Assembly (NCBI RefSeq): GCF_000730285.1
Contig: NZ_CP007174.1
Location: 496,001 to 560,000 of the forward strand
DNA length: 64,000 nucleotides
Reading direction: 5' to 3'
From: Candidatus Nitrososphaera evergladensis SR1
GTDB lineage: Archaea; Thermoproteota; Nitrososphaeria; Nitrososphaerales; Nitrososphaeraceae
Shown piece after piece: positions 1-64,000 of this stretch (its first letter is position 1; each line of letters begins with the position of its first letter). The translations under genes were made by a program, and so were the position numbers. The notes beneath the pieces were generated by a model. It was not told where the DNA came from. It did no database searches and worked only from the letters and a program-made list of their open reading frames with translations.

Positions 1-1
1 G

Positions 2-568
2 TACGACGACTACTTTTTTGTCATGGTGCAGAACTTTGAGGATAAATACACAGTATGGACGCACAGGATAAGCGAAGAACAAGAGGAGACCGACGCCAAC
101 AACAACGACGACGATGATAGTGATGACAATTCGGGTCAACAACAGCAAATGGAGATGATAACTATGAGCGGATCATTGGTGGACAATAGAGGCGACAGCA
201 GCACTGACAACAACAACGACGATGGTGATGGCGGTTTGTCTCTCGTAAATGTGCAAGTCTATTACGACAGCCTGCCGACCCCAGAGATTTACGAGCAACA
301 TAGATACGACAAGTCATACGGTTTGGGCAAACTCATCGCTCTTGTAGCAGAGCCTGCGCCAGAAGGCACTGCCTATAAACAACCTGACAAATTCTCTATC
401 ATAGAAGCTCAAAACTGGCAAGCACAAGGTTCGGAATTTGACATCGCCTTCTCTTTGCAGGAACTATCCGATACATATGGAAAGGGAGTTTACACGATAG
501 TGATGCTTGCCCAGAATTCAGAAGATGAAGTGCTTCCCACATCTGAAACATCTGTTTTCGTGAACTAG
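2..568 (+). CDS. Secreted-type protein, C-terminal part (5' partial)
   Basis: The frame is open to the left edge, and codons before the first ATG (position 23) read as ordinary protein, so the gene probably starts outside the window. The visible part has a folded-looking start (FEDKYTVWTHRIS), an Asn/Asp/Gln/Ser-rich linker (about residues 25-75), then a roughly 100-residue beta-rich end with alternating hydrophobic strands. Such low-complexity linkers recur in the exported proteins of this region, so an extracellular location is likely. No family recognised. Confidence 0.6.
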   Translation, partial: YDDYFFVMVQNFEDKYTVWTHRISEEQEETDANNNDDDDSDDNSGQQQQMEMITMSGSLVDNRGDSSTDNNNDDGDGGLSLVNVQVYYDSLPTPEIYEQHRYDKSYGLGKLIALVAEPAPEGTAYKQPDKFSIIEAQNWQAQGSEFDIAFSLQELSDTYGKGVYTIVMLAQNSEDEVLPTSETSVFVN

Positions 569-826
569 CAGAGAAATCTCGCGACATTGCTGCTCCGCTG
601 TATCTTCTGCGAACAAGTGGTGAATACCGTTCTCTCTTTTTCTCTCCTCTCCTCTTTCGAATCCAAGATTGCATGTGTTGCAGGCTCTGTTGCTGGCTTG
701 CAATCTGTGATAGCGTATGTTGAGGCAATGTCTGAGCTAGCGAAGGGCTGCCTGCTGCCTCCATCTCCTTCCCCTCCTTCCTTGATAGATATTTTCATAA
801 AATAGAGGCAGCTTGTCTTCAGTATC
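569..826. other. Intergenic, no gene seen
   Basis: About 260 nt between two plus-strand genes. Pyrimidine-rich stretches near 630-660 and 765-785 could be terminator-like. An AT-rich TATA-like element (ATAAAATAG, near 798-806) sits about 25 nt before the next start, suggesting a leaderless promoter. Open frames here have no coding character. Confidence 0.4.
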
Positions 827-1093
827 ATGGCACACGTATTAGCAAAACTTAGAGACGTAAAGTTTGAAGATGTCAAAAACATGCTCAAGGCAGACATGCT
901 AAAGCATGGCGAGCAGGGATTGTATCTAAAGCACGTTTGGCGCAATGCCGATGACTCTGGTGAAGTACTGTTTATTTTTCAAACTAACGACCTGAGTCGC
1001 GCACGCAAATACATAGAATCAATTCATGCGCAGGTGCTCAAGGAAAACCCGCAGGCCAATTTGCCTAAAATGACATACCTGGACGACAGATAA
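827..1093 (+). CDS. Small conserved-looking soluble protein, 88 aa
   Basis: Lys-rich soluble 88-residue protein with alternating helix and strand segments: an N-terminal helix (AKLRDVKFEDVKNMLKAD), a strand with VLFIFQTND, then a helix (LSRARKYIESIHAQVL). The pattern is compatible with a ferredoxin-like alpha/beta fold, but no family motif is identified. The ATG lies about 25 nt after a TATA-like ATAAAATAG, so the mRNA would be leaderless or nearly so. It appears monocistronic. Function unknown. Confidence 0.65.
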   Translation: MAHVLAKLRDVKFEDVKNMLKADMLKHGEQGLYLKHVWRNADDSGEVLFIFQTNDLSRARKYIESIHAQVLKENPQANLPKMTYLDDR

Positions 1094-1202
1094 AGGCGTA
1101 TCAAAAAAAGAGAATAAGTAAAGGCATACTTGACTCTCCTTCTTCTCTTCTCAATCTAGAGGAGACTGTCGTGTTGCTTAACTATCGACTGGAGGATTAT
1201 GT

Positions 1203-1472
1203 GTGCTAGGGACTCTGGCATATATGCTCCAAGATCGGTATCCCGCAACATCAAAGAAAGTTAAAGCAGCAGTTATCTTGGCCGGAGCTACACTGGTTCT
1301 GGGAGCCTTTCTTGTTCTTTCTACGGCAGTCGCCAACATGATGGCTCCAAAGACAACGGTAGCAAAAGAATCGAATACCGGCGGGGACGACGCTGATAAC
1401 GACAATAATCCTGCTCGCCTGACAGGACCTCTGGTCGTTGGCGAAACTCCATCGTCATATCCTGCATCTTGA
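1203..1472 (+). CDS. Small single-TM membrane protein, 89 aa
   Basis: Starts at GTG with a clear Shine-Dalgarno (GGAGGA, 1191-1196) six bases upstream, which decides the start. A Lys-rich stretch (SKKVKAA) precedes one strong hydrophobic segment (about residues 24-46), followed by an Asp/Asn-rich polar tail of about 40 residues. Topology suggests a small membrane-anchored protein with the tail outside. No family recognised. It ends about 40 nt before a long CT repeat. Confidence 0.55.
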   Translation: MLGTLAYMLQDRYPATSKKVKAAVILAGATLVLGAFLVLSTAVANMMAPKTTVAKESNTGGDDADNDNNPARLTGPLVVGETPSSYPAS

Positions 1473-1504
1473 TGCCCCTTCAAATGACAGGGAAAGAACC
1501 CTAG

Positions 1505-1545
<41 letters not shown>

Positions 1546-1589
1546 TATGACACAAAAGACCCATTATCAGTAAAACACTTTTTCCCCTC

Positions 1590-4316
1590 TCATCGTTCCA
1601 ATTTTTTGAAATAGATCTCGGAATTCACATTGTCGACGGCGCTGCCATTATTATTACTGCCGTTGTTGCTAATGACGTGCTCTTCCCATGCGATGTAGAC
1701 GTTGTCGCCTTCTGCAATTATCTGCGGGAATACGGAATTACCGGCGGTGGTATTGCTGATGTTTATGGTGTCTGAAAATGTTACTTCAAAATCATTGTTG
1801 CTTGTTGCCGATGTAAAGTTGGCCTCTCTAAAGTATATGTCGTATGCCCCCGAAGCATCGTCCATCCAGACCACATAGACATTGCCGCTGCCAGAGACGG
1901 CAATCTCCGGCAGAATCGACTCTCCCGTATTATTGCTCAAGGTCCAGTAATAGTAGGGAAAGGGGTTATTGTTATCTGTCGCATTGCTTTTTGAGAAATA
2001 TATGTTGCGGTTTCCAATTGTTCCATCCGACCAGACGATGTAGGCGCTATTGTTACTAGAGCTGGCGTTGCCTCTGCCGTCCGTATTATTATTGCTGTTG
2101 CCCTGTTGGTCAAGGTTCCTGCCCGCTGTGGTGGCAGTAGTAGTAATGGCAAGGTGATGAAGCGGGCCTATTGCGGGATCAATCCGTGTAGTCATGACCG
2201 ATGTTGGTTTGCTAAATGTAGTGCCATTGTCTTGGCTTGATGCAAACCCTATGGCTCCTGTCGTCGCGCCAGTTTCATTCCTTCCCGAGTGCTGCCATAT
2301 CACATACACGCTGCTGTTATTTCCATCAACCCCTGTTGCTATCTGCGGCTTGTCATCCTGAAGATAGTTGTTGCTTATGTTGACTACTGGCCCAAGCGTA
2401 AGCCCATTGTCTGAGATATGTCTAAAAAATATCTCGCCGTCTCCGCGAGTATCGTCTGCCCACGCCACGTAGACATTGGAACCTGACAATCCTATGCGAG
2501 GGGAGTGTGACTCTCCCGTATTGTTGCTCAGATTTACGGGTTCGGCTAACAATGATCCATCCGGCCCGATTCTTGTAAAGAAAATATCTCCCTCTCCAAC
2601 CCGTCCTTGCTGCTGTTGCTGCTGTGCTCCTGCCGTAGGTACTATTAACGGATGAACGGTCCAAACAACATATGCCGCAGCAGCGCCACCGCCTTCCTCG
2701 CCGTTACTTCCAGACGCTGCGATAATCTGTGGATTGCTGGAGTACAGCGGGTAAGCGAGCGATAACGACTCTGGTTCTGGAATTCCAGACGTGCCACCGC
2801 TTATATCAAATGGGCCTTGAAAGGTTCTTCCGCCATCATCACTTTTTGAAAACAATATGTGCGAGTCTTGCCTGTCTTGCGAAGCGGCGTAAACATTTTC
2901 AATCCATGTGACATAGACGCTGCTCCCAGAGGCAGCGATCTGCGGCGAGTAAGAATTCCCGTATATACTGCCGTTGTTCCGGATAGGCGCGCTGAGATCC
3001 ACTGCCCTGTCAAAAGAGTCTCCGCCGTTTGTGCTCCTTGCAAAGAAAATGTCAAAACTGCCCAGTGACCCTGTGCTGTTGTCCACCCAGATTGCATAGA
3101 CATTGTTGCCAGAGGCCGCCATCATGGCGTTGCTGCTGACATCTTCGGCTGTCAGGAAAAAGGACGAGAACCCATCGTCGTTGCTTAGGTTGAGAATTGA
3201 ATCGTCATCATTGCTATTGTTTTTATTGCTGCTGACGATTGTTGCAGGCATCAAGCCTTTTTCTTCTTCTCTTTGTTGCTGTAGCGAGCGTTGTACCGTT
3301 GTCGTCGTCCCGTTGCCGCCATCTGACTGGAAATAGCTCAATGCTGACCGCACGTCATGAACCTCTATTACCTTCATGCCGTACTGCTTTTCCATCACAT
3401 ACGAAAGCGACTTTTCTTCTAATCTGCACGTGTTGGACTTTGCTGGCGTGTCGAAAGATGATGATGAAGACGATTCTGGATGTTGTTGTTGACAAGATAC
3501 CTCCGGATAATAACTCTGGCCAGCTGGAACCAGCATTACCTTTGCCCCGTACCTTCCTGCAGCGACTGCCTTTTCGATAATCCCTCCAACAGGGCCTATA
3601 GTGCCATCCGGGTTTATCGTTCCCGTCATGGCCGTATAGTTGTTGACTGCCTTTCCTTCAAGTTCTGAAACCAACAGGACAGTCATGGCTCCTCCGGCGC
3701 TTGGGCCGTCGACGCCTCCGCCAAATTTTCTTAACATTTCTTCGCTTTCCGTAGAATTTGTGCTTTTTATCGTGAGTACCACATCTTTTGAAGATAGGTC
3801 TTCCTGCGTCAGTGATTGGGCTACCGACGCCGCGGTCCTAGCAGAATTCTGCCACATCCCTCCTGAAAAAATATTTGTGTTCACCAAGATGTCTCCTCTG
3901 CCTTCTCTAACATCTATCATTAGTTTTAGCACCTGGCCGGAACCCGGAAAAACCGTGCCGGTGGCTTGATCCGAAATAACGGCCAGAAAAGGAATGGACT
4001 GACTTTGTGCCTGAGAAGAAGGCGATGATAATAATAATGATGATGATGCATTGCCTGACGACGTACCAGTGTTGTTGCCATCAGAAATGCCCGGCGGCTG
4101 CTGTTTTTGTGCAATTGTTTGATGATGACTAGTGCTTGGCTGATCGGCTGATACAAACATGCCTTCTCTTTCCTGCGCTAACAACGCCGGCGAGGCAGCC
4201 GTGAGATTGGATTGAGTGCTTGCTGCAACAGGCGTCATGAACGCGTATTGGAATATGGCCAGAAACGAGGTAATAATTATCAGGAATGCCAAAAGACATC
4301 TGCAAGAGACGCGCAC
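1590..4316 (-). CDS. Membrane-anchored Lon-type (S16) protease domain fused to BNR-like repeats
   Basis: 908 aa. A signal anchor (residues 8-28) is followed by a Ser/Gln/Asn-rich linker (to about 105). Residues 107-330 resemble the proteolytic domain of Lon: GVDGPSAGGA puts the nucleophile at Ser206 and GPVGGIIEKA the base at Lys249, the same 43-residue spacing as Ser679/Lys722 of E. coli Lon. No AAA+ ATPase module is present. From about residue 390 the protein is a series of about 60-residue repeats of the form PQIAASGSSVYVTW...DIFF with Asp-box-like STNGGDSF, SDDGGRTF and SSQDNGTTF, as in sialidase/BNR propellers. The likely product is an extracellular ATP-independent protease with a large binding propeller. 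Upstream ATG 4316 immediately precedes the signal anchor. Substrate unknown. Confidence 0.85.
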   Translation of the reverse strand: MRVSCRCLLAFLIIITSFLAIFQYAFMTPVAASTQSNLTAASPALLAQEREGMFVSADQPSTSHHQTIAQKQQPPGISDGNNTGTSSGNASSSLLLSSPSSQAQSQSIPFLAVISDQATGTVFPGSGQVLKLMIDVREGRGDILVNTNIFSGGMWQNSARTAASVAQSLTQEDLSSKDVVLTIKSTNSTESEEMLRKFGGGVDGPSAGGAMTVLLVSELEGKAVNNYTAMTGTINPDGTIGPVGGIIEKAVAAGRYGAKVMLVPAGQSYYPEVSCQQQHPESSSSSSFDTPAKSNTCRLEEKSLSYVMEKQYGMKVIEVHDVRSALSYFQSDGGNGTTTTVQRSLQQQREEEKGLMPATIVSSNKNNSNDDDSILNLSNDDGFSSFFLTAEDVSSNAMMAASGNNVYAIWVDNSTGSLGSFDIFFARSTNGGDSFDRAVDLSAPIRNNGSIYGNSYSPQIAASGSSVYVTWIENVYAASQDRQDSHILFSKSDDGGRTFQGPFDISGGTSGIPEPESLSLAYPLYSSNPQIIAASGSNGEEGGGAAAAYVVWTVHPLIVPTAGAQQQQQQGRVGEGDIFFTRIGPDGSLLAEPVNLSNNTGESHSPRIGLSGSNVYVAWADDTRGDGEIFFRHISDNGLTLGPVVNISNNYLQDDKPQIATGVDGNNSSVYVIWQHSGRNETGATTGAIGFASSQDNGTTFSKPTSVMTTRIDPAIGPLHHLAITTTATTAGRNLDQQGNSNNNTDGRGNASSSNNSAYIVWSDGTIGNRNIYFSKSNATDNNNPFPYYYWTLSNNTGESILPEIAVSGSGNVYVVWMDDASGAYDIYFREANFTSATSNNDFEVTFSDTINISNTTAGNSVFPQIIAEGDNVYIAWEEHVISNNGSNNNGSAVDNVNSEIYFKKLER

Positions 4317-4452
4317 AAGAATACAAAAGCACTATGTGATATTAAAGAGGAATGCACAAGGGACGCTAATCGCCTTTTCGACTCGTCTTATGGTCAAAAC
4401 CTCTTTGTAATTCGTAGGTAATGATGATGCGCGTGGTTTGTACGATTTCTCT

Positions 4453-4998
4453 TTACCGCCTTAGAGGCTGGGCAAAAGACAATTGGTAACCGTTAGGTTC
4501 TCTAATGTGAAAGAATCTTTCGCCCCAAGGCGCGTCGACAGGCTCCGTCTCAAATATCGCGTGATTTGATAAAAATTCGTCCTTCCTCATATGCTCGTAG
4601 AGGTCATCAACGTTCTCTGTATGGAGTATTATTCTTCCAAAATCGCTTCTGCTTCCTTGCTTCCCTCCTCTTTCTTTTTCTCGTTCTGTGCCTGTTGTTG
4701 TTTTCATCGCCTTTTCCAAATTTTCATCATGATCAAGGCTTTGCTGCTGGTCAACGACCGTGTAGTGATGATGATGTTTGTTGTTATCCAGCTTGACGGT
4801 CTTTCTACCTGCCCTCTCTGCCAACTCTAAATTGAGGTACGCCTTCCTCTCTCCTTCGCCTACCTCAAATGTTGAAAAGGCGTCGCTAGGGGCACCTCCA
4901 TAGACAATTCTAAAGCCTGGTATTTTCGAATAAAACTGGCACGAACTTTCCATCTTGTCTACTTTGAGCGTAATGGCAGAAATACGGTAAACTCTCAT
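4453..4998 (-). CDS. Glyoxalase/VOC-fold protein with charged insertion
   Basis: From ATG 4998 (RVYRISAITLKVDKME) this is a single-domain VOC protein: the typical first strand, FYSKIPGFRIVYGG helix-strand, a second module VDDLYEHM...AIFETEPVDAPWGERFFHIREPNGYQLSF. The two betaalphabetabetabeta modules are split by an approximately 60-residue insertion rich in His, Gln, Lys and Glu (HHHHY, QQQ, EREKERGG) not typical of the family. The frame stays open to GTG 5151, and a TATA-like element near 5205-5220 is well placed for a transcript covering that longer version, so an N-terminal extension of 51 residues is possible. VOC proteins are metal enzymes or small-ligand binders; no specific reaction can be assigned. 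Confidence 0.7.
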   Translation of the reverse strand: MRVYRISAITLKVDKMESSCQFYSKIPGFRIVYGGAPSDAFSTFEVGEGERKAYLNLELAERAGRKTVKLDNNKHHHHYTVVDQQQSLDHDENLEKAMKTTTGTEREKERGGKQGSRSDFGRIILHTENVDDLYEHMRKDEFLSNHAIFETEPVDAPWGERFFHIREPNGYQLSFAQPLRR

Positions 4999-5310
4999 AC
5001 TATCGTCATCATCGCCTTCTTCTGTCTCTTGTCTCTCGAGAGAATTTCTCTTTGCACCAAGTCTTTTATTGCATGAATTGCTATTTCTCTTTGTCTGGGC
5101 CAGATAGGCTAAAACGCCAGCCAATGGCAGATGCCACTCCTCAACCAACACCGAGCTTTGATCCGATTAATCCGGAAGCAGGAGAATTCTCTCTCTTTTT
5201 TTTCTATATGAGCATATAATATGATGAGTAAGACCCACCGGATCCTAGTTTCGACCGTGTCCCACTTGTGTGCCTGCTACAGCGGTGGAACAGTTTGCTC
5301 GCAGCGATGA
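4999..5310. other. Upstream region of VOC gene, no other gene seen
   Basis: About 310 nt between two minus-strand genes. It contains an AT-rich palindromic-looking stretch CATATTATATGCTCATATAG on the minus strand (around 5203-5222), a plausible TATA promoter for the VOC gene. Part of the region may encode the optional N-terminal extension of that protein. Confidence 0.4.
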
Positions 5311-5436
5311 TTAATAGGCATAAGCTCCATCAGCGGGCCTGCATTGATTGCACAATGTTACCTCTTTATTGTCTTCTGTTTTTATCGTCCTGACCTCGAC
5401 ATTTGACATGCCGCATTTTTCGCATTTTCCTATCAT
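5311..5436 (-). CDS. Tiny double-CxxC zinc-ribbon-like protein, 41 aa
   Basis: Reads MIGKCEKCGMSNVEV, then a polar stretch, then TLCNQCRPADGAYAY and TAA. Two CxxC knuckles separated by about 20 residues are exactly what a compact zinc ribbon needs, and random frames rarely give this. Start ATG at 5436, stop TAA at 5311-5313. It is transcribed in the same direction as the VOC gene downstream but separated by about 310 nt, so probably its own unit. Role unknown; a nucleic-acid or protein contact module is an inference from the fold type. Confidence 0.65.
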   Translation of the reverse strand: MIGKCEKCGMSNVEVRTIKTEDNKEVTLCNQCRPADGAYAY

Positions 5437-5586
5437 TATGTCCTGTCTACAAATATCTGTTGCACAAGTAATAAGGCTTGGCTATCATCATTATCATCAT
5501 TATCAAAAACGTTAACGGAAACCCTCTCTGCTCTGCTGACTTTTCTGTATAAGATAAGAATAGAAATGAATTAGTAGACCAATTCT

Positions 5587-5850
5587 ATGAAAATCACTTC
5601 CTTAATGTATTTCTGGCAAGCCGTAGCCCGTTTGAAAGAAATGAAGGATACGACCGTTTACACACTCGCAACTATTGGGGTAATAGCGGCGCTTTCTTAT
5701 GCCATTGCTGTCGTTCCCGTACAAGCACAGATGCCGGGACCTCATTACCGTCCATATGCACCGTACGTTCCGCCAGCAAACAACACGGTGGCCGTACCGC
5801 CGGTTAACAACACTATTCTAGAGCCACCCATATGCGCTAATCTGCTTTGA
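5587..5850 (+). CDS. Small exported Pro/Asn-rich protein, 87 aa
   Basis: A TATA-like TGTATAAGAT (5547-5556) lies about 30 nt before ATG 5587, supporting this start; an internal ATG at 5641 is an alternative. A hydrophobic segment TVYTLATIGVIAALSYAIAV with AQA-type cleavage context (PVQAQ) forms a signal peptide. The mature part is about 40 residues of Pro, Tyr, Asn and Val (HYRPYAPYVPP, PPVNNT) ending with a single Cys. It overlaps the 3' end of the convergent gene by 14 nt. No family recognised. Confidence 0.55.
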   Translation: MKITSLMYFWQAVARLKEMKDTTVYTLATIGVIAALSYAIAVVPVQAQMPGPHYRPYAPYVPPANNTVAVPPVNNTILEPPICANLL

Positions 5851-6256
5851 AATCTTTTTTTAATCTGGCAAATTCAGTCATGCTTGACATCTGGATATCC
5901 TTGCTTCTGGTAATCAATCTAGAGAATGTTGGCCTGGAATCTTTTCCAAGCCGGATAACCTCTTTGCCCCTTCTCAAGATTGACAGCGTTACACCGTCGT
6001 CAGAAAGTTTGGAGGCAAACTCCGAGGCAGTCCTTAGCTTGTCAAACAGTCCTGTTTCGTCTTCTGGAACCTTGAAAATAGTTGGCTGTAAAAGGTCGAC
6101 TGCAATTCTGCCATTGTTAGCAGTTACTTTCACTGCGGGTTCATCCGCAAAATCGATTGTAATTGCACCGGATTTTGCGGTCTTGAGCATTTTGCTTACT
6201 GAAGTGGCTATCATGTCTCCATCGTCGATGTGCAAATGCTTTTTGCTACCTGGCAT
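5837..6256 (-). CDS. Conserved-type protein of unknown function, 139 aa
   Basis: Soluble 139-residue protein. Strand-rich middle (AITIDFADEPAVKVTANNGRI) followed by helices (GLFDKLRTASEFASKLSDDG) and a basic C-terminal part (SRLITRSKDIQMSSMTEFARLKKDFKAD). No catalytic motif seen. It begins 21 nt after the end of the upstream minus-strand gene (6278-6610), so the two are probably co-transcribed. The C-terminus overlaps the convergent exported gene by 14 nt. Function not recognised. Confidence 0.7.
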   Translation of the reverse strand: MPGSKKHLHIDDGDMIATSVSKMLKTAKSGAITIDFADEPAVKVTANNGRIAVDLLQPTIFKVPEDETGLFDKLRTASEFASKLSDDGVTLSILRRGKEVIRLGKDSRPTFSRLITRSKDIQMSSMTEFARLKKDFKAD

Positions 6257-6277
6257 GGCTTTCTCTCTATTTGATTG

Positions 6278-6610
6278 CTAGGCGGTCGAAGAGGCTGCTA
6301 GCGACCTTTGTCTGCTGTCTCCTCCCTCCATTACAGCGTCATGGGCCTCTGCAGTAATTACCACTTTGCCGTTAATCGTCCACTGGGCATTCCCCAGATC
6401 CTGACCATTTGGCCCCTGTGCCCGAGGCATGTCGACAGTGAGGTTGTCAAACGTATATGTTATTGAAGTTTCTTTACCTGTGAGCCTGTCAACAAGTTGT
6501 CCGATTACTTCAGCCCATTGGGATGACATTTCCTGCATTTTGATGGCATTCCTTTCATCTCTTTCTCTTATTTCTTGGCCGCTGCTATTGTTGCTGCTGC
6601 TACTACTCAT
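6278..6610 (-). CDS. Unknown protein with Ser/Asn-rich start, 110 aa
   Basis: N-terminal SSSSSNNSSG run, then a helix (RDERNAIKMQEMSSQWAEVIGQLVDRL) and a beta-rich part (TSITYTFDNLTVDMPRA ... AQWTINGKVVITAEA). First gene of a probable two-gene minus-strand operon with 5837-6256. No motif recognised. The paired soluble proteins may act together, by arrangement only. Confidence 0.65.
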   Translation of the reverse strand: MSSSSSNNSSGQEIRERDERNAIKMQEMSSQWAEVIGQLVDRLTGKETSITYTFDNLTVDMPRAQGPNGQDLGNAQWTINGKVVITAEAHDAVMEGGDSRQRSLAASSTA

Positions 6611-6975
6611 AGGAATGAGTACATAAGCGAATTTGAATTAAAACAGTTTATTTCCGTGTCTCTTCTGTCTGCCTTTCTTTTTTATGCTGGACCCGAAAAC
6701 TACAATCACTTGGACCTCTTCTGGCTCATCTGTGCGTCCGGTCATATGATAAAAACTTCTCAGGTTCTTGATTACCTGTAAAAGACACCTAATGATCTTG
6801 CAACCTCAAGTATCAGAAAAAGAGGCAAGAGCAAAGAAGAAGAGAACAAGAAGAAGAGCATATCACAGGCCAAAGAGCATATGTTGTATTTCAAAGAGAT
6901 CTTTTTCGCAATCCACAAGAAAAAATGCAGAGGATGCCGCTTTAATATTTTCCATGTGTACTTTTTACTTCTGGC
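6611..6975. other. Gene-poor gap with a start-less reading frame
   Basis: About 365 nt between divergent genes. From 6782 to 7012 on the plus strand there is a stop-free 76-codon frame that reads like protein (SIRKRGKSKEEENKKK then HKKKCRGCRF) but has no ATG, GTG or TTG near its beginning and runs into the next gene. It could be a relic. AT-rich stretches near 6640-6660 and 6745-6755 may be promoters. Confidence 0.35.
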
Positions 6976-7374
6976 ATGTCAATATCGACTTCTTCCCGGC
7001 CAATGGGCGTGACTATACTTGCTATCCTGAATGTCATTGGTGGCATTGTTATGCTTCTTGTTGGGTTGGGCGTAGCGGTACTTGGCGTAGCGCTCATCTT
7101 CTTGGCTCCAGTTGGAATATTCTTCGGAGGCATTTTTGCAATACTTGGAATTGTTTCCTTTGTCGTTGCAGGAGGGCTGCTCCAAGGGAGCGGATGGGCA
7201 TGGACAGCGACCCTTATCCTATCAATTATCAGCATAGTGATAGGAGTCGCGTCTCTGGCCGCGGGAAATGCTAGCAGCATAATCAGCGTGATAATATCTG
7301 CAGCAATCATCTACTATCTCTATAGGCCATACGTCATGGCATACTTTGGCAAGTCCACCAAACGCATAGCCTAG
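6976..7374 (+). CDS. Four-helix integral membrane protein, 132 aa
   Basis: Almost entirely hydrophobic, with TM segments at about residues 11-34, 35-58, 64-90 and 98-117 and a short basic tail (YFGKSTKRIA). Gly/Ala/Val/Ile-rich, with small-residue packing patterns. Resembles generic small DUF-type membrane proteins of archaea and bacteria; no specific family or transported substrate can be named. ATG 6976 precedes a short polar N-terminus (SISTSSRPMG) before the first TM, which fits a natural start. Confidence 0.7.
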   Translation: MSISTSSRPMGVTILAILNVIGGIVMLLVGLGVAVLGVALIFLAPVGIFFGGIFAILGIVSFVVAGGLLQGSGWAWTATLILSIISIVIGVASLAAGNASSIISVIISAAIIYYLYRPYVMAYFGKSTKRIA

Positions 7375-7386
7375 TGCAGTGTGTTG

Positions 7387-7902
7387 TCACGTAGGGCCTT
7401 CTGCTGCCTCTGCCGCAATGCTGACACGATGCGTCATCCACTTCTGGTTGCCCGACGTGTCAGTTATCCTCACAGTGATGTTCTCATAATCCGTGTTTGG
7501 TATTGTCAGGCTAAATGTCCAGCTGGCATATCCATCGGTTGAAGTCGCCGGGGCATATCTGGTTCCAAGTATATCTTCCGCATTAACTGCCCTTACCTCG
7601 ACCTTTGATACCTTTACATTATCAGATGCAGTCCCATTTACCGTGATGGGGGTGTTTAGCTTGACAACATCTCCAGATGCCGGCGACGTAATGGTTCCAG
7701 TCGGCTTTGTGGTATCTTTTGCTGCTTCCTGAGCAGCTGCAGAAGGAATTCCTTCCGCAACTGCAAACGACCCAAACGAAAGGAAATCTTCTATTCCCAT
7801 CACCGTCACTGCTGCTACTATCACCGCGGCAAGGCCGGCCAAGAGATGATAATAATAATGGTGGTTCCTTTTCTTCTTTTCAAGAATTGTTTTTCTGTAC
7901 AT
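7387..7902 (-). CDS. Exported Ig-like (Big-type) domain protein
   Basis: 171 aa with a long Lys/His/Tyr n-region (KKKRNHHYYYHL), a hydrophobic signal or anchor (about residues 20-36), and a mature part opening with DTTKPTGTITSPASGDVV. That phrase and the following ITVNGTASDNVKVSKVEVRAV ... SWTFSLTIPNTDYENITVRITDTSGNQKW are typical of a bacterial Ig-like sandwich found in cell-surface proteins. No enzymatic domain. Ends 12 nt from the convergent membrane protein gene. Probably a surface or secreted adhesion-like component, by fold only. Confidence 0.75.
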   Translation of the reverse strand: MYRKTILEKKKRNHHYYYHLLAGLAAVIVAAVTVMGIEDFLSFGSFAVAEGIPSAAAQEAAKDTTKPTGTITSPASGDVVKLNTPITVNGTASDNVKVSKVEVRAVNAEDILGTRYAPATSTDGYASWTFSLTIPNTDYENITVRITDTSGNQKWMTHRVSIAAEAAEGPT

Positions 7903-8087
7903 TTGGCATGATGTTTTGTGACGATTATTAAAACACAGAAGGAAAAGTATTATCTATAAACATAAACAGAGGTGGCCTCTACTTGAAAGCGCCATTACAG
8001 TATTATAATGACTAGCCAGTCAGTTTTATAAGTCGTTTCTGCAATGACCATTCTGAAAACGGAAGAAGGAAAGAAGAGAAGGATAAG

Positions 8088-8222
8088 ATGACTAGCAGCC
8101 ATGAACGTAAAGGAGACGATCCTGGCTATACGAGGCGCCGATATCAGCAGCGCCTGGACCACAAGTGTGGACATAACCAGGATAACACATGTCCTATTTG
8201 CAATAATTATTGTCATTGTTAA
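8088..8222 (+). CDS. Tiny Cys/His-rich putative zinc protein, 44 aa
   Basis: ATG 8088 to TAA 8222. The basic N-terminal half (HERKGDDPGYTRRRYQQRLD) is followed by HKCGHNQDNTCPICNNYCHC, which packs five Cys and three His into 20 residues, a compact metal-binding pattern (CxH...CxxC...CxC). An AGAAGG-like Shine-Dalgarno lies at 8076-8081. A T-rich terminator on the same strand follows at 8233-8250, supporting a real plus-strand transcription unit. A competing 41-aa frame starts at 8101 in another phase but ends in a plain hydrophobic run and is less convincing. Confidence 0.55.
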   Translation: MTSSHERKGDDPGYTRRRYQQRLDHKCGHNQDNTCPICNNYCHC

Positions 8223-8229
8223 GTAGGAC

Positions 8230-8290
8230 GGTTTTTTCTTCTTTTTTTAGATGTTTTCATGACTAAAAAATAAAAAAGAAAGAAAGGATT
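8230..8290. terminator. Bidirectional T-tract terminator
   Basis: Between convergent genes: plus-strand T-runs at 8233-8250 (TTTTTTCTTCTTTTTTT) and A-rich 8264-8286, which is T-rich on the minus strand. Each follows the stop codon of one of the two genes, as expected for archaeal oligo-U termination. Confidence 0.6.
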
Positions 8291-8292
8291 AG

Positions 8293-9168
8293 CTAGCTGG
8301 CGTCACTGCTATTATTATTACCTGTCTCTACCATTCCTTCTTCCATTTGCGCCTCTCTTTGATGAGCCAGTTTTTCTAGTTCGAGCTCATCATAACCCTC
8401 AGCAAGGTTTTCATTGACGTGTATGACTGCCTTGTTGGTATTTTCATAGGGACTTCCAATGCGGGACGGAAGACTGTCTGCTTGCTCTTGCGTGGTTATC
8501 ACGCTCCCCGGTGGAACGAACTTGCCGTCAGGTATGACAACGCCGCCAGTTATCGTGCTTGAAACGCCTACGGCGACATTATTTCCTATCTTGGCGTTAA
8601 AGATCATCGCTTCCATGCCAACAAACGTGTCGTTTCCAATCCATGCAGGGCCATGAATCATGGCGCCATGAGCCAGGCTTGTACGGTCGCCAACCCACAC
8701 TGCGTATCCTTTTGAAAAGGTGTCATTGTTTGCTGCCTGCAGTCTCTCTCCCTCTTGGGAAAAGCGCCTGCCGTCAATGTTTGTTCCGTTCTCTGTTGTC
8801 TCCAGGGCGTGGATGACGACACCGTCCTGCATGTTGGAGTAGTCGCCAACATGGATTGGCGTTCCTTCGTCTCCTCGGCATACTGCAGTGGGGGCCACCA
8901 TCACCATCTTGCCTATGTGGCAATCGCCTATGACTATTGCATATGGGTGAATGAAAGCACTATCGCTTATCTGTGGGGTGCTTGCCTGCGGATTAAAGTC
9001 TGTCCTGACGTTGGTGTGGACGTTGGGCGGCCACGGCCTGGTTCTTAGCAGGCCTGTCGCAGCGGTTTGTTGCTGTTGTTGTTGCTGCGATGGCTGTACC
9101 AGGACCAGGGCCAAGGCAAGGATGGCCCCTATGGCCGCTATTGTAGATGCGATGTTTGCATATTTCAT
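8293..9168 (-). CDS. cam: Exported gamma-class (Cam-type) carbonic anhydrase
   Basis: 291 aa with a signal peptide (residues 5-24) then a Gln run, so it acts outside the membrane. Left-handed beta-helix hexapeptide protein with the full active site of Methanosarcina Cam at matching spacing: Arg98 and Glu101 (CRGDEGTP), Gln114, zinc ligand His120 and proton-shuttle Glu123 (MQDGVVIHALE), zinc ligands His167 (SLAH) and His172 (IHGPAW). The acidic-loop region between residues 124 and 150 is retained, as in true Cam and unlike CamH. Interconverts CO2 and bicarbonate, plausibly feeding the bicarbonate-dependent HP/HB cycle. Monocistronic; convergent with the small Cys/His gene. Confidence 0.93.
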   Translation of the reverse strand: MKYANIASTIAAIGAILALALVLVQPSQQQQQQQTAATGLLRTRPWPPNVHTNVRTDFNPQASTPQISDSAFIHPYAIVIGDCHIGKMVMVAPTAVCRGDEGTPIHVGDYSNMQDGVVIHALETTENGTNIDGRRFSQEGERLQAANNDTFSKGYAVWVGDRTSLAHGAMIHGPAWIGNDTFVGMEAMIFNAKIGNNVAVGVSSTITGGVVIPDGKFVPPGSVITTQEQADSLPSRIGSPYENTNKAVIHVNENLAEGYDELELEKLAHQREAQMEEGMVETGNNNSSDAS

Positions 9169-9387
9169 GACACAGGGTCGGCATCAGGTTATCAATTTAG
9201 AGATTTCCCTGAAAACGTAACGGGATTATATAGCATGGGCATACCAATCGGGACATGATCACTCGTCTGACGAACCTTGCCTCAAAGAGAAAGCGAGAGC
9301 GACTTTTTGTGCAAAGAAGAAGAACAATAGCAACTCGACATCTCTTTTTACACATGCCGTACAAAAAAGCGCGTGTATATGCTTTCT

Positions 9388-10209
9388 CTAATAGTACTTG
9401 GCGTCAGGCAGGTTCTCTATTTCAGACATTAGTTCCCATACTGACTGGGGTCTTTCTTCCGGGTGCAGGCTGAGCATCTTTAGTATCAGCCTGTCCATCT
9501 GGGGCGATATGCTTGGATGGAACTTTGACGGCGGTTCGATGGCAGGTCTCCTCATCTGGTTGTCATAGTGCGCCGGCCTCCTGCCCGTCATCAATTCATA
9601 CAGCATCACCCCCATCGAGAAAATGTCAGCCCTGCCGTCAGGATTCTCTGTTGCAAACCACTGCTCCGGCGCGCAGTAGCCTGGGTCGCCTCCAACGTGG
9701 CCTATCTCTGCGGTGAGCATAAGAGACTTTTTGTTGATATCCCTGCCAAGGCCCCAGTCCGTTATCTTGATAGCGGTCCTGTAGTCATCTATGTACATGA
9801 TGTTGTCTGGCTTTAAATCGCGGTGATATATGCTCAGGCTGTGGGCTTGCGCAAGCGCGTTGCATACCGGCAGGATTATCGAGTTTATGGACCTGTTGCG
9901 CTGAAACACATACCTATTGCGGAACTTTTCGTCCATGTGCTCCCTGAGGGAGCCCCCGCGCAAATACTCCATGACATACCACGGGCTAAAATCTGGCGGG
10001 TCGCCTCCAAGGTTCCACTGGTATATCCTGACTACGTTTGGGTGGTCCAGCGTAGCCAGTATCTTGATCTCGCGCTCAAAGCGCTTCTTGTTGACCACGT
10101 CGACGCTTTTTAAGAGCTTCATGGCGTACGTGTTGCCGTCGCTCCCCTCGACTTGGTAAACGTTTCCAAAGCCTCCTGACCCTAGGCGTTTGATTATTCT
10201 GTACTGCAA
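9388..10209 (-). CDS. Soluble Hanks-type Ser/Thr protein kinase
   Basis: 273 aa, essentially only a kinase domain with no membrane segment or sensor domain. Gly-loop GSGGFG (10-15), ATP Lys31 (YAMKLLK), catalytic loop YHRDLKPDN (Asp131, Asn136), magnesium-binding Asp151 in DWG instead of DFG, APEQ (180-183). All residues needed for activity are present. ATG 10209 starts directly at the fold (QYRIIKRLG). Stands alone on the minus strand downstream of nothing obvious, so substrates cannot be guessed from context. Confidence 0.93.
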   Translation of the reverse strand: MQYRIIKRLGSGGFGNVYQVEGSDGNTYAMKLLKSVDVVNKKRFEREIKILATLDHPNVVRIYQWNLGGDPPDFSPWYVMEYLRGGSLREHMDEKFRNRYVFQRNRSINSIILPVCNALAQAHSLSIYHRDLKPDNIMYIDDYRTAIKITDWGLGRDINKKSLMLTAEIGHVGGDPGYCAPEQWFATENPDGRADIFSMGVMLYELMTGRRPAHYDNQMRRPAIEPPSKFHPSISPQMDRLILKMLSLHPEERPQSVWELMSEIENLPDAKYY

Positions 10210-10441
10210 AGGCCTGTTATTGTAATATATCGCGCTTTTTTGCTATAACCATTACAGTACACGACACTTTGCACAAAAGCAAAGCACTGCATTGGCTGCG
10301 GGGCGTGACAACACCCCGTTGATCCACTACAGAATGATATCCTGCGCCTGCAACAAAACCTCTATACAGCTATGATTTTGCACTCTTTGCCCGATAAATC
10401 CACAATATTCTGAGATCAGTGCTCAGTTGTGATTTCATGCA

Positions 10442-10452
10442 ATGATAAAAAG
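10442..10452 (+). promoter_or_regulatory. TATA-like element, family A copy 1
   Basis: ATGATAAAAAGTTCCGGTATT is shared exactly by both family A upstream regions (10442 and 12981). The A/T core fits an archaeal TATA box; predicted transcription start is about 25-30 nt downstream, leaving a leader of roughly 95 nt before GTG 10567. Confidence 0.5.
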
Positions 10453-10500
10453 TTCCGGTATTATGTGCAATATTGACATGTTTAGTGATATATTCTCCCC

Positions 10501-10519
10501 GACCCTGACAATCAGGGTC
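10501..10519 (+). promoter_or_regulatory. Perfect 8-bp hairpin in 5' leader
   Basis: GACCCTGA-CAA-TCAGGGTC: eight paired bases with a three-base loop, lying in the predicted untranslated leader of the family A gene, 47 nt before its GTG. In the second copy the aligned position (13038-13056) is degenerate. Could be a translational or processing signal; no ligand-riboswitch family recognised. Confidence 0.45.
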
Positions 10520-10566
10520 ACGGAGCGCAAGTAAATTGCAAAAAAAAGAGAAGAGGGGAAAGAGTT

Positions 10567-11646
10567 GTGGCTGCAATAAGAGATGACAATGAAGCCGAGA
10601 CAAACAATATTGGTGATCGGATAAAGCGGCTTTTGCTATCCTCATCATCGCCACAGCCGACGAACATTCGCAAGCGTCTCGTTCTTGTCCTTGTGGCGGC
10701 AGTGCTGGTAGTATCAATTCCTGTACTTCTAATGGGAGTCTCTCAAAAGCCAAACCCCGCCCCGCCGATGTCCTCTTCCACCACCGCTACTACCACCACT
10801 ACAACAACAAGAAACCCTTCTTCATCAAAAGACCGATTTGGAATTACCGAATTATATCCAACTTCTCCTGACGGAATGGAATGGTCTTCAAGCTGGGACA
10901 ACGGGCACGCCAGAACGATTGGAAACGCGATAGACCCTGACGACAAGTGGTTCGATGCAGCACACGGTGAAGGCATGTATGCAATAGACGGCAAGGGCAC
11001 GCTGACAGCATCTGGAGACTTTGTACGGATGTACGTGCATGACCCTGCCAAGGAAAGGGAATGGTCAGAGAATCTGGAGATAACTCTGTACGTCAAGAGG
11101 ATAAGCGAGACGCAGATAGTGGACTATTCCGGCCTCCAGGTGTTTGCCCGTACAAACCACGGCACAAACGGCAACGAAGAAGTGAATCTCTGCGATGACC
11201 GTGGCTACGGCGGCCTCATAAACATCAACGGCGAATGGACTCTTGAAAAAGAGACTGCACACCACCTGGACAACGGCTATGTAGATGTCGCAGGACAAAG
11301 GCCTTCTGGCGACCTTCCAAAGAACACCTGGGTGGGCTTCAAGTACGTCCTTCGCAACATGGACGACAACACCAAGGTGAAGCTGGAGCTGTACCGCGAC
11401 ACAACGGGAGGAGCAAACGGAGGCAACTGGCAAAAGGTGACAGAGTTTGTTGACAATGGCGACAGTTTCGGCGCGGGTTATGGAGCGTGCAGGTCAGGCG
11501 TGAACCCTGCGCTGCCCCTCATACACTCTTTCATAAACGACAGCAGCGAGACAGGCAAGCCAATGCTTTCTGTGTACGCAAGGCACGAATATGGAACTAT
11601 GGCGTACTCTGACTTTACAATAAGAGAGATAAGTTCCCTTTCATGA
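10567..11646 (+). CDS. Membrane-anchored jelly-roll-like surface protein (family A, copy 1)
   Basis: 359 aa from GTG 10567. Cytoplasmic basic N-terminus, one TM (about 38-57), Ser/Thr/Pro linker (Thr run 73-83), then a 270-residue extracellular domain beginning KDRFGITELYPTSPDGMEW. The beta-rich pattern with SWDNGHARTIG, EITLYVKRISETQIVDYSG, TWVGFKYVLRNMDD and KLELYRDTTGG resembles concanavalin/polysaccharide-lyase-like sandwiches, but no catalytic motif is certain. Paralog at 13121-14149 shares three stretches of perfect DNA identity. Two Cys pairs could form disulfides. Possibly carbohydrate-active or structural on the cell surface. Confidence 0.75.
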   Translation: MAAIRDDNEAETNNIGDRIKRLLLSSSSPQPTNIRKRLVLVLVAAVLVVSIPVLLMGVSQKPNPAPPMSSSTTATTTTTTTRNPSSSKDRFGITELYPTSPDGMEWSSSWDNGHARTIGNAIDPDDKWFDAAHGEGMYAIDGKGTLTASGDFVRMYVHDPAKEREWSENLEITLYVKRISETQIVDYSGLQVFARTNHGTNGNEEVNLCDDRGYGGLININGEWTLEKETAHHLDNGYVDVAGQRPSGDLPKNTWVGFKYVLRNMDDNTKVKLELYRDTTGGANGGNWQKVTEFVDNGDSFGAGYGACRSGVNPALPLIHSFINDSSETGKPMLSVYARHEYGTMAYSDFTIREISSLS

Positions 11647-11797
11647 TTGCGCGGTCTTTAAGGAGGCAGAAGCAACAGGCCCATATGTGCGCATGAGAGA
11701 AAAATACCCTAAATTCCTTCTGCACTATCACTCAAGAGGCTGGAATCATGGCTCTTTATTATTTGTCGGTGGATCATTGTAAGCGACAGAAATAGCA

Positions 11798-12778
11798 ATG
11801 ATTGAGGATGAGAGTAAAAATAATAATAGCAATAGCGTTGCCATAGACAAAACAAGACGCACCGGGATAATGTCTGCGGTTGTGGTATCTCTGGCGGCCC
11901 TTTTGATTTTTGCTACCGTTCAATCATCGCCACACGGGGCATCTGCTGCAGTGGCAGGGGAACAAGCAGCCAAGATAATTAATAATGACAATGCTGCTTT
12001 CGACAAAAGTGACAGCAGCGTTGCTGCTGCAAAGCAACAGCGGCAACACCAACAACAATACTGGCAGGAATTTTTGAAACTGGAAAAGGAATCCTGGCAT
12101 TACAACTATAGCAAAGTGGAAAAGCAAAATGTCAAGGCATACCAAAAGTGGTACTGTGCAGACTTGCGCTTGCATGGCTACAAGGACTTTACCCATGCCT
12201 GCGACCGGTCAGCTTATCCCAAGGACGCGATGTGGCAGCACGAGCAGCTCAGGGACGAGATGCTCTGGAACAAGGCCAATCACCAGCCGCATCACGAGAT
12301 AAAGAAGACAGACGAACAGCTAAAGTATTTGCAGAAACGAACAGAGATGAGAGACAGCATGACTCAGCACGGCAAGCCCGGCGATATGACTTGGCGCCAT
12401 TACCTGTCGCTTGAAAAACAAGCTTGGCATTACGATTATGCCAAGACGGAACAGCAAAACCTCAAGACATTTCACAAGTGGTGGAGCAGAGGAGGGGAAA
12501 AAGAATCTGACAAGGCACACAAGATGTGGTTTTCCGAGCAGTATGGACGCGAAATACTCTGGGATAAGGCTACTACTGCCGCCACCACCACCAACAAGGG
12601 TGTTTCTGACAATGGAAGCAACAAGGGCTACATGCAGTCATGGTTTGAAGAAGCGTACCGCCAGCATAAAGCAGAGATAGCAAAAAACAAGTGCGTAAAC
12701 CCGTGGGAAAGGACGCCCAGTAATGCGGCGCCGCTGTGGTCTGCGTGCTTGGATGCAAAAGGCTCTTCTGTACGCTAA
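11798..12778 (+). CDS. Exported protein with two AWHY repeats (family B, copy 1)
   Basis: 326 aa with an N-terminal signal/anchor (about 25-43). Two copies of a 60-70-residue module (residues 89-160 and 199-258). Each begins W..[FY]L.LEK..WHY.Y.K.E.QN.K...KW and ends with MW..EQ..RE.LW.K. Very rich in Trp, Tyr, His, Lys and Gln; predicted helical. Repeat 1 carries a Cys pair (WYCAD...THACD). The same module occurs twice in 18845-19687. No known domain recognised. Lies between the two family A genes, all on the plus strand, suggesting a surface-protein locus built by duplication. Confidence 0.75.
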   Translation: MIEDESKNNNSNSVAIDKTRRTGIMSAVVVSLAALLIFATVQSSPHGASAAVAGEQAAKIINNDNAAFDKSDSSVAAAKQQRQHQQQYWQEFLKLEKESWHYNYSKVEKQNVKAYQKWYCADLRLHGYKDFTHACDRSAYPKDAMWQHEQLRDEMLWNKANHQPHHEIKKTDEQLKYLQKRTEMRDSMTQHGKPGDMTWRHYLSLEKQAWHYDYAKTEQQNLKTFHKWWSRGGEKESDKAHKMWFSEQYGREILWDKATTAATTTNKGVSDNGSNKGYMQSWFEEAYRQHKAEIAKNKCVNPWERTPSNAAPLWSACLDAKGSSVR

Positions 12779-13120
12779 GCGTGTGCAGGGTGCAAAGCCG
12801 GAAAAAAGTTTGGCGGCAGATAACGACATATGCTGTTCTTCAAAAAAATGTATTCTGCACCTGTCTGTCACATACTCTGTACCCTGCCTGTAGTTTTATC
12901 GGCTGCATAAAAGAAGTGGCCTGGCCCTGACAACGCCCCGTCAAGATGGATGAGTCTTTGCTCTATGGTCGAAGAAGAGTATGATAAAAAGTTCCGGTAT
13001 TGTGCCTGCAATTGACACGTTTGTAGATATATTATTCTGCCTGTACCTTGATGATCGGGCTGTTACACACACATTCGTATGTAATACAGCATGAACCGTA
13101 AAAACTGAAGGAGAAAAAAG
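12779..13120. other. Intergenic region with duplicated leader
   Basis: About 340 nt without a gene. Contains GACAACGCCCCGTCAAG (near 12930), similar to a sequence at 10310, and from 12981 the TATA-like ATGATAAAAAGTTCCGGTATT plus leader also seen before the first family A gene. The duplication therefore included upstream control sequence. Confidence 0.5.
12981..12991 (+). promoter_or_regulatory. TATA-like element, family A copy 2
   Basis: Same ATGATAAAAAGTTCCGGTATT block as at 10442, followed by alignable leader (GATATATT motif shared) and a start codon 140 nt downstream, giving a predicted leader of about 108 nt. Confidence 0.5.
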
Positions 13121-14149
13121 TTGACTATAGGAGACGCCAATGCAAGCGACAGCACGGGCAACCGCATAAAGCGATCCTTACTATTGTTGCTGCAGTCGCC
13201 AAGCACCCGCAAGCGACTCATTTTTGTCATCATCGCCGCAATAGTGCTGACATTGGCTCTGGTACTGCTGGCCGGCATTTTTCAAAATTTGCTCCCGACC
13301 GTGCCTCCAACAGCTGATCTTTTGTCGCCAAAAGACAGGTTTGGAATCACCAGATTGTACCCAACTTCTCCTGGAGGGATCGAATGGTCGTCAAAATGGG
13401 ACAATGGAAACGCACGTACAATCGGCAACGAAGTCGACCCTGCAGACAACTGGTTTGAAACAACGCACGGTGATGGGACGTACGTGATAGACGGCAAGGG
13501 AACATTGACAGCATCTGGTGACGTTATCAGGATGTACATCCACGATCCTGCCGACGAGCGCGAATGGTCAGAGAATCTGGAGATAACTCTGTACGTCAAG
13601 AGGATAAGCGAGACGCAGATAGTGGACTATTCCGGCCTCCAGGTGTTTGCCCGTACAAACCACGGCACAAACGGCAACGAAAACGTCAATTACTGCGATG
13701 ATAGGGGCTACGGCGGCTTGGTGGGCATCAACGGCCGGTGGGCCTTTGAAAAAGAATCGGCGCACCACTTGGACGATGGCTATACCCGCGCTGCAGGACA
13801 AAGGCCTTCTGGCGACCTTCCAAAGAACACCTGGGTGGGCTTCAAGTACGTCCTTCGCAACATGGACGACAACACCAAGGTGAAGCTGGAGCTGTACCGC
13901 GACACAACGGGAGGAGCAAACGGAGGCAACTGGCAAAAGGTGACAGAGTTTGTTGACAATGGCGACAATTTCGGCGTCGGCCGAGGTGCATGTAGGCCTG
14001 AAGTAGACCCCTCGCTGCCCCTCATACACTCTTTCATAAACGACAGCAGCGAGACAGGCAAGCCAATGCTTTCTGTGTACGCAAGGCACGAATATGGAAC
14101 TATGGCGTACTCTGACTTTACAATAAGAGAAATCAATCCCCTTCCGTAA
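13121..14149 (+). CDS. Membrane-anchored jelly-roll-like surface protein (family A, copy 2)
   Basis: 342 aa from TTG 13121, preceded by GAAGGAG. Same plan as the protein at 10567: basic N-terminus, TM (about 27-48), short Pro linker, then KDRFGITRLYPTSPGGIEW and the beta-rich domain. The N-terminal third differs clearly from copy 1, while DNA blocks 13562-13681, 13793-13967 and 14013-14130 are identical to copy 1 at a constant 2503-bp offset. This mosaic indicates recent recombination between copies. Function as for copy 1: probable surface carbohydrate-binding or lyase-like fold, not proven. Confidence 0.75.
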   Translation: MTIGDANASDSTGNRIKRSLLLLLQSPSTRKRLIFVIIAAIVLTLALVLLAGIFQNLLPTVPPTADLLSPKDRFGITRLYPTSPGGIEWSSKWDNGNARTIGNEVDPADNWFETTHGDGTYVIDGKGTLTASGDVIRMYIHDPADEREWSENLEITLYVKRISETQIVDYSGLQVFARTNHGTNGNENVNYCDDRGYGGLVGINGRWAFEKESAHHLDDGYTRAAGQRPSGDLPKNTWVGFKYVLRNMDDNTKVKLELYRDTTGGANGGNWQKVTEFVDNGDNFGVGRGACRPEVDPSLPLIHSFINDSSETGKPMLSVYARHEYGTMAYSDFTIREINPLP

Positions 14150-14194
14150 TTGCCAACTGCGGCAAAGCCGGCAAGTTATCCGGACTATATCTCT

Positions 14195-14533
14195 CTATGT
14201 CGCCGGCTTGAGCTCTACAATCAAGCCGTCATCCCATCGATACTTGGCATTCATCAATTTTGCAACTTCTTTTGCTAGTCTGGGCTCATCCCTTTGCTTG
14301 ACAATCCTTGCAGTCCCTTCAAACCTCTTGTCGCTGACTCTAAAGGAAACGTTGGGATCATGCGCAATGTTCTGGACCCAGTGAGAGCGTTCTCCGTGCT
14401 CTGACATTACATAATATTTGTCATCGTACTTGACAAACCAGATCTCTATCTGGTGTCTTTTGCCTGTCTTCCATCCCATAGTGTCCAAGTACAAGAATAA
14501 TTGTTGTTGATTATTATTATCTGCAGCAGCCAT
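14195..14533 (-). CDS. F420/flavin-dependent nitroreductase-family (DUF385-like) protein
   Basis: 112 aa. After a short Asn/Gln start, FLYLDTMGWKTGKRHQIEIWF followed by YYVMSEHGERSHWVQNIAHDP matches the split-barrel deazaflavin-dependent oxidoreductase family (TTGRKTG-like and SxGG..p.WyhNl motifs), slightly shorter than usual (about 130-150). Such proteins bind F420 or related flavins and reduce quinones or nitro compounds. The Gly-Gly of the usual SxGG motif is HGE here, so cofactor is uncertain. ATG 14533 used. Confidence 0.75.
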   Translation of the reverse strand: MAAADNNNQQQLFLYLDTMGWKTGKRHQIEIWFVKYDDKYYVMSEHGERSHWVQNIAHDPNVSFRVSDKRFEGTARIVKQRDEPRLAKEVAKLMNAKYRWDDGLIVELKPAT

Positions 14534-14589
14534 TTGATTTTGGTGCTATTTCATATACATATACGCACACGTGCATATCTTGTTTTTGC

Positions 14590-14611
14590 AACACCGCGTC
14601 GACGCGGTGTT
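14590..14611. terminator. 22-bp perfect palindrome
   Basis: AACACCGCGTC/GACGCGGTGTT, capable of a 9-bp stem with a four-base loop, followed by TTT on the plus strand. It lies 14 nt beyond the stop of the minus-strand gene 14625-15152 and upstream of the minus-strand gene at 14195-14533, so it may end the former or be an operator for the latter. Confidence 0.45.
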
Positions 14612-14624
14612 TTGGTGTCTTTTG

Positions 14625-15152
14625 CTAATGCGTTTCGCAGTCAGACGCTGAATCAGGGTCATGCTGCTGGGCCTGTTCGCAGTCAGAACGGCTGTCAAAG
14701 CACACATCTACGGTGCGTGTCTTGCCATTAAGCGGGTTGGTGATTGATACGCTGTAGCAATATTGCCCGCCGCCTTCATTATCTTGTCCGCCCCCGCCAC
14801 TATCTCCTTCATTATTATTACTACCACCACCGTCGCTTCCTCCGCCCTGTATTCCCTTGCCGTCTCCACCGCCACTATCTCCTTCATTATTATTACTACC
14901 ACCACCGTCGCTTCCTGCACCTCCTCCTTTTCCTCCCTCTGGTGCATTCTGTCCTTCCCCACCGTCGCTTCCTGTACCCTGATTGCCCTGCTCTCCCTTG
15001 TTATCGCCTCCCACCACAACCTGCGCTGACAGTGCCTGCGCTGTCTGAATATTCACCATGTATCCAATGGCCAACGTTGCTCCGAGTAATATTGCAGATA
15101 TTGATGCAATAGCTGCCAGCCGTGACGATGAAGCGTCGTACTTGTTCCCCAC
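14625..15152 (-). CDS. Exported Gly/Ser/Asn-rich repeat protein
   Basis: 175 aa. Signal anchor (about 12-32), then about 85 residues almost wholly of Gly, Ser, Asp, Asn and Glu, with the unit GGGSDGGGSNNNEGDSGGG occurring twice through a 48-nt exact DNA repeat (14794-14841 and 14869-14916, 75 bp apart, in frame). The C-terminal 45 residues form a Cys-containing cap (YCYSVSITNPLNG ... CFDSRSDCEQ ... DCETH) with four Cys, likely two disulfides. A flexible surface or matrix protein; function unknown. Confidence 0.7.
   Translation of the reverse strand: MGNKYDASSSRLAAIASISAILLGATLAIGYMVNIQTAQALSAQVVVGGDNKGEQGNQGTGSDGGEGQNAPEGGKGGGAGSDGGGSNNNEGDSGGGDGKGIQGGGSDGGGSNNNEGDSGGGGQDNEGGGQYCYSVSITNPLNGKTRTVDVCFDSRSDCEQAQQHDPDSASDCETH
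14794..14916 (-). repeat. In-frame 48-nt direct repeat (two copies, 75-bp period)
   Basis: 14794-14841 and 14869-14916 are identical and encode the Gly/Ser/Asn-rich unit twice. Exact identity at silent positions suggests recent slippage or unequal exchange. Confidence 0.85.
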
Positions 15153-15356
15153 GTCGTCAAATATCTGATTTTACTATTAAAGTAGAGTGCAAATTCCCGC
15201 TATATCTATACTATATTGAAGGATATGAGAATGTCTTTAGATGAGTGTGACCCGGATGGAGAGGCTACTAATGCCCTGCTGTTATAAATCATACTTGCCG
15301 TGGGACCCTCCTTATTCTTTTTATATGTATGCGTAATTGCGCCTGTCCTGCATATG

Positions 15357-15381
15357 TCTCTCTCTCTCTCTCTCTCTCTCT
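15357..15381. repeat. (TC)12 microsatellite
   Basis: Uninterrupted TC run 12 nt beyond the stop of the minus-strand cupredoxin gene (on that strand a GA run). Second long dinucleotide tract of the window; compare 1510-1541. Confidence 0.85.
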
Positions 15382-15393
15382 AATCATCCTTTT

Positions 15394-16521
15394 TTACTGC
15401 TGTACAAGCAGTTCCTTGCCGTCTTTATCTTTTACCGAAGAGACTCCGCCATAGATGGCGGGGGCATAATGCCCTTCAGTAAAGTGTTTGTTTGTTGCAT
15501 TTTCATCCATGACTATGTTGATTGTGTGCCATTGCCTTATCATGACGTTTACTGAAACATCTGGCCAAGTCTCGTTGCCATCGGTCGTGATATCAATATG
15601 TCCTGGAATGGAAAGTTCGGATTGGGCACCTGCTACAGTCAGAGGGGCGGCGGCTATTTCTGTACGATTATTACTACTAGTATTATTGTTGTTCTCGGTC
15701 TGGTTAAAGAGCAGCGTGTTTGCCAAAGATGCGCTGGCGGCTCTGAAATTGAGCAGTCTGTGGGTATGAAAATCGGTACCGTCTGCCTTGACCATGGTGA
15801 TGTTTGCATCAAATGATTTTGCAGTGCCGTTAACAACCTTGAGGTTCCATGCCCCTGAAATGACATAGGGCAGAAGAGTTACATTACTGTCGGCGGTGGC
15901 ACTAGGGCCGCTTGCCCATGATGCAATCGGTCCGCTGGCTGTAAACGTTGTGACAGAATTGTTGTTGTTATTTGTTGTTTGCCGTTGCTGTTGTTGTTGC
16001 TGTTGCGGCTGGGTTTCAGTCGCTCCGCCACCTGCTTCTTCATTTGCGGCTATCTTGATGGTTCCTGTTAGAAACGGATGAATCTTGCAGAAATACTGGA
16101 TGGTTGCTCCCGGTTTGTCATTTATTGAAATGGTAACATTTTTCCCCGGCTCTATAACGTCGGTATCAAACTGTCCTGTTGGCCCATTCTTGGCGGTTCC
16201 TGCGACTGCACTATGCTCTACAACATCCCGGTTCAAAAACGTCAACAGCGAGCCATCCCTGACTGTTATGGTTGCAGGATTGAAGGTACTCTTGACGCCT
16301 CTCTGGGCAGTGCCGTTGGCAATACTCACTGTATGATCTGCTTCAGTTTGCGGTTCTCCTTTTGGTGGTGCCTGCTGGGCCAATGCAAACTTGGCTCCTC
16401 CGCCTGTTGCTATTGTTCCTGTATTAGCAAGAGCGGCTATCAGAGCAAAGGCAGTGATAATAAACATCCCAGAATGATTTTTTGCATCAAGAAAACCCAT
16501 CGACGGATCTTTCGATGTCAT
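15394..16521 (-). CDS. Exported cupredoxin (plastocyanin-like) protein with extra C-terminal domain
   Basis: 375 aa from ATG 16521; the frame extends further to 16656, but a TATA-like GATATAAAAAAAT at about 16575-16588 places transcription start near 16550, favouring 16521. Signal peptide (about residues 20-47), a type-1 copper domain (STFNPATITVRDGSLLTFLNRDVVEHSA ... QYFCKIHPFLTG) with His, Cys and His ligands visible; the usual axial Met is not (Phe-Leu-Thr follows). Then a Gln-rich linker and a second domain (about 190 residues) with several His, of unknown type. Probably a periplasmic electron carrier; such blue copper proteins replace cytochrome c in ammonia-oxidising archaea. Confidence 0.82.
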   Translation of the reverse strand: MTSKDPSMGFLDAKNHSGMFIITAFALIAALANTGTIATGGGAKFALAQQAPPKGEPQTEADHTVSIANGTAQRGVKSTFNPATITVRDGSLLTFLNRDVVEHSAVAGTAKNGPTGQFDTDVIEPGKNVTISINDKPGATIQYFCKIHPFLTGTIKIAANEEAGGGATETQPQQQQQQQRQTTNNNNNSVTTFTASGPIASWASGPSATADSNVTLLPYVISGAWNLKVVNGTAKSFDANITMVKADGTDFHTHRLLNFRAASASLANTLLFNQTENNNNTSSNNRTEIAAAPLTVAGAQSELSIPGHIDITTDGNETWPDVSVNVMIRQWHTINIVMDENATNKHFTEGHYAPAIYGGVSSVKDKDGKELLVQQ

Positions 16522-16994
16522 GATATTAAACAGGTATGAATGATCATATGCTTTGCAATGCGAGATGGATGTGTATTTTTTTATATCCTCGTGTCTTTGT
16601 GCCAGACTCGGCAAAGAAAGAGTTCCGGGTCTGAAATAAAAAAAGCGCCAATACATGAATATGCAAACGGTAACATGTACCTTCTATGCGCATATAGAAT
16701 TTTTATATTAAAGTTAGATATAGCATACGATAGTGTATGATGTTATAAGCAATAGTTGTTGCTGCTTGTAATGCAGGACACCTATGGCAATGTTCAAGAA
16801 AAGTTCGCACGAGTTTAATACCGCGGCCGTCATTACCCCTCACGCGACCACCATCACCGCCACTGTTACTACCGCGACAACAGTATTTCTTCTCAGTCCC
16901 AGTGACAGTAACATAAGCCGCAGAAGGCTCTCTGTGAAAGGAAGCTTGATTCGTCTTGCGCCATTTTACCTCGTTGGAGGTTGTCTTTGCTAGC
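16522..16994. other. Divergent promoter region
   Basis: Between the cupredoxin gene (-) and deacetylase gene (+). Minus-strand TATA near 16575-16588; plus-strand AT-rich TTTTTATATTAAAG near 16689-16702. The plus-strand leader would be near 270 nt. A 69-codon plus-strand frame (16784-16993) has a biased Thr-rich composition and no convincing features, so no gene is called. Confidence 0.4.
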
Positions 16995-18623
16995 ATGGTC
17001 TTGGCCCCAAAGGGCATCGTGCAATGTTCCACGGCATCTGTCCTTGCAGTCATGCTTGTTTTGTCGTCTGTGTTTGTTGGCATTGGTAGCAGTTATTATT
17101 ATAGTGCAAAACCAGCTTTTGCGGCCTCCTGTGATTGTGTCATTTTCCGGCTTGATGACGTCCAAGATTACTGGATAAATAACGTCCAAGTTGCCGTCAT
17201 GGACAAATTCATCAGCAAAAATACAAGACTCACTTTGGGAGAGATAATGAACTTTTTTGGGAGCGACTCTTTAGTGGTTGACAAGACAAAGCAGGAAGGC
17301 AATGCTGGACTATTTGAGTATGCACTGCATGGCTGGAACCACGACGACTATACGACCTTTTCGCAGAGCAAGCAGCAGTCCGAGCTCCAAAAGGCAAACG
17401 ACAAGAGGCAATCCTTGTACGGCAAGAAATCAAACATTTTCATTACTCCCTACAACGTTTTCAACGCCAACACCCTGACTGCAATGCAAAACCTTGGCCT
17501 AAAGGTAATCAGCGCAGACATGTTTGCCAGCTACTATGAGGATAATCCTTCGACTCCACTTGCGCCTTCCGCCGACAACCGCGGAATCTACCATGCTCCC
17601 GAGGTGACGGCATTTAGCGAATGGACCAACAACCAGCATTTCCAGCTGACATCCAGCCAGATTCTGTCTGGCATAGATTCGAGCATAGAGGAGCGGGGCT
17701 GGGCAGTCGTGACACTGCACCCGCAGGACTTTAGCAACTATGCACCTGACGGGGTAACCGCCCTGAATTCCGTAAACGCAAACTCTATAGCGCGCATAGA
17801 CTCGGTTATAAATGGCATCAGCTCACGGGGTTACTCTATAAAATCCTTCAACGAGCTTGTAGGGATAGCCTCTCCGCCTTCAGACACCACCCCGCCCGTG
17901 GTGACTGCAATGCCTGCCGGCGGCTCCTACCCGTCCGCACAGTCTGTCACCTTGACTGCAAACGAGCAGGCTACCATATACTACACCACCAATGGCAGTG
18001 CGCCAACAACGTCAAGCCCCATCTATTCATCGCCGATCTCAATCACTGCCACGACCACTCTCAAATTCTTTGCCAGAGACACTGCGGGCAATTCTAGCCC
18101 CGTCCGCACAGAGATCTACACCATCAGCCCGGGTACTTTTCCTGTAACCCGCATGTCGGACACGACCCAGACATACGGCCTCAGCCTGTATTCTGCCACC
18201 CAGTCGCACGTTGAATTCGTGTCTTCATCTGCATCGCAGCTGGCAGGCAAGAGCATAAATGAAATAACGCTAAAGCTGAGAAAGACCGGCGCTCCAACAG
18301 GAACAGTACAGGTGGGAATCTTTAATCCTGACCTGACTGTGAAAAAGCTGTTTGGTACAAAGGACGCCACTACCATCACGACGACGTACACAGACTATGT
18401 CTTTACGCTGTCTAGCAACGAGCTGTACACCATCCAGTCCGGCGACAGGATAGGCATCAAGTATGCTGGCGGCAATTCAAACAATTTCATCGCAGTGATG
18501 CTTGACCGTGATGCGGCAGACCCGTTTGACGGCACAAACACGTACCGCCAGCAATACGGCACTTCGTGGCTTGGCTACACAGGCGATGACATGTACATGA
18601 TACTGAAACAGACGCATGGGTAA
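16995..18623 (+). CDS. Exported polysaccharide deacetylase-like protein with chitobiase-type domain
   Basis: 542 aa from ATG 16995 (GGAGG 14 nt upstream; a longer frame from TTG 16956 exists). Signal peptide ends near PAFAAS. The catalytic part (about 45-290) is NodB/CE4-like: FRLDDVQDYW supplies the Asp-Asp pair, YALHGWNHDDY a His motif, TLHPQDF a late conserved His motif. Next is a chitobiase C-terminal-like domain (about 300-385: ATIYYTTNGSAP, SPIYSSPISIT), then a C-terminal beta-sandwich (about 390-542). Expected to remove N-acetyl or similar groups from an extracellular polysaccharide. May act on the same surface material as neighbouring family A proteins, by location only. Confidence 0.85.
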   Translation: MVLAPKGIVQCSTASVLAVMLVLSSVFVGIGSSYYYSAKPAFAASCDCVIFRLDDVQDYWINNVQVAVMDKFISKNTRLTLGEIMNFFGSDSLVVDKTKQEGNAGLFEYALHGWNHDDYTTFSQSKQQSELQKANDKRQSLYGKKSNIFITPYNVFNANTLTAMQNLGLKVISADMFASYYEDNPSTPLAPSADNRGIYHAPEVTAFSEWTNNQHFQLTSSQILSGIDSSIEERGWAVVTLHPQDFSNYAPDGVTALNSVNANSIARIDSVINGISSRGYSIKSFNELVGIASPPSDTTPPVVTAMPAGGSYPSAQSVTLTANEQATIYYTTNGSAPTTSSPIYSSPISITATTTLKFFARDTAGNSSPVRTEIYTISPGTFPVTRMSDTTQTYGLSLYSATQSHVEFVSSSASQLAGKSINEITLKLRKTGAPTGTVQVGIFNPDLTVKKLFGTKDATTITTTYTDYVFTLSSNELYTIQSGDRIGIKYAGGNSNNFIAVMLDRDAADPFDGTNTYRQQYGTSWLGYTGDDMYMILKQTHG

Positions 18624-18844
18624 AAAAAGGAAAATAAAGAAAATCTCCAAATCTGATTCGAGTTAACAATGATGATATTGTTGCATTACATTCTTTGCTA
18701 GGCTGCAAGTATTGAAAATAGGGAGGGATATACCTCAATGTTTTTCTACATTCTGGCACTAGAGGGCAAAATATTACACAAAACAAACACAAACGAACAC
18801 AGTCCTTTCCTACTTGCAATGGAATATTCTAGTCAACAATACCT

Positions 18845-19687
18845 ATGCCTTGGAACGGTGATGGCAAAAAAAGTGTCATTGGAAAGGACGAGGAGAAGAA
18901 AAAAAGAAGAGCTGCTGCTATTATCGTTGCAGTCTTGTTTTTGGCGGTGCCGTTGGTTTTTCCTGCAACAACCCTGCCAATATTATTGCCGTCTTACGCA
19001 GCTACGCCGGATTCCAAAGAAAACCTGTCGAACGAGCTGTTTGTAAAATATGAACAACTGGCCTGGCATTACTCTTACCAAGAATCAGAAACGCAGAACC
19101 TAGAGTCGTTCAAGGAATGGTGGTGTCAAGACCCTGCTGACGATTCTTGCGCTCTTGCCAAGAATCCTGACTTTATCTTTATGATGCGTTATTTTGAGCA
19201 GAATCGAGATGCCGTAATCTGGAACCTCACCCAGCAGGCGCCGCAGGTAAACGTGCTTCCAAGGCATATCAAGTATCTTGTATCGAGAGATTATGCTGAT
19301 GCAACAAACGTGGAGGGAACCTTCGCTGCGCCTTGGAAATCATTTGTGACCTGGAACCAGCTTGCGTTCCACTTTGACTTTGCCAAGAACGAGACGCAAA
19401 ACCTCCAGGCGTTTGAGAAATGGTGGTGCGAAGGACCTGCTACTGGCTCTTCCGGAAATGTCGCCTGCAACTCCAATGCTGCAGCGTCTGGCCAACTCGT
19501 ACCTATGATGTGGTTTAATGAGCAACACCGAGACAACATACTTGCAGCCAAGGTAATCAAGCAATTGGACGCTCTGGCAAACAAGTCAAAGATAGCAGGG
19601 TGGATCTCGATGGATTATCAGTGTGCCATTGAGAAGAACGCAAATGCCTGCGACATGATGACTGCAGCGGATGATAAAGTACAGTAA
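18845..19687 (+). CDS. Exported protein with two AWHY repeats (family B, copy 2)
   Basis: 280 aa. Basic n-region (KDEEKKKRRAAA), signal (about 23-45), then two modules: residues 66-129 (YEQLAWHYSYQESETQNLES...EWWC ... YFEQNRDAVIW) and 164-236 (WNQLAFHFDFAKNETQNLQA...KWWC ... MMWFNEQHRDNIL). Each has a Cys after the WW and another about 7-14 residues on, suggesting one disulfide per module. Related to 11798-12778 but strongly diverged, so an older duplication than family A. No known domain. Ends 30 nt before a convergent gene. Confidence 0.75.
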   Translation: MPWNGDGKKSVIGKDEEKKKRRAAAIIVAVLFLAVPLVFPATTLPILLPSYAATPDSKENLSNELFVKYEQLAWHYSYQESETQNLESFKEWWCQDPADDSCALAKNPDFIFMMRYFEQNRDAVIWNLTQQAPQVNVLPRHIKYLVSRDYADATNVEGTFAAPWKSFVTWNQLAFHFDFAKNETQNLQAFEKWWCEGPATGSSGNVACNSNAAASGQLVPMMWFNEQHRDNILAAKVIKQLDALANKSKIAGWISMDYQCAIEKNANACDMMTAADDKVQ

Positions 19688-19692
19688 ACAAT

Positions 19693-19712
19693 CTACCTAC
19701 CTACCTACCTAC
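19693..19712. repeat. (CTAC)5 tetranucleotide repeat
   Basis: Five CTAC units fill most of the 29-nt gap between convergent genes ending at 19687 and 19717. Like the two CT runs it sits at gene ends. Confidence 0.85.
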
Positions 19713-19716
19713 TGCT

Positions 19717-19992
19717 TTATTCCAAGTCGATGAAAATGTTTCCCGGCCTGCCGTTTGCGCGCAACCCTATCCTCAGCTTGCCTTCGCCGTACTCGATGTC
19801 TCCTATGCTGTCCTTGAACCCGCGGGAGGCAAGGTGTATGCGGCTTGATTTCAAGTTAATCGCGTACGTCCCGTTGTCGCTTTCCGTGGCAGAAACGAAT
19901 CTGACCATCTTTTCATTGACAAGCTCAAACAGCTCCCTGCATACCGGATTTACTATCTCCCACGCTTGCGCTTCTGAAAGCTCTTTTGGCAT
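19717..19992 (-). CDS. Conserved-type unknown protein, 91 aa
   Basis: Soluble protein: N-terminal helix (LSEAQAWEIVNPVCRELFELVNEKMVRFV) followed by four or five beta strands (GTYAINLKSSRIHLASRG ... DIEYGEGKLRIGLRANGRPGNIFIDLE). No catalytic motif. Stands alone, convergent with family B copy 2 and divergent from the VOC gene at 20148. Function unknown. Confidence 0.65.
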   Translation of the reverse strand: MPKELSEAQAWEIVNPVCRELFELVNEKMVRFVSATESDNGTYAINLKSSRIHLASRGFKDSIGDIEYGEGKLRIGLRANGRPGNIFIDLE

Positions 19993-20147
19993 TTCTTACT
20001 GGATTGTTTGTCCTTGCAGCCCGGATAAATAATAATATGTTGTGATTGTAAGCACGCATACTAGCTATTATTATTCTGCCGCTTGCAAGTCTCTTTACCG
20101 TCTCTGCTGATTTTAATACGCCGGCGCGTACATAACGTACGGTAAAA

Positions 20148-21053
20148 ATGGCTACCACTGCCGGTGGGCGCTTTGTGGCCCACCCGTCCTCCAAAATAGG
20201 CTACGTCAGCTTAAACGTATCAGACATCTCGCAGTCGCTTGAATTCTACGAGTCTGTCCTTGGGTTCAAGGTACTGGGCAGGCAATCGTCCGCCGGCGAC
20301 AGGGCGCTTCTCTCCGTTGACAACAACACTGCGCACCTCCTGGAATTGCGCAAGGCCGCAAAAAAAGAAGGAGCAGAGCAGCAAAAAAGGGCAGGACTTT
20401 ACCACTTTGCCATACTCTTGCCAGAAAGGAAATTCCTTGCTGACGCGCTTGCATTCCTTGGCAGAGAAACGCGCGGCCAGGTTCACTTTGACGGCATGGC
20501 CGACCACAGCGTTTCAGAGTCCGTGTACATCCGCGACCCGGATTTTAACGGCATCGAGATCTACCGGGACAGGTCACGCTCGGAATGGCAGGTGACATCC
20601 AGCAGGCAAATCAAGATGGTGACAGAAAGGCTTGACACAGAAGGCTTGCTGGCGCAGGCTACTGCGGCAGGCTGGAAGGGTATGCCTGCGGGGACCACGA
20701 TAGGCCACGTACACCTGCATGTGCGCGACCTTGGCAGGGCGATGCAGTTTTACTCGCAGATTCTTGGCCTTGGCCTTACGTTTACCTTTCCCGGCGCATA
20801 CTTTTTTGCCGCGGGAGGCTACCACCATCACGTCGCAACCAACACGTGGCTTGGCCAAAACATTTCTGCTGCTGCCTTGCCTGAGGAAGCAGTGGTAGGA
20901 TTGAACCACTTTGCGATAAAGGTTCCAGATGAAAAAGAGGAGCTAGGAAGGGCGGCGAGCAACCTGTTGCGGCACGGTGTGCTGGTGTCGCAAGAACAGA
21001 ATTCTGCTACAGGGCGCGATCCTGACGGCATAACTGTCAAGCTGTATAGATAG
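20148..21053 (+). CDS. Two-domain VOC ring-cleaving dioxygenase-like protein
   Basis: 301 aa with two VOC modules. N-half: KIGYVSLNVSDISQSLEFYESVLGFKVLG, AGLYHFAILLPER, SVYIRDPDFNGIEIYRDR. C-half: IGHVHLHVRDLGRAMQFYSQILGLGL, YHHHVATNTW, GLNHFAIKVPD, DPDGITVKLY. His in the C-half first strand and HHH motif, with a Glu-equivalent less clear, fit the CatE/extradiol dioxygenase branch (2-His-1-carboxylate iron). The actual substrate cannot be inferred; ammonia oxidisers are not known for aromatic growth, so a detoxification or unrelated VOC reaction is equally possible. Confidence 0.8.
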   Translation: MATTAGGRFVAHPSSKIGYVSLNVSDISQSLEFYESVLGFKVLGRQSSAGDRALLSVDNNTAHLLELRKAAKKEGAEQQKRAGLYHFAILLPERKFLADALAFLGRETRGQVHFDGMADHSVSESVYIRDPDFNGIEIYRDRSRSEWQVTSSRQIKMVTERLDTEGLLAQATAAGWKGMPAGTTIGHVHLHVRDLGRAMQFYSQILGLGLTFTFPGAYFFAAGGYHHHVATNTWLGQNISAAALPEEAVVGLNHFAIKVPDEKEELGRAASNLLRHGVLVSQEQNSATGRDPDGITVKLYR

Positions 21054-21078
21054 ATAATAATATGCCACAGAGCAGATC

Positions 21079-21321
21079 TCAGTGCGCAGGGATTATGTTA
21101 CTGCTGTGCTGTTTTGTCCTCTTTTTTACGCGCAATGGCAGTTTGCAGCAGGGGCACCGGCAGCTGTCCCACTTTATGTAGACGTCGCAGGATGAGCACC
21201 TCTTGTAGCCCAGGCTGTACGCCGAGTTCTTGCCTCCGCCAATAGTCTCCAGCCGGGCGCAGAGCCCCCTGCAACCAAGGACCAACTGGTTGTGTCTAGG
21301 CTGGAATCGGTACTTATGCAT
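21079..21321 (-). CDS. Cys-rich zinc-ribbon-like protein
   Basis: From ATG 21321 (HKYRFQPRHNQLVLGCRGLC) about 80 aa; an upstream ATG at 21393 would leave only 5 nt to the divergent gene, so the shorter form is preferred. Cys pattern GCRGLC ... KRCSSCDVYI ... DSCRCPCC and a basic tail (LRVKKRTKQ) indicate zinc binding, possibly two sites, and suit nucleic-acid contact. Likely shares a promoter region with the RHH-type regulator that runs away from it at 21399. Confidence 0.65.
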   Translation of the reverse strand: MHKYRFQPRHNQLVLGCRGLCARLETIGGGKNSAYSLGYKRCSSCDVYIKWDSCRCPCCKLPLRVKKRTKQHSSNIIPAH

Positions 21322-21398
21322 CAGGTACGCATTGCAATCGCCTGCAAGCGTTTCAGCATCGTTATTATAGTTCAACCGCGAAAAACCTTCCACACTCC

Positions 21399-21929
21399 AT
21401 GACAGATGATTCTAAAAAGACAGTCACGATGACATTCCGCATCGAAGAAGGCGTCATGGGCAAGCTCAGGTCCGAGTCTGAAAAGAGAGAAGTCAGCCTC
21501 AACACGCTTGTCAACCAGATACTGAAGCGCTTTGTTGAATGGGACGTGTACGAGCCCAAGATCGGCATGATACCAATAGCAAGGCCCATAGTGCACACGC
21601 TCTTTGAAAACATGGAGAGGGAGGAGATAATCGAGATGGCGCAAAAGGTGGGCAAGGGCGTGGTCCACGACATCGCGCTTTTCATGAAGACGAGGATGGA
21701 CCTCTCGTCGTTTCTGTCGTGGCTTGAAACCCGGATGAAGAGCTCGTCTATCGAGTTTTCTCACAGCGAAAACGAAGGCCGGCACGTCTTTGTGATGAAG
21801 CACGACCTGGGATACAACTGGTCGCTCTACCACAAGACGCTCTTGGAGCAGATATTCAACGAGATCCTGAACAGGCGCGTCGATATCGTGACTTCAAACA
21901 CCATGCTCACGCTCACCGTCGACGAATAG
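21399..21929 (+). CDS. Ribbon-helix-helix regulator with extra C-terminal domain
   Basis: 176 aa. The start TVTMTFRIEEGVMGKLRSESEKREVSLNTLVNQILKRF is a typical RHH DNA-binding segment (strand, helix, turn, helix). After it, residues 60-176 form an alpha/beta domain (HTLFENMEREEIIEMAQKVGKG ... LSSFLSWLETRM ... FVMKHDLGYNWSLYHKTLLEQIF) of a type seen with such regulators in thaumarchaea, possibly a sensing domain. Divergent from the Cys-rich small protein, its likely autoregulated neighbour. Confidence 0.75.
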   Translation: MTDDSKKTVTMTFRIEEGVMGKLRSESEKREVSLNTLVNQILKRFVEWDVYEPKIGMIPIARPIVHTLFENMEREEIIEMAQKVGKGVVHDIALFMKTRMDLSSFLSWLETRMKSSSIEFSHSENEGRHVFVMKHDLGYNWSLYHKTLLEQIFNEILNRRVDIVTSNTMLTLTVDE

Positions 21930-21942
21930 AGAGTACAAAAAG

Positions 21943-22224
21943 TCAGGACACGGAATCGTACGCGGATATCTTTGGCGGCCTTGTCATAAACGCAAGCGCC
22001 TCCATGTGGAGCTTGGCGTGCTCGGGAGTCGTGTGCATCCTTGCAAACGCCTCCTTGCTCTCCATGATGACCAGTATCCGGTGGCTGCCTCTGGGCGACT
22101 TTAGCAGCTTTCTTGCAATAAAGCCGTCCTGCCCTGCAAGGATGTGGTTTGACTGTACAAACCATTTTTTGAACTCGTCTTCCTTTCCTTTTTTCAGCTC
22201 AATGTCCGCTATTGCCACGAACAT
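21943..22224 (-). CDS. Antibiotic-biosynthesis-monooxygenase (ABM) fold protein
   Basis: From ATG 22224 (FVAIADIELKKGKEDEFKKWF) 93 aa, the normal length for this dimeric ferredoxin-like fold; a longer frame starts at 22278. Conserved features are the first strand, the EDEFKKWF helix, GFIARKLLKSP, and the last HAKLHMEAL helix. Family members are cofactor-free oxygenases, haem-degrading enzymes or simple ligand binders; no basis to choose. Convergent with the RHH regulator gene. Confidence 0.75.
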   Translation of the reverse strand: MFVAIADIELKKGKEDEFKKWFVQSNHILAGQDGFIARKLLKSPRGSHRILVIMESKEAFARMHTTPEHAKLHMEALAFMTRPPKISAYDSVS

Positions 22225-22439
22225 CTGGCCCTCCAAAAGGGCGCGCTTTTCCACCAGCTGGTCGGCCAACGGAATCACGTTTTATGCCGCCCCTATTAAA
22301 ACAAAAGTCTACATTGCAAGCACTGGCAAGCAGGCGCACACCTGCGGCCGGTTGCAAAAGGTTGCAGGCGATTATGGTACAGAGGCGGGCTTGCTGTGTA
22401 TACGGCCTGCCTATATGCAAAACTGGAAACAGTTTTCCC

Positions 22440-23792
22440 ATGCCAAGTGAAAACAACAATAACAATGACGGCGGCAAAAAGCTCCTTGCCATTGCAATCG
22501 TGGCCGCGATTGCCTCAAGTATCGTAGCCGGCTCGCTCTTTTTCCTTGCGCCGGAAGGCCAGGCATTGGGAGAGATGGACAACAACATTAACAATAATGA
22601 TAATGACGACAATAATAGTAATAATAATAAAAAAGAAGTAACGCTTGTGGCCGAAGAAGCCCAAATCGAGATAGCGCCCGGCGAGCGCGTCAAAGCGTGG
22701 ACGTACAACGGCACCGTGCCCGGGCCGACTCTGCGGTTCACCGAGGGCGACAACGTCACCATACATTTCATAAACAAGACGCCACTTGCGCACACCCTTC
22801 ACCTGCACGGAAACCACGACGACGAAAGCGACGGGGTCCACCCGCAGGTGCTCCCGGGGCAATCCTACAACTATACTTTTGTGGCCGATCCTGCCGGCGC
22901 GCTGATGTACCACTGCCACGCGTACCCTACGTCGCTCCACATCAGGATGGGCATGTATGGCGCGCTGATAATAGACCCCAAGGACGACGACAAGCCCGAG
23001 CCTGCAAGGGAGTTTGTAATAGTGATGGGCGAGTTTGACCCGAAGGATCAGGAGAGCTTTGTGCCAAAGTACTATCTTGTAAACGGCTATGCGGACCAGT
23101 ACATGGGCGACAATATGCTGCACGCCAAGCAGGGCGAGCTTGTCAGGATGTACGTCATCAACATGGGCACCACGATTCCGTATTCGTTCCACCTGCACAG
23201 CACCATCTTCAAGGCGTACCCGTCGGGGCTCTGGTCCAACGACCCGATAGACGCCCAGACGGTCGAAATAGGGCCGGGAAACGCCGCCATGGTCGAGGCG
23301 AGGTGGAAGTGGCCCGGGACGTACCTTTTCCACAGCCATGGCCTGCAGGAGGAGCGGGGCAACATGGGCGAGATAATGGTCGAGCCGTCGCAGGGGCCGT
23401 ACGAAGCAGAGTCGATGATTGGCTGGCAGCACGAGCAGATTGAAAAACTGCAAAAGCCGGAGGTAGTGGAGCACACTGCCGTTACAAACGCCACGGTACA
23501 GGCAAGCTCCCATCATGGCACCGGCCCGCAGGTGGCAATCGCAAAAGGGTCATGGGACAACAAGCAAAAGCAAAACTACTCTCCCCGTGAAATGTCTGTC
23601 AACGCTGGCTTGGAGGTGACGTGGGTAAACCAGGATGCCACCGTACACACGGTCACAGACAGGCAGGGGGCCTTTGACTCGTCGCTGATAGGAGCAGGCG
23701 GCTCGTGGACGCACAAATTCGATAGCGCAGGCAAGTACGACTATTACTGCGCGCTGCATCCGTGGATGGAGGGCACTTTGACTGTGGAGTAG
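22440..23792 (+). CDS. Two-domain multicopper oxidase fused to a plastocyanin-like domain
   Basis: 450 aa from ATG 22440 (PSENNNNNDGG then signal 13-36). Domain 1: HTLHLHGNH and MYHCHAYPTSLHIRMGMYG; domain 2: YSFHLHSTIF and YLFHSHGLQEE. The four HxH motifs (HLH, HCH, HLH, HSH) can build a full trinuclear centre. Cys plus a following His and Met occur only in domain 1, so the type-1 copper sits there (type C two-domain oxidase arrangement); domain 2 has Ser in place of Cys. The C-terminal 100 residues are a separate blue copper domain (ATVHTV ... YYCALHPWMEGTL) with His, Cys, His, Met. Extracytoplasmic copper oxidase that may serve nitrogen-oxide or copper chemistry. Stops 1 nt before the convergent hemerythrin gene. 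Confidence 0.9.
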   Translation: MPSENNNNNDGGKKLLAIAIVAAIASSIVAGSLFFLAPEGQALGEMDNNINNNDNDDNNSNNNKKEVTLVAEEAQIEIAPGERVKAWTYNGTVPGPTLRFTEGDNVTIHFINKTPLAHTLHLHGNHDDESDGVHPQVLPGQSYNYTFVADPAGALMYHCHAYPTSLHIRMGMYGALIIDPKDDDKPEPAREFVIVMGEFDPKDQESFVPKYYLVNGYADQYMGDNMLHAKQGELVRMYVINMGTTIPYSFHLHSTIFKAYPSGLWSNDPIDAQTVEIGPGNAAMVEARWKWPGTYLFHSHGLQEERGNMGEIMVEPSQGPYEAESMIGWQHEQIEKLQKPEVVEHTAVTNATVQASSHHGTGPQVAIAKGSWDNKQKQNYSPREMSVNAGLEVTWVNQDATVHTVTDRQGAFDSSLIGAGGSWTHKFDSAGKYDYYCALHPWMEGTLTVE

Positions 23793-23793
23793 G

Positions 23794-24363
23794 TCATTTT
23801 TTCCTCCCCATCCACTCCCTTTCTTCCAGGTATTCCACAAGTCTTGACAATTCCTGCACCCTTGCGCTTCCGCCCACGTCGTTTCTGCACTCTTTGTAGT
23901 GGAGCAGAATCTGCCTGTCTTCCTCGCTTGATATGCTCTTTGCCTCCTCGACCATCTCAAAGAATCTCTCCTCCTTGCCGGTATGGTCGGTGACAAACGC
24001 GGCGTACGTCCTTAAAAACCGCGCAACGGGCTCCCTCCGGTCGCCAACCCCATTCTTCCACTCTTTTAGGCTGCGAAGCATCATCCTTGCGACCCTCCTT
24101 CCAAACTCGTGCTCTATCTTGAACTTGCGCACCTCTTCTGCGTATTCGTTATTTTTGCGCTCGTTTGCCGGAAAGTACGCCTTTTCCTCCTTGCCGTGAT
24201 GGAATGCGTCTACAAACTCTTCAATGACTACAGAGATGATCTCGATCTCCTCAAGCGGGATGTGGTCGCCGGCGTACAGCCTGTCAGAGCATTTCTGCGC
24301 AATGTCGCGTATGCGCCTGATAGTGACATGGTCCTGCACAAGCTCCCGGGTGCTCATCGCCAC
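23794..24363 (-). CDS. Hemerythrin-like HHE-domain protein
   Basis: 189 aa helical protein. Iron ligands are visible at the usual positions: His12 (VQDHVTI), His55/His56 with Glu59/Glu60 (DAFHHGKEEKAYF), His85 (IEHEFGRR), His127 with Glu131 (DHTGKEERFF). The non-haem di-iron site of these proteins binds O2 or NO or senses iron. Its end abuts the multicopper oxidase and its start diverges from the MoxR gene, forming a redox/metal cluster. Confidence 0.9.
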   Translation of the reverse strand: MAMSTRELVQDHVTIRRIRDIAQKCSDRLYAGDHIPLEEIEIISVVIEEFVDAFHHGKEEKAYFPANERKNNEYAEEVRKFKIEHEFGRRVARMMLRSLKEWKNGVGDRREPVARFLRTYAAFVTDHTGKEERFFEMVEEAKSISSEEDRQILLHYKECRNDVGGSARVQELSRLVEYLEEREWMGRKK

Positions 24364-24461
24364 GACAGAAAAAGAATGCGCAGGCGCCTCATTATAACAA
24401 TATCTTGTGTGTATGCACGCTTAAACGCTCAAATACCATTGCATCCCGCTATAACCCAGAG

Positions 24462-25307
24462 ATGGCAACGACTGAACTGGACAACAACGGCAGCAGCAGT
24501 CAGGAGGTCATTTATCTTGACTGGAACAATGCCTTGGACGTGCTTGAAAAAGCCTACAAGGCCGGGCTTTTTGTGCTCATCATCGGCCCCAAGGGGACCG
24601 GCAAGACCACGCTTGTGCGCAAGTTTGCCTCGGCGATGGAAAAAGAGCTTTATTCCGTAAACTTTTCGCTCAGGACAAGGGAGTCGCACCTTGTCGGCAC
24701 GAGGACCATTGACAAGGGGCAGATAAATTTTGTCGAAGGCGTGCTGGTAAAATCGATGAAGGAAGGAACGATGCTGTACCTTGACGAGCTAAACGCCGCC
24801 GAAGCTGATGTCCTTTTGCGCCTTGACGAGGCCCTTGACGACAGGCGCCAGCTGGTGCTCAAGGAGGCCGAGGGCCAGCTTGTCAAGGCATCGCCGGACT
24901 GGTTCGTGATTGCAACGATAAACCCGCTTTCGCACGTGGGGACAAAGGAACTGCCGCCTCAGCTCTTGAGCAGGTTCCCGGTGAGGATGAGGCTTGACTA
25001 TCCGCCAGAAGACCTGGAGCTGGAGATAGTAAAGAGGCACGTCAAGATGGACAACGATGACGGCAAGATGCGCGACGTCAAGCACGCAATCCAGCTTGCA
25101 AGGAGCCTGCGCGATGCGGCAGCCGTTGAAGAGCTGTATTACAGCCCGTCGCTCCGGGAGACCATAGCATTTGCCAAGATGCTAAACGCAGGGCTTTCAG
25201 GCAGGCAGGCTGCCGAGGTTGTGTACGCAAACGCGTACGACCAGTGGGGCCAGGTGGAATACCAGAAGGTGCTGGACATGATAACCTCTATCTTTGGCGA
25301 CAAGTGA
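24462..25307 (+). CDS. MoxR-family AAA+ ATPase
   Basis: 281 aa from ATG 24462. Walker A GPKGTGKTT (Lys48), Walker B MLYLDEL (Asp108), sensor region INPLSHVGTKELPPQLLSRFPV. Closest in architecture to CbbQ/NorQ-type MoxR proteins, which remodel metalloenzymes together with a VWA partner. It directly precedes and nearly overlaps such a VWA protein, so the two form one transcription unit. TATA-like CGCTTAAACG lies about 40 nt before the ATG. Client unknown; the neighbouring copper oxidase and di-iron protein are candidates. Confidence 0.92.
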   Translation: MATTELDNNGSSSQEVIYLDWNNALDVLEKAYKAGLFVLIIGPKGTGKTTLVRKFASAMEKELYSVNFSLRTRESHLVGTRTIDKGQINFVEGVLVKSMKEGTMLYLDELNAAEADVLLRLDEALDDRRQLVLKEAEGQLVKASPDWFVIATINPLSHVGTKELPPQLLSRFPVRMRLDYPPEDLELEIVKRHVKMDNDDGKMRDVKHAIQLARSLRDAAAVEELYYSPSLRETIAFAKMLNAGLSGRQAAEVVYANAYDQWGQVEYQKVLDMITSIFGDK

Positions 25308-25311
25308 CACG

Positions 25312-26892
25312 ATGTCCAAGCTTGAAAAAAGCGTGATGCGAAACGACATCCTCCTGGACATCGCCACGTTTCTTGCCCGCAGGTGGTCCGGCAATGACAA
25401 GACAGTCGTCGCGCTTGCGCCAGACAAGCCGCCTGCCACAAAGCCGGACAAGAGCCAGGTGACGCTTCCGACGCTTGCATACTATGTCGGCACGGATTTC
25501 CAGAAATACAGGCAGTGGCGCGTCGCCCTCTGGTACGAGTCTATGCGCATGCGCCATTCAAGCAAGGTTCTCTCAAACGAGCACGCGTTTGGCTTCCTCT
25601 TGAACACGCTTGAAACAAAGCGCGTCGAGATTCTTGGACTTGCCGACTGGGAAGGCATGGAAAACGAGCTGATATTTTACGAGGGGATATCGTGGCAGTC
25701 CCGGCAACTTTTGAACACCATCTACGGCAGATACAAGATTGCAGAGGCGTTTTCGCAGTATTTCCTGACAGGCTATGTAAAGGGCGAGCTTTTCGGGGGC
25801 GAGCTTGAAAAGGTGCAAAAGGCCGTTGAGTTTGCCAACGAAGTGGTAAAGGAGGCCCTTGACAACAACTATGGCACAGAGTGGGTCGAGCAGCAAATTC
25901 CAAAGTTGATAAGGATGCTGGAGCTTGACCCGCTAGTCTCCATACCCATCCTTGCGCCCCGCACAAGGATGGGCGCATCGCTGACGCAGCAAGACGTACT
26001 AAAGCAGATAGAAAAAGTCGTCAGGACGAAAAAGAAAGAGAAAGACTCTGAGGAAAAGTCCAAAGAGATCTACGAAGGAAATGACGTCCTGCACGAGTTT
26101 GAGACCCTGGTCAAGGAGAGCAAGAAAACCGAGAACAAGGGCTACGACAGCCTGGAGAACTTTGGCCTGAGCGTGCCGGACAGGATGGACGTAGACGAGA
26201 CGCAGATCTACGACCTAGACCTCATACAAAAGGTCAAGGCCGCTTTCAGAGAGTGGAAGACAGGCTGGGTGGAGCGCCACGACGAGATGGGCGAGGAGCT
26301 TGACATCGAGACTATTGTAGAGTCGCTGCCAAAGCCCTTCCTCACCGACGTGAAACTATCAATAAGGTCCAAGGTCGTCCTGCTTTTGGACCATTCAAGC
26401 AGCATAGCCGACGTGGAAACGGAATACAAGCAGGCAACCGTCGCGCTCTGCGAGGCGCTCAGCTACCTTGGCGTGAAATTTGCCGTGTACGCGTTTTCCA
26501 CAGAGAACCGGCAGGTAAAGTGCTGGGTGGTCAAGCCGCCCACGGTAAAGTGGTCGCTTGTGTGCGCCCGCAGGCTCGTGCAGATAAAGGCGGTGGGCGG
26601 GACCCCGCTTGCAGAAGTCTATGGGCTCTTGCAGCCGGTGCTAAAGTCGTTCAAGCCCGACATATTTGTGACCCTGACCGACGGCGAGCCGTCCGACTTT
26701 GACGCCGTGAGGGCGATGGTGCTTTCCTACCGCAAGGTCGGGATAAAGATGGTGGCAATAGGCGTTGGGCGCAACCTCAGCGACGCAGTGGGCATCGGGC
26801 AGAACCTGAAATACCTGAACTATGAAAAGACCCTGTCTGTTAGCAGGCTCCAGGACATGCCAAAAAAAGTGATAAAGCTCTTGCGCACCTAG
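25312..26892 (+). CDS. VWA-domain partner of MoxR (CoxE/NorD-like)
   Basis: 526 aa from ATG 25312, 4 nt after the MoxR stop; an overlapping TTG start at 25294 is possible. The C-terminal 180 residues are a von Willebrand A domain with complete MIDAS: DHSSS (Asp360, Ser362, Ser364), the Thr in GGTPLAEV, and Asp in TLTDGEPSD. The long helical N-part has a charged segment (VRTKKKEKDSEEKSKEIY). Pairs with the ATPase as in NorQ/NorD or CbbQ/CbbO, where the VWA subunit recruits the client. Its stop overlaps that of the convergent transaldolase. Confidence 0.9.
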   Translation: MSKLEKSVMRNDILLDIATFLARRWSGNDKTVVALAPDKPPATKPDKSQVTLPTLAYYVGTDFQKYRQWRVALWYESMRMRHSSKVLSNEHAFGFLLNTLETKRVEILGLADWEGMENELIFYEGISWQSRQLLNTIYGRYKIAEAFSQYFLTGYVKGELFGGELEKVQKAVEFANEVVKEALDNNYGTEWVEQQIPKLIRMLELDPLVSIPILAPRTRMGASLTQQDVLKQIEKVVRTKKKEKDSEEKSKEIYEGNDVLHEFETLVKESKKTENKGYDSLENFGLSVPDRMDVDETQIYDLDLIQKVKAAFREWKTGWVERHDEMGEELDIETIVESLPKPFLTDVKLSIRSKVVLLLDHSSSIADVETEYKQATVALCEALSYLGVKFAVYAFSTENRQVKCWVVKPPTVKWSLVCARRLVQIKAVGGTPLAEVYGLLQPVLKSFKPDIFVTLTDGEPSDFDAVRAMVLSYRKVGIKMVAIGVGRNLSDAVGIGQNLKYLNYEKTLSVSRLQDMPKKVIKLLRT

Positions 26893-27554
26893 AACGACAG
26901 GTTCGGGTTTTCCTTCTTTACCTTTTCCCAGTCTGCAAGAAATGATGCGAGGCCCTTGTCGGTTAGCGGGTGTGCCATCATCTTGCCAAGGATGTCAGGG
27001 GGCAGCGTAACTACGTGGGCGCCGATCTTGCCGGCCTCTATCACGTGCATAGGGTGGCGCACGCTTGCAACAAGCACGTTTGTCGTGAACTTGTAATTGC
27101 TAAAGATCTGCACTATCTCCCGTACCAGTGTCATGCCGTCCTGCCCCGCGTCGTCCAGCCTGCCTATGAACGGGCTGACGTACGATGCGCCCGCCTTTGC
27201 AGCAATCACCGCCTGGTTTGCAGAGAATACCAGCGTGACGTTTGTCTCTATGCCCTCCTCCTTGAGCTTTTTGACCGCCCTCATGCCATCGGGGAGCATC
27301 GGTATCTTGACGACGACGTTTTTGCCGTATTTTTTCAGCCTGTGCGCTTCTTCCATCATGCTGTCGTAGGTGGTGCCCACGACCTCCAGGCTCACAGGGC
27401 CCTTGACGATGCGCACGATTTCGCGCATGATCTGTGCCGGGTTTTCCTTCTCCCTTGACAAAAGAGTAGGGTTGGTGGTGATGCCGTCAACGAGGCCCAT
27501 GTCGTTGTACTTTTTTATAGATTCAAGGTTGGCCGTGTCAAGAAAGATCTTCAT
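26889..27554 (-). CDS. tal: Transaldolase, small FSA/TalC type
   Basis: 221 aa from ATG 27554 (KIFLDTANLESIKKYND). Schiff-base lysine Lys83 in NVVVKIPM; DGITTNPTLL and VSPFIGRLDD motifs are intact. Length and motifs match the short transaldolase / fructose-6-phosphate aldolase subfamily. The ATG follows the transketolase C-half stop by a single base, so translation is coupled. It is the third gene of a pentose-phosphate operon read as tktN-rpe, tktC, tal; together they interconvert C3-C7 sugar phosphates for ribose and erythrose-4-phosphate supply. Confidence 0.93.
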   Translation of the reverse strand: MKIFLDTANLESIKKYNDMGLVDGITTNPTLLSREKENPAQIMREIVRIVKGPVSLEVVGTTYDSMMEEAHRLKKYGKNVVVKIPMLPDGMRAVKKLKEEGIETNVTLVFSANQAVIAAKAGASYVSPFIGRLDDAGQDGMTLVREIVQIFSNYKFTTNVLVASVRHPMHVIEAGKIGAHVVTLPPDILGKMMAHPLTDKGLASFLADWEKVKKENPNLSF

Positions 27555-27555
27555 T

Positions 27556-28536
27556 TTATTTTCTAATCCTGCTCCTTGCTTCAATTACTGCCTTTGCTAT
27601 TTCTGTTGCGGTCAGGCCGTACTTGTCCAAGAGCGTGTCAACTTCCTCGTCCCTTGCCGACTCGCCAAACGTGTCGCGCACGCCGACGCGCTTTATTGGA
27701 ACCGGATATGTCTCGCCTGCCGCCTCTGACACCGCCCCGCCTAGGCCTCCGATGATGTTGTGCTCTTCGGCGGTGGCAATCGCGCCTGTTTCCTTGGCGC
27801 ATTTTGCCACGAGGTCAAAGTCGATTGGTTTTATAGTGAACATGTCGACAACCCTTGCAGAGATGCCCTCCTCGCGCTTTAGCGCGCTTGCCGCTTCCAG
27901 CGCTTTTCCAACCATCAAGCCGCACGCTATTATAGTCGCGTCAGAGCCGTCCACAAGCACGTTGCCCCTGCCGACCCTGAACTGGTCCGCCGGAGTAGAT
28001 TCTGCATAGACAAGCTCTGTAGTCGGCCTTGCAAGGCGCATGTAAAAGGGGCCCGGCGTGTCTACCATGGCCTTTATCAGGTGCCTGACTGCAACTGCGT
28101 CTGCAGGGACGGTGACGCGCATGTTTGGCATGGCGCGAGTAGCGCTAAGGTCTTCAATCTGCTGGTGCGACGCGCCGTCCGGGCCGACCGTGAGCCCGCC
28201 GTGCGACACTACCAGCTTGACGTTGAGCGCAGGATAGCATATGGCGTTTCGGATCTGGTCGACTGCCCTTCCAGGTATAAAAGCCGCATAAGTGCTTGCA
28301 AACGCCACCTTGCCTGCAATTGCCAGGCCGGCGGCTATTGAGACGAGGTTTGCCTCTGCGATTCCCACGTTGAACATGCGCTCGGGGTACTTGTCGCCAA
28401 ATTTCTTGGTCTTGAGCGAGTCGGTGGTGTCTCCCCCGACGCAGACTATGCGCGAGTCGGTCTTGCCAAGTTCTACCAAGGCGTCGCCGTACGCGCCCCT
28501 CATGTCTGCCGTCTTTTTCTCGCTACTTAATAGCAT
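27556..28536 (-). CDS. tktB: Transketolase, C-terminal subunit
   Basis: 326 aa. Contains the pyrimidine-binding and C-terminal transketolase domains: RMFNVGIAEANLVSIAAGLA, FASTYAAFIPGRAVDQIRN (cofactor Glu in GIAEAN), SHGGLTVGPDGASHQ, and the late TAEEHNIIGGLG. The TPP diphosphate-binding half is on the upstream gene, so the enzyme is split, as usual in archaea. Its start overlaps the upstream gene by 14 nt, showing tight coupling. It forms the active enzyme with the N-part of 28523-30163. Confidence 0.95.
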   Translation of the reverse strand: MLLSSEKKTADMRGAYGDALVELGKTDSRIVCVGGDTTDSLKTKKFGDKYPERMFNVGIAEANLVSIAAGLAIAGKVAFASTYAAFIPGRAVDQIRNAICYPALNVKLVVSHGGLTVGPDGASHQQIEDLSATRAMPNMRVTVPADAVAVRHLIKAMVDTPGPFYMRLARPTTELVYAESTPADQFRVGRGNVLVDGSDATIIACGLMVGKALEAASALKREEGISARVVDMFTIKPIDFDLVAKCAKETGAIATAEEHNIIGGLGGAVSEAAGETYPVPIKRVGVRDTFGESARDEEVDTLLDKYGLTATEIAKAVIEARSRIRK

Positions 28537-30163
28537 GGAGCTCCGCCTCTATCCCAAGTTCGGAAGCGTACGGAATCAATATATGTTTACGCGCTTTCAT
28601 CCAGTCGCTCCTTATGCCAAGGCGCGTTGCGTGGTCAAGAAGCTTCCTCTCAAGCGCCACTGCTGCCTTGTGGCGCAGCTGTATCACCGCGGTGTGCACG
28701 TCGGTGTTGCCATAGACGGCGTTGCCAGCCACAAATATGCGCGCGCCGGCGTCGTACACCTGCGGCAATGTTGTTGAATCAATGCCGCCGTCGGCCTCTA
28801 TGTATCCTTTAAAGCCGTGCTCGCGAAGTTTCTTGTTCACGGCCACCATCTTTGGGAGCACTTCGGGCATGAATTTTTGGCCTGCAAAGCCGGGGTTGAC
28901 CGACATGACAATCACGACGTCGACGTTTGAGATGTGCGGGTACAGCCACTCCGGTACGTCCGTCTTGGGGTTTATGGCGATCCCGGGGCTGATGCCTGCT
29001 GCCAGGCACCTGTCCTGTATCTGCACGAACTCATCCTCATTGCACGCCTCCGCGTGGACCGTGATGACGTCGCAGCGCGCGTCGATGTACTCGTCAATGT
29101 GCGCAAGAGGCTTTTCTATCATCAGGTGCGCGTCAAACGGAAGCGCAGTCACGCGCCGCAGGCGCTTTATCGTGTCTGCAAGGAACGTGGTGTTTGGCAC
29201 GAACTTGCCATCCATGACGTCGAGGTGTATCATCTCCACCCCCTCGCGCTCGACCTTGCGTATCTTGTCCTCGTAGTTCTCCTTCTCGCCGGCGATTATA
29301 GAGGGCGCTATGAAGTATTCGCTTTCCAGCTCTTCAAGGAGCACCGGGGTCTGCTTTTTCGACGGCGCCTTTCCGTGCCACTGCGGGTTGTTGGCCATGT
29401 GGCGTATGCCGTTTCCCTTGACCGTGTTTGCGACTATCATCACCGGCTTGTCCTTTACCTGGGCCGCCCTGTTTAGCGCGTCCACCAATTGTTCGACGCG
29501 GTGGCCGTCGACTTCAAACACCTGCCAGTTGAACGCCTCCCACTTGTTCTTTGCCGGGTCAAGGGGCATGATGTCCTCGGTAAAGCCGTCCTGCTGGATG
29601 CGGTTCCTGTCAAGCACCGCGACCAGGTTGTCAAGCTTGAACTTTGCAGCCGCCATCGAGGCCTCCCATATCTGGCCCTCGTTTGACTCGCCGTCGCCTA
29701 TCATGACATAGACGCGGTTTTTCTTGCCGTCCAGCTTGCTTGCAAGCGCGATGCCGACACCTACAGACAGCCCGATGCCTTCTGACCCTCCAGAATACTC
29801 GATTCCGGGCACGCTGTGGTCCTTCTGGCGCTCCGAATAGCGCACGGGGTGGCCCTGAAGGCGCGACCCCAGCTTGCGCAGAGTTTTCAACTCCTCCGGC
29901 GGGAAATAGCCTGCCACCGCAAGCGTGGAATAGTAGCCGGGCGCAGAATGCGCCTTTGAATTGATGAAGTAGTCGCGCTCTTGCCAAGACGGGTCTTTTG
30001 GGTCGTGTCTCATCCTGCGGAAGTAGAGCGTGCTCATTATCTCTGCGGCTGAAAATGACGCGCCGGGGTGGCCAGAGCCGGCCTCCGCGATTCCCTGAAT
30101 GGCCCACATGCGGACCTCGCGTACCTTTCTCTTTAGTTCCAGATAGCGCATGTCAAATCCCAT
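28523..30163 (-). CDS. Transketolase N-terminal subunit fused to ribulose-phosphate 3-epimerase
   Basis: 546 aa. Residues 1-270 are the transketolase N-half: GSGHPGASFSAAE, AHSAPGYYSTLA, TPP motif GDGESNEGQIWEA (157-169), NTVKGNGI. A short link (KKQTPVLLEELESEY) leads to a complete ribulose-5-phosphate epimerase (285-510): IAPSIIAGE, metal ligands His313 and Asp315 (IHLDVMDGKFVPN), His346 (DAHLMI), SVNPGFAGQKF, Asp458 (EADGGID). A helical tail of about 35 residues follows. One chain would thus make xylulose-5-phosphate and use it in transketolation with the downstream TktB. No frameshift is visible at the join. Confidence 0.93.
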   Translation of the reverse strand: MGFDMRYLELKRKVREVRMWAIQGIAEAGSGHPGASFSAAEIMSTLYFRRMRHDPKDPSWQERDYFINSKAHSAPGYYSTLAVAGYFPPEELKTLRKLGSRLQGHPVRYSERQKDHSVPGIEYSGGSEGIGLSVGVGIALASKLDGKKNRVYVMIGDGESNEGQIWEASMAAAKFKLDNLVAVLDRNRIQQDGFTEDIMPLDPAKNKWEAFNWQVFEVDGHRVEQLVDALNRAAQVKDKPVMIVANTVKGNGIRHMANNPQWHGKAPSKKQTPVLLEELESEYFIAPSIIAGEKENYEDKIRKVEREGVEMIHLDVMDGKFVPNTTFLADTIKRLRRVTALPFDAHLMIEKPLAHIDEYIDARCDVITVHAEACNEDEFVQIQDRCLAAGISPGIAINPKTDVPEWLYPHISNVDVVIVMSVNPGFAGQKFMPEVLPKMVAVNKKLREHGFKGYIEADGGIDSTTLPQVYDAGARIFVAGNAVYGNTDVHTAVIQLRHKAAVALERKLLDHATRLGIRSDWMKARKHILIPYASELGIEAELHAIK

Positions 30164-30305
30164 TTTATTGTCATTGTCACCCTGCTGCTGCCGTCAACAG
30201 CACAAGCAGCAGCTGACACCTATCTTTGAGGAAATAAAAACATAGCTCTGTGCGCCTCTACTAGAAAAGGCTATAACGCCTGCAGTGCAACGTGTACATT
30301 GACGC

Positions 30306-30728
30306 TTGTCACTGTCGTCGACGTTTGCAAGGCCGCTTCTCATATACGACGACAAGTGCTATTCGTGCACCAAGTTCGCCAGGACCGCCAGCGCCCTCTC
30401 AAGGGGCTGGATACGCACCGCCGGCCACTACCGCTCTGAGGAGGCAAAGAGGGCAAAGGAGATGATATTCCCAAAAGGCTATGATGCGACTCGCATGTTC
30501 TGGCTCGTCAACAGGTCTGGCGCGCACGGAGCTCGCTCGGGTCTGCCGCCACTTGCAAAAGAGATAGTGGCAGGGTGGTTCCGGGGAGGAAGGAGAAACA
30601 TGGACATGTTCGCACCCGTATGCGAATACGACGGCATCGCCCCGTCAATGTCGTGCTACACGCCCACCAACATTTTCAAGCGCCTGGCAAAGATGCTGTC
30701 GCACGGCGCTACCTTTCCTTTCTCCTAG
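30306..30728 (+). CDS. DCC-like (DUF393) thiol-disulfide protein
   Basis: 140 aa starting at TTG 30306 (start uncertain). The opening ARPLLIYDDKCYSCTKFARTAS matches the thioredoxin-like DCC family, whose strand is followed by D-x-x-C-x-x-C; both Cys (CYSC) are present. Middle IFPKGYDATRMFWLV also fits. Presumed thiol-disulfide oxidoreductase. The stop is about 50 nt before the aminopeptidase start. Confidence 0.7.
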   Translation: MSLSSTFARPLLIYDDKCYSCTKFARTASALSRGWIRTAGHYRSEEAKRAKEMIFPKGYDATRMFWLVNRSGAHGARSGLPPLAKEIVAGWFRGGRRNMDMFAPVCEYDGIAPSMSCYTPTNIFKRLAKMLSHGATFPFS

Positions 30729-30781
30729 AAAGTCCCCATCATCAAATTATTAAAATAACGACGAGCGCAACATACAATCCT

Positions 30782-32317
30782 ATGGTCCAGATCAGGGTAG
30801 AAAAGGCCAAGATCGATCAAAAGCAGACGTCGCTTCTGGTTATCGGCGTGTTTGAAGGCGAGCAGGATTTCTCGCAGTCCAAGGAGCTTGACCCGTCCGT
30901 TCTGACGTACATAAAGGAGGCGCTTGAGAACAAGGATTTCCGGGGGACCTTTGGCTCCAGCATGGTCGCGTACACGCTGGGCAAGGGCCCGATGAAAAAG
31001 ATAATGCTCCTTGGCCTTGGCAAGCGTGAAAAATTCACCGACGAGATGGCAAGGATATGCGCCGGCAAGGCGGCGCACCGCGCAAGGGACCTTGGCACAA
31101 AGGAGTTTTCAATATTGCAGTTCTCAAACCTCGACGAGGGGCTCGTGGAATCCATGACGGAAGGCATCGCGCTTGCGCTATACACCTTTGACAAGTACAA
31201 GGCGCAAGACAAAGACGCCGCCCGCGTCGAAGAGGTCACGATCCTGATAAACTCTGACTCGCCGCGCTTTTCAATGATAGCCGAGCGCGCAAGCCACGTA
31301 GCTGATGCCGTCAACTTTGCTCGCGACCTTGGCAATCTGCCTCCAAACGACTGCCCGCCGGCGCACCTTGCGTCGGTGGCGCTCTCCCTTGCGGCCGATT
31401 ACGGCATGAAGGCCCGCGTGATTGACCGGTACGAGCTTGAGAACATGAACATGGGAGGCATCGTCGCGGTGGGCAAGGGGAGCAACAACCCTCCAAAACT
31501 GATAATCCTCGAATACAACGGCGCTACCGCAAGCGACGCCAGGCCCTACCTGCTTGTGGGAAAAGCTGTCACGTTTGACACTGGCGGCATATCGCTCAAG
31601 CCGGGCGACAAGATGGACGAGATGAAGTTTGACAAGTGTGGCGGATGCAACGTGCTTGCCATACTTCGCGCAGTGGCCTCGCTAAAGCTTGCGGTAAACG
31701 TGGTCGGCATCGTGCCGTCGGTTGAGAACATGCCGTCAAGCACGGCGTACAGGCCCGGCGACATTGTCAGGATGTACAGCGGCAAGACCGTTGAAGTATT
31801 GAACACGGACGCCGAAGGGCGCATGATCCTTGCAGACGCACTTGCGTACGGCATTGCCACCTACAACCCAAAGGCAGTCATCGACATGGCGACTCTGACC
31901 GGCGCCGCCATAATCGCGCTTGGCGCCAACGTCGCGGCGCTTGTCGGCAACAACAAGCAGCTGACAGACAGGGTGCGCAGGATGGCAGAGAAGGCCGGCG
32001 AGCGCGTGTGGGATTTGCCGCTGTACGACGAGTTCCACGAGCAGATAAAAAGCCCGTACGCGGACATTAAAAACATCGGGGGCAGGTCGGGAGGCGCAAT
32101 AACTGCAGCCGCGTTCCTCTCCAACTTTGTCTCTGGCACGCCGTGGGTCCACATGGACATCGCCGGCACGGCGTGGACGCAGGACGGCACCTACGAGAGA
32201 AGCTACAACCCAAAAGGCGCCACAGGCTTTGGCATAAGGACGCTGTTAAAGCTGCTTGGAGAGGAAGAAAAGCCTTCCGCGTCGTCGTCATCCGCACAGG
32301 GACAGCAACAGCAATAA
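30782..32317 (+). CDS. pepA: Leucyl aminopeptidase, M17 family
   Basis: 511 aa from ATG 30782, the normal family length (an open extension upstream overlaps the preceding gene). Catalytic domain motifs: LVGKAVTFDTGGISLKPG (zinc Lys and Asp region), MKFDKCGGCNVL, and the signature NTDAEGRMILADAL with metal-binding Asp and Glu and the catalytic Arg. Cytosolic hexameric di-metal exopeptidase for peptide turnover. The C-terminus has a Ser/Gln tail (SASSSSAQGQQQQ). The next gene begins 9 nt later, so they are likely cotranscribed. Confidence 0.95.
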   Translation: MVQIRVEKAKIDQKQTSLLVIGVFEGEQDFSQSKELDPSVLTYIKEALENKDFRGTFGSSMVAYTLGKGPMKKIMLLGLGKREKFTDEMARICAGKAAHRARDLGTKEFSILQFSNLDEGLVESMTEGIALALYTFDKYKAQDKDAARVEEVTILINSDSPRFSMIAERASHVADAVNFARDLGNLPPNDCPPAHLASVALSLAADYGMKARVIDRYELENMNMGGIVAVGKGSNNPPKLIILEYNGATASDARPYLLVGKAVTFDTGGISLKPGDKMDEMKFDKCGGCNVLAILRAVASLKLAVNVVGIVPSVENMPSSTAYRPGDIVRMYSGKTVEVLNTDAEGRMILADALAYGIATYNPKAVIDMATLTGAAIIALGANVAALVGNNKQLTDRVRRMAEKAGERVWDLPLYDEFHEQIKSPYADIKNIGGRSGGAITAAAFLSNFVSGTPWVHMDIAGTAWTQDGTYERSYNPKGATGFGIRTLLKLLGEEEKPSASSSSAQGQQQQ

Positions 32318-32326
32318 CAATAAGAA

Positions 32327-32899
32327 ATGCCGATCTTTGCAGTCGACGCTCTGGTGGAGGCCCTTGCGGCGCTTGGATACGCATGCAAGGAAGGTGCCCG
32401 GTCAGACGTCATGCCGGACAGGTGGCCGTATTTTGAGCGGTGGCTGCAAAACCGTGACGGCTTTGTGACGATGGAAAGCGGCCATGTCGACTTTATCGGG
32501 ATAGAGGAGGTGGTGCGCATGGGGCCGTTTTTCAACGTCTACTGCCTCGTTGGAAACGACTCGCTGTCGGGAAATGACGACAACGCCCACAACCTGCTGG
32601 ACGCAAGCCCCTATTTTCAGCTGCATAACGGCCGGCCAAAGAACCTCGGCTGGAGCGGAGGCGTGCTTTCAAACCTGCTTGCACAGGACGCCGAGCTTTC
32701 TGCCGAGCTTGCAAAAAACATCATGAAGGAGGAGTGCAGGCGCATCAACGTCCGGGCGCACAACTATTGCTGCGTCGTTGAAACGTCGGTGTGGGACCCC
32801 GCCGGCCTTGCCTCCGTGTTTGGGATCATTGACAGGATGGCGATGCACGCCCGCAAGCTAATGAAGCAGGTGCACTTTGGGGAAAGCGAGTATGTGTGA
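32327..32899 (+). CDS. Unknown protein, 190 aa, downstream of pepA
   Basis: Soluble alpha/beta protein beginning PIFAVDALVEALAALGY. Notable motifs are MESGHVDFIGIEEVVRMGPFFNVYC, SPYFQLHNGRPKNLGWSGG and HNYCCVVETSVWDP; several His and Cys residues but no recognised metal pattern. Starts 9 nt after pepA and ends 15-20 nt before the convergent 5S rRNA gene. Function not recognised. Confidence 0.75.
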   Translation: MPIFAVDALVEALAALGYACKEGARSDVMPDRWPYFERWLQNRDGFVTMESGHVDFIGIEEVVRMGPFFNVYCLVGNDSLSGNDDNAHNLLDASPYFQLHNGRPKNLGWSGGVLSNLLAQDAELSAELAKNIMKEECRRINVRAHNYCCVVETSVWDPAGLASVFGIIDRMAMHARKLMKQVHFGESEYV

Positions 32900-32916
32900 T
32901 ATGATATGATAGTAAT

Positions 32917-33031
32917 GCCAGCACTGCTGCTTCCCGACCGCTCACGCAGATCAGTAACACAGCAGCGACGACAGGTTTGACTTCCGGGTTCGGAATGGGA
33001 CCGGGTCGCACCCTGCCGCTATGACCGGCTT
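32917..33031 (-). rRNA. rrf: 5S ribosomal RNA (solitary)
   Basis: Read on the minus strand the sequence begins GCCGGUCAUAGCGGCAGGGU and contains the hallmark loop CCCGGUCCCAUUCCGAACCC followed by GGAAGUCAAACC, matching 5S rRNA helices II/III; the 3' end (about UGCUGGC) pairs with the 5' GCCGGUC as helix I. About 115-118 nt, ends approximate. No 16S or 23S nearby, so it is transcribed alone. A GGTTAAATTAACC palindrome (33051-33063) about 25 nt upstream is its probable TATA element. Confidence 0.92.
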
Positions 33032-33050
33032 ACCTTCTTTTTCCAGAAGG

Positions 33051-33063
33051 GGTTAATTTAACC
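33051..33063 (-). promoter_or_regulatory. Probable 5S rRNA promoter
   Basis: GGTTAATTTAACC, a perfect AT-centred palindrome 20-32 nt before the 5S start on the minus strand, fits an archaeal TATA position. Confidence 0.5.
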
Positions 33064-33220
33064 TTGCTCCTTGTTGTGGCAGGCATCAGGGCCTCTTTGG
33101 GCTTGATGATTAATAGGTTTATAGAGTATTCTTGTTAAGGTGGAATCTCTAACCTGCGAGATGAGAGGCGGCTAAAGTTCGCTAAGCAAATACGACAGAG
33201 ACGACCTGCTCTCTTGGCAA

Positions 33221-33231
33221 TAGCTATATAA
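33221..33231 (+). promoter_or_regulatory. TATA box of ABCE1 gene
   Basis: AGCTATATAAC about 30-38 nt before ATG 33260; initiation 25-28 nt downstream would give a leader of 10 nt or less. Confidence 0.6.
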
Positions 33232-33259
33232 CACATTTGTGCCGCAGTCTATCTAGTAC

Positions 33260-35077
33260 ATGGGAAGCGACGACCCGTCCTCGACCCACCGCGTAGCGGT
33301 AATGGACTATGAGCTGTGCCAGCCAAGGAAGTGCGGCCTAGAGTGCATAGTGTACTGTCCTGTTAACAAGACGGGTGGCCAGTGCATAATCCAGCGCGAA
33401 GAGGATGGCAAGGCGCTGATATCTGAAGAATTGTGCACGGGCTGCGGCATCTGCATAAAAAAATGCCCCTTTGACGCTATTGTTATAGTCAACCTTGCAA
33501 AAGAGCTGTCAGAGGACAAAATTCATCAATACGGCGTCAACTCGTTCCGCTTTTACCGCCTGCCGACCCCTAAAAAAGGCGCGGTAGTGGGCCTCGTGGG
33601 TCGAAACGGCATGGGCAAGTCTACAATAGTAAACATCCTTTCCGGGAACATGAAGCCAAACCTCGGCAAGTTCGAGGGCGGCGAGCCTGCGTGGAACGAG
33701 GTTCTGAAATATTTCCAGGGCACGGAATTAAAGGCGCACTTTGAAAAGATAGCAAATGGCCAGCTGCGCGCTTCGATAAAGCCGCAGCTCGTATACCTCA
33801 TTCCAAAGGCGTTCAAGGGCACGCCAAAAGAACTGCTAAAGAAATACGACGAGCGCAACGTCTCTGACAGCCTGGTTGAAGAGCTGGGCCTGAAAAACGT
33901 GCTTGACCGCGACATTGCGGCTCTTTCAGGAGGCGAGCTACAGCGCCTCGCAGTCGCAGTGGCGGCGGCAAAGGACGCCGACTATTACTTTTTCGACGAG
34001 CCGTCATCGTACAACGACGTGTACCAGCGCCTCGCAGTCGCAAGGGTGATGAAAAACCTTGCAGAGCAGGGCAAGAGCGTGATGGTAGTCGAGCACGACA
34101 TGACGCTCCTTGACTATTTGTCTGATTATGTGCACATCATATACGGCGAGCCGGGCGCATACGGCATCGTCTCTGCTCTGCAGAGCACCAAGGTCGGGAT
34201 CAACAACTTCCTCGAAGGCTACTTGCCAGCAGAAAACGTGCGATTCCGTGAAAAGGCGTTCCGCTTTGACGTCGCCACGGCCATGGACGACGTCGTGGAG
34301 GAAGTGACAGTTGCAAGCTACACAGACGTTTCAAAGGCGTTCCCGTCGTTCAAGCTGAACGTCGCTGCGGGCAAGATCCGCAGGGGCGAGATAGTGGGCA
34401 TGGTGGGAGCAAACGCGCTCGGCAAGACGACGTTCATGCGCATGCTTGCCGGCGTCGACAAGCCAGACTCGGGCAAGATAGAGGTGGGGGCCAAGATATC
34501 CTACAAGCCGCAGTACCTCAATCAGGACTATGAAGGCGACGTGCGCTCGCTGTTGTACACCGCTTACCAGAGCCCGATTGAAAACTCGCCGGCAGAAGAG
34601 CAGATAATTATCCCGCTGGGCATAAAGAAATTGCTTGAAAAGAGCGTCAAGAACCTGAGCGGCGGCGAACTTCAAAAGGTCGCAGTTGCCGCGTCGCTGT
34701 TGCGCCAGGCAGACATTTACGCCCTTGACGAGCCGTCCGCGTTTTTGGACGCAGAGGACAGGATAGCCGTCGCAAAATTCCTGCAGCGCTTTGTCAGGGC
34801 GCAGGGGCGCTCGGCCATAATAATCGACCACGACCTCCAGCTGATAGACCTGGTATCCGACACGCTGGTGATATTTGAGGGCAAGCCGGGCATCGAAGGC
34901 CATGCTACTGCGCCGATGCGCAAGGAAGACGGCATGAACCGCTTTTTGCAGGCACTTGCAATAACCTACAGGCGCGACGAGACCACCGGCAGGCCCCGCG
35001 TGAACAAGGAAGGCGGCAGGCTGGACAGGGAGCAAAAGGACTCGGGCAACTATTACTACACAAGGCAGCCACAGTAG
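33260..35077 (+). CDS. rli1: ABCE1/Rli1 ribosome-recycling ATPase
   Basis: 605 aa, full length. N-terminal Fe-S region with two clusters (CQPRKCGLECIVYCP and CTGCGICIKKCPF), then twin ABC domains with Walker A GRNGMGKST and GANALGKTT, signature LSGGELQ in both, Walker B YYFFDEPSS and IYALDEPSA, and a hinge. Splits post-termination ribosomes together with aRF1/Pelota; essential in archaea and eukaryotes. Followed after 5 nt by the Trm5-like gene, an operon for translation. Confidence 0.97.
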   Translation: MGSDDPSSTHRVAVMDYELCQPRKCGLECIVYCPVNKTGGQCIIQREEDGKALISEELCTGCGICIKKCPFDAIVIVNLAKELSEDKIHQYGVNSFRFYRLPTPKKGAVVGLVGRNGMGKSTIVNILSGNMKPNLGKFEGGEPAWNEVLKYFQGTELKAHFEKIANGQLRASIKPQLVYLIPKAFKGTPKELLKKYDERNVSDSLVEELGLKNVLDRDIAALSGGELQRLAVAVAAAKDADYYFFDEPSSYNDVYQRLAVARVMKNLAEQGKSVMVVEHDMTLLDYLSDYVHIIYGEPGAYGIVSALQSTKVGINNFLEGYLPAENVRFREKAFRFDVATAMDDVVEEVTVASYTDVSKAFPSFKLNVAAGKIRRGEIVGMVGANALGKTTFMRMLAGVDKPDSGKIEVGAKISYKPQYLNQDYEGDVRSLLYTAYQSPIENSPAEEQIIIPLGIKKLLEKSVKNLSGGELQKVAVAASLLRQADIYALDEPSAFLDAEDRIAVAKFLQRFVRAQGRSAIIIDHDLQLIDLVSDTLVIFEGKPGIEGHATAPMRKEDGMNRFLQALAITYRRDETTGRPRVNKEGGRLDREQKDSGNYYYTRQPQ

Positions 35078-35082
35078 CAAAA

Positions 35083-35934
35083 ATGCCGCACATGCTCAAA
35101 AACGTGCTGGCCGGCGTGCTTACTGCAGAGGAGGCGTCGCAGGTCTATTCCGCCTTTGACCAGGTGGGCGACATTGTCATCATAAAAATCCCTGACAGCC
35201 TCGCTGCAAAAAAGCAGGTGATTGCAGAGGCAATACTTGCAAACGTCAAGACTGCAAAGACAGTGTTTGCGCAGGCGTCAGCTGTAAAGGGCGACTATCG
35301 CATCCGCGAATTGGAATTTGTCGCAGGCGAGAACCGCACTATCACGGAATACCGGGAACACGGCTGCCGGTTCAGAGTCGACGTTGCGCGCGCCTACTTT
35401 TCGCCACGCCTGTCGACAGAGCGCCAGCGCATCGCAAGCCTCGTGCAGGACCGTGAAACAATAGTCAACATGTTCGCCGGCATCGGCACGTACTCGATAA
35501 TAATCGCCAAGGCGGTCAAGACGTGCAGGGTGTACAGCATTGACTCCAACTCTGTGGCACACGACTTGTGCATTGAAAATGCCAAGATAAACAAGGTCGC
35601 CGACCGCGTCGTGCCAATATGCGCCGACGCTTCTGAAGCAATAAAGTCGCAACTGGCCGGCGTCGCAGACAGGGTGATAATGCCGCTGCCGGAAAGGGCA
35701 AAAGAATTTGTCGAGCCGGCCGTGCTTGCCCTGAAAAAGCACGGAGGGGTCGTGCACTATTTTGCCCACGTCAAGGCAGATGGCAAGCAAAAGGCAAAAG
35801 AAGAGGCAGGCGCAAAGGACGCGAAAGAGGTGTTTGCACCCTACAGCTATGAAATCTTGGGGACAACCGTCGTGCGGGAAGTCGGCCCGCGCATCTACCA
35901 GATTGTTGCAGACGTGAAAATCACGAAGAAGTAG
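35083..35934 (+). CDS. trm5: Trm5/Taw2-like tRNA methyltransferase
   Basis: 283 aa class I SAM-dependent enzyme. SAM loop IVNMFAGIGTYSI, acidic strand end YSIDSNS, catalytic-type MPLPERAKEFV (variant of the Trm5 N-x-P-x-x-x-x-EF motif), and preceding VDVARAYFSPRLSTERQRIA typical of Trm5 and Taw2. Modifies G37 of tRNA or performs the related aminocarboxypropyl step of wyosine synthesis; the two cannot be separated by eye. The N-terminal D1 domain of long Trm5 forms appears absent. Starts 5 nt after rli1. Confidence 0.88.
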   Translation: MPHMLKNVLAGVLTAEEASQVYSAFDQVGDIVIIKIPDSLAAKKQVIAEAILANVKTAKTVFAQASAVKGDYRIRELEFVAGENRTITEYREHGCRFRVDVARAYFSPRLSTERQRIASLVQDRETIVNMFAGIGTYSIIIAKAVKTCRVYSIDSNSVAHDLCIENAKINKVADRVVPICADASEAIKSQLAGVADRVIMPLPERAKEFVEPAVLALKKHGGVVHYFAHVKADGKQKAKEEAGAKDAKEVFAPYSYEILGTTVVREVGPRIYQIVADVKITKK

Positions 35935-36145
35935 CTGTCTTGTCTTCCTTCGGCGCAGTCAGCATCGTGTAGCCTATCCAGCCAAGCACCGCAAGGAGTA
36001 CGCCCACAGCGCCCACCATCGTGGCCTTCATTATTATCATGCTGTACTGCGTTCCAAACATGGCGTAGGCGTAGGCGAAAAACACGATTATTGCAGCAGC
36101 TAAAAGGGCCGCACCTGCGCCCTTGTTGCCTTTCACCGCGCCCAT
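35921..36145 (-). CDS. Small two-TM membrane protein
   Basis: 74 aa from ATG 36145 (GAVKGNKGAGAALL). Two hydrophobic segments (about 12-30 and 38-58) and short acidic tail (TAPKEDKTATSS). Overlaps the convergent methyltransferase 3' end by 14 nt. Downstream of dodecin by about 60 nt on the same strand. No family recognised. Confidence 0.6.
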   Translation of the reverse strand: MGAVKGNKGAGAALLAAAIIVFFAYAYAMFGTQYSMIIMKATMVGAVGVLLAVLGWIGYTMLTAPKEDKTATSS

Positions 36146-36205
36146 ATCTCTATGCTGTTGATGATGGCAAACTGCGCATCTTATCAATCTTTAGCCAGCA
36201 GTCAG

Positions 36206-36415
36206 TCAGCCTTCCTTCCGGCGGACCCTGAACGCGACGCGCACCACCGCCTGATACTCTACTATCTTGTCGCTGTTGACAATGGCGTTCATCTTCATCA
36301 CCTCGGCTGTGCGGATGTCTTTGACGGTCTTGGCGGTCTCTGTTATTGCATTCTGTACTGCGTCTTCAAAGCTCTTGGTCGACTCACCTAGGATGTCGAT
36401 GTACTTGAAAACCAT
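36206..36415 (-). CDS. Dodecin, flavin-storage protein
   Basis: 69 aa, the standard dodecin size. VFKYIDILGESTKSFEDAVQNAI, KTVKDIRTAEVMKMNAIV and YQAVVRVAFRVRR match the three-strand plus helix fold that assembles into a hollow dodecamer storing flavins. The flavin-stacking aromatic commonly at the W/Y position before helix-strand junction is not obvious here. Divergent from the sensor gene at 36549. Confidence 0.9.
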   Translation of the reverse strand: MVFKYIDILGESTKSFEDAVQNAITETAKTVKDIRTAEVMKMNAIVNSDKIVEYQAVVRVAFRVRRKEG

Positions 36416-36548
36416 ATACGTGCATCATCTCTGCCGTGCGCTTTTAAACTCACCGAAATAGGCCGCAATTAAAGCAAAAATTCCCTCAATTGTCCAAAAA
36501 AAGGTCCCAACAAAACTTACATAGAACCTATTTCTATCGATCCATACT

Positions 36549-38129
36549 TTGGATTTTAAGAACAGGCTCATCCTGTTTTTCATCCTAATAGCGGTTATAC
36601 CAATTATCGCGCTTTCAGCCGTCTCGACGGTCACGATAATCAAGTTCAAGGACCAGATAGCCAACATCTATTCTGGCTACGTCACAAACGTGGAACTGCT
36701 CTCAAAGAACAAGGGCGACCTGCTGGGAATGAGGTCTGACCTGATCCAGTTCGCAAGCTCGCCAGATCCTGCGCAGAAAAAGGCCGGCATAACACACATG
36801 ATGCTGCTCAAAAACGGAATCGCCTCGACTGCGGGAAACTACAAGACAATTGAGGACCTGCCGGGCGACTTTTTGCCTGCGGAAGGAGTCGACCTGAGCA
36901 AGATATCGGCCGACGAGACCGTGCTTGTAGGGACCATAGCCCAGCAATGGAAGGATTATGGCACAAAGGTGGAGGACCTTGCGATACTGTCCACCGACCC
37001 GTCGTTTTCGCCCCAGGCACAGGCAGAGGCGCTGCAGCTTGTGGCGCAGACCGACAAGCTTGTGTCGTCATACAATGACCTGCTCGCAGTTGATGCACAG
37101 ATAGGCGAGGCGTCTCGCGCCCAGTCGCAACAGGTGATGCAGCTGGCCTTCTTTTACGGCGGCCTTGCGTCTGCAATCTCGGCCGCGTGCGCTACTGCAG
37201 CGGCAATACTCATCTCAAAGAGGGTGGTGCTTGGCGACCTCGTGCGCATGACAAAGCTAGAGCTCGTCGAGACCACGCTCCGAGACCTCATTGGCGGGGG
37301 CTCTGACGCCCTGCTCCAGATGGTAAAGAGCCAGATGTCGCAGGAGGGTGAAGGCCAGGTGCCTCGCACCGTTACTGTTGCAGACGTGCCGTCGGCCGTG
37401 GTGCCGTCTGCAAGCGAGGACGACGTGATCATTGGCAAGAAAAAGGCCAAGGCGTTTATCGAAGACGACGACCCGTCGGCGGCTGCAGGAAGGCCAACCT
37501 GGGCCTTTGCCGAGGACACTGACAATAATAATAGTAATAGTCTAAAGCCGACTGCTTCTGCCGCTAGCAAGACAAAGGCTTTTGCTGCAAGAGATTTGCC
37601 CGCTCCTCCAAGGGTCATCGACAGTTACAAGGGCAAACTCGTTCTCCTCAACGCAAGCAGGAGGTTTGGCCATGCTGCAAAGGCGCTTGAAGACCTGCTT
37701 GCAAGCCCAAACACTATTGTCCTTACAAGGAAGGGGAGCAACATCTACTATCGCATCACAGCGCAGGACAACAAGTCCAGGTTATACATACTCCAGTCAT
37801 CATCAGCAGGAGCCGGCGGCTTTGAGGAGGGCAGTAGCAGCAGAAAAAACAACTCTGATCATGTGATTCCATCGGACAACGAGGAAAAGATAGCCCATGA
37901 GATAGAGTCGATGATCAGGAAAAACCCGGGTTCGACCATCCTCATCGACAGCGCGACAGAGCTGATATACACGCTTGGGTTTGAAAAGGCGTTTTCTCTT
38001 TTGCGCCGCGTGTCAGAGGTTGTCTCTTCCTATGAAGGCGCGGGCGCAGTCGTGCTTGTAAACGCCAAAGCCCACGAGCCAAGGATAATGGAAGCAATAA
38101 GCAACATCGCAAACGACTTTGTAGACTAA
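36549..38129 (+). CDS. Membrane sensor-like protein with DUF835-type C-terminal domain
   Basis: 526 aa from TTG 36549. TM1 (about 6-30), an extracytoplasmic helical domain of about 165 residues (like a four-helix-bundle ligand sensor), TM2 (about 197-221), a disordered Ser/Ala/Asp linker (260-345), and a C-terminal alpha/beta domain. The last part (NEEKIAHEIESMIRKNPGSTILIDSATELIYTLGFEKAFSLLRRVSEVV) matches the DUF835/KaiC-like pattern of archaeal signalling proteins. No HAMP, kinase or MCP output motif found, so how it signals is unknown. Divergent from dodecin; ends next to the convergent GNAT gene. Confidence 0.75.
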   Translation: MDFKNRLILFFILIAVIPIIALSAVSTVTIIKFKDQIANIYSGYVTNVELLSKNKGDLLGMRSDLIQFASSPDPAQKKAGITHMMLLKNGIASTAGNYKTIEDLPGDFLPAEGVDLSKISADETVLVGTIAQQWKDYGTKVEDLAILSTDPSFSPQAQAEALQLVAQTDKLVSSYNDLLAVDAQIGEASRAQSQQVMQLAFFYGGLASAISAACATAAAILISKRVVLGDLVRMTKLELVETTLRDLIGGGSDALLQMVKSQMSQEGEGQVPRTVTVADVPSAVVPSASEDDVIIGKKKAKAFIEDDDPSAAAGRPTWAFAEDTDNNNSNSLKPTASAASKTKAFAARDLPAPPRVIDSYKGKLVLLNASRRFGHAAKALEDLLASPNTIVLTRKGSNIYYRITAQDNKSRLYILQSSSAGAGGFEEGSSSRKNNSDHVIPSDNEEKIAHEIESMIRKNPGSTILIDSATELIYTLGFEKAFSLLRRVSEVVSSYEGAGAVVLVNAKAHEPRIMEAISNIANDFVD

Positions 38130-38648
38130 CTAGGCAAGCTCTAACGCCATGAGGTACGCGTCTTCTCCGTCGCGGTAGTACGAGCGCAGCCTCGATTTTG
38201 TCTCAAAGCGCAGCCTCTCGTACATCTTGATCGCGCTGGTGTTGCTGACCCTGACCTCAAGGTAAATCTCGTCTGCCTTTCTGTGGAGCACGCCGTTGAT
38301 GCCCTCAAGCATCAGCGCCTTGCCTACGCCCTTGCCCCTGTGCTCGTCAAGCACTGCTACAGAGACGACGTGGCCCTTTTTCACAAAGCCCAGCTTCCGA
38401 AAGTTGGAAAAGCCAAACTCGATCTTGCACATGATGTAGCCAATTACCTTGCCCCCCATCTCGGCCACGATGAACGCCTCAGGGAGCTCCCTCAATATCG
38501 ATTCAAAGAAATAGTCTGAATAATGCTCTGGCAGGGCGGCCATGTTGATGTCTATTACTGCCTGAAGGTCGCTTTCTTCGCAGCGGCGTATGACATAGTC
38601 GTCGCCTACTTTTCGCAGGGCAGTCTGCAAATCTGGATTAAGCTCCAA
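38130..38648 (-). CDS. rimI: RimI/Ard1-type N-terminal acetyltransferase
   Basis: GNAT fold: YVIRRCEESDLQAVIDIN, AFIVAEMGGKVIGYIMC, HVVSVAVLDEHRGKGVGKALM (acetyl-CoA loop RGKGVGK), YLEVRVSNTSAIKMYERLRF. Archaeal homologues acetylate protein N-termini. The frame is open to ATG 38759, but a TATA-like CTTAAGGTTAAATAG overlaps it near 38661-38675, so a TTG start near 38648 (172 aa) is preferred; still uncertain. Divergent from the M50 protease. Confidence 0.85.
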   Translation of the reverse strand: MELNPDLQTALRKVGDDYVIRRCEESDLQAVIDINMAALPEHYSDYFFESILRELPEAFIVAEMGGKVIGYIMCKIEFGFSNFRKLGFVKKGHVVSVAVLDEHRGKGVGKALMLEGINGVLHRKADEIYLEVRVSNTSAIKMYERLRFETKSRLRSYYRDGEDAYLMALELA

Positions 38649-38771
38649 ATCGACACTATTTAACCTTAAGTCTGCCAGTTCTGGCCGGCTTTGGCCGGAC
38701 CTCCTTCTACACCATGCATGGAGCCATCCAGAACAATGTTTTAATCCCAAAATTGCCAATAGGTCACTGCA

Positions 38772-39944
38772 GTGGCAAGCTTTGTCGGAGGCGACTTTTC
38801 GCAGGCAGTCCCGGTCGTCTCCTCATTCTACAGCATAGTGGACATGCAAAAGCACCAGACCGAAGACGCTGTCCGGTTCCTCATAGCCGAGTCTGACATC
38901 TACTCTTCGTTTCCAAAACTCATAAGGGAGCTTGCCAAGGTGGACATGATAGCCACTGCCAAGCGCACGAGGTACGCGTCGAGGCTGATGCCCTCGCTTT
39001 CATCCACAAACCTGACAGTCGAAGACGGCGTGGTAATTACCGTGTCCAAGCTTCAAAAGCAGCAGCGCAAGCAGGGCAAAAACAGGTACCTGCTTTCGCT
39101 TCCGGCGGTTCTGTTCATAGCGACCCTCACCGTCGTCTTTATCGACGGCCTGTACCGCTCCCAGTCCGACTTTGCCAGGATGTTCATCCACAACCCGCTG
39201 CTACTTGCGGCAGTCTATACGATGTCGCTTGTAGGGATACTGGGCGTGCACGAGATGGGCCACATGATAGCTGCCAAGCACCACGGCATCCGGGCTTCAT
39301 GGCCGTATTTCATACCGGGGATACCCGGGCTCTTTGTGCCGACCTTTGGCGCAATGATCGCGATACGCAGCAACATGACCAACCGAAACGTCCTGTTTGA
39401 CGTGGGAATAGCCGGGCCCATAGCCGGCCTCCTTGTGACTATGATAGTGTCGGTTTACGGCTCGTCGATATCGGTGCTCGTGCCAGCCGACAGGATGCAG
39501 GACTTTGGCAATTCTGGACTGATGCCCATAAACAGCAGCATTCTGATGCAGGCAACTCTGAATTTGACCGGCCACGGCGCGGCGGCCGGCGACGCGGTCT
39601 TGATAATGTCGCCCGTGCTCTTTGCCGCATGGGTGGGCTTTCTCGTCACGTTTCTCAACCTGCTGCCTGCGTGGCAGCTGGACGGCGGGCACCTCGCAAG
39701 GTCTGCTCTTGGCGTCCGGTGGCACCGCATCCTGACCTACTCTAGCGTCGGCATATTGGTGGGCCTTAACTATTACATCATGGCCGCATTCATACTCCTC
39801 TTTAGCTCTCGCGCGCCTGAAAGCACGCCCCTTGATGACGTGTCTCCGCTGTCGAAAAAGCGCAAGATGCTCTTTTGGATGGCAATAGCGCTTGCCGTCC
39901 TGTGCGCGCCGCTGCCTGCCCAAGTGTTCAGTCCCTTGGCTTGA
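38772..39944 (+). CDS. Site-2-type membrane metalloprotease (M50)
   Basis: 390 aa from GTG 38772. About 105 cytosolic N-terminal residues, then at least six TM segments. Zinc motif HEMGH (160-164) within a TM helix and the second ligand Asp304 in LLPAWQLDGGHL are intact. Family members cleave membrane-embedded substrates in regulated intramembrane proteolysis. The soluble N-terminal domain (FVGGDFSQAVPVVSSFY...) is not a PDZ. The final residues overlap a convergent gene by 17 nt. Confidence 0.93.
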   Translation: MASFVGGDFSQAVPVVSSFYSIVDMQKHQTEDAVRFLIAESDIYSSFPKLIRELAKVDMIATAKRTRYASRLMPSLSSTNLTVEDGVVITVSKLQKQQRKQGKNRYLLSLPAVLFIATLTVVFIDGLYRSQSDFARMFIHNPLLLAAVYTMSLVGILGVHEMGHMIAAKHHGIRASWPYFIPGIPGLFVPTFGAMIAIRSNMTNRNVLFDVGIAGPIAGLLVTMIVSVYGSSISVLVPADRMQDFGNSGLMPINSSILMQATLNLTGHGAAAGDAVLIMSPVLFAAWVGFLVTFLNLLPAWQLDGGHLARSALGVRWHRILTYSSVGILVGLNYYIMAAFILLFSSRAPESTPLDDVSPLSKKRKMLFWMAIALAVLCAPLPAQVFSPLA

Positions 39945-41061
39945 GAAGCGTGATGTCGGCGTCGGACACTACAAGCGCCTTGTGGCCCTTGCCGTTTCGC
40001 ACAAGGAGCTTTTCTAGGGCATCCCTTGCACCCGCGTACGTTGCCAAACCTAGCTTGGTGTCGGCGTAATAGTGCGGCAGGCTCGACACGAGCCCCAGCT
40101 CGCATTTCTGCTTCAGCTCTTGCATGTACAGCAGGTGCTCAAGACCGTCGATGTATTGAGCCGCTGCAAGCTGCTCCGGCTTGAGCCTGCCCTCTACGAA
40201 CGCCTGCAACGCGCCGCCTCCTATGCCTTCGCGGCACTCTGCAAGGAGCACGGCAGACCCGCCGTCCCTTACAATGTGGACTGCGTTCCAGAGGGAATAG
40301 AGCGCGCCGGCAAGCGTCGCGTGCGTGCCAGCCTCACTTCCTGCGCTGATCACCGCGGACCTGACGGGGTCGGCCTCGACGGTCGCAACCGCCTTTAACT
40401 GCTCTGCTGCCTTTGAAAACGCCTCGTGTACCGTGCCAGTGTGCACGCCGGCGATGCCCGCGCCATTTGCAACAAGCTCGACTGACGTTATCGCTGAAAT
40501 GTTCTGTACCGATGACACTGCTATTTTTAGGGGCTCGCCCTGCTCGCCGGGCGCCGGCACGTTGCCTTTGCGCGCCAAAAACGCCTCTGCCATTTTTTCA
40601 GGCAACAGGGCGCGCACGAGCGCGGTAGGAGCCCCGGAAAACCCAAAGAGCGGGTCAAAGCCGGCCTGCGACACTACGACGGCGCTCTGGAATTTTTTAA
40701 TGCGATCTTCAAGAGACTGGTAGTCGATGCGGTTTATCGAAGGGATTGCAGCTGCTGCAGTCTGCTGAGGGTCGCCGACGGCAGGTGTTGCATTAGCAAT
40801 GGATGCAAGGTTTGCCCGCAGCGCGCCGGCGGCCTTTGCCGGCACGTCGACCGTGATGGGTGCAAAGCCCTTGGTCTTTGCAGCATCTGAAATGGATGCA
40901 ATAGTCCTTGCGGCCGCCTTTGAGGAGGCAAGTGCCAGCACGAGCATGTTGTCCGTTACTGGGATGGAGTCAAGCGCCGCCTTGGCCTGCTCGTCGGGCA
41001 TGGCCAAAAACGTAGAGGAAACCTGGCTTGACAGGTTTTCAAACTTGATGTCAAGCACCAC
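39928..41061 (-). CDS. LarA-like (DUF2088/lactate-racemase-fold) protein
   Basis: 377 aa. The C-terminal section VISAGSEAGTHATLAGALYSLWNAVHIVRDGGSAVLLAECREGIGGG resembles the C-terminal domain of LarA (VISAGG..KDINLYQAQKAL.NA..AV.DGG.IILVAEC.EG.G). The N-terminal part is Ala-rich, and the His motifs that hold the nickel pincer cofactor in LarA are not obvious, so racemase activity is doubtful. Length is a little shorter than LarA (about 425). Divergent from pyrE. Confidence 0.65.
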   Translation of the reverse strand: MVLDIKFENLSSQVSSTFLAMPDEQAKAALDSIPVTDNMLVLALASSKAAARTIASISDAAKTKGFAPITVDVPAKAAGALRANLASIANATPAVGDPQQTAAAAIPSINRIDYQSLEDRIKKFQSAVVVSQAGFDPLFGFSGAPTALVRALLPEKMAEAFLARKGNVPAPGEQGEPLKIAVSSVQNISAITSVELVANGAGIAGVHTGTVHEAFSKAAEQLKAVATVEADPVRSAVISAGSEAGTHATLAGALYSLWNAVHIVRDGGSAVLLAECREGIGGGALQAFVEGRLKPEQLAAAQYIDGLEHLLYMQELKQKCELGLVSSLPHYYADTKLGLATYAGARDALEKLLVRNGKGHKALVVSDADITLLKPRD

Positions 41062-41124
41062 GTCGGTGCCGCCGTACCTGAGCCAAATCTCTGGCGTATG
41101 TTATCCCTCCCCGTGCAAGCCACG

Positions 41125-41802
41125 ATGACAAAAGATAAAAACGAATCCCTTGCAGATCAACATATCGTGTCTTCCTCGTCTTCTGATTTTACGCTCGAGT
41201 TTGCGTCGTTTCTCCTAAAGAGCAACGCGCTCAAGTTCGGCGCATTCACGCTTGCAAGCGGCAAGCCAAGCCCCTACTACATCGACCTGCGCATGCTGCC
41301 AAGCTTTCCGGCGCACTTTCGCCTGACTATTGGCGCCCTCAAAGACGTCGTGGCAAAAAAGATGCCAAGCTTTGATACATTTGCCTCGGTGCCGACCTCC
41401 GGCTTGGTCTTTGGCTCAGCCCTTGCCTACGAAATGGAAAAGCCATTTGTCTACGTGCGAAAAGAATCCAAGGGCTATGGCATGAGCAAGCTGGTGGAAG
41501 GCCATCTTGCATCCGGCGCCAAGGTGGTAATAGTCGACGACGTCGCAACCACCGGCCTTTCCGTGAGCAAGGCGATAGACGCGCTGAGGGCAAACGGCGG
41601 CGTAGTTGAAGACGTCGTCGCCGTCGTGAACAGGATGGAAGGCGCTGAGGAAAAGCTAAAGCAGATGGGAGTCCGGCTCGTCTCGGTTGCCACCATACAG
41701 GACATCGCAAGCTCCCTGCACAGGGCCGGGCTTGTCGACGACAGTACGATGGATGCCGTGGTCAAGCAGATAGCCGCAAGCGGCGGTCTGGAAACCGATT
41801 GA
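41125..41802 (+). CDS. pyrE: Orotate phosphoribosyltransferase
   Basis: 225 aa from ATG 41125 (an in-frame ATG at 41098 is also possible). Motifs: FGAFTLASGKPSPYYIDLR, ASVPTSGLVFGSALA, YVRKESKGYGMSKLVEG (flexible catalytic loop) and the PRPP-binding VVIVDDVATTG. Makes OMP from orotate and PRPP in pyrimidine synthesis. No other pyr genes nearby. Convergent with LemA. Confidence 0.94.
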   Translation: MTKDKNESLADQHIVSSSSSDFTLEFASFLLKSNALKFGAFTLASGKPSPYYIDLRMLPSFPAHFRLTIGALKDVVAKKMPSFDTFASVPTSGLVFGSALAYEMEKPFVYVRKESKGYGMSKLVEGHLASGAKVVIVDDVATTGLSVSKAIDALRANGGVVEDVVAVVNRMEGAEEKLKQMGVRLVSVATIQDIASSLHRAGLVDDSTMDAVVKQIAASGGLETD

Positions 41803-41810
41803 CCAGCCAG

Positions 41811-42422
41811 CTACGGCACCTGTATATTTACCTGCGGGACCGTAGTCTGCGCAGCGGCTGTCGCCTGGTAGGATGCATATTGCTGGAGGCCCCACGGCTT
41901 GGTGCCCAGGAACCCGCTCTCATTGAACACGTTGTTTGGGAACGTGCGCAGGTTGACGTTAAAGTCTCGTACGCCATCGTTGTAGTTGCCCCGAGCAACG
42001 GCTATGCGGTTTTCCGTGCCTGCAAGCTCGTCCATGACCCTTGTAAGCTGCTGGTCGGACTTGAGCTGCGGGTAGTTTTCGTATGTTATCAGGATCTTGC
42101 TGAGCGCCTGCTCTATCTGGTTGCTCGTCTGTACGCGCTCGTTCACCGTCGAGGCCCTCTGCCAGTCGGTCCTGAGCTTTGTGACATTCTCAAGGACGCT
42201 CTTTTCAAACTGGAGGTACGCCTGCGCCGTCCTGACGATGTTGGGTATGAGGTCGTACCGGCGCTGCAGCTGCACATCGATGTCAGATGCGAGTCTTTTC
42301 ACGTTCTCGTCCTTGGCCTGCGCCGCATTAAACCCCGAGAAGTACATGGAGTACAGCGAGCCAAAAATTATTGCGATAATGCCAACGGCAGCGCCAACGA
42401 CTATGATGCTTTTCTTGACCAA
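41811..42422 (-). CDS. LemA-family protein
   Basis: 203 aa. N-terminal TM (5-26), then helical region typical of LemA: RRYDLIPNIVRTAQAYLQFEKSVLENVTKLR, QIEQALSKILITYENYPQLKSDQQ, ENRIAVARGNYNDGVRDFNVNLRTFPNNVF. Membrane-anchored with the helical bundle outside. Lies 40 nt downstream of a TPM-domain gene, the usual pairing of this family. Precise function of LemA proteins is unknown. Confidence 0.92.
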   Translation of the reverse strand: MVKKSIIVVGAAVGIIAIIFGSLYSMYFSGFNAAQAKDENVKRLASDIDVQLQRRYDLIPNIVRTAQAYLQFEKSVLENVTKLRTDWQRASTVNERVQTSNQIEQALSKILITYENYPQLKSDQQLTRVMDELAGTENRIAVARGNYNDGVRDFNVNLRTFPNNVFNESGFLGTKPWGLQQYASYQATAAAQTTVPQVNIQVP

Positions 42423-42460
42423 TGTGGTAGCCTGTCATTATTTGCGCCTATTTATTACCT

Positions 42461-43327
42461 TTAGCGCCCTGCGCCACCGCCGCCGGACCTGCCGCCTCCT
42501 CCGCCAAAGCCGCCACCGCCCCCACCGCCCCCACCGCCTCCTCCCCAGCCGCCACCATATCCTCCACCGTACCCTCCGCCGACAAAATAGCCGCCCCTCC
42601 TCCTTCTCCTTCCGTACTTGGCGTTGAGCGCCACGATTGCGACAAAGATTGCGATAAACACTCCAAACATGATCGCATCCGTGTTGTCATTGTCTGCCGC
42701 CGGCCGGGAATTGTCTGTAGTAGGCACGCTGGTGCCGTCTGCCTGTGCGCCAAGCGCAATCACTGTATTGTAAAACGCCCTGCCAAACGCCGCAGTGCTT
42801 CCCGTGTCCTCGTACTCCTGCCTTGCCGGCACCAAGTACCTGTCAAGGATCTCGCCTGCCGTCCCGTCGGTGATGTCGCCCTCAAGCCCCCTGCCAACCT
42901 CGATTCTCATAGAACCGCCGCCGGCGTCGCGCTCTAGCGACATCAATACAAGCACGCCGTTATCCTTTCCGCTCTTGCCGATGCCCTTTATGCCGTCCAG
43001 CGGCAATTCATTGTAGATGTAATTGGCAAGCATGTTCCGGTCATGAATTTCTATCCCGTCCTTTTTTATCCCGTGGCCCACGAAGCTTGGGATGGTGTAA
43101 ATCACGATCTCGTTCGTGGTCGCGTCGTCAAGGCCGCGCAAGTATGTATCAATCAGCTGGCGGTACTCAGGCGTGATAACCTCTGCATTGTCGTAAATGT
43201 ACTTTGGGCGAGAGCCTTTTGCAGCAGCCTGGGAAAAGGCCGGTGTTACGGTAAAAGCAACAATAACGATTGCTGCAACCACAAAAACAAATGCAAACGC
43301 AAGCGCCCGGGCCACTACAGCTGACAC
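42461..43327 (-). CDS. TPM-domain (YgcG-type) membrane protein with Gly-rich tail
   Basis: 288 aa. Signal (about 10-31), TPM domain (40-190: IYDNAEVITPEYRQLIDTYLRG, NEIVIYTIPS, DNGVLVLMSLERDAGGGSMRIEVGRGLEG, GRAFYNTVIALGAQ), TM (about 218-235), basic stretch, then a 50-residue Gly run with Tyr and Trp. TPM proteins are proposed phosphatases or photosystem/membrane repair factors; here coupled with LemA. First gene of the pair. Confidence 0.9.
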   Translation of the reverse strand: MSAVVARALAFAFVFVVAAIVIVAFTVTPAFSQAAAKGSRPKYIYDNAEVITPEYRQLIDTYLRGLDDATTNEIVIYTIPSFVGHGIKKDGIEIHDRNMLANYIYNELPLDGIKGIGKSGKDNGVLVLMSLERDAGGGSMRIEVGRGLEGDITDGTAGEILDRYLVPARQEYEDTGSTAAFGRAFYNTVIALGAQADGTSVPTTDNSRPAADNDNTDAIMFGVFIAIFVAIVALNAKYGRRRRRGGYFVGGGYGGGYGGGWGGGGGGGGGGGGFGGGGGRSGGGGAGR

Positions 43328-43360
43328 ATTCTAGTACGAGCGCTATAACCCTTTACCCTT

Positions 43361-43966
43361 TCATCCTTCGTAGATCATCAGGTTCTTTTCTTCAAGGAGC
43401 GTGTGGAGGTTGCCGACTGCCCTGTAGACCTCGCTCTCCTTCTTGGCGCCGGTGCACACCAGCTTGCCGGAGGCAAAGAGCAGTATGACTGTCTTTGGGT
43501 CTAGCATCCTGTGGATGAGGCCGGGAAACTGCTCCGGCTCGTACATGCTCCTTGGCAATACGCGCGCCGCAAGTTCAAGGTGGATCTTGCCTCCAAGGCT
43601 TGCAGACGCAACGATGTTCTGGATCTCTATCTGCGGCTCGTTTTCAAGCGGGATGCCGCCCTTTTTCAGTTTCTGGACCACGTTTTTGACCGCCTGGATT
43701 GCCATCTTTTCTGACTTTGCTCCCGTGCAGACCATCTTGCCGGAGCTGAAAATCAGGGTTGCCGTCTTGGGCGACCTCAGCCTGAACACGAGGCCCGGGA
43801 ACTGGTCCGGGTGGTACTCGACGTCAGGGAATATCTGGGTGATAAGGTTTAGGTTAACCGTCTGGTTGACGGTTGCAGAAGCTACAACGTTTTCGATACT
43901 GACTATGGGCTTGGTCTGCGGCACACTCCCCTTTATAAAGGGGCGGTATATATACCTGCTTGCCAT
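43361..43966 (-). CDS. tbp: TATA-box-binding protein
   Basis: 201 aa with two TBP repeats of about 90 residues: IVSIENVVASATVNQTVNLN ... PGLVFRLRSPKTATLIFSSGKMVCTGAKSE and IQNIVASASLGGKIHLE ... PGLIHRMLDPKTVILLFASGKLVCTGAKKE. Saddle-shaped general transcription factor nucleating pre-initiation at the TATA boxes noted in this window. Monocistronic. Confidence 0.97.
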   Translation of the reverse strand: MASRYIYRPFIKGSVPQTKPIVSIENVVASATVNQTVNLNLITQIFPDVEYHPDQFPGLVFRLRSPKTATLIFSSGKMVCTGAKSEKMAIQAVKNVVQKLKKGGIPLENEPQIEIQNIVASASLGGKIHLELAARVLPRSMYEPEQFPGLIHRMLDPKTVILLFASGKLVCTGAKKESEVYRAVGNLHTLLEEKNLMIYEG

Positions 43967-44042
43967 ATTTTGAATGATTTCTTGAAAATTTGCAGTAAAT
44001 TTCAGCCAGCCGATTTAAGCAACGCCAAATACTCTACTATGC

Positions 44043-44459
44043 CTATTCGCCAATGACCTTTACTAGAACGCGCTTTGGCCTCTGGCCGTCAAACTCGCCG
44101 TAGAAAATCTGCTCCCACGGGCCAAAGTCAAGCTTGCCTGCCGTAATGGCGACGACGACCTCGCGGCCCATAACCTGCCTCTTTAGGTGGGCGTCGGCGT
44201 TGTCTTCACCTGTACGGTTGTGGAGATAGCTCTCCGGCGAGTACGGCGCAAGCTTTTCAAGCCACTTTTCAAAATCCTGGTGCAGGCCGCTTTCGTCGTC
44301 GTTTATGAAAACGCTTGCCGATATGTGCATCGCGTTTATCAGGACCATGCCTTCCTTTACGCCGCTTTCCTCTACCACCTTTCTCACCTGCGGCGTGATG
44401 TTTACAAAAGCGTGTCTTTTGGGCGTGTTAAACGTCAGGTATGCCGTCTTGGATTTCAT
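44043..44459 (-). CDS. YjbQ/UPF0047-family protein
   Basis: 138 aa, full family length. Motifs [45 protein letters not shown] and the [28 protein letters not shown] end contain the conserved His/Asn/Asp cluster and the GtWQ.I.f.efdG.R.R motif. Homologues can supply thiamine-phosphate synthase side activity; the true role is unknown. ATGA overlap with the upstream signal peptidase gene indicates coupling. Confidence 0.92.
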
Positions 44460-45052
44460 GTCGACGGTGGTGGCGGCGGTGATGTTGCGCCAGACGAAGG
44501 CGACGACGATGAAGATGACGGCGGCTGCGAGGCGCCACTACTACTGCTGCCCTTTCTGCCCCACTTGCTAAAGAACAGTATCACTAGGATTATGGCGATT
44601 ATGATATAGTTTACAGGCGGGCTGATGATCTTTGTTATCACGCCGGCGCCCGGCAGGACGTACACGACCTTGCCGATATAGTTGTCCTTGTGGATAGGGA
44701 AGTCTGTACCGGGTATGGAGGCCGGGTTTGCGTCGCCTTTTGTCCTGATGACGCGCTCGCCGGCAGAATTCTCGCCAATCTCGGCCACACGATGCACAAT
44801 CACCCGGTCTTCGCCGTCCGGCCTGTCAAACACGATGATGTCGCCGACCTTGAGGGTATCCCACGAGCCCCCGTCCCTGACCACGAGGACGTCGTTTACC
44901 TGCAGAACCGGGACCATGCTCCTGCTAGAAACTACGTAGAACGGGTTGTTGGTGTCAAACGCAAGCCTCAGCCCGAGCCACACTATGGCCACGCCAGCAA
45001 CGACGATGATAATGTCGCGCATTGCGACGGGCAGCTTGGATTTTTGCTCCAA
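44456..45052 (-). CDS. Signal peptidase I, Sec11 (archaeal/ER) type
   Basis: 198 aa. N-terminal TM (about 11-31), catalytic Ser45 in [19 protein letters not shown], His87 in RVIVHRV (His replaces the bacterial Lys), [12 protein letters not shown] (Asp of the active site), then a second TM (about 148-163) and a 35-residue Ser/Pro tail. Removes signal peptides from exported proteins such as those of the left part of the window. Overlaps YjbQ by 4 nt. Confidence 0.94.
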
Positions 45053-45124
45053 CGGAGGCTTTGTGACGTAAACATTAGATAAACGTTTTCGAACTATGTT
45101 CTTGTATGCATCTTTTCTTCTTCT

Positions 45125-45418
45125 CTAGCGCATTTCTAGATGCTTCATTATGGCCTTTCTCAGCGTCGGCATCCTCGACATCACGATTGACAGGATATCC
45201 GCAGTCTCGTCCCTGTCCGGCTGCCTGCTGTTTCTGGCCTCAAAAGAGGCCATAAAGCTGCCGATGACCATGCCTGCCAAGAGGCCGTATGCAAATTCCT
45301 TTGCGTCGCCCTGCCCCGGGACCATCCTGCCTGCAATGGTCGTTGCCACCTTGGGGTCCTTGGCAGCCGCTTTTAGCAGCGTTTCAAGCTCTTTTCTGTC
45401 GGCAAGTACAAGGCCCAT
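45125..45418 (-). CDS. Unknown protein, 97 aa
   Basis: Helical soluble protein with a central mildly hydrophobic, Gly/Met-rich segment (FAYGLLAGMVIGSFMASF) that could be a TM helix. Flanks are charged (ADRKELETLLKAAAKDPK; TADILSIVMSRMPTLRKAIMKHLEMR). A TTTATAC element about 25-30 nt before the ATG suggests a leaderless transcript. No family recognised. Confidence 0.65.
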   Translation of the reverse strand: MGLVLADRKELETLLKAAAKDPKVATTIAGRMVPGQGDAKEFAYGLLAGMVIGSFMASFEARNSRQPDRDETADILSIVMSRMPTLRKAIMKHLEMR

Positions 45419-45534
45419 GTACGCTTCTCCAGTTGGCGGGGTGGGTATAAATTCTAGTAGAAAAAGGGCTCTATTAAAAACGAGAGATTTTGCTTAATGG
45501 AGGCTGGTTTGTTTGGAGTATCTCTATAGAAACG

Positions 45535-46581
45535 TCAAACCATCAGCTTTCTGAATTCATCGTAATTCCACAAGTTGTCAAAATTCTTACTCTTTCTGAT
45601 AATTTCCTTGTAACGGCTATTGATATTAATTATATTCTGAATCATATTCAAGGCTTCACTATGTCTGCCTTGAAGTGTCTTAATACAAGAAACCCTGTAT
45701 ACTGTTAGAGCTTCATTGGGATTCATTTCTAAAACTCGATCAAAATAGGATAAGGCATCGTCATTTCTACCGAGCATCATGAGAGCAGTACCTTTGCCTC
45801 GAAGAGCATCAATATTATTTACATCTGTAAGCAATGCTTTGTCAAAAGAAGAAATAACATCTTCATTCCTTTCCAAATCTAATAGGCATTCGCCTCGGGC
45901 AATCAAAACGGTTGTTTCTTTTGGGCTCAGTAACAATATCTTATCGAAGTAATCCAAAGCTTCAGCAAATCGCCCTAATCTAATTAGTATATTCCCCTTT
46001 GCCCATAACGCCTGACTTTCTTCTGGTGCAATATCTAGAGCTCTATCAATATGGGTTAAAGCTTGATCATCTTTGCCTAGATTTATCAGAGAATGCCCTG
46101 TAAAAATAAGGGCGGTCAAGTTATTTGGTTCAGACTGTAATGCTTTGCCAAAATTATCTAATGCTCCTAGATAGTCCTTTTGATTAAAAAGTATGCCACC
46201 TGTTGTAACATAAGGTTCAGGTCTTGAGGGGTCTTTCTTTATAGCCTTCTGTAACAATTTCATTGCTTTATCGTATTGATTAGCGCTTGCTAATTCTGAT
46301 GCCTCATTAATCATTGAACCGATCCCTGTAGAGTCGTCATGTTTTAGCTGTTTCTTCTCGAGCTTTTCTTCTTTGTCCCATTTTTTGTAAAGCTCAATCA
46401 ATTGTTTTTCATACTTCTTATCCAATATCCATTCAGTCAGGCATCCATGACAAATCGCAGTTACTTCTCTGTCTATGCCAGCGGGGATTACAGAATACGC
46501 TTTGGTTTTCTTTTCATAAAGTCTAAGAGTATGCTTTCGCACACCTTTGCATTTTTGACATTCAAACTCACCTGTTTGCAT
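45535..46581 (-). CDS. Zinc-ribbon plus TPR-repeat protein (AT-rich, possibly acquired)
   Basis: 348 aa. N-terminal zinc ribbon (CQKC at 8-11, CHGC at 44-47), a charged helix, then about seven tetratricopeptide repeats with the W-x-x-x-G..Y..A..x-F-x-x-A-x-x-x-x-P pattern ([51 protein letters not shown]). A protein-interaction scaffold. The gene is visibly AT-richer and uses codons (AAT, ATT, TTA) unlike its neighbours and lies next to a tnpB element, so it is probably horizontally acquired. Partner unknown. Confidence 0.85.
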
Positions 46582-46754
46582 ATTTCTGTAGGAACTACTT
46601 TTGCTCGACCAGAATACAAATATATGATTACCACAGAATATTATTCTGTGATAAAAGGTGTTTGTTTATCAGTTAGTACTTCTGCATTTACTTATCCTAC
46701 ACCCTCTCCCCAAGGTGCGTCACTAGTTAAGTACTGAAACCAGTAATCCAGTAG

Positions 46755-47951
46755 ATTATACTCAACTACAAGTTCCGTCTACCTCCTACAAGAGAGCAGG
46801 AGCTTGTACTAGAGCAAACACTGGACGGCTGCAGGTGGATATACAACTATTTTTTGTCAATCCCGCCGATGTCAGAATATGACATGAACTATGCTCTGAC
46901 TGAACTAAAGGAGCAGCACCCGTGGCTCCGAAACTATTACGCCAAGATGCTCCAAATGGTGGCAAAGCAGGTTGCAGCAGCCAGAAAAGCAACGTCCTCT
47001 CTGAAAAGAAATGGCTGCAAGACCGGCAGATTATCGTACAGATACAACGATGATTTCCACGCCTTTGCCTACAACCAAAAAGGATTCAAGATAGAAGAGA
47101 ATAGGCTCGTACTCGCCAAGATAGGCCGCATAAAGATCATCTTACACAGAAAACCAATCAACATCAAGCAGGTAACGATATGCAGAAAGAATGGGAAATG
47201 GTATGCAGTAGTAGGCTGCGAGATACTTCGCAGGTCATGTTCTACCATTGTATACAAGAAGCCAGTAGGAATAGACGTTGGTATCACAAAGTTTGCCCAC
47301 GACTCAGACAATCATGTTGTAGAAAACCCGCAGTTCTCGACTAGAATGTCAAGGCCATTGAAGAGGGCTCATCGCAGACTGTCGAGGAAAAAGCTCGGAA
47401 GCAACAATAGAAAAAAGGCGCGTCGTATGCTTGCCCGGTTATATGAGCGCATAAACAACAAGCGCAGTGATTTTCTGCATAAAACATCTGCATACTATTG
47501 CAGAAACTACGACTTGATATTCCTAGAACGACTAAGAATGGCTAACCTGACCAAGAACCACAAGCTTGCGCACAAGATACTGGATGCAAGCTGGTATACG
47601 TTCAAGATTATGTGCCAGTACAAGGCCAACAGAGTGGTAGAAGTGGATCCGGCGTATAGTTCGCTTGACTGTTCTAGGTGTGGCCACCGCGTACCCAAGT
47701 CACTTGCAGTACGTATCCACTCTTGTCCAAAGTGTGGCGCGCTTTTAGATAGAGACTACAACTCTGCCATCAATCATTTGCAGAACGGTTTGACGCTTCT
47801 GCAACTACCGGTGGAGCGCCGGGAAGTCACGCCTGTGGAGCCTCAGAGTAAGGTCATTGAAACAGGAACGTTGTATGGTGACATGCAGCTAACCAGGGGG
47901 ACGGGCGCAAGCCTGTCTGGGAAGCCAGTGCCCTCCCCTAGGGCTTGGTAG
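46755..47951 (+). CDS. tnpB: TnpB RNA-guided nuclease, start codon abnormal
   Basis: Coding similarity starts at 46755 (ILNYKFRLPPTREQE, then LDGCRWIYNYFL), right after a TAG, but the expected initiator is ATT, with no ATG/GTG nearby; the first usable start is TTG 46854 (365 aa), losing 33 conserved residues. Otherwise intact: RuvC residues Asp141 (VGIDVGITKFA), Glu225 (LIFLERLRM) and Asp301 (LLDRDYNSAINH) counted from TTG, and the zinc finger CSRCGHR...CPKCG. The tail is long and runs into the right end. Either a recent start-codon mutation (pseudogene) or non-canonical initiation. Confidence 0.8.
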   Translation: MILNYKFRLPPTREQELVLEQTLDGCRWIYNYFLSIPPMSEYDMNYALTELKEQHPWLRNYYAKMLQMVAKQVAAARKATSSLKRNGCKTGRLSYRYNDDFHAFAYNQKGFKIEENRLVLAKIGRIKIILHRKPINIKQVTICRKNGKWYAVVGCEILRRSCSTIVYKKPVGIDVGITKFAHDSDNHVVENPQFSTRMSRPLKRAHRRLSRKKLGSNNRKKARRMLARLYERINNKRSDFLHKTSAYYCRNYDLIFLERLRMANLTKNHKLAHKILDASWYTFKIMCQYKANRVVEVDPAYSSLDCSRCGHRVPKSLAVRIHSCPKCGALLDRDYNSAINHLQNGLTLLQLPVERREVTPVEPQSKVIETGTLYGDMQLTRGTGASLSGKPVPSPRAW

Positions 47952-47957
47952 TTCACT
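47900..47957 (+). ncRNA. Putative omega/reRNA scaffold region
   Basis: In this family the guide RNA is made from the tnpB 3' end and right end, with the guide being flanking DNA. The hairpin 47930-47944 and TTCAC end would be its 3' scaffold; the guide would be the sequence just after about 47957 (TTGATCCTAGC...). Inferred from family knowledge, not from a promoter. Confidence 0.4.
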
Positions 47958-47982
47958 TGATCCTAGCTGATTTTTTCTGGGG

Positions 47983-48034
47983 CACGCGGCGCTTGTGCAC
48001 ACTTGCTATTCAAAATTACGGGGTACAAGCGTGC
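47983..48034. other. Long-stem inverted repeat before nop5
   Basis: GGCACG(CGGCG)CTTGT ... ACAAG-CGTGCC: 6 plus 5 base pairs with a bulge and an approximately 27-nt loop, in the 127-nt gap between tnpB and nop5. Could be a terminator, a small RNA or the remaining flank of an older element end. Confidence 0.4.
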
Positions 48035-48077
48035 CATACCCTATGTTTTTTAATGGCATTATTGTAGCACACAGCAA

Positions 48078-49403
48078 ATGTCTTCAAGTAACAGTTCTTG
48101 CTCCGTGGTCCTGTTGGAGCTTGGCATAGCCGCCTTTGACGGCGCAGGCAACGTCGTGGCGTCAAGGAAATTCGACAGTGCGCTGCGCTCGTACCGCATG
48201 CTAAAGAGCGGGGGCACGCCAGAAGAGATCAAGCCCTTTGTGGACCAGTTGCGCTCGTACAATACCATATCCGTAAATGACGCAAGCGTGGCGATAGTGC
48301 TGCGCCAGGCCGGCCTTGCCAACGCCCAGATGATGCAGGAGGCCCAACAGCAAGAGATCCAGGGAAGCAAGCCTGATTATATCGTAAAAGCTGGGTTTGC
48401 GGCAAGTCCGCAGGACGCCATGCAGGCGCTGCGCGACTTTGCAATAGATCTATCTTCATCGAGAGTAAAGGAAGCGTCTGAAAAACTCGACTTGCACATA
48501 GTCCAGTCGATAAACGCGCTGGACGAGCTGGACAAGATAATCAATACAATCGGAACTAGGATGCGCGAATGGTACGGCCTGCATTACCCGGAGCTTGACA
48601 ACCTTGTGCAGAGCCAGGTCGCGCACGCGGAGATAATCAGCAGGGCCGGCTCGCGTGACAAGATAACAAAAGAGATTCTGGAGAGCGCTGGCATACAGGA
48701 CAAAAAGGCAGAGATAATCCTTGACGGCGCAAGGCGCAGCAGGGGTGGCGACATGACGCCGGAGAACCTCGCAATCGTCAAAAAGCTGGCAGACCAGGTC
48801 ATTTTGCAGTCGGACCTGAGGCGCATACTCTCAGACCACATCGAAGCCGCGATGGAAGTCGTGGCTCCAAACGTCAAGGAATTGCTGACGGCCGCAGTCG
48901 GCGCAAGGCTCATCGCCAAGGCTGGAAGCCTCGCAAGGCTTGCCGTGCTCCCTGCAAGCACCATCCAGGTGCTTGGGGCAGAAAAGGCGCTCTTCCGCGC
49001 GCTAAAGACAGGCGCAAGGCCGCCCAAGCACGGCATACTGTTCCAGCATCCGCTCATACACTCGGCTCCAAAGTGGCAGCGGGGAAAAATCGCCCGCGCG
49101 GTGGCGTCCAAGGTCGCAATCGCGGCAAGGATAGACTATTACCGCCACGCCGGCAAGGACACCCAGATCACGGAAAAGCTGAACACGCGCCTTGAAGAGA
49201 TCCGCGAAAAGTACAAGGAGCCAGTGCCGGAAAAAGAGCGCGACAAGAAATACCGCGAGCACGAGAGGCGCCAAGACAGGGGACCGAGGCGCTTTGGCGG
49301 AGGCGGAGGAAGAGACCGGCGCCAAGAGGGCGGCCGCGACAGGTTTGGCGGCGGCAAGAAGAAGGGAAAGGACCGAAAGCGCTTTGGAAAGCGACGGTAT
49401 TAA
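48078..49403 (+). CDS. nop5: Nop5 (Nop56/58), C/D box RNP core protein
   Basis: 441 aa. N-terminal domain, central coiled coil (about 125-190: KEASEKLDLHIVQSINALDELDKI), Nop domain with the diagnostic QVLGAEKALFRALKTGARPPKHGILFQHPLIH, and a Lys/Arg/Gly-rich tail of about 60 residues. Bridges fibrillarin and L7Ae on C/D sRNAs to guide 2'-O-methylation. The fibrillarin gene overlaps its end, a nearly universal archaeal pair. A short leader follows an AT-rich stretch (TTTTTTAATGG). Confidence 0.96.
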   Translation: MSSSNSSCSVVLLELGIAAFDGAGNVVASRKFDSALRSYRMLKSGGTPEEIKPFVDQLRSYNTISVNDASVAIVLRQAGLANAQMMQEAQQQEIQGSKPDYIVKAGFAASPQDAMQALRDFAIDLSSSRVKEASEKLDLHIVQSINALDELDKIINTIGTRMREWYGLHYPELDNLVQSQVAHAEIISRAGSRDKITKEILESAGIQDKKAEIILDGARRSRGGDMTPENLAIVKKLADQVILQSDLRRILSDHIEAAMEVVAPNVKELLTAAVGARLIAKAGSLARLAVLPASTIQVLGAEKALFRALKTGARPPKHGILFQHPLIHSAPKWQRGKIARAVASKVAIAARIDYYRHAGKDTQITEKLNTRLEEIREKYKEPVPEKERDKKYREHERRQDRGPRRFGGGGGRDRRQEGGRDRFGGGKKKGKDRKRFGKRRY

Positions 49404-50055
49404 GTGGATCTTTGCCGGCGGCGAAAAACACGCGGCCACGGTAAACCTTGTCCCCGGCGACAGCGTCTATGGCGAAAAGCTGGTGAAGCAAGGGGGCGAA
49501 GAGTACCGCTTGTGGGACCCGTTTCGGAGCAAGCTTGCCGGCGCGCTGAAAAAAGGCCTCAGAAACCTGCCGATAAAAAACGGCACCAAGGTGCTTTACC
49601 TCGGCGCTTCAACCGGGACGACCGTGAGCCACGTCTCTGACATTGTCGGCAATTCCGGCATAGTGTTTGCAGTCGAGCCGGCCACCCGAGTTGCCCGGGA
49701 GCTGATAGAAAACGTGGCGTCAAAGCGCAAGAACGTCGTGCCAGTCCTCGAAGACGCACGCAGGCCAAACTCGTATTTTTCAGTGTTTGGCAAGGTTGAT
49801 GTCGTTTACTGCGACATTGCCCAGCCGGACCAGACAGAGATTGCGATAGCAAACTGCAACGCGTACCTAAAGCCAGGCGGAGTCATGCTCCTTGTGGTAA
49901 AGACGCGCAGCATCGACGTTCTGATGGACCCAAAGGCAGTTGTAGTGCAGGAGGCAAAAAAACTGGAAAAGGCCGGCTTTGCAATAGACCAGGTGCTGAA
50001 CCTGGAGCCGTTTGACAAGGACCACGGAATGATCTACTGCTTTTTCAGGTCCTAA
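49384..50055 (+). CDS. flpA: Fibrillarin, rRNA/tRNA 2'-O-methyltransferase
   Basis: 223 aa from TTG 49384, overlapping the nop5 stop by 20 nt; this start gives the usual length and N-terminus (ESDGIKWIFAGGEKHAATVNLVPG). Motifs: YGEKLV, EYRLWDPFRSKLAGAL, SAM loop VLYLGASTGTTVSHVSDIVG, VFAVEPATRVARELI, DVVYCDIAQPDQ. Catalytic subunit of the C/D RNP with Nop5. The longer open frame upstream is an out-of-phase shadow of the nop5 tail. Stop overlaps the convergent RNase HII gene by 4 nt. Confidence 0.95.
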   Translation: MESDGIKWIFAGGEKHAATVNLVPGDSVYGEKLVKQGGEEYRLWDPFRSKLAGALKKGLRNLPIKNGTKVLYLGASTGTTVSHVSDIVGNSGIVFAVEPATRVARELIENVASKRKNVVPVLEDARRPNSYFSVFGKVDVVYCDIAQPDQTEIAIANCNAYLKPGGVMLLVVKTRSIDVLMDPKAVVVQEAKKLEKAGFAIDQVLNLEPFDKDHGMIYCFFRS

Positions 50056-50702
50056 AAAAGCGTCCTCTGCTCCATTCCTTCAAGCATCGTGCGCAGGGGC
50101 TTCCACGACTTTCTCGCAAACGCCGGCGGCGTCTTTTTCATCTCCACCCAGTTGCGGATAAAGAGCATCGTCTTTTCGTCGGAAGGGTAGCCAGAGCCGA
50201 TGTCGCGGTAGCGCTTCCTTATCTTTTGTATTTCAAAGTCGCGCGTTATCTTGGCCAGTATCGACGCCGCAGATACGACGACGTTTATCCTGTCTGCGTG
50301 GTGCATAGAATGTATAACCTGCGTCGCGCTCTTTAGGTGGCACGCGATGTGCTCCCTGTAGCGCTCAGGGTTTGTGTCGCAGCAGTCGACGTACACCTCG
50401 TCGACCTTCATCTTGCCGATGACGTGAGCCATCGCCCTTGCCTCCAGCTTGTTCAGGCCGCGCTGCAGCACATGGCTGTCCACCTCTGTCGACTTTATCG
50501 TGTGTATGTGGTAGTGGTCGGCGATGCTGATTATTTCGTCATAGAGCTTTTCGCGAGCCTGCCGCGTCAGCTGCTTGGAATCTCTGACACCCATCTCTTT
50601 TAATTTTGTAATTTTTGACTCGCGGACAGAGACGCCGGCAACAACAAGCGGCCCTATTATCGAGCCGCGCCCCGCCTCGTCCACGCCGCCAATTAACAGC
50701 AT
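50052..50702 (-). CDS. rnhB: Ribonuclease HII
   Basis: 216 aa. Active-site motifs GGVDEAGRGSIIGPLVVAGV (Asp-Glu), YVDCCDTNP (Asp) and AASILAKITRD (late Asp) are present. Removes RNA primers and single ribonucleotides from DNA. Standard archaeal length. Convergent with flpA, stops overlapping. Confidence 0.95.
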   Translation of the reverse strand: MLLIGGVDEAGRGSIIGPLVVAGVSVRESKITKLKEMGVRDSKQLTRQAREKLYDEIISIADHYHIHTIKSTEVDSHVLQRGLNKLEARAMAHVIGKMKVDEVYVDCCDTNPERYREHIACHLKSATQVIHSMHHADRINVVVSAASILAKITRDFEIQKIRKRYRDIGSGYPSDEKTMLFIRNWVEMKKTPPAFARKSWKPLRTMLEGMEQRTLF

Positions 50703-50803
50703 AAGCTGTCTATGTGATTTTGGAGGTAGCTATTATCCCTTTTGCGCTTGGGCTCTGTTCGATCTTGGGGGCATTCGAGATGTGTTGCGCAGGCTAACAT
50801 TTT

Positions 50804-52387
50804 TTATTCGGTAGCCATTCGCACCAATTCGGGCAACTGCTTGCCTTTCCCTTCAGAAAGGGCTGATATCCCGCCATTCAAACTTTCAGCCACGATGCCC
50901 TTCTGCGCAAGCACTTCAGCTACCCTGAGAGAAGTGTTTCCCATCATGCAGACAAGCAATGGCTTTGCATTGGCGCCTCCCAATGATTTTTCCATCTCCT
51001 TGGGCACTTGCTGGGTCATCAATAACTGCTCCACCTCTCTGGCCGTTGGAACAAAGATCTTGCTTTCATCAACGCCCAGCGACTTTGCGATGAGCTCTAT
51101 CCCTTCTTTGCGCGGGGTATACATCGTGTGAATCCAGACAACCCGGTCATAATTTCCGATGTTGGAGACAGCTTCTTGCAGGGGAACCTGCAAACTCCTT
51201 TGTTGTTTTTCTTCCTTCATCGCTTCAAGGCTTTTTCTGTACTTTTGGATCCCGTCTGCGATCATCACGATAAAGCTATCACTCATGCCAAAGTTCGCCA
51301 TCTGTACCACGGCGTAAAGCGCTAGGGCGCTGCTTTCCCCCATGTCGTACCCTTTGTCCACGAAAAACTTTAGCAGGCGTTTTGCCTGCCTGAAATCCGC
51401 TTCATGCTGTCCTGCATACCTGTCAGGCTCGTAAAACTTTAGACCCGATGCCTTGCCTTTTGTCCTTATCCCTGCGACATCCTGATCGCCAAGTGGAAAG
51501 ACTACGTGCACGGACTTTTTGCCGTATTTCTCCATCATGTACCTGCTCAGGCCGCCGGAGGTGCCGCCCGTGCCAAACGTGCAGACGATTCTGGACTCTG
51601 ACAGCGCAACTCCTTGTTCACGCAATTGCTGGTCTAGTTCTGCAGCTGTTATGGTTCTGTGCACTTCAATGTTCAGCTCGTTGTCGTACTGTTCAGGGCA
51701 AAAGCCGCCATAGATCTTTGCAAGCAGCTTTGCCAGGTTTATTATGTCCTGGCTCGCCAGGATCGCTTCCACCTCGGAGCGCGACTTGTCGAAAATTGCA
51801 GGGTCAAACCCCAATTCGGTGAGCTGTGCGCGAACGTTTGAGGCTGTCGCCTTGGCGGCCATGAGGCTTGCATTTCCCTTCATTCCCGGAGCAGGGCAGA
51901 TGTCCATGTCGAGATTGATGATGCGCGTATTTTCGTTTCTCAGCTCGTCGAACACCCCTTCCTGAAGCTTTCTGGAGACAAGGGCAACAACATCTATGCC
52001 CAGCTTGGAGATTTGCCCCAGGGCAATCCCAAAGTTGCCCGAAGTCGCTTCAAATATCGTCTGCCCGCGCTTGAGCTTCCCGGTAGCGATGGCATCATGG
52101 ATTATCTGGACTGCCGGCCTTACTTTGATGGAGCCTGCCAGCAGGTCCGAATCGAACTTGCCGAAAACCCTCAGTGATTTGTCAGCAAGGTCCAGACCGA
52201 ACACATTTTTTGCGCATTCCTTCAGGTCTTTGGTGATGTCGACAAGCGGAGTTGCGTTGATTATTGTAGCCGCTGTCTTTGCATCGCCAGGTTTCTCTCC
52301 TAGGTGAGGAACCTTGCTCCGGATCTCTTGCTCAAAATGCAAAAGTAGCGAGTCATCGACGTTGTTTACTTCGTCCTGTCCTTGCAA
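50804..52387 (-). CDS. Cysteine-synthase-like PLP enzyme fused to a rhodanese domain
   Basis: 527 aa. Residues 40-400 are a beta-family PLP enzyme: PLP Lys88 in AGSIKVRPAV, TSGNFGIALG loop (115-124), TFGTGGTSGGLSRYM phosphate cup; Ala/Ser motifs as in O-acetyl- or O-phosphoserine sulfhydrylases. It has a larger insertion than CysK. The C-terminal 110 residues resemble a rhodanese: LLVCMMGNTSLRVAEVL with catalytic Cys480 and LNGGISAL. One protein could thus link sulfur carrier chemistry to amino acid synthesis. Monocistronic, about 100 nt from rnhB. Confidence 0.85.
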   Translation of the reverse strand: MQGQDEVNNVDDSLLLHFEQEIRSKVPHLGEKPGDAKTAATIINATPLVDITKDLKECAKNVFGLDLADKSLRVFGKFDSDLLAGSIKVRPAVQIIHDAIATGKLKRGQTIFEATSGNFGIALGQISKLGIDVVALVSRKLQEGVFDELRNENTRIINLDMDICPAPGMKGNASLMAAKATASNVRAQLTELGFDPAIFDKSRSEVEAILASQDIINLAKLLAKIYGGFCPEQYDNELNIEVHRTITAAELDQQLREQGVALSESRIVCTFGTGGTSGGLSRYMMEKYGKKSVHVVFPLGDQDVAGIRTKGKASGLKFYEPDRYAGQHEADFRQAKRLLKFFVDKGYDMGESSALALYAVVQMANFGMSDSFIVMIADGIQKYRKSLEAMKEEKQQRSLQVPLQEAVSNIGNYDRVVWIHTMYTPRKEGIELIAKSLGVDESKIFVPTAREVEQLLMTQQVPKEMEKSLGGANAKPLLVCMMGNTSLRVAEVLAQKGIVAESLNGGISALSEGKGKQLPELVRMATE

Positions 52388-52576
52388 TTTGCTTTACTCT
52401 CTCTGCAATCTAATTCCGCAACCGGGTATAAAATGTGTGTTAGCCAGTGCTGGCAACCTGCTTGTCACAGGTTACATCGATATTGAGATGATTTGGCATT
52501 TGACGAATAGTTAACAGTACCTGCGCTTGACAATAATAAATAAAAATATCGCATAAAACAGCCTTCTCTTGCATAC

Positions 52577-53716
52577 ATGGACGGCTTTGTCGAGACAGTG
52601 GAGGGCAGGACGAGACTGCTAGTGCCAGCGCTGTCTCTGACAGAAAGGGTGCCGCCCAAGGTCCCCGCCTTTTTCAACCCTGCGGCAAAGCAGAGCCGCG
52701 ACCTCTCAATACTTGCGTACCGCGCCTTTGCGCCCCGGCTAAAGGAAAAGACGCTTGCAGACGGCTTTACGGGGATTGGCGCCCGCGCCCTCCGCGTGGC
52801 GGTGGAGGTGCCAGAGATAGAGCAGGTGTTTGCCAATGACGCAAATCCGACAGCGATTGAAGCTGCCAAAAGATCTGCAGAACTTAACGGCGTCTCTGAA
52901 AAATGCCGCTTCTCCATCAACGAAGTCTGCAAGTTCTTGATGAAGGGAAACGACAGCGAGGAGCGCTTTGGAATCGTCGACCTCGACCCGTTTGGAACGC
53001 CTGCGCGCCACGTCGACTGCGTCCTTCGCGCTGCTCTTGACGACGGCCTGGTCTCGATAACCGCGACTGATACTGCCGTCCTCTGCGGCGTCTATCCCAA
53101 AGTGTGCCTGCGCCGCTACTACGGCCGGCCGCTGAACAACAGCTATGGCAACGAGACTGCGCTGCGCCTGCTCACGTCGCTGATAGCGCTCACCGCTTCA
53201 AGGCTAGAGCTTGCAATAAAGCCGGTGTTTTCGCACGCCACGATGCACTACCTGCGGGTGTACGCGCAGGTATCGGTCAGCTCTAGCGAGGCAAACGACG
53301 TTTATGCAAACATCGGCTACGTGATGCACTGCTTTAACTGCGGCAACAGGCTTGCAACCCGCGAGTATGACGGAACCGTCAAGTGCGAGCTGTGCCAGAA
53401 AAAGCTCCGCATTGGAGGCCAGCTGTGGACTGGACAACTGCACGAAAAAGAGTTTGTCGCAAAAATGAAAGAGCAGGCAGGCAACGACGAGAAAAGCAAA
53501 AAAGTCCTTGACGCGGCCCTCGATGAGATCGACCATGTGCCGTACTACTTCAAGGCAGACGAGATTTCTTCAAAACTGAGGACAAACCCTCATTCAATCC
53601 CAAAGATAATTGAAAAGCTGCAAGCCGCCGGCTACAGGGCGTCAAAGACGCCTCTCAACTTTGGAGCTTTTAAAACAGACGCAAGGCTAGACCGGATAAT
53701 CGACGTGCTCAGGTAG
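52577..53716 (+). CDS. trm1: tRNA (guanine26-N2) dimethyltransferase
   Basis: 379 aa, the archaeal Trm1 length. FFNPAAKQSRDLSILAYRAF, SAM loop DGFTGIGARALR, DLDPFGTPARHVDCVLRA (the DPFG catalytic-type motif), TDTAVLCGVYPKVCLRRYYGRPL, and a C-terminal zinc site (CFNCGNRL ... CELCQKKL). Dimethylates G26 of tRNA. Overlaps the convergent exported protein gene by 8 nt. Confidence 0.96.
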   Translation: MDGFVETVEGRTRLLVPALSLTERVPPKVPAFFNPAAKQSRDLSILAYRAFAPRLKEKTLADGFTGIGARALRVAVEVPEIEQVFANDANPTAIEAAKRSAELNGVSEKCRFSINEVCKFLMKGNDSEERFGIVDLDPFGTPARHVDCVLRAALDDGLVSITATDTAVLCGVYPKVCLRRYYGRPLNNSYGNETALRLLTSLIALTASRLELAIKPVFSHATMHYLRVYAQVSVSSSEANDVYANIGYVMHCFNCGNRLATREYDGTVKCELCQKKLRIGGQLWTGQLHEKEFVAKMKEQAGNDEKSKKVLDAALDEIDHVPYYFKADEISSKLRTNPHSIPKIIEKLQAAGYRASKTPLNFGAFKTDARLDRIIDVLR

Positions 53717-54245
53717 CAGGAGCAGCGGTAGTGGGAAACGCCTTTATCGAGCGGTCAACCAAGTCGTTCATCTCTGTCTTGATAGAGTCAAGCGTTGCGT
53801 GGTCGGCTGCGTTTTTGTCGTTGCTGTCGACGAGCCTCTTCATCTCATCAAGGTAGCTGCCAAACTTGCCAAGGGCCTGAGAGTACAGGCCATAGCTTTC
53901 CTGCCACTGCTGCGGGACGCCAGGCGTGTCGACGCGCTTTTTCAGCGCATCAAGGTTCGACCTTGCAGTGCTTATGGCGGCGTTCATGTCATTGGCAGCG
54001 ACCTCGCCCTTGGACCACTTGTCAAACGAGTTTTCAACCTCGGTCGTGGCAAAATTGTGCTGCGTGTAGACAAACGACAGGTTGTCGGCAGGCAGGTTGG
54101 CGGCGTCGGCCTCGGCGCCTTTTTCATCGGTGATGTTGACGCCGGTGGGCGTGCCCTGCTGCGGCAAGAGCCAGATGAGTACGCTCGTGCCGATTATGCC
54201 GGCGGCGATTATGGCCGTTATCACTATGCCCTTTTTGCTTGCCAA
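53709..54245 (-). CDS. Membrane-anchored helical protein of unknown function
   Basis: From TTG 54245 about 178 aa: ASKKGIVITAIIAAGIIGTSVLIWLL is a one-TM anchor; the frame extends to ATG 54359 but would then overlap the divergent FNR gene start. The mature part (about 40-178) is acidic helices (NFATTEVENSFDKWSKGEVAANDMNAAISTARSNLDALKKRV), reminiscent of four-helix bundle extracytoplasmic domains. No cofactor motifs. Function unknown. Confidence 0.65.
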   Translation of the reverse strand: MASKKGIVITAIIAAGIIGTSVLIWLLPQQGTPTGVNITDEKGAEADAANLPADNLSFVYTQHNFATTEVENSFDKWSKGEVAANDMNAAISTARSNLDALKKRVDTPGVPQQWQESYGLYSQALGKFGSYLDEMKRLVDSNDKNAADHATLDSIKTEMNDLVDRSIKAFPTTAAPAT

Positions 54246-54333
54246 AGCAGTTACACCGTGCAACAGCTCCAAATAAAAACATACCAAAAAAAGCATATCA
54301 AAATATACCGCAAAATCCGGAGTACAAGTGCAC

Positions 54334-55158
54334 ATGAGCGTACAGCCCAGCCTTGGCAAACTTGTCTACCGGCACGACCTTACTCCTGACCTTGCGATAA
54401 TCCGCATCCAGCCGTCTGACGGAAGCCCTGTGCCTGACTTTAGGCCAGGCCAGTTCGTCACCCTTGGATTAAAGCTGGACGGCGAAGACAAGATAACAAA
54501 CCGCGCCTACTCGCTTTCCTCGCCTCCAGAGGAAAAGCGGTACTTTGAACTATACATAAAGTGGGCGCAAGAGCCGGTGCCCGGCAAGTTCACCACCGCC
54601 CTTTTTGACATGAAAGAAGGCGACGAGCTTTACTGGCGCAAGCCTGCCGGCGCCTTTACAATGGAGGACAAAAAAGCAGACGGCACGTCTGACGAAAGGA
54701 CGCTTGTACTGGTCGCATCGGGGACCGGCCTTGCACCGTTTGTCGCCTATGTCCTGCACCTAAGGGCAATCGGGTCAAAGCGCAGGATAGCACTGTTGCA
54801 CGGCGCGCGCAACGCAAAGGAGCTTGGCTACCGCGACCTGTTTGAACGGCTTGCAAAAGAAAACAGTGATTTTATCTACCTGCCGACAATAAGCAGGCCA
54901 CACGAGCCCGGCTCGGAGGGCTGGACCGGCCACACCGGCAGGGTGGAGTCGCTTTTGGTGCCAAAAAGCGATGGCGTGTCAGAGCTTGAAAGGGCGCTTG
55001 GAAACAGGGTCGCGCCGGAAAACTCGTTTTTCCACATCTGCGGCTACTCGGGCACCATCGACAACGTGATCTCGATACTGCAGCCGCTCGGGTTTGTCAG
55101 CAACAGGAACAAGCGCAAGGACGGCTCGTTTGACATCAAGGTAGAGACGTACGGCTAG
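54334..55158 (+). CDS. fpr: Ferredoxin-NADP+ reductase-like flavoprotein
   Basis: 274 aa from ATG 54334 (GTG 54328 two codons earlier is possible). FAD domain with RPGQFVTLGLKL, NRAYSLSSPPEE (RxYS flavin motif), and KWAQEPVPGKFTTALFDM; NAD(P) domain with VLVASGTGLAPFVAYVLHL and FFHICGYSGTIDNV. Moves electrons between NAD(P)H and ferredoxin, supplying reduced carriers for carbon fixation. Divergent from the membrane protein gene. Confidence 0.9.
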   Translation: MSVQPSLGKLVYRHDLTPDLAIIRIQPSDGSPVPDFRPGQFVTLGLKLDGEDKITNRAYSLSSPPEEKRYFELYIKWAQEPVPGKFTTALFDMKEGDELYWRKPAGAFTMEDKKADGTSDERTLVLVASGTGLAPFVAYVLHLRAIGSKRRIALLHGARNAKELGYRDLFERLAKENSDFIYLPTISRPHEPGSEGWTGHTGRVESLLVPKSDGVSELERALGNRVAPENSFFHICGYSGTIDNVISILQPLGFVSNRNKRKDGSFDIKVETYG

Positions 55159-55216
55159 ATAAGAAATACGCACACAGCAAAATACTCATTACACTGTTTG
55201 TAGAAGCAAAAACCAG

Positions 55217-55519
55217 TTGTACGCCGCCCGGACCACCCAGTACCAGGGGTCTCTCATGATAGACATTTGCGACCTTGAGCTGATAGGAAGCAAGCTAGAG
55301 CAGGATAGCCTTGCAATCGACCTGACAGAAGCATATTTCAAGCAAGAAGTGATAACGCAAGAGCAGGCTGGCGAGCTATTAAAGAAATGCGCAATAGCAA
55401 ATTTGGTAGGCGACAAGATAGTGGGCCAGGCGCTTTCCATGAAGATGGCAAAAGAAGTAAGCGTCAAGCGCATATCCGGAGTCCCATTTTTGATGATATT
55501 CAAGTTCCAGCAAAAGTGA
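55217..55519 (+). CDS. DUF424-family protein
   Basis: 100 aa from TTG 55217; the family begins before the internal ATG, with the (R)TTQYQGSLMIDICDLELIGSKLEQ strand, so the upstream TTG is chosen. Motifs: SLAIDLTEAYFKQEVIT, KKCAIANLVGDKIVGQALSM. DUF424 is a small archaeal family with Sm-like or OB-like predictions and no settled function. It lies directly before RIO1 and a KH protein, hinting at ribosome-related work. Confidence 0.85.
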   Translation: MYAARTTQYQGSLMIDICDLELIGSKLEQDSLAIDLTEAYFKQEVITQEQAGELLKKCAIANLVGDKIVGQALSMKMAKEVSVKRISGVPFLMIFKFQQK

Positions 55520-55526
55520 TGCTCTG

Positions 55527-56396
55527 ATGGGCAAAGAAGAAGGAGAAGAGGATCAGCGGCCGGAAGAAGAAGAGGAGCACTATCATCATCAGCAGCAACA
55601 GCAGCGACAAGAAGAAGAGCCAAAGGCAGTGGCGCGGGCTGACAGGCGCTACCGCCGCCACGAGCGGGAAAACCGGTTTCTGGACAAGAGGTCAGAAGAC
55701 TACCAGGTGGTAGAAGAGGTGTTTGACATGCCCACCATGATGGTCATCACGAAAATGGTAAACGACGGCATACTGAAATCTGTGCAGAGCCACTTTGCGT
55801 CCGGCAAGGAGGCCAAGGTGTTCATCGCAGAGGCGCCTGACGGCTCTCCCCTTGCGGTCAAGATATACCTGACGGTGAGCGCCGAGTTCAAAAAGAGGAT
55901 GCAGTATATCGCCGGCGACCCGCGCTTTTCAGAGATCAAGGGAGGCACCCGCAACTTTATCGCGGCATGGGCAAGAAAAGAGTTCAAGAACCTGCAGCAG
56001 GCGCACAAGGCAGGCGTCCGCGCGCCGGCGCCAATAGCGGTTGAAAAGAACGTGCTTGTCATGGAGTTTATCGGCGACAGCGAGGGAAACGTCGCGACCC
56101 CGCTGGCAAGCCTTGAAGACATGACCCCCGCTGACTACTCTGAAGTGGTAAAACAACTGCAGATCCTGTACCAAAAGGCCGGGCTTGTGCACGCCGACCT
56201 GTCAGAGTACAACATATTCAAGAACCCGCAGGGCGAGATAATCCTGCTTGACTTTGGCTCGGCAGTGGACGTCAAGCACCCCTATTCAAAACAGTTTTTA
56301 GTCCGCGACGTGCAGAACGTAAACAGGTTCTTCATCAAGCGGGGCATAGACGTCATTGACACCACGCACCTCATGGAAAAAATAATGACAGGATAA
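55527..56396 (+). CDS. rio1: RIO1 serine kinase
   Basis: 289 aa. A Glu/Gln/His-rich N-terminal extension (about 1-45) precedes the RIO domain: GKEAKVFIAEAPDGSPLAVKIY (ATP Lys), KEFKNLQQAHKAGVRAPAPIAVEKNVLVMEFIG, catalytic HADLSEYNIF (Asp, Asn) and LLDFGSAVDVKHP (metal Asp). Matures the small ribosomal subunit. Followed 12 nt later by the KH protein gene, its usual archaeal partner. Confidence 0.95.
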   Translation: MGKEEGEEDQRPEEEEEHYHHQQQQQRQEEEPKAVARADRRYRRHERENRFLDKRSEDYQVVEEVFDMPTMMVITKMVNDGILKSVQSHFASGKEAKVFIAEAPDGSPLAVKIYLTVSAEFKKRMQYIAGDPRFSEIKGGTRNFIAAWARKEFKNLQQAHKAGVRAPAPIAVEKNVLVMEFIGDSEGNVATPLASLEDMTPADYSEVVKQLQILYQKAGLVHADLSEYNIFKNPQGEIILLDFGSAVDVKHPYSKQFLVRDVQNVNRFFIKRGIDVIDTTHLMEKIMTG

Positions 56397-56408
56397 GAAA
56401 AACAAGAT

Positions 56409-57053
56409 ATGAGCTTCCAGCACAACATCAAGCTTCCAAGGGAGAGGATAGCCGTCCTGATAGGCAAGGGCGGCAGGATAAAGCAGGAGATTGAAAAGAG
56501 GTGCGGAGTCGCCATTGAAGTTGACAGCGAGTCCGGCGACGCCGTGATAACAACAGGAGAAAACAAGCCTGTCGAGCAGATAGAGATGTTCAAGGCTGTA
56601 GAGATAATTTCCGCGATATCGCGGGGCTTTTCGCCCCAGCGCGCCATGCGCCTTTTGGAAGAGGAAGAGATGCTGTTCCAGCAAATAGACCTGCGCGATT
56701 ATACCGGCAGATCGCCAAACGCGCTAGAGCGCGTCAAGGGCAGGATAATTGGCGAGGGCGGCAAGTCAAGGCGCACGATAGAAGAGCTGAGCGGCGCATC
56801 CGTGTCTGTGTACGGACACACCGTGAGCCTGATAGGCACGTACCACGAGGTCCGGCTTGCGACGGACGCAATAGACATGCTGTGCCGGGGAAGCATGCAC
56901 AAGAGCGTCTACAACATGCTGCAGGAGGCAAGAAGGCGCGACAAGATGGACAGGATGCGCCTGTGGGAAGACGACAAACACGATGTTGAAGGAAGAGAAG
57001 AAGGTAAAGAGGACGAAGAAGAAGGAATAACGGAAGAAGAAAAAACTTTCTAA
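56409..57053 (+). CDS. KH-domain protein, Pno1/Krr1 (Dim2) type
   Basis: 214 aa with two KH modules: IAVLIGKGGRIKQEIEKRCGVAI and RVKGRIIGEGGKSRRTIEELSGASVSVYG (GxxG loops). Acidic C-terminal tail (DDKHDVEGREEGKEDEEEG). Homologue of Pno1/Dim2, which binds the 3' end of small-subunit rRNA and works with RIO1 and Nob1 in maturation. Operon with rio1 and the DUF424 gene. Confidence 0.93.
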   Translation: MSFQHNIKLPRERIAVLIGKGGRIKQEIEKRCGVAIEVDSESGDAVITTGENKPVEQIEMFKAVEIISAISRGFSPQRAMRLLEEEEMLFQQIDLRDYTGRSPNALERVKGRIIGEGGKSRRTIEELSGASVSVYGHTVSLIGTYHEVRLATDAIDMLCRGSMHKSVYNMLQEARRRDKMDRMRLWEDDKHDVEGREEGKEDEEEGITEEEKTF

Positions 57054-57547
57054 AGCTTTTGCATCCTTATCGTGAGCACGCCGTTTCTGTACTTGTAGTC
57101 AGATATGCCCATTTCAGCAGCGGCGGCAGGGGTAGTGGCAGTCGGGTCAAGCTGCACGTCCTTGGAAAAATTCTGGCCGCCTTTTATCTTTAGCACGCCT
57201 TCTGAAAGCCGGACGTTTATCTGGTCCTCCGGGCCGGGAACCTCTGCCACGAACACCATCGCCCCGTCGTTATTCTTTATGAGGTCGTAGACCCAGTCCT
57301 TCTTTTGCTGTTCCGCGTCGCGGGGCATTATGACCTTTTGTTCCGGCGGGCCGGACATCTTGCGGATCTCGCGCACCCAGTAGATGACAAAACCTGCCGC
57401 AATCGTGATGAGGATAAAGCTGGCGCCGTTGTTCTGGCCGTTTCTTGCCGCCATGACGTACATGGCACCGACAAGCATCAGTGCCAGCAGGGGAACTATA
57501 AAGCCTATCGAGCGCCCGGTGGAATATTTCTTGGTGTACTTTGCCAA
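57050..57547 (-). CDS. Membrane-anchored Hsp20 (alpha-crystallin) protein
   Basis: 165 aa. Two TM segments (about 14-33 and 42-58) precede a small-heat-shock-type domain: WVYDLIKNNDGAMVFVAEVPGPEDQINVRLSEGVLKIKGG and the closing YRNGVLTIRMQKL, the ACD strand pattern ending in NGVLxI. No C-terminal IxI extension. Placement of an ACD facing the cytoplasm on a TM hairpin is unusual. Stop overlaps the KH gene end by 4 nt. Confidence 0.8.
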   Translation of the reverse strand: MAKYTKKYSTGRSIGFIVPLLALMLVGAMYVMAARNGQNNGASFILITIAAGFVIYWVREIRKMSGPPEQKVIMPRDAEQQKKDWVYDLIKNNDGAMVFVAEVPGPEDQINVRLSEGVLKIKGGQNFSKDVQLDPTATTPAAAAEMGISDYKYRNGVLTIRMQKL

Positions 57548-57635
57548 TTCTGCTTATCCCCCTCCTCTCTCCGGCATTCTCTACAAAAAACAATACCATC
57601 CAGAGATTATAAAACTTATAGATCTTCTCTCGTCA

Positions 57636-58232
57636 TCATGCCATCTTGCCGCCGGTATGCTCGCCCCAGCGCCTAAAGAGCCCGTGGTCGATGCCAAACT
57701 GGTCAAGCACCTTTCCAACCACGTGGTCTATCAGGTCGTCCATCGTCTGCGGCTTGTGGTAAAAGCCGGGCATCGCCGGCATGATGACGACGTTGTGGAT
57801 CCCGGCAAGCTTGCTCATGTTCTCAAGGTGGATTTTTGACAGCGGCGCCTCCCTTGGCACAATCACCACCTTTCTGCCCTCCTTTATGCAGACGCTTGCC
57901 GCCCTTGACACCAGCGTGTCGTCAAGCCCGTTTGCAATGCTTGCAAGCGTGCGCATGCTGCACGGGATGACTGCCATGCCGTCTATCCTGAAAGAGCCGG
58001 AAGAAACTGGCGCGGCCATGTTGGTGTCCTCGTACACCTTGGTCGCAAGCGAGCGGACAGAGTCGCCCGTCCTGTCGGTTTCTATCTTGATGGTCTTTTC
58101 GCCCCACTCGCTCAGGATGAGGTGCGTCTCTACCTTTAGCTTTTTGAGCGCCTCAAGGGCGCGTATTCCGTATATCACGCCGGAGGCCCCCGTTATGGCG
58201 ATTACCAGCCGCACAGTTGCAAGCTTGTACAC
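57636..58232 (-). CDS. ubiX: UbiX-type flavin prenyltransferase
   Basis: 198 aa. Flavin-binding motifs VIAITGASGVIYGIRALEAL, LSEWGEKTIKIET, PVSSGSFRIDGMAVIPCSMRTLASIANG, and VVIVPREAPLSKIHLENMSKL. Makes prenylated FMN for UbiD-type decarboxylases. Archaeal homologues support quinone or related synthesis. Divergent from the PfkB kinase gene, about 65 nt apart. Confidence 0.95.
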   Translation of the reverse strand: MYKLATVRLVIAITGASGVIYGIRALEALKKLKVETHLILSEWGEKTIKIETDRTGDSVRSLATKVYEDTNMAAPVSSGSFRIDGMAVIPCSMRTLASIANGLDDTLVSRAASVCIKEGRKVVIVPREAPLSKIHLENMSKLAGIHNVVIMPAMPGFYHKPQTMDDLIDHVVGKVLDQFGIDHGLFRRWGEHTGGKMA

Positions 58233-58297
58233 TTGTTATATAACGATGCCGCCTGTAGCGCAAGGGTTTATTTACTGACAGTCGCGCATTTCCTTTC

Positions 58298-59200
58298 GTG
58301 CTGACCGTCTTTGGCACGATGGCCCTTGACACCACGCGAACGCCATTTCGCATAGAAGAGAGGATACTTGGCGGAGCCGCTACCTTTGCCTCGCTTTCTG
58401 CAGGCATGTTTGCCCGGACGGGCATGGTCGCAGCTATTGGAGAGGACATGCCTCTTTCTCATATCGAGGCGGTCAGGTCAAAGGGCGTCGACACAAAGGG
58501 CATCGTGACAGTCAGCGGCGGCAAGTGCTTCCACTATGATTCCGAGTTTGACTACAACCTTTCAAACAGAAAGACGCTCAAGACCGAGCTGAACGTAATT
58601 TCCGATTTTGACCCTGTCATTCCGGAAGAGTATGCAACGTCTGAATACGTCTACCTTGCAAACAACGACCCGCGGCAGAACATGGCGATACTGCGGCACT
58701 TTGAAAAGCCAAAGCTGGTAGTCTGCGACACGATAGAGTACTGGATCCACACGGCAAGGGACGACGTCGTCAAGATGATCGGAAAAACTGACGGCGTCGT
58801 GATAAACGACAGCGAGGCGCGCCTTCTCTGCAACGAGGTCAACATCGCAAAATGCGCAAGGCAGATAATGTCTTTTGGGCCGAAATTTGCGATAATAAAA
58901 AAGGGGGAGCACGGCGCCGTGCTCTTTACCAAAGACGGCGAGGTGTTCCCTGCGACCGCGTTCTTTCTCGACGAAATTTCCGACCCGACCGGCGCCGGCG
59001 ACTCGTTTGCCGGCGGTTTTCTGGGCCACATCGCAAGGAAAGACAAGGTTGATTTCCGCACGATGAAGGAGGCTGTGATATACGGAAACGTCATGGGCTC
59101 TTTTGCCGTGGAGGACTTTGGCGTCAGAAGGCTTCTTGCTATAACCAAAGACGACGTTGAGGGGCGCTACCAGAAATACCGCAACTTGGTGCAATTCTGA
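58298..59200 (+). CDS. PfkB-family sugar/nucleoside kinase
   Basis: 300 aa from GTG 58298. LTVFGTMALDTTRTPF, GGAATFASLSAGMFA, and the carboxylate/anion-hole signature DPTGAGDSFAGGFLGH with catalytic Asp. Ribokinase fold; substrate not definable. The N-terminal G-G-A-A and IINDSEARLL patterns fit a small PfkB group. Convergent with the next gene. Confidence 0.9.
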   Translation: MLTVFGTMALDTTRTPFRIEERILGGAATFASLSAGMFARTGMVAAIGEDMPLSHIEAVRSKGVDTKGIVTVSGGKCFHYDSEFDYNLSNRKTLKTELNVISDFDPVIPEEYATSEYVYLANNDPRQNMAILRHFEKPKLVVCDTIEYWIHTARDDVVKMIGKTDGVVINDSEARLLCNEVNIAKCARQIMSFGPKFAIIKKGEHGAVLFTKDGEVFPATAFFLDEISDPTGAGDSFAGGFLGHIARKDKVDFRTMKEAVIYGNVMGSFAVEDFGVRRLLAITKDDVEGRYQKYRNLVQF

Positions 59201-59205
59201 TAGCT

Positions 59206-59511
59206 TTACTTTTCACCCCTTACCCGGGTTGGCTCGTAGTGCTGCATCTCCTGAATATCGTTAAAAAACGGCTTGACCAGATCAAAGAACCTGCCAAATT
59301 CCCGGCTTCCCCTGAACCCTTTCATGTGGCCGTCAAGCGAGTCCCACTCTATCCTGAGTATGTACAGGTCAGGGTTTTCAACGCAGTGTGACAGTTCGTA
59401 TTTCTGGCAATGGACAGATGACATCAGCGACTTGGCTGCGTCGTTGTACGCTGCCTCAAACTCCTGCTGCCTTTCGCCTGGGATCTCGTAGTGTATGTAT
59501 TCAACTATCAT
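59206..59511 (-). CDS. ABM-fold (dimeric ferredoxin-like) protein
   Basis: 101 aa. IVEYIHYEIPGERQQEFEAAYNDA, YELSHCVENPDLYILRIEWDSLDGHMKGFRGS and FNDIQEMQHY match small dimeric alpha/beta barrel monooxygenase-type proteins. Second ABM-like gene of the window (see 21943). Ends 5 nt from the convergent kinase gene. Confidence 0.75.
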   Translation of the reverse strand: MIVEYIHYEIPGERQQEFEAAYNDAAKSLMSSVHCQKYELSHCVENPDLYILRIEWDSLDGHMKGFRGSREFGRFFDLVKPFFNDIQEMQHYEPTRVRGEK

Positions 59512-59577
59512 ATGCCTGTCAAGTTATGGTTTTTGATATCTAATAACATGGATGCCAGTTGGACCGGGATTTCTGGC

Positions 59578-59590
59578 AAAAATAAATACC
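59578..59590 (+). promoter_or_regulatory. TATA box of ferritin-like gene
   Basis: AAAATAAATACC lies about 26-38 nt before ATG 59616, so the mRNA would start within about 10 nt of the start codon. Confidence 0.5.
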
Positions 59591-59615
59591 CCGAAACACA
59601 TGCCGTGACATAGAT

Positions 59616-60107
59616 ATGGGACGCACAGAGAAAAAGCTCCTAGGCAAGAACGCGCAGGTAATAGTCGACATCCTCCAGAAGGCGTACTCGGACGAGATGC
59701 GCATCTTTCACTACTTTTGGTACGTGGGCATCAACATGGAAGGAATAGGGCTTGTCACCTACGCGCAGGCGCTAAAGACGCAGGCAACCGGCGAACTGAT
59801 GCACGCAGAACTTTTGGCAAACAGGATATCTGAGCTTGGGGGCAAGGCGCCAAGCAATCCTGCAGAATGGGAAAAACTGAGCACCATCGGCCCTCTTGAC
59901 CCAGTAAAGCACCTGACGCTGCGGTCCGCGCTGGAGCGAGCCATGCAATTTGAAGGCAAGGCAGTTGAAAACTATAACGCCCTTGCCAAAAAGGCGCTTG
60001 AGCTGGGCGACTTTGTGACGTACAACCTTGCCACCACCATCCTTGCCGACGAGGTCAAGGACGAGCAGCATACCGAGGACGTCCTCAATTCGCTTGAAGT
60101 AAAGTAA
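59616..60107 (+). CDS. Dps-like ferritin-superfamily protein
   Basis: 163 aa four-helix protein: VDILQKAYSDEMRIFHYFWYVGINMEG, ELMHAELLANRISELGGKAPS, RAMQFEGKAVENYNALAKKALELGD, ILADEVKDEQHTEDVLNSLE. E..H and E-x-x-H pairs on helices give a di-iron (ferroxidase) site as in bacterioferritin/DPSL proteins. Iron storage or oxidative protection. The regulator gene begins 7 nt after the stop. Confidence 0.92.
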   Translation: MGRTEKKLLGKNAQVIVDILQKAYSDEMRIFHYFWYVGINMEGIGLVTYAQALKTQATGELMHAELLANRISELGGKAPSNPAEWEKLSTIGPLDPVKHLTLRSALERAMQFEGKAVENYNALAKKALELGDFVTYNLATTILADEVKDEQHTEDVLNSLEVK

Positions 60108-60114
60108 GTGAGAA

Positions 60115-60477
60115 ATGGCAGTCAACCTTTCAAACGTCGAGCAGGCCATAATAGAGGAGCTAAAGATAAGCCCGGAGGAAGCCCGGGCGTACGTCGCCAT
60201 CGTAAAGAGCGGCAAGATGGACGCCGCCAGGATATCAAAGGCAACGGGCATTGGCGATGAAAAGCAGGCGCAGGCAGTCGCAAAATCCCTTGTAGGCCGT
60301 GGGATGGTGATCGAGATAACTGCAATGGAATTTGAGTCGCTGCATCCCCGCTTTGCAGTCACCAACCGCTACAGGCGCCGCTGCGCCGAGGATAACATCC
60401 CATTCAAAAAGAACCTGCGGGTAGACAACATAGGAATAGTGCTTGAAAAGCCGTTTGAAGATGCAAGAACTAAATAG
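60115..60477 (+). CDS. TrmB-like winged-helix regulator
   Basis: 120 aa. N-terminal TrmB-type wHTH: VEQAIIEELKISPEEARAYVAIVKSGKMDAARISKATGIGDEKQAQAVAKSLVGRGMVI. The rest (about 65-120) is short, without the sugar-binding domain of classical TrmB. In an operon with the ferritin-like gene, so iron- or redox-linked control is a fair guess. Confidence 0.88.
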   Translation: MAVNLSNVEQAIIEELKISPEEARAYVAIVKSGKMDAARISKATGIGDEKQAQAVAKSLVGRGMVIEITAMEFESLHPRFAVTNRYRRRCAEDNIPFKKNLRVDNIGIVLEKPFEDARTK

Positions 60478-60506
60478 GTGTCCGCCGGCTCTCTGTATGG
60501 CAAGAG

Positions 60507-60914
60507 ATGGCGACTTCTGACCCGACGGGCGGCGACAAGGTAGTCTATTTTGGGGTGATAAACATCAACGAGAACGGAAGGACGCTTGGGTCCGTGGACA
60601 TCTGGCGCAGCCTCTTGACAAAAGAGATGTTTTGCGAGGAAAAGCGCCTTGGCATCCTTGACATCGTCGACTACATTGGTATGCCCAAGAAAAAGGAGGA
60701 AGAAGAGTGGGCAGTCGCAGTGAGCCGAAAGCGGAAAGGGCACCTGCGATGGCGCCTTGTCAAGCTTGTAAAAGAAGGCCGGTTCAGGTTTGAAGACGCC
60801 GACGAAAAATTGGTCGAGATCGAGGTCAAGGACTATGCCATCGCCGACCCGGAGTGGTGGAGCTTTTTGGTCAAGAACAACGTAAACCGCAACGTAGAGG
60901 TAGAGGGCAAGTAG
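60507..60914 (+). CDS. Unknown protein, 135 aa
   Basis: Soluble, highly charged protein (DKVVYFGVININENGRTLGSVDIWRSLL, EKRLGILDIVDYIGMPKKKEEEEW, SRKRKGHLRWRLVKLVKEG, DPEWWSFLVKNNVNRN). No motif recognised. Between the TrmB-like gene (30 nt) and the next unknown gene (5 nt), probably in the same transcription unit. Confidence 0.75.
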   Translation: MATSDPTGGDKVVYFGVININENGRTLGSVDIWRSLLTKEMFCEEKRLGILDIVDYIGMPKKKEEEEWAVAVSRKRKGHLRWRLVKLVKEGRFRFEDADEKLVEIEVKDYAIADPEWWSFLVKNNVNRNVEVEGK

Positions 60915-60919
60915 GCAAG

Positions 60920-61222
60920 ATGGAGCGCGCCGGCGACAATAATATTCCACCAGTGACCGTGTTTGTCAAAAACGCCGACGGGAGCGAAATTGCCGCAAAA
61001 CTGTCCGGCTATTTTGTAGTCAGGGGAAAAGAGTTCCGGTTCACCGCCATTGCCTTTGGTAGGATAGGCGGCCATAACGCAAGCGTGAAAATCGCCAAGA
61101 CGACGCTTGAAAAAATAGCCAAGATGGGAATCGACCCGGACGCGCTGGTTGACACCATCCAGCGCAAAATAGTGGAAGGCGACGTCACCCTCCCGGAAGG
61201 AATAAAGCCGCCTTCAGAGTAG
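60920..61222 (+). CDS. Unknown protein, 100 aa
   Basis: From ATG 60920, 5 nt after the upstream gene. [59 protein letters not shown] then a Pro-rich end. Beta-rich then helical; no motif recognised. Overlaps the convergent mtnP stop by 9 nt. Confidence 0.65.
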
Positions 61223-62017
61223 CGAGCCTTCAAGCGCGTTTCCGCAGGCGCATTTTGTGCGTTCCAGCGGCACTGCCGGTATCAACTCTGCAACCAGCTT
61301 TTTCGTCTTTTCCACGTTCTTGTGCAGGGTTTCAATGATTTCTTTTGAAGTGACCGGGATTTCTGCCCATACGTCATAGTCGGTGACTGTTGCCACGGAC
61401 AGATAGCAGATTTCAGCTTCGCGTGCAAGCGTGACTTCTGGCACGAGCGTCATGCCGATGATGTCGGCCTTCATGACGTCGCGGAAAAATTTTGATTCTG
61501 CCCTAGTTGAAAAGCGCGGGCCTTCGATGCAGACGTACGTCGCCTTTGGCTGGAACGGGAACTTTAGCCTCTCGATAACTTGCGCAGCGACGTCGCGGAT
61601 TTCCGGGCAGAACGGGTCTGCCATGGAGACGTGCGCCACCTGCCCGCCGTCGTAAAACGTGTACTCTCTTTTCTTGGTAAAGTCGATGAACTGGTCGGGA
61701 AGGGCAATGTGGCCGGGCTTGTAGTCAAAGCCGAGGCTTCCAACCGCCGACGGCGCGATTATGCGCTTGACGCCAAGCTGCTTTAGCGCCCATATGTTGG
61801 CGCGAAAGTTGATCATGTGTGGCGGTATCCTGTGGCCCCTGCCGTGCCTTGGCAAAAATGCCACCTTTCTGCCAGCGTACTCACCGATTGTAATAAGATC
61901 GGAAGGCTCGCCGTACGGCGTGTGCACCTTGATCTCTTTTTTGTCGCTGAAAAGGCCAGAGTCATAAACGCCCGTGCCGCCGATGATGCCAATGTCTGCC
62001 TTTTCCGTCATTGCCAT
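61214..62017 (-). CDS. mtnP: S-methyl-5'-thioadenosine phosphorylase
   Basis: 267 aa. Purine nucleoside phosphorylase family [85 protein letters not shown] (Asp for adenine preference). A C-terminal CACGNAL adds a Cys pair. Phosphorolyses MTA to adenine, which the neighbour APRT recycles. First-stop spacing to apt is 3 nt, so both are one unit read apt then mtnP. Confidence 0.95.
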
Positions 62018-62020
62018 TTT

Positions 62021-62560
62021 TTAATCGTACACCACCAGCGACTCGACCTTGTAGCCCATCTCGCGCAGCCTGTCGGCTCCCTTTAGCCCTGCCAGTTCAA
62101 TGACAAAAGCAAACCCTGCGACCTTGCCTCCAAGCTCCTCTACCAGCTGCGCCGCTGCAACGGCAGTCCCGCCGGTCGCAATCAGGTCGTCAGCTATCAG
62201 GACTTTTTGTCCCTTTTTCACCGCGCCTATCTGCAGCTCCATGGTGGCATTTCCGTACTCGATGTCGTACGATTTCTTTATCGTGGGGCCAGGAAGCTTG
62301 CCTACTTTTCTTATCATTATCACGCCCTTGCCCGCCTTCATGCCAAGTACCGTTGCGACAACAAAGCCCCTTGACTCGATGCCCGCCGTCATGTCGTACC
62401 TCGTCTTTGAAAACCTGCGGGAAAACTCGGTTGCAATGAACTTGAGGGCGTCAGGGTTCCGGAAAACAGGATTGATGTCGCGGAAAAGTATGCCTGGTTT
62501 TGGAAAGTCCTGATGCTTGCCGATTATCCTGTTGAGGTTTAGCTTGGCCACCACGGACAC
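62021..62560 (-). CDS. apt: Adenine phosphoribosyltransferase
   Basis: 179 aa. IIGKHQDFPKPGILFRDINPVF, AGIESRGFVVATVLG, KSYDIEYGNATMELQIG, and PRPP motif VLIADDLIATGGT, VEELGG. Converts adenine plus PRPP to AMP. Upstream of mtnP in the same operon, completing a salvage step for MTA released in polyamine synthesis. Confidence 0.95.
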   Translation of the reverse strand: MSVVAKLNLNRIIGKHQDFPKPGILFRDINPVFRNPDALKFIATEFSRRFSKTRYDMTAGIESRGFVVATVLGMKAGKGVIMIRKVGKLPGPTIKKSYDIEYGNATMELQIGAVKKGQKVLIADDLIATGGTAVAAAQLVEELGGKVAGFAFVIELAGLKGADRLREMGYKVESLVVYD

Positions 62561-62652
62561 TACGCATTGGGTGGCGGTAAAAAAGATTGCGAAGTAAGCC
62601 CCGGCTTACTGCCTGCTTTATACGGTCGATTGCCTAATAATAGACAGAAAGA

Positions 62653-63153
62653 ATGCAGTCATCGCAGGCAGAGTTTCAGGCCAAAGTCGCCGGGCTCAAG
62701 GACTTTAATGAAGCGTTTGAGCTGGTCAAGAGCGCCGTCTATGAAAAATTCAAGATGCACCGTGCCGGCCTGAGCCTGATACTGCAGGTCATGCCGACAA
62801 ACCTTGGCGCCTACCATATTCTGGGGTCAAACGTGATCGTGATGAACAGCCACGTGCTTGCCGCAATCCGCAGGCTGTCCGGCTCGGAGGCAGAGTACAA
62901 CGCGTACGTGTTCATGGTCTTGGCGCACGAATACCTGCACAGCCTTGGCATCATCGACGAAAATTCGGTGCGCCAGATGACGTACGACCTCTGCAAGACA
63001 ATGCTTGGAGAGGACCACAGCTCGACCAAGATGGCCAAGGAAGACCCATCGTCGCTGTTCCCACAGCTGCGCAACATGATGCAGACGCAGTTTGGCCGCG
63101 AGTTTCAGGTGATCAAGAATTTCGACAGGGCAAGCCAGTCCTACATACAATAA
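62653..63153 (+). CDS. Putative metallopeptidase-like protein (HEYLH)
   Basis: 166 aa helical protein with MVLAHEYLHSLGIIDE, an HExxH zinc motif inside a helix followed by acidic residues, and further NVIVMNSHVLAAIRRLSGS. Possible minimal zinc peptidase; third ligand not certain (candidates are the following Glu/Asp or His in GEDHSS). Starts about 90 nt downstream of the divergent apt gene. Function otherwise unknown. Confidence 0.7.
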   Translation: MQSSQAEFQAKVAGLKDFNEAFELVKSAVYEKFKMHRAGLSLILQVMPTNLGAYHILGSNVIVMNSHVLAAIRRLSGSEAEYNAYVFMVLAHEYLHSLGIIDENSVRQMTYDLCKTMLGEDHSSTKMAKEDPSSLFPQLRNMMQTQFGREFQVIKNFDRASQSYIQ

Positions 63154-63268
63154 GAAGAATGGCATGGAATCTGATATCACAAAAAGCACACTGTTCGCTC
63201 ATCTGTGCTAAATTTCCTACAACAACGCAGCAACAATAGCCAACTTTTTCTCTTATAGAACTAAATCT

Positions 63269-63281
63269 GGAAGATATAAAT
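63269..63281 (+). promoter_or_regulatory. TATA box of 4-hydroxybutyryl-CoA dehydratase gene
   Basis: GGAAGATATAAAT, about 27-39 nt before ATG 63308, predicting a nearly leaderless mRNA for a gene that must be strongly expressed. Confidence 0.55.
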
Positions 63282-63307
63282 AAGAACATGACAAAGTACC
63301 TCATTAT

Positions 63308-64000
63308 ATGCCGATAAAGAACGGGGCCGAGTACGTAGAGAGCCTCAGGGGGAGAAAACTCAAAGTATACCTTTTTGGACAGCTTGTAAAAGAGCCGGTG
63401 GATCACCCGATGATCCGCCCCTCAATTAACGCGGTGGCCGCTACATATGACCTTGCAAACGCCGAGCCAGAGATGGCCGGAGCCAAGTCGTCGATATCTG
63501 GCCTGCAGGTAAATAGGTTCCTCCACATCGCAGAAAGCGCCGAGGACCTTGTGAACCAGAACAAGATGCAAAGGAGGCTGGGCCAGTTGACAGGCACGTG
63601 CTTTCAGCGCTGCGTCGGCATGGACGCCCTGAATTCACTGTATTCCACTACCTACGAAATTGACCAGAAGCACAACACGAAATACCACTCGCGCCTGAAG
63701 GAGTTCATCAAGATGATCCAGCGCGAAAACTATGTCATCGGGGGCGCCATGACGGACGTCAAGGGCGACAGGAGTCTCTCGCCGTCGCAGCAGCCAGACC
63801 CGGACATGTTTGTGCACATTGTCAAGAGGGACAAAAAGGGAGTCTACATCACCGGTGCCAAGGCGCACCAGACCGGCTGCATCAACTCCCACTGGATACT
63901 CGTCATGCCTACCATGCGCTTGAAAGGAGAAGACAAGGACTATGCCATAGTAGGCGCAGTCCCGGTCGACGCCCCTGGCATCACCTACATCTATGGCAGG
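63308..64000 (+). CDS. hcd: 4-hydroxybutyryl-CoA dehydratase (3' partial)
   Basis: First 231 codons, running off the right edge (full enzymes are about 490-510 aa). Start PIKNGAEYVESLRGRKLKV and the Fe-S motif QLTGTCFQRCVGMDALN with Cys98 and Cys102 correspond to Cys99/Cys103 of the clostridial enzyme; the remaining His and Cys ligands lie outside. FAD and 4Fe-4S enzyme converting 4-hydroxybutyryl-CoA to crotonyl-CoA, key step of the thaumarchaeal HP/HB cycle. Confidence 0.96.
   Translation, partial: MPIKNGAEYVESLRGRKLKVYLFGQLVKEPVDHPMIRPSINAVAATYDLANAEPEMAGAKSSISGLQVNRFLHIAESAEDLVNQNKMQRRLGQLTGTCFQRCVGMDALNSLYSTTYEIDQKHNTKYHSRLKEFIKMIQRENYVIGGAMTDVKGDRSLSPSQQPDPDMFVHIVKRDKKGVYITGAKAHQTGCINSHWILVMPTMRLKGEDKDYAIVGAVPVDAPGITYIYGR

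Follow-up and report, generated by a model that had tools for sequence, protein, structure and literature searches.

The stretch of DNA analyzed here (the window; 64,000 nucleotides of the Candidatus Nitrososphaera evergladensis SR1 genome) encodes, on its minus strand, a protein in which the N-terminal half of a transketolase (TktN) and a ribulose-phosphate 3-epimerase (Rpe) share a single chain. The gene for the other half of the transketolase (TktC) comes next, and that for a transaldolase lies beyond it. The genes, and the parts of the fusion, are as follows:

28523..30163, minus strand: tktN-rpe fusion gene, an ORF with its ATG at 30163 and the end of its stop at 28523 (stop codon included); 546 aa
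29354..30130, minus strand: Transketolase_N (TPP/PP) domain, residues 12–270 (PF00456, E 3.4e-50)
29312..29329, minus strand: the join, residues 279–284, placed by the alignment of fused proteins, gene-end comparison and AlphaFold2
28712..29311, minus strand: ribulose-phosphate 3-epimerase domain, residues 285–484 (Ribul_P_3_epim PF00834, E 4.1e-58)
28526..28669, minus strand: C-terminal tail, residues 499–546, found among the compared proteins in fused ones only
27556..28536, minus strand: tktC, with Transket_pyr and Transketolase_C domains (Pfam); its start overlaps the stop of the fusion gene, by 14 nt
26889..27584, minus strand: transaldolase/fructose-6-phosphate aldolase family gene (TalC/MipB type; TIGR00875, 297.1 bits against a cut-off of 245.95)

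A preliminary description of this region had claimed an in-frame fusion of a complete TPP-binding transketolase half to a complete epimerase at 28523–30163, followed directly by the transketolase C-half and a transaldolase, and the ORFs and Pfam matches bear this out: TktN precedes Rpe within one chain, in a thaumarchaeal host. The epimerase match runs from position 2 to 198 of the 198 in the profile (196.5 bits; cut-off, 21.1) and so represents a full-length domain. Of the transketolase domains, PF00456 alone falls on the fusion ORF, and the Pyr and C-terminal domains sit in the next ORF, as befits the N-subunit of a split transketolase. Among the more specific profiles, NF004076 scores the fusion at 212.9 bits, over its own cut-off of 165, and TIGR01163, the rpe equivalog, at 202.8 bits, slightly below its cut-off of 212.6; the transketolase equivalog NF004559, which was built for one-chain transketolases, scores the separate halves at 293.4 and 287.3 bits, below its cut-off of 488. 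The window genome (2,954,373 bases, one contig) contains a single epimerase match and a single TktN match at E ≤ 0.001, both of them in the fusion ORF.

The next large ORF upstream of the fusion, for an M17 aminopeptidase, runs in the opposite direction, so that a three-gene unit, one that would be transcribed as an operon, probably begins with the fusion. On the plus strand, at 24405–26892, a gene for a MoxR-type AAA ATPase and a VWA-domain gene overlap each other; this pair is convergent with the transaldolase gene and overlaps its end by 4 nt. Elsewhere in the window, an ORF of 908 aa (1590–4316, minus strand) has a match to the Lon C-terminal protease-like domain at residues 127–265 only. 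RpiA has one match in the window genome. Profile search found no match there to the HPS family, and to the PHI family only sub-cut-off matches, in frames of 319–618 aa; the HPS-PHI route to ribose was, therefore, not found in the window genome.

The preliminary description proposed a search for the same domain order in other archaea, and such a search finds the fusion repeatedly. When 300 genomes of the phylum were searched with the epimerase profile, the match lay within a single frame of 545–571 aa in all four genomes of the family we call f1, to which the window's own copy belongs, and in all 43 of the family f2 (47 of 47); TktN is in the same frame as the epimerase in every f1/f2 gene read. 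In the three f3 genomes of this sample, the match lies in separate, shorter frames of 269–293 aa. The sample also holds 101 unmatched genomes, 20 of which are listed in order of kinship, the first ones being outside the order. The order-wide sample yields epimerase matches in 354 of 400 genomes. At least four f1 genomes in it have no match (G418, G449, G471 and G457; completeness 65–85%) and at least four have partial matches (G406, G473, G474 and G480), and there are 26 further unmatched genomes that may include members of f2. Among the genomes examined for gene order, G082, G501, G503 and G186 have two matches each, yet one open frame of 565–570 aa.

Beyond these two families, the fusion was not found in the genomes of two further phyla or in the listed loci of a public genome scan outside f1/f2. 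Of the 145 genomes in the phylum of G651, 127 match the epimerase profile; three of the strong matches lie in frames of more than 500 aa (G793, G757 and G746) with no TktN in the stretches read—those of G746 excluding the upstream end—and the remaining strong matches are in frames of 396 aa or less. The phylum of G650 (115 genomes) has 15 strong matches, in frames of 218–243 aa. Among the matches listed in the public scan, from which 80 loci were kept, one is fused, and it comes from a Nitrososphaera sp. record whose protein is 82% identical to the window's.

Recurrence on this scale disposes of one mundane explanation, raised in the preliminary description, that a sequencing error had created a false fusion. 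Every one of the 47 f1/f2 genomes has the fusion-size frame, and many of these genomes are single contigs; 39 aligned fused proteins show no insertion or deletion at the join; an error is ruled out on these grounds. Broken frames in two f2 genomes (G519 and G634) indicate that errors of sequencing or assembly may occur in draft genomes. For the window itself we found no sign of one, and a thaumarchaeal Tkt-N/Rpe fusion is already in print, in the accessible part of PMC11237513, so that the chance of an artefact here is negligible.

The 39 aligned proteins are 47–88% identical to the window's, and they are strictly conserved where catalysis would demand it. H313, D315, H346 and D458, which we take to be the epimerase metal ligands, and which the preliminary description counted as all four, are invariant in this alignment and in 97 of 97 epimerase rows (96 genes) that include unfused and distant enzymes. 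The residues E278 and P287, which flank the join, are also invariant, as are K70, H72, D157, G158, E159, N187 and K249 of the TktN part. By motif and constant offset, these last seven correspond to TPP/metal-binding residues of the Carboxydothermus transketolase as described in the available text of PMC7661550.

A larger set of complete fused proteins comprises 54 f1/f2 loci, 33 from f1, including the window's own copy, and 21 from f2; it represents 53 genes, one being present twice (L024 and L036, both from G227). Excluded from it were L046, which has an internal TGA close to its start; L047 and L077, truncated by contig ends; L092, whose frame is broken; and L001 and L002, which duplicate the window's own locus. 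On the unfused side, L072 and L094 were left out, together with the duplicates L062–L064 and L074–L076. Ten TktN positions and three epimerase positions are at least 95% fixed in the fused rows and common to at most 10% of the unfused, but because the fused rows form one clade this may reflect descent alone. Two further changes affect the epimerase. All 44 f2 and unfused rows have an aspartate at position 293 (window 29285–29287, minus strand), whereas all 33 f1 rows have another residue there, glutamate in 22 of them, and the loop PGFxGQ has become PGKSGQ in 18 of 21 f2 rows; because of these substitutions, the fused epimerases may have altered kinetics.

All 54 rows (53 genes) continue beyond position 498 for another 38–49 residues. 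L508 and W521 of this tail are invariant throughout. The 23 unfused relatives lack such a tail: at the same position, f56, f61 and f62 proteins have 4–9 residues, those of f3 have 10–28 and no tryptophan, and 20 distant epimerases have 4–21. The C-terminal stretches (approximately 55–61 residues) of ten f2 rows share only 21–30% identity with that of the window protein, and the stretch of one f1 row (L112) shares 22%; the case for homology of the tails is, in consequence, made by where they lie and by L508 and W521. Comparison with Pfam gave no match of note (best E 0.049, single members only), and comparison with PDB sequences none that convinces (best E 1.5).

AlphaFold2 predicts the window protein with a mean pLDDT of 86.5 and a pTM of 0.89; block means in the tail are 85–97, and low confidence is confined to stretches of TktN. 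A member of f2 that is about half identical to it gives 86.8 and 0.88, from an input alignment that has most of its rows in common with the first. For a two-domain chain, pTM values of this size are consistent with a fixed position of the epimerase relative to TktN, although they speak to it only indirectly. In Foldseek and VIA-align 2 comparisons, the two parts of the protein match the split transketolase 6yak and epimerases. TktN aligns with chain AAA of 6yak at Z 34.4 and rmsd 2.4 over 277 residues, an alignment that includes some stray pairs beyond the TktN domain, since its range is 4..456. The epimerase part, residues ~281–504, aligns with 5umf_C at Z 30.8 and with 2fli_C at Z 30.4. The longest alignment among the structural matches listed covers 277 of the 546 residues.

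How such a fusion might have come about is indicated by the sister families. In f3, f56, f61 and f62, tktN and rpe are separate frames, adjacent and on one strand, at all 23 loci compared (L064, L081, L067, L079 and others); tktC follows rpe at 22 of these, none being shown at L082, and a transaldolase gene is recognizable behind tktC at some of the loci with a long enough stretch. These are the genes of the window, in the same order, and their epimerases are the nearest to the fused ones in the tree; they differ in having separate, overlapping or close frames, and in being without the tail. At four of five f3 loci and both f56 loci, a possible rpe start and the tktN stop share 4 nt; at L022, the rpe starts found are 104–131 nt behind the stop, and in f61 and f62 possible starts range from 16 nt before it to 45 nt behind. 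One further family of the order, f66, does not fit this pattern: in all four of its genomes examined, tktN and rpe are not in tandem but lie apart. Other arrangements occur: tktN-tktC-rpe in Bacillota (L118, L120, L122 and L125; Lachnospiraceae, Butyrivibrio and Clostridiales records) and in two other, archaeal, members of the phylum (L003 and L004), and rpe-tktN-tktC in one bacterial record (L131).

The join itself is economical. TktN of unfused f56 ends ..KEELGL, and the equivalent stretch of the fused proteins enters the first epimerase strand about five residues later (..EELESEYFIAPS); the last TktN helix continues into that strand, and no linker has therefore been added. The location of the fusion on only one transketolase half, from which the preliminary description had argued that the assembled complex would channel Xu5P/Ru5P, is explained by the gene order of the sister families, since there it is rpe that separates tktN from tktC. 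That description was right about the fusion, about its completeness and about its neighbors; the one-half location calls for nothing beyond this order.

A tree of 101 epimerases (quick method, SH-aLRT support only, midpoint root), which takes in 42 of the 54 fused rows and 17 of the 20 'out' rows, has the branching order f61, f62, f56, f3, then f1 with f2. The 42 fused epimerases form one branch, with an SH-aLRT support of 93, under the mark of 95; f1 has 97 and f2 has 100. f3 is not a single clade, and the tree leaves 43 of its 98 inner branches open. The tree fits one fusion event after the split from f3.

The fusion as such is already known. Of 98 thaumarchaeal assemblies in a 2024 mSystems paper, 73 have the N-terminus of Tkt joined to Rpe (cluster 341.1), and what the accessible portion of that paper describes has the same domain order and lineage as the window, with nothing different in kind (PMC11237513). 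That portion is silent on how the genes are ordered in unfused sisters, on the missing linker, on the family-level distribution and on the tail. New here are the unfused sister gene order, the single branch of fused epimerases, the tail and pTM values consistent with a fixed domain arrangement. The same pages describe an archaeal Hps-Phi fusion that likewise joins two pentose-related steps in an archaeal lineage, but the enzymes and the route are others. Two further papers, in the parts available, mention the non-oxidative pathway in these archaea and not the fusion (PMC7265257 and PMC11131427).

A close parallel to the transketolase part is found in Carboxydothermus hydrogenoformans, in a split-gene enzyme which, according to the accessible text of PMC7661550, is an active alpha2beta2 complex without the PP-Pyr linker, roughly 70 aa, of one-chain enzymes. 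The window's enzyme shares with it (6yak) the TktN/TktC division, the lack of that linker and, by motif, the TPP residues; it differs in the epimerase, no such part being named for the Carboxydothermus enzyme in that text, and chain AAA of 6yak has 282 residues. Stand-alone epimerases (PDB 2fli and 5umf) have the same fold and metal-ligand residues as the fusion, whereas the window's epimerase belongs to a longer chain and is followed by an additional tail, and some families depart from them at position 293 and in the phosphate loop. Our search of the open-licence literature found no biochemical study of the activity or complex of the fused protein.

Taken together, the evidence argues strongly for a split transketolase with a bifunctional subunit, one that arose by fusion a single time and whose main effect is most likely on stoichiometry and joint assembly. 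The fused protein is likely to be bifunctional, judging from its conserved residues. Its TktN part would pair with TktC, from the next, overlapping gene, to make a transketolase with two copies of each chain—a heterotetramer, if the Carboxydothermus enzyme is a guide—and each TktN chain would bear a C-terminal epimerase domain, presumably active. With TktC, transaldolase and RpiA, the fusion would complete a non-oxidative pentose phosphate pathway; an autotroph would most likely use it to make pentoses from F6P and GAP. The two genes would have fused a single time, in the ancestor that f1 and f2 share: in a tktN-rpe-tktC operon already in place, with tktN and rpe adjacent or overlapping, the tktN stop would have been lost. 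With the fusion goes the helical tail at the C-terminus that unfused relatives are missing. Its main effect would most likely be fixed stoichiometry and joint assembly of both activities, and locally raised Xu5P/Ru5P is possible.

Other constructions can be placed on these observations. Fusion might have been nearly neutral, a chance loss of a stop between overlapping genes whose product served as well as two proteins, with the tail kept later for stability. The tktN and rpe genes do overlap or lie within tens of bases of one another in most unfused sisters, and each domain retains the catalytic residues of its own family, but not one of the 47 f1/f2 genomes has reverted, no indel has entered the join in 39 rows, and two tail residues are invariant in 54 of 54 rows (53 genes); we think this account somewhat unlikely. 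We are more skeptical that the fusion is a channelling device, in which the epimerase is held so that Xu5P moves directly between the two active sites. A join free of linker and indels would suit such a device, two pTM values of ~0.9 suggest the fixed arrangement it requires, and a clade-specific tail could lock the domains. However, the gene order accounts for the fusion without selection for channelling, and sister families with the same order manage without any fusion, so that channelling strikes us as quite improbable.

A more elaborate possibility, which we regard as doubtful, is that epimerase and helical tail replace the PP-Pyr linker of one-chain transketolases. The tail would then dock on TktN or TktC and place the epimerase near the transketolase site, in a two-step complex of enforced one-to-one stoichiometry, fixed in the f1/f2 ancestor, with proximity transfer of Xu5P a possible consequence.

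The bifunctional subunit we favor, fused for stoichiometry and joint assembly, is of wider interest because it is an old, well-sampled and apparently single-origin natural fusion of consecutive enzymes, and because the unfused order survives in sister families. This makes for a clean system in which to ask whether fusing an epimerase to a transketolase alters flux, or only assembly. The fusion also sits on a pentose route on which these ammonia-oxidizing, nitrifying archaea may depend, given that no HPS-PHI alternative turned up in the window genome.
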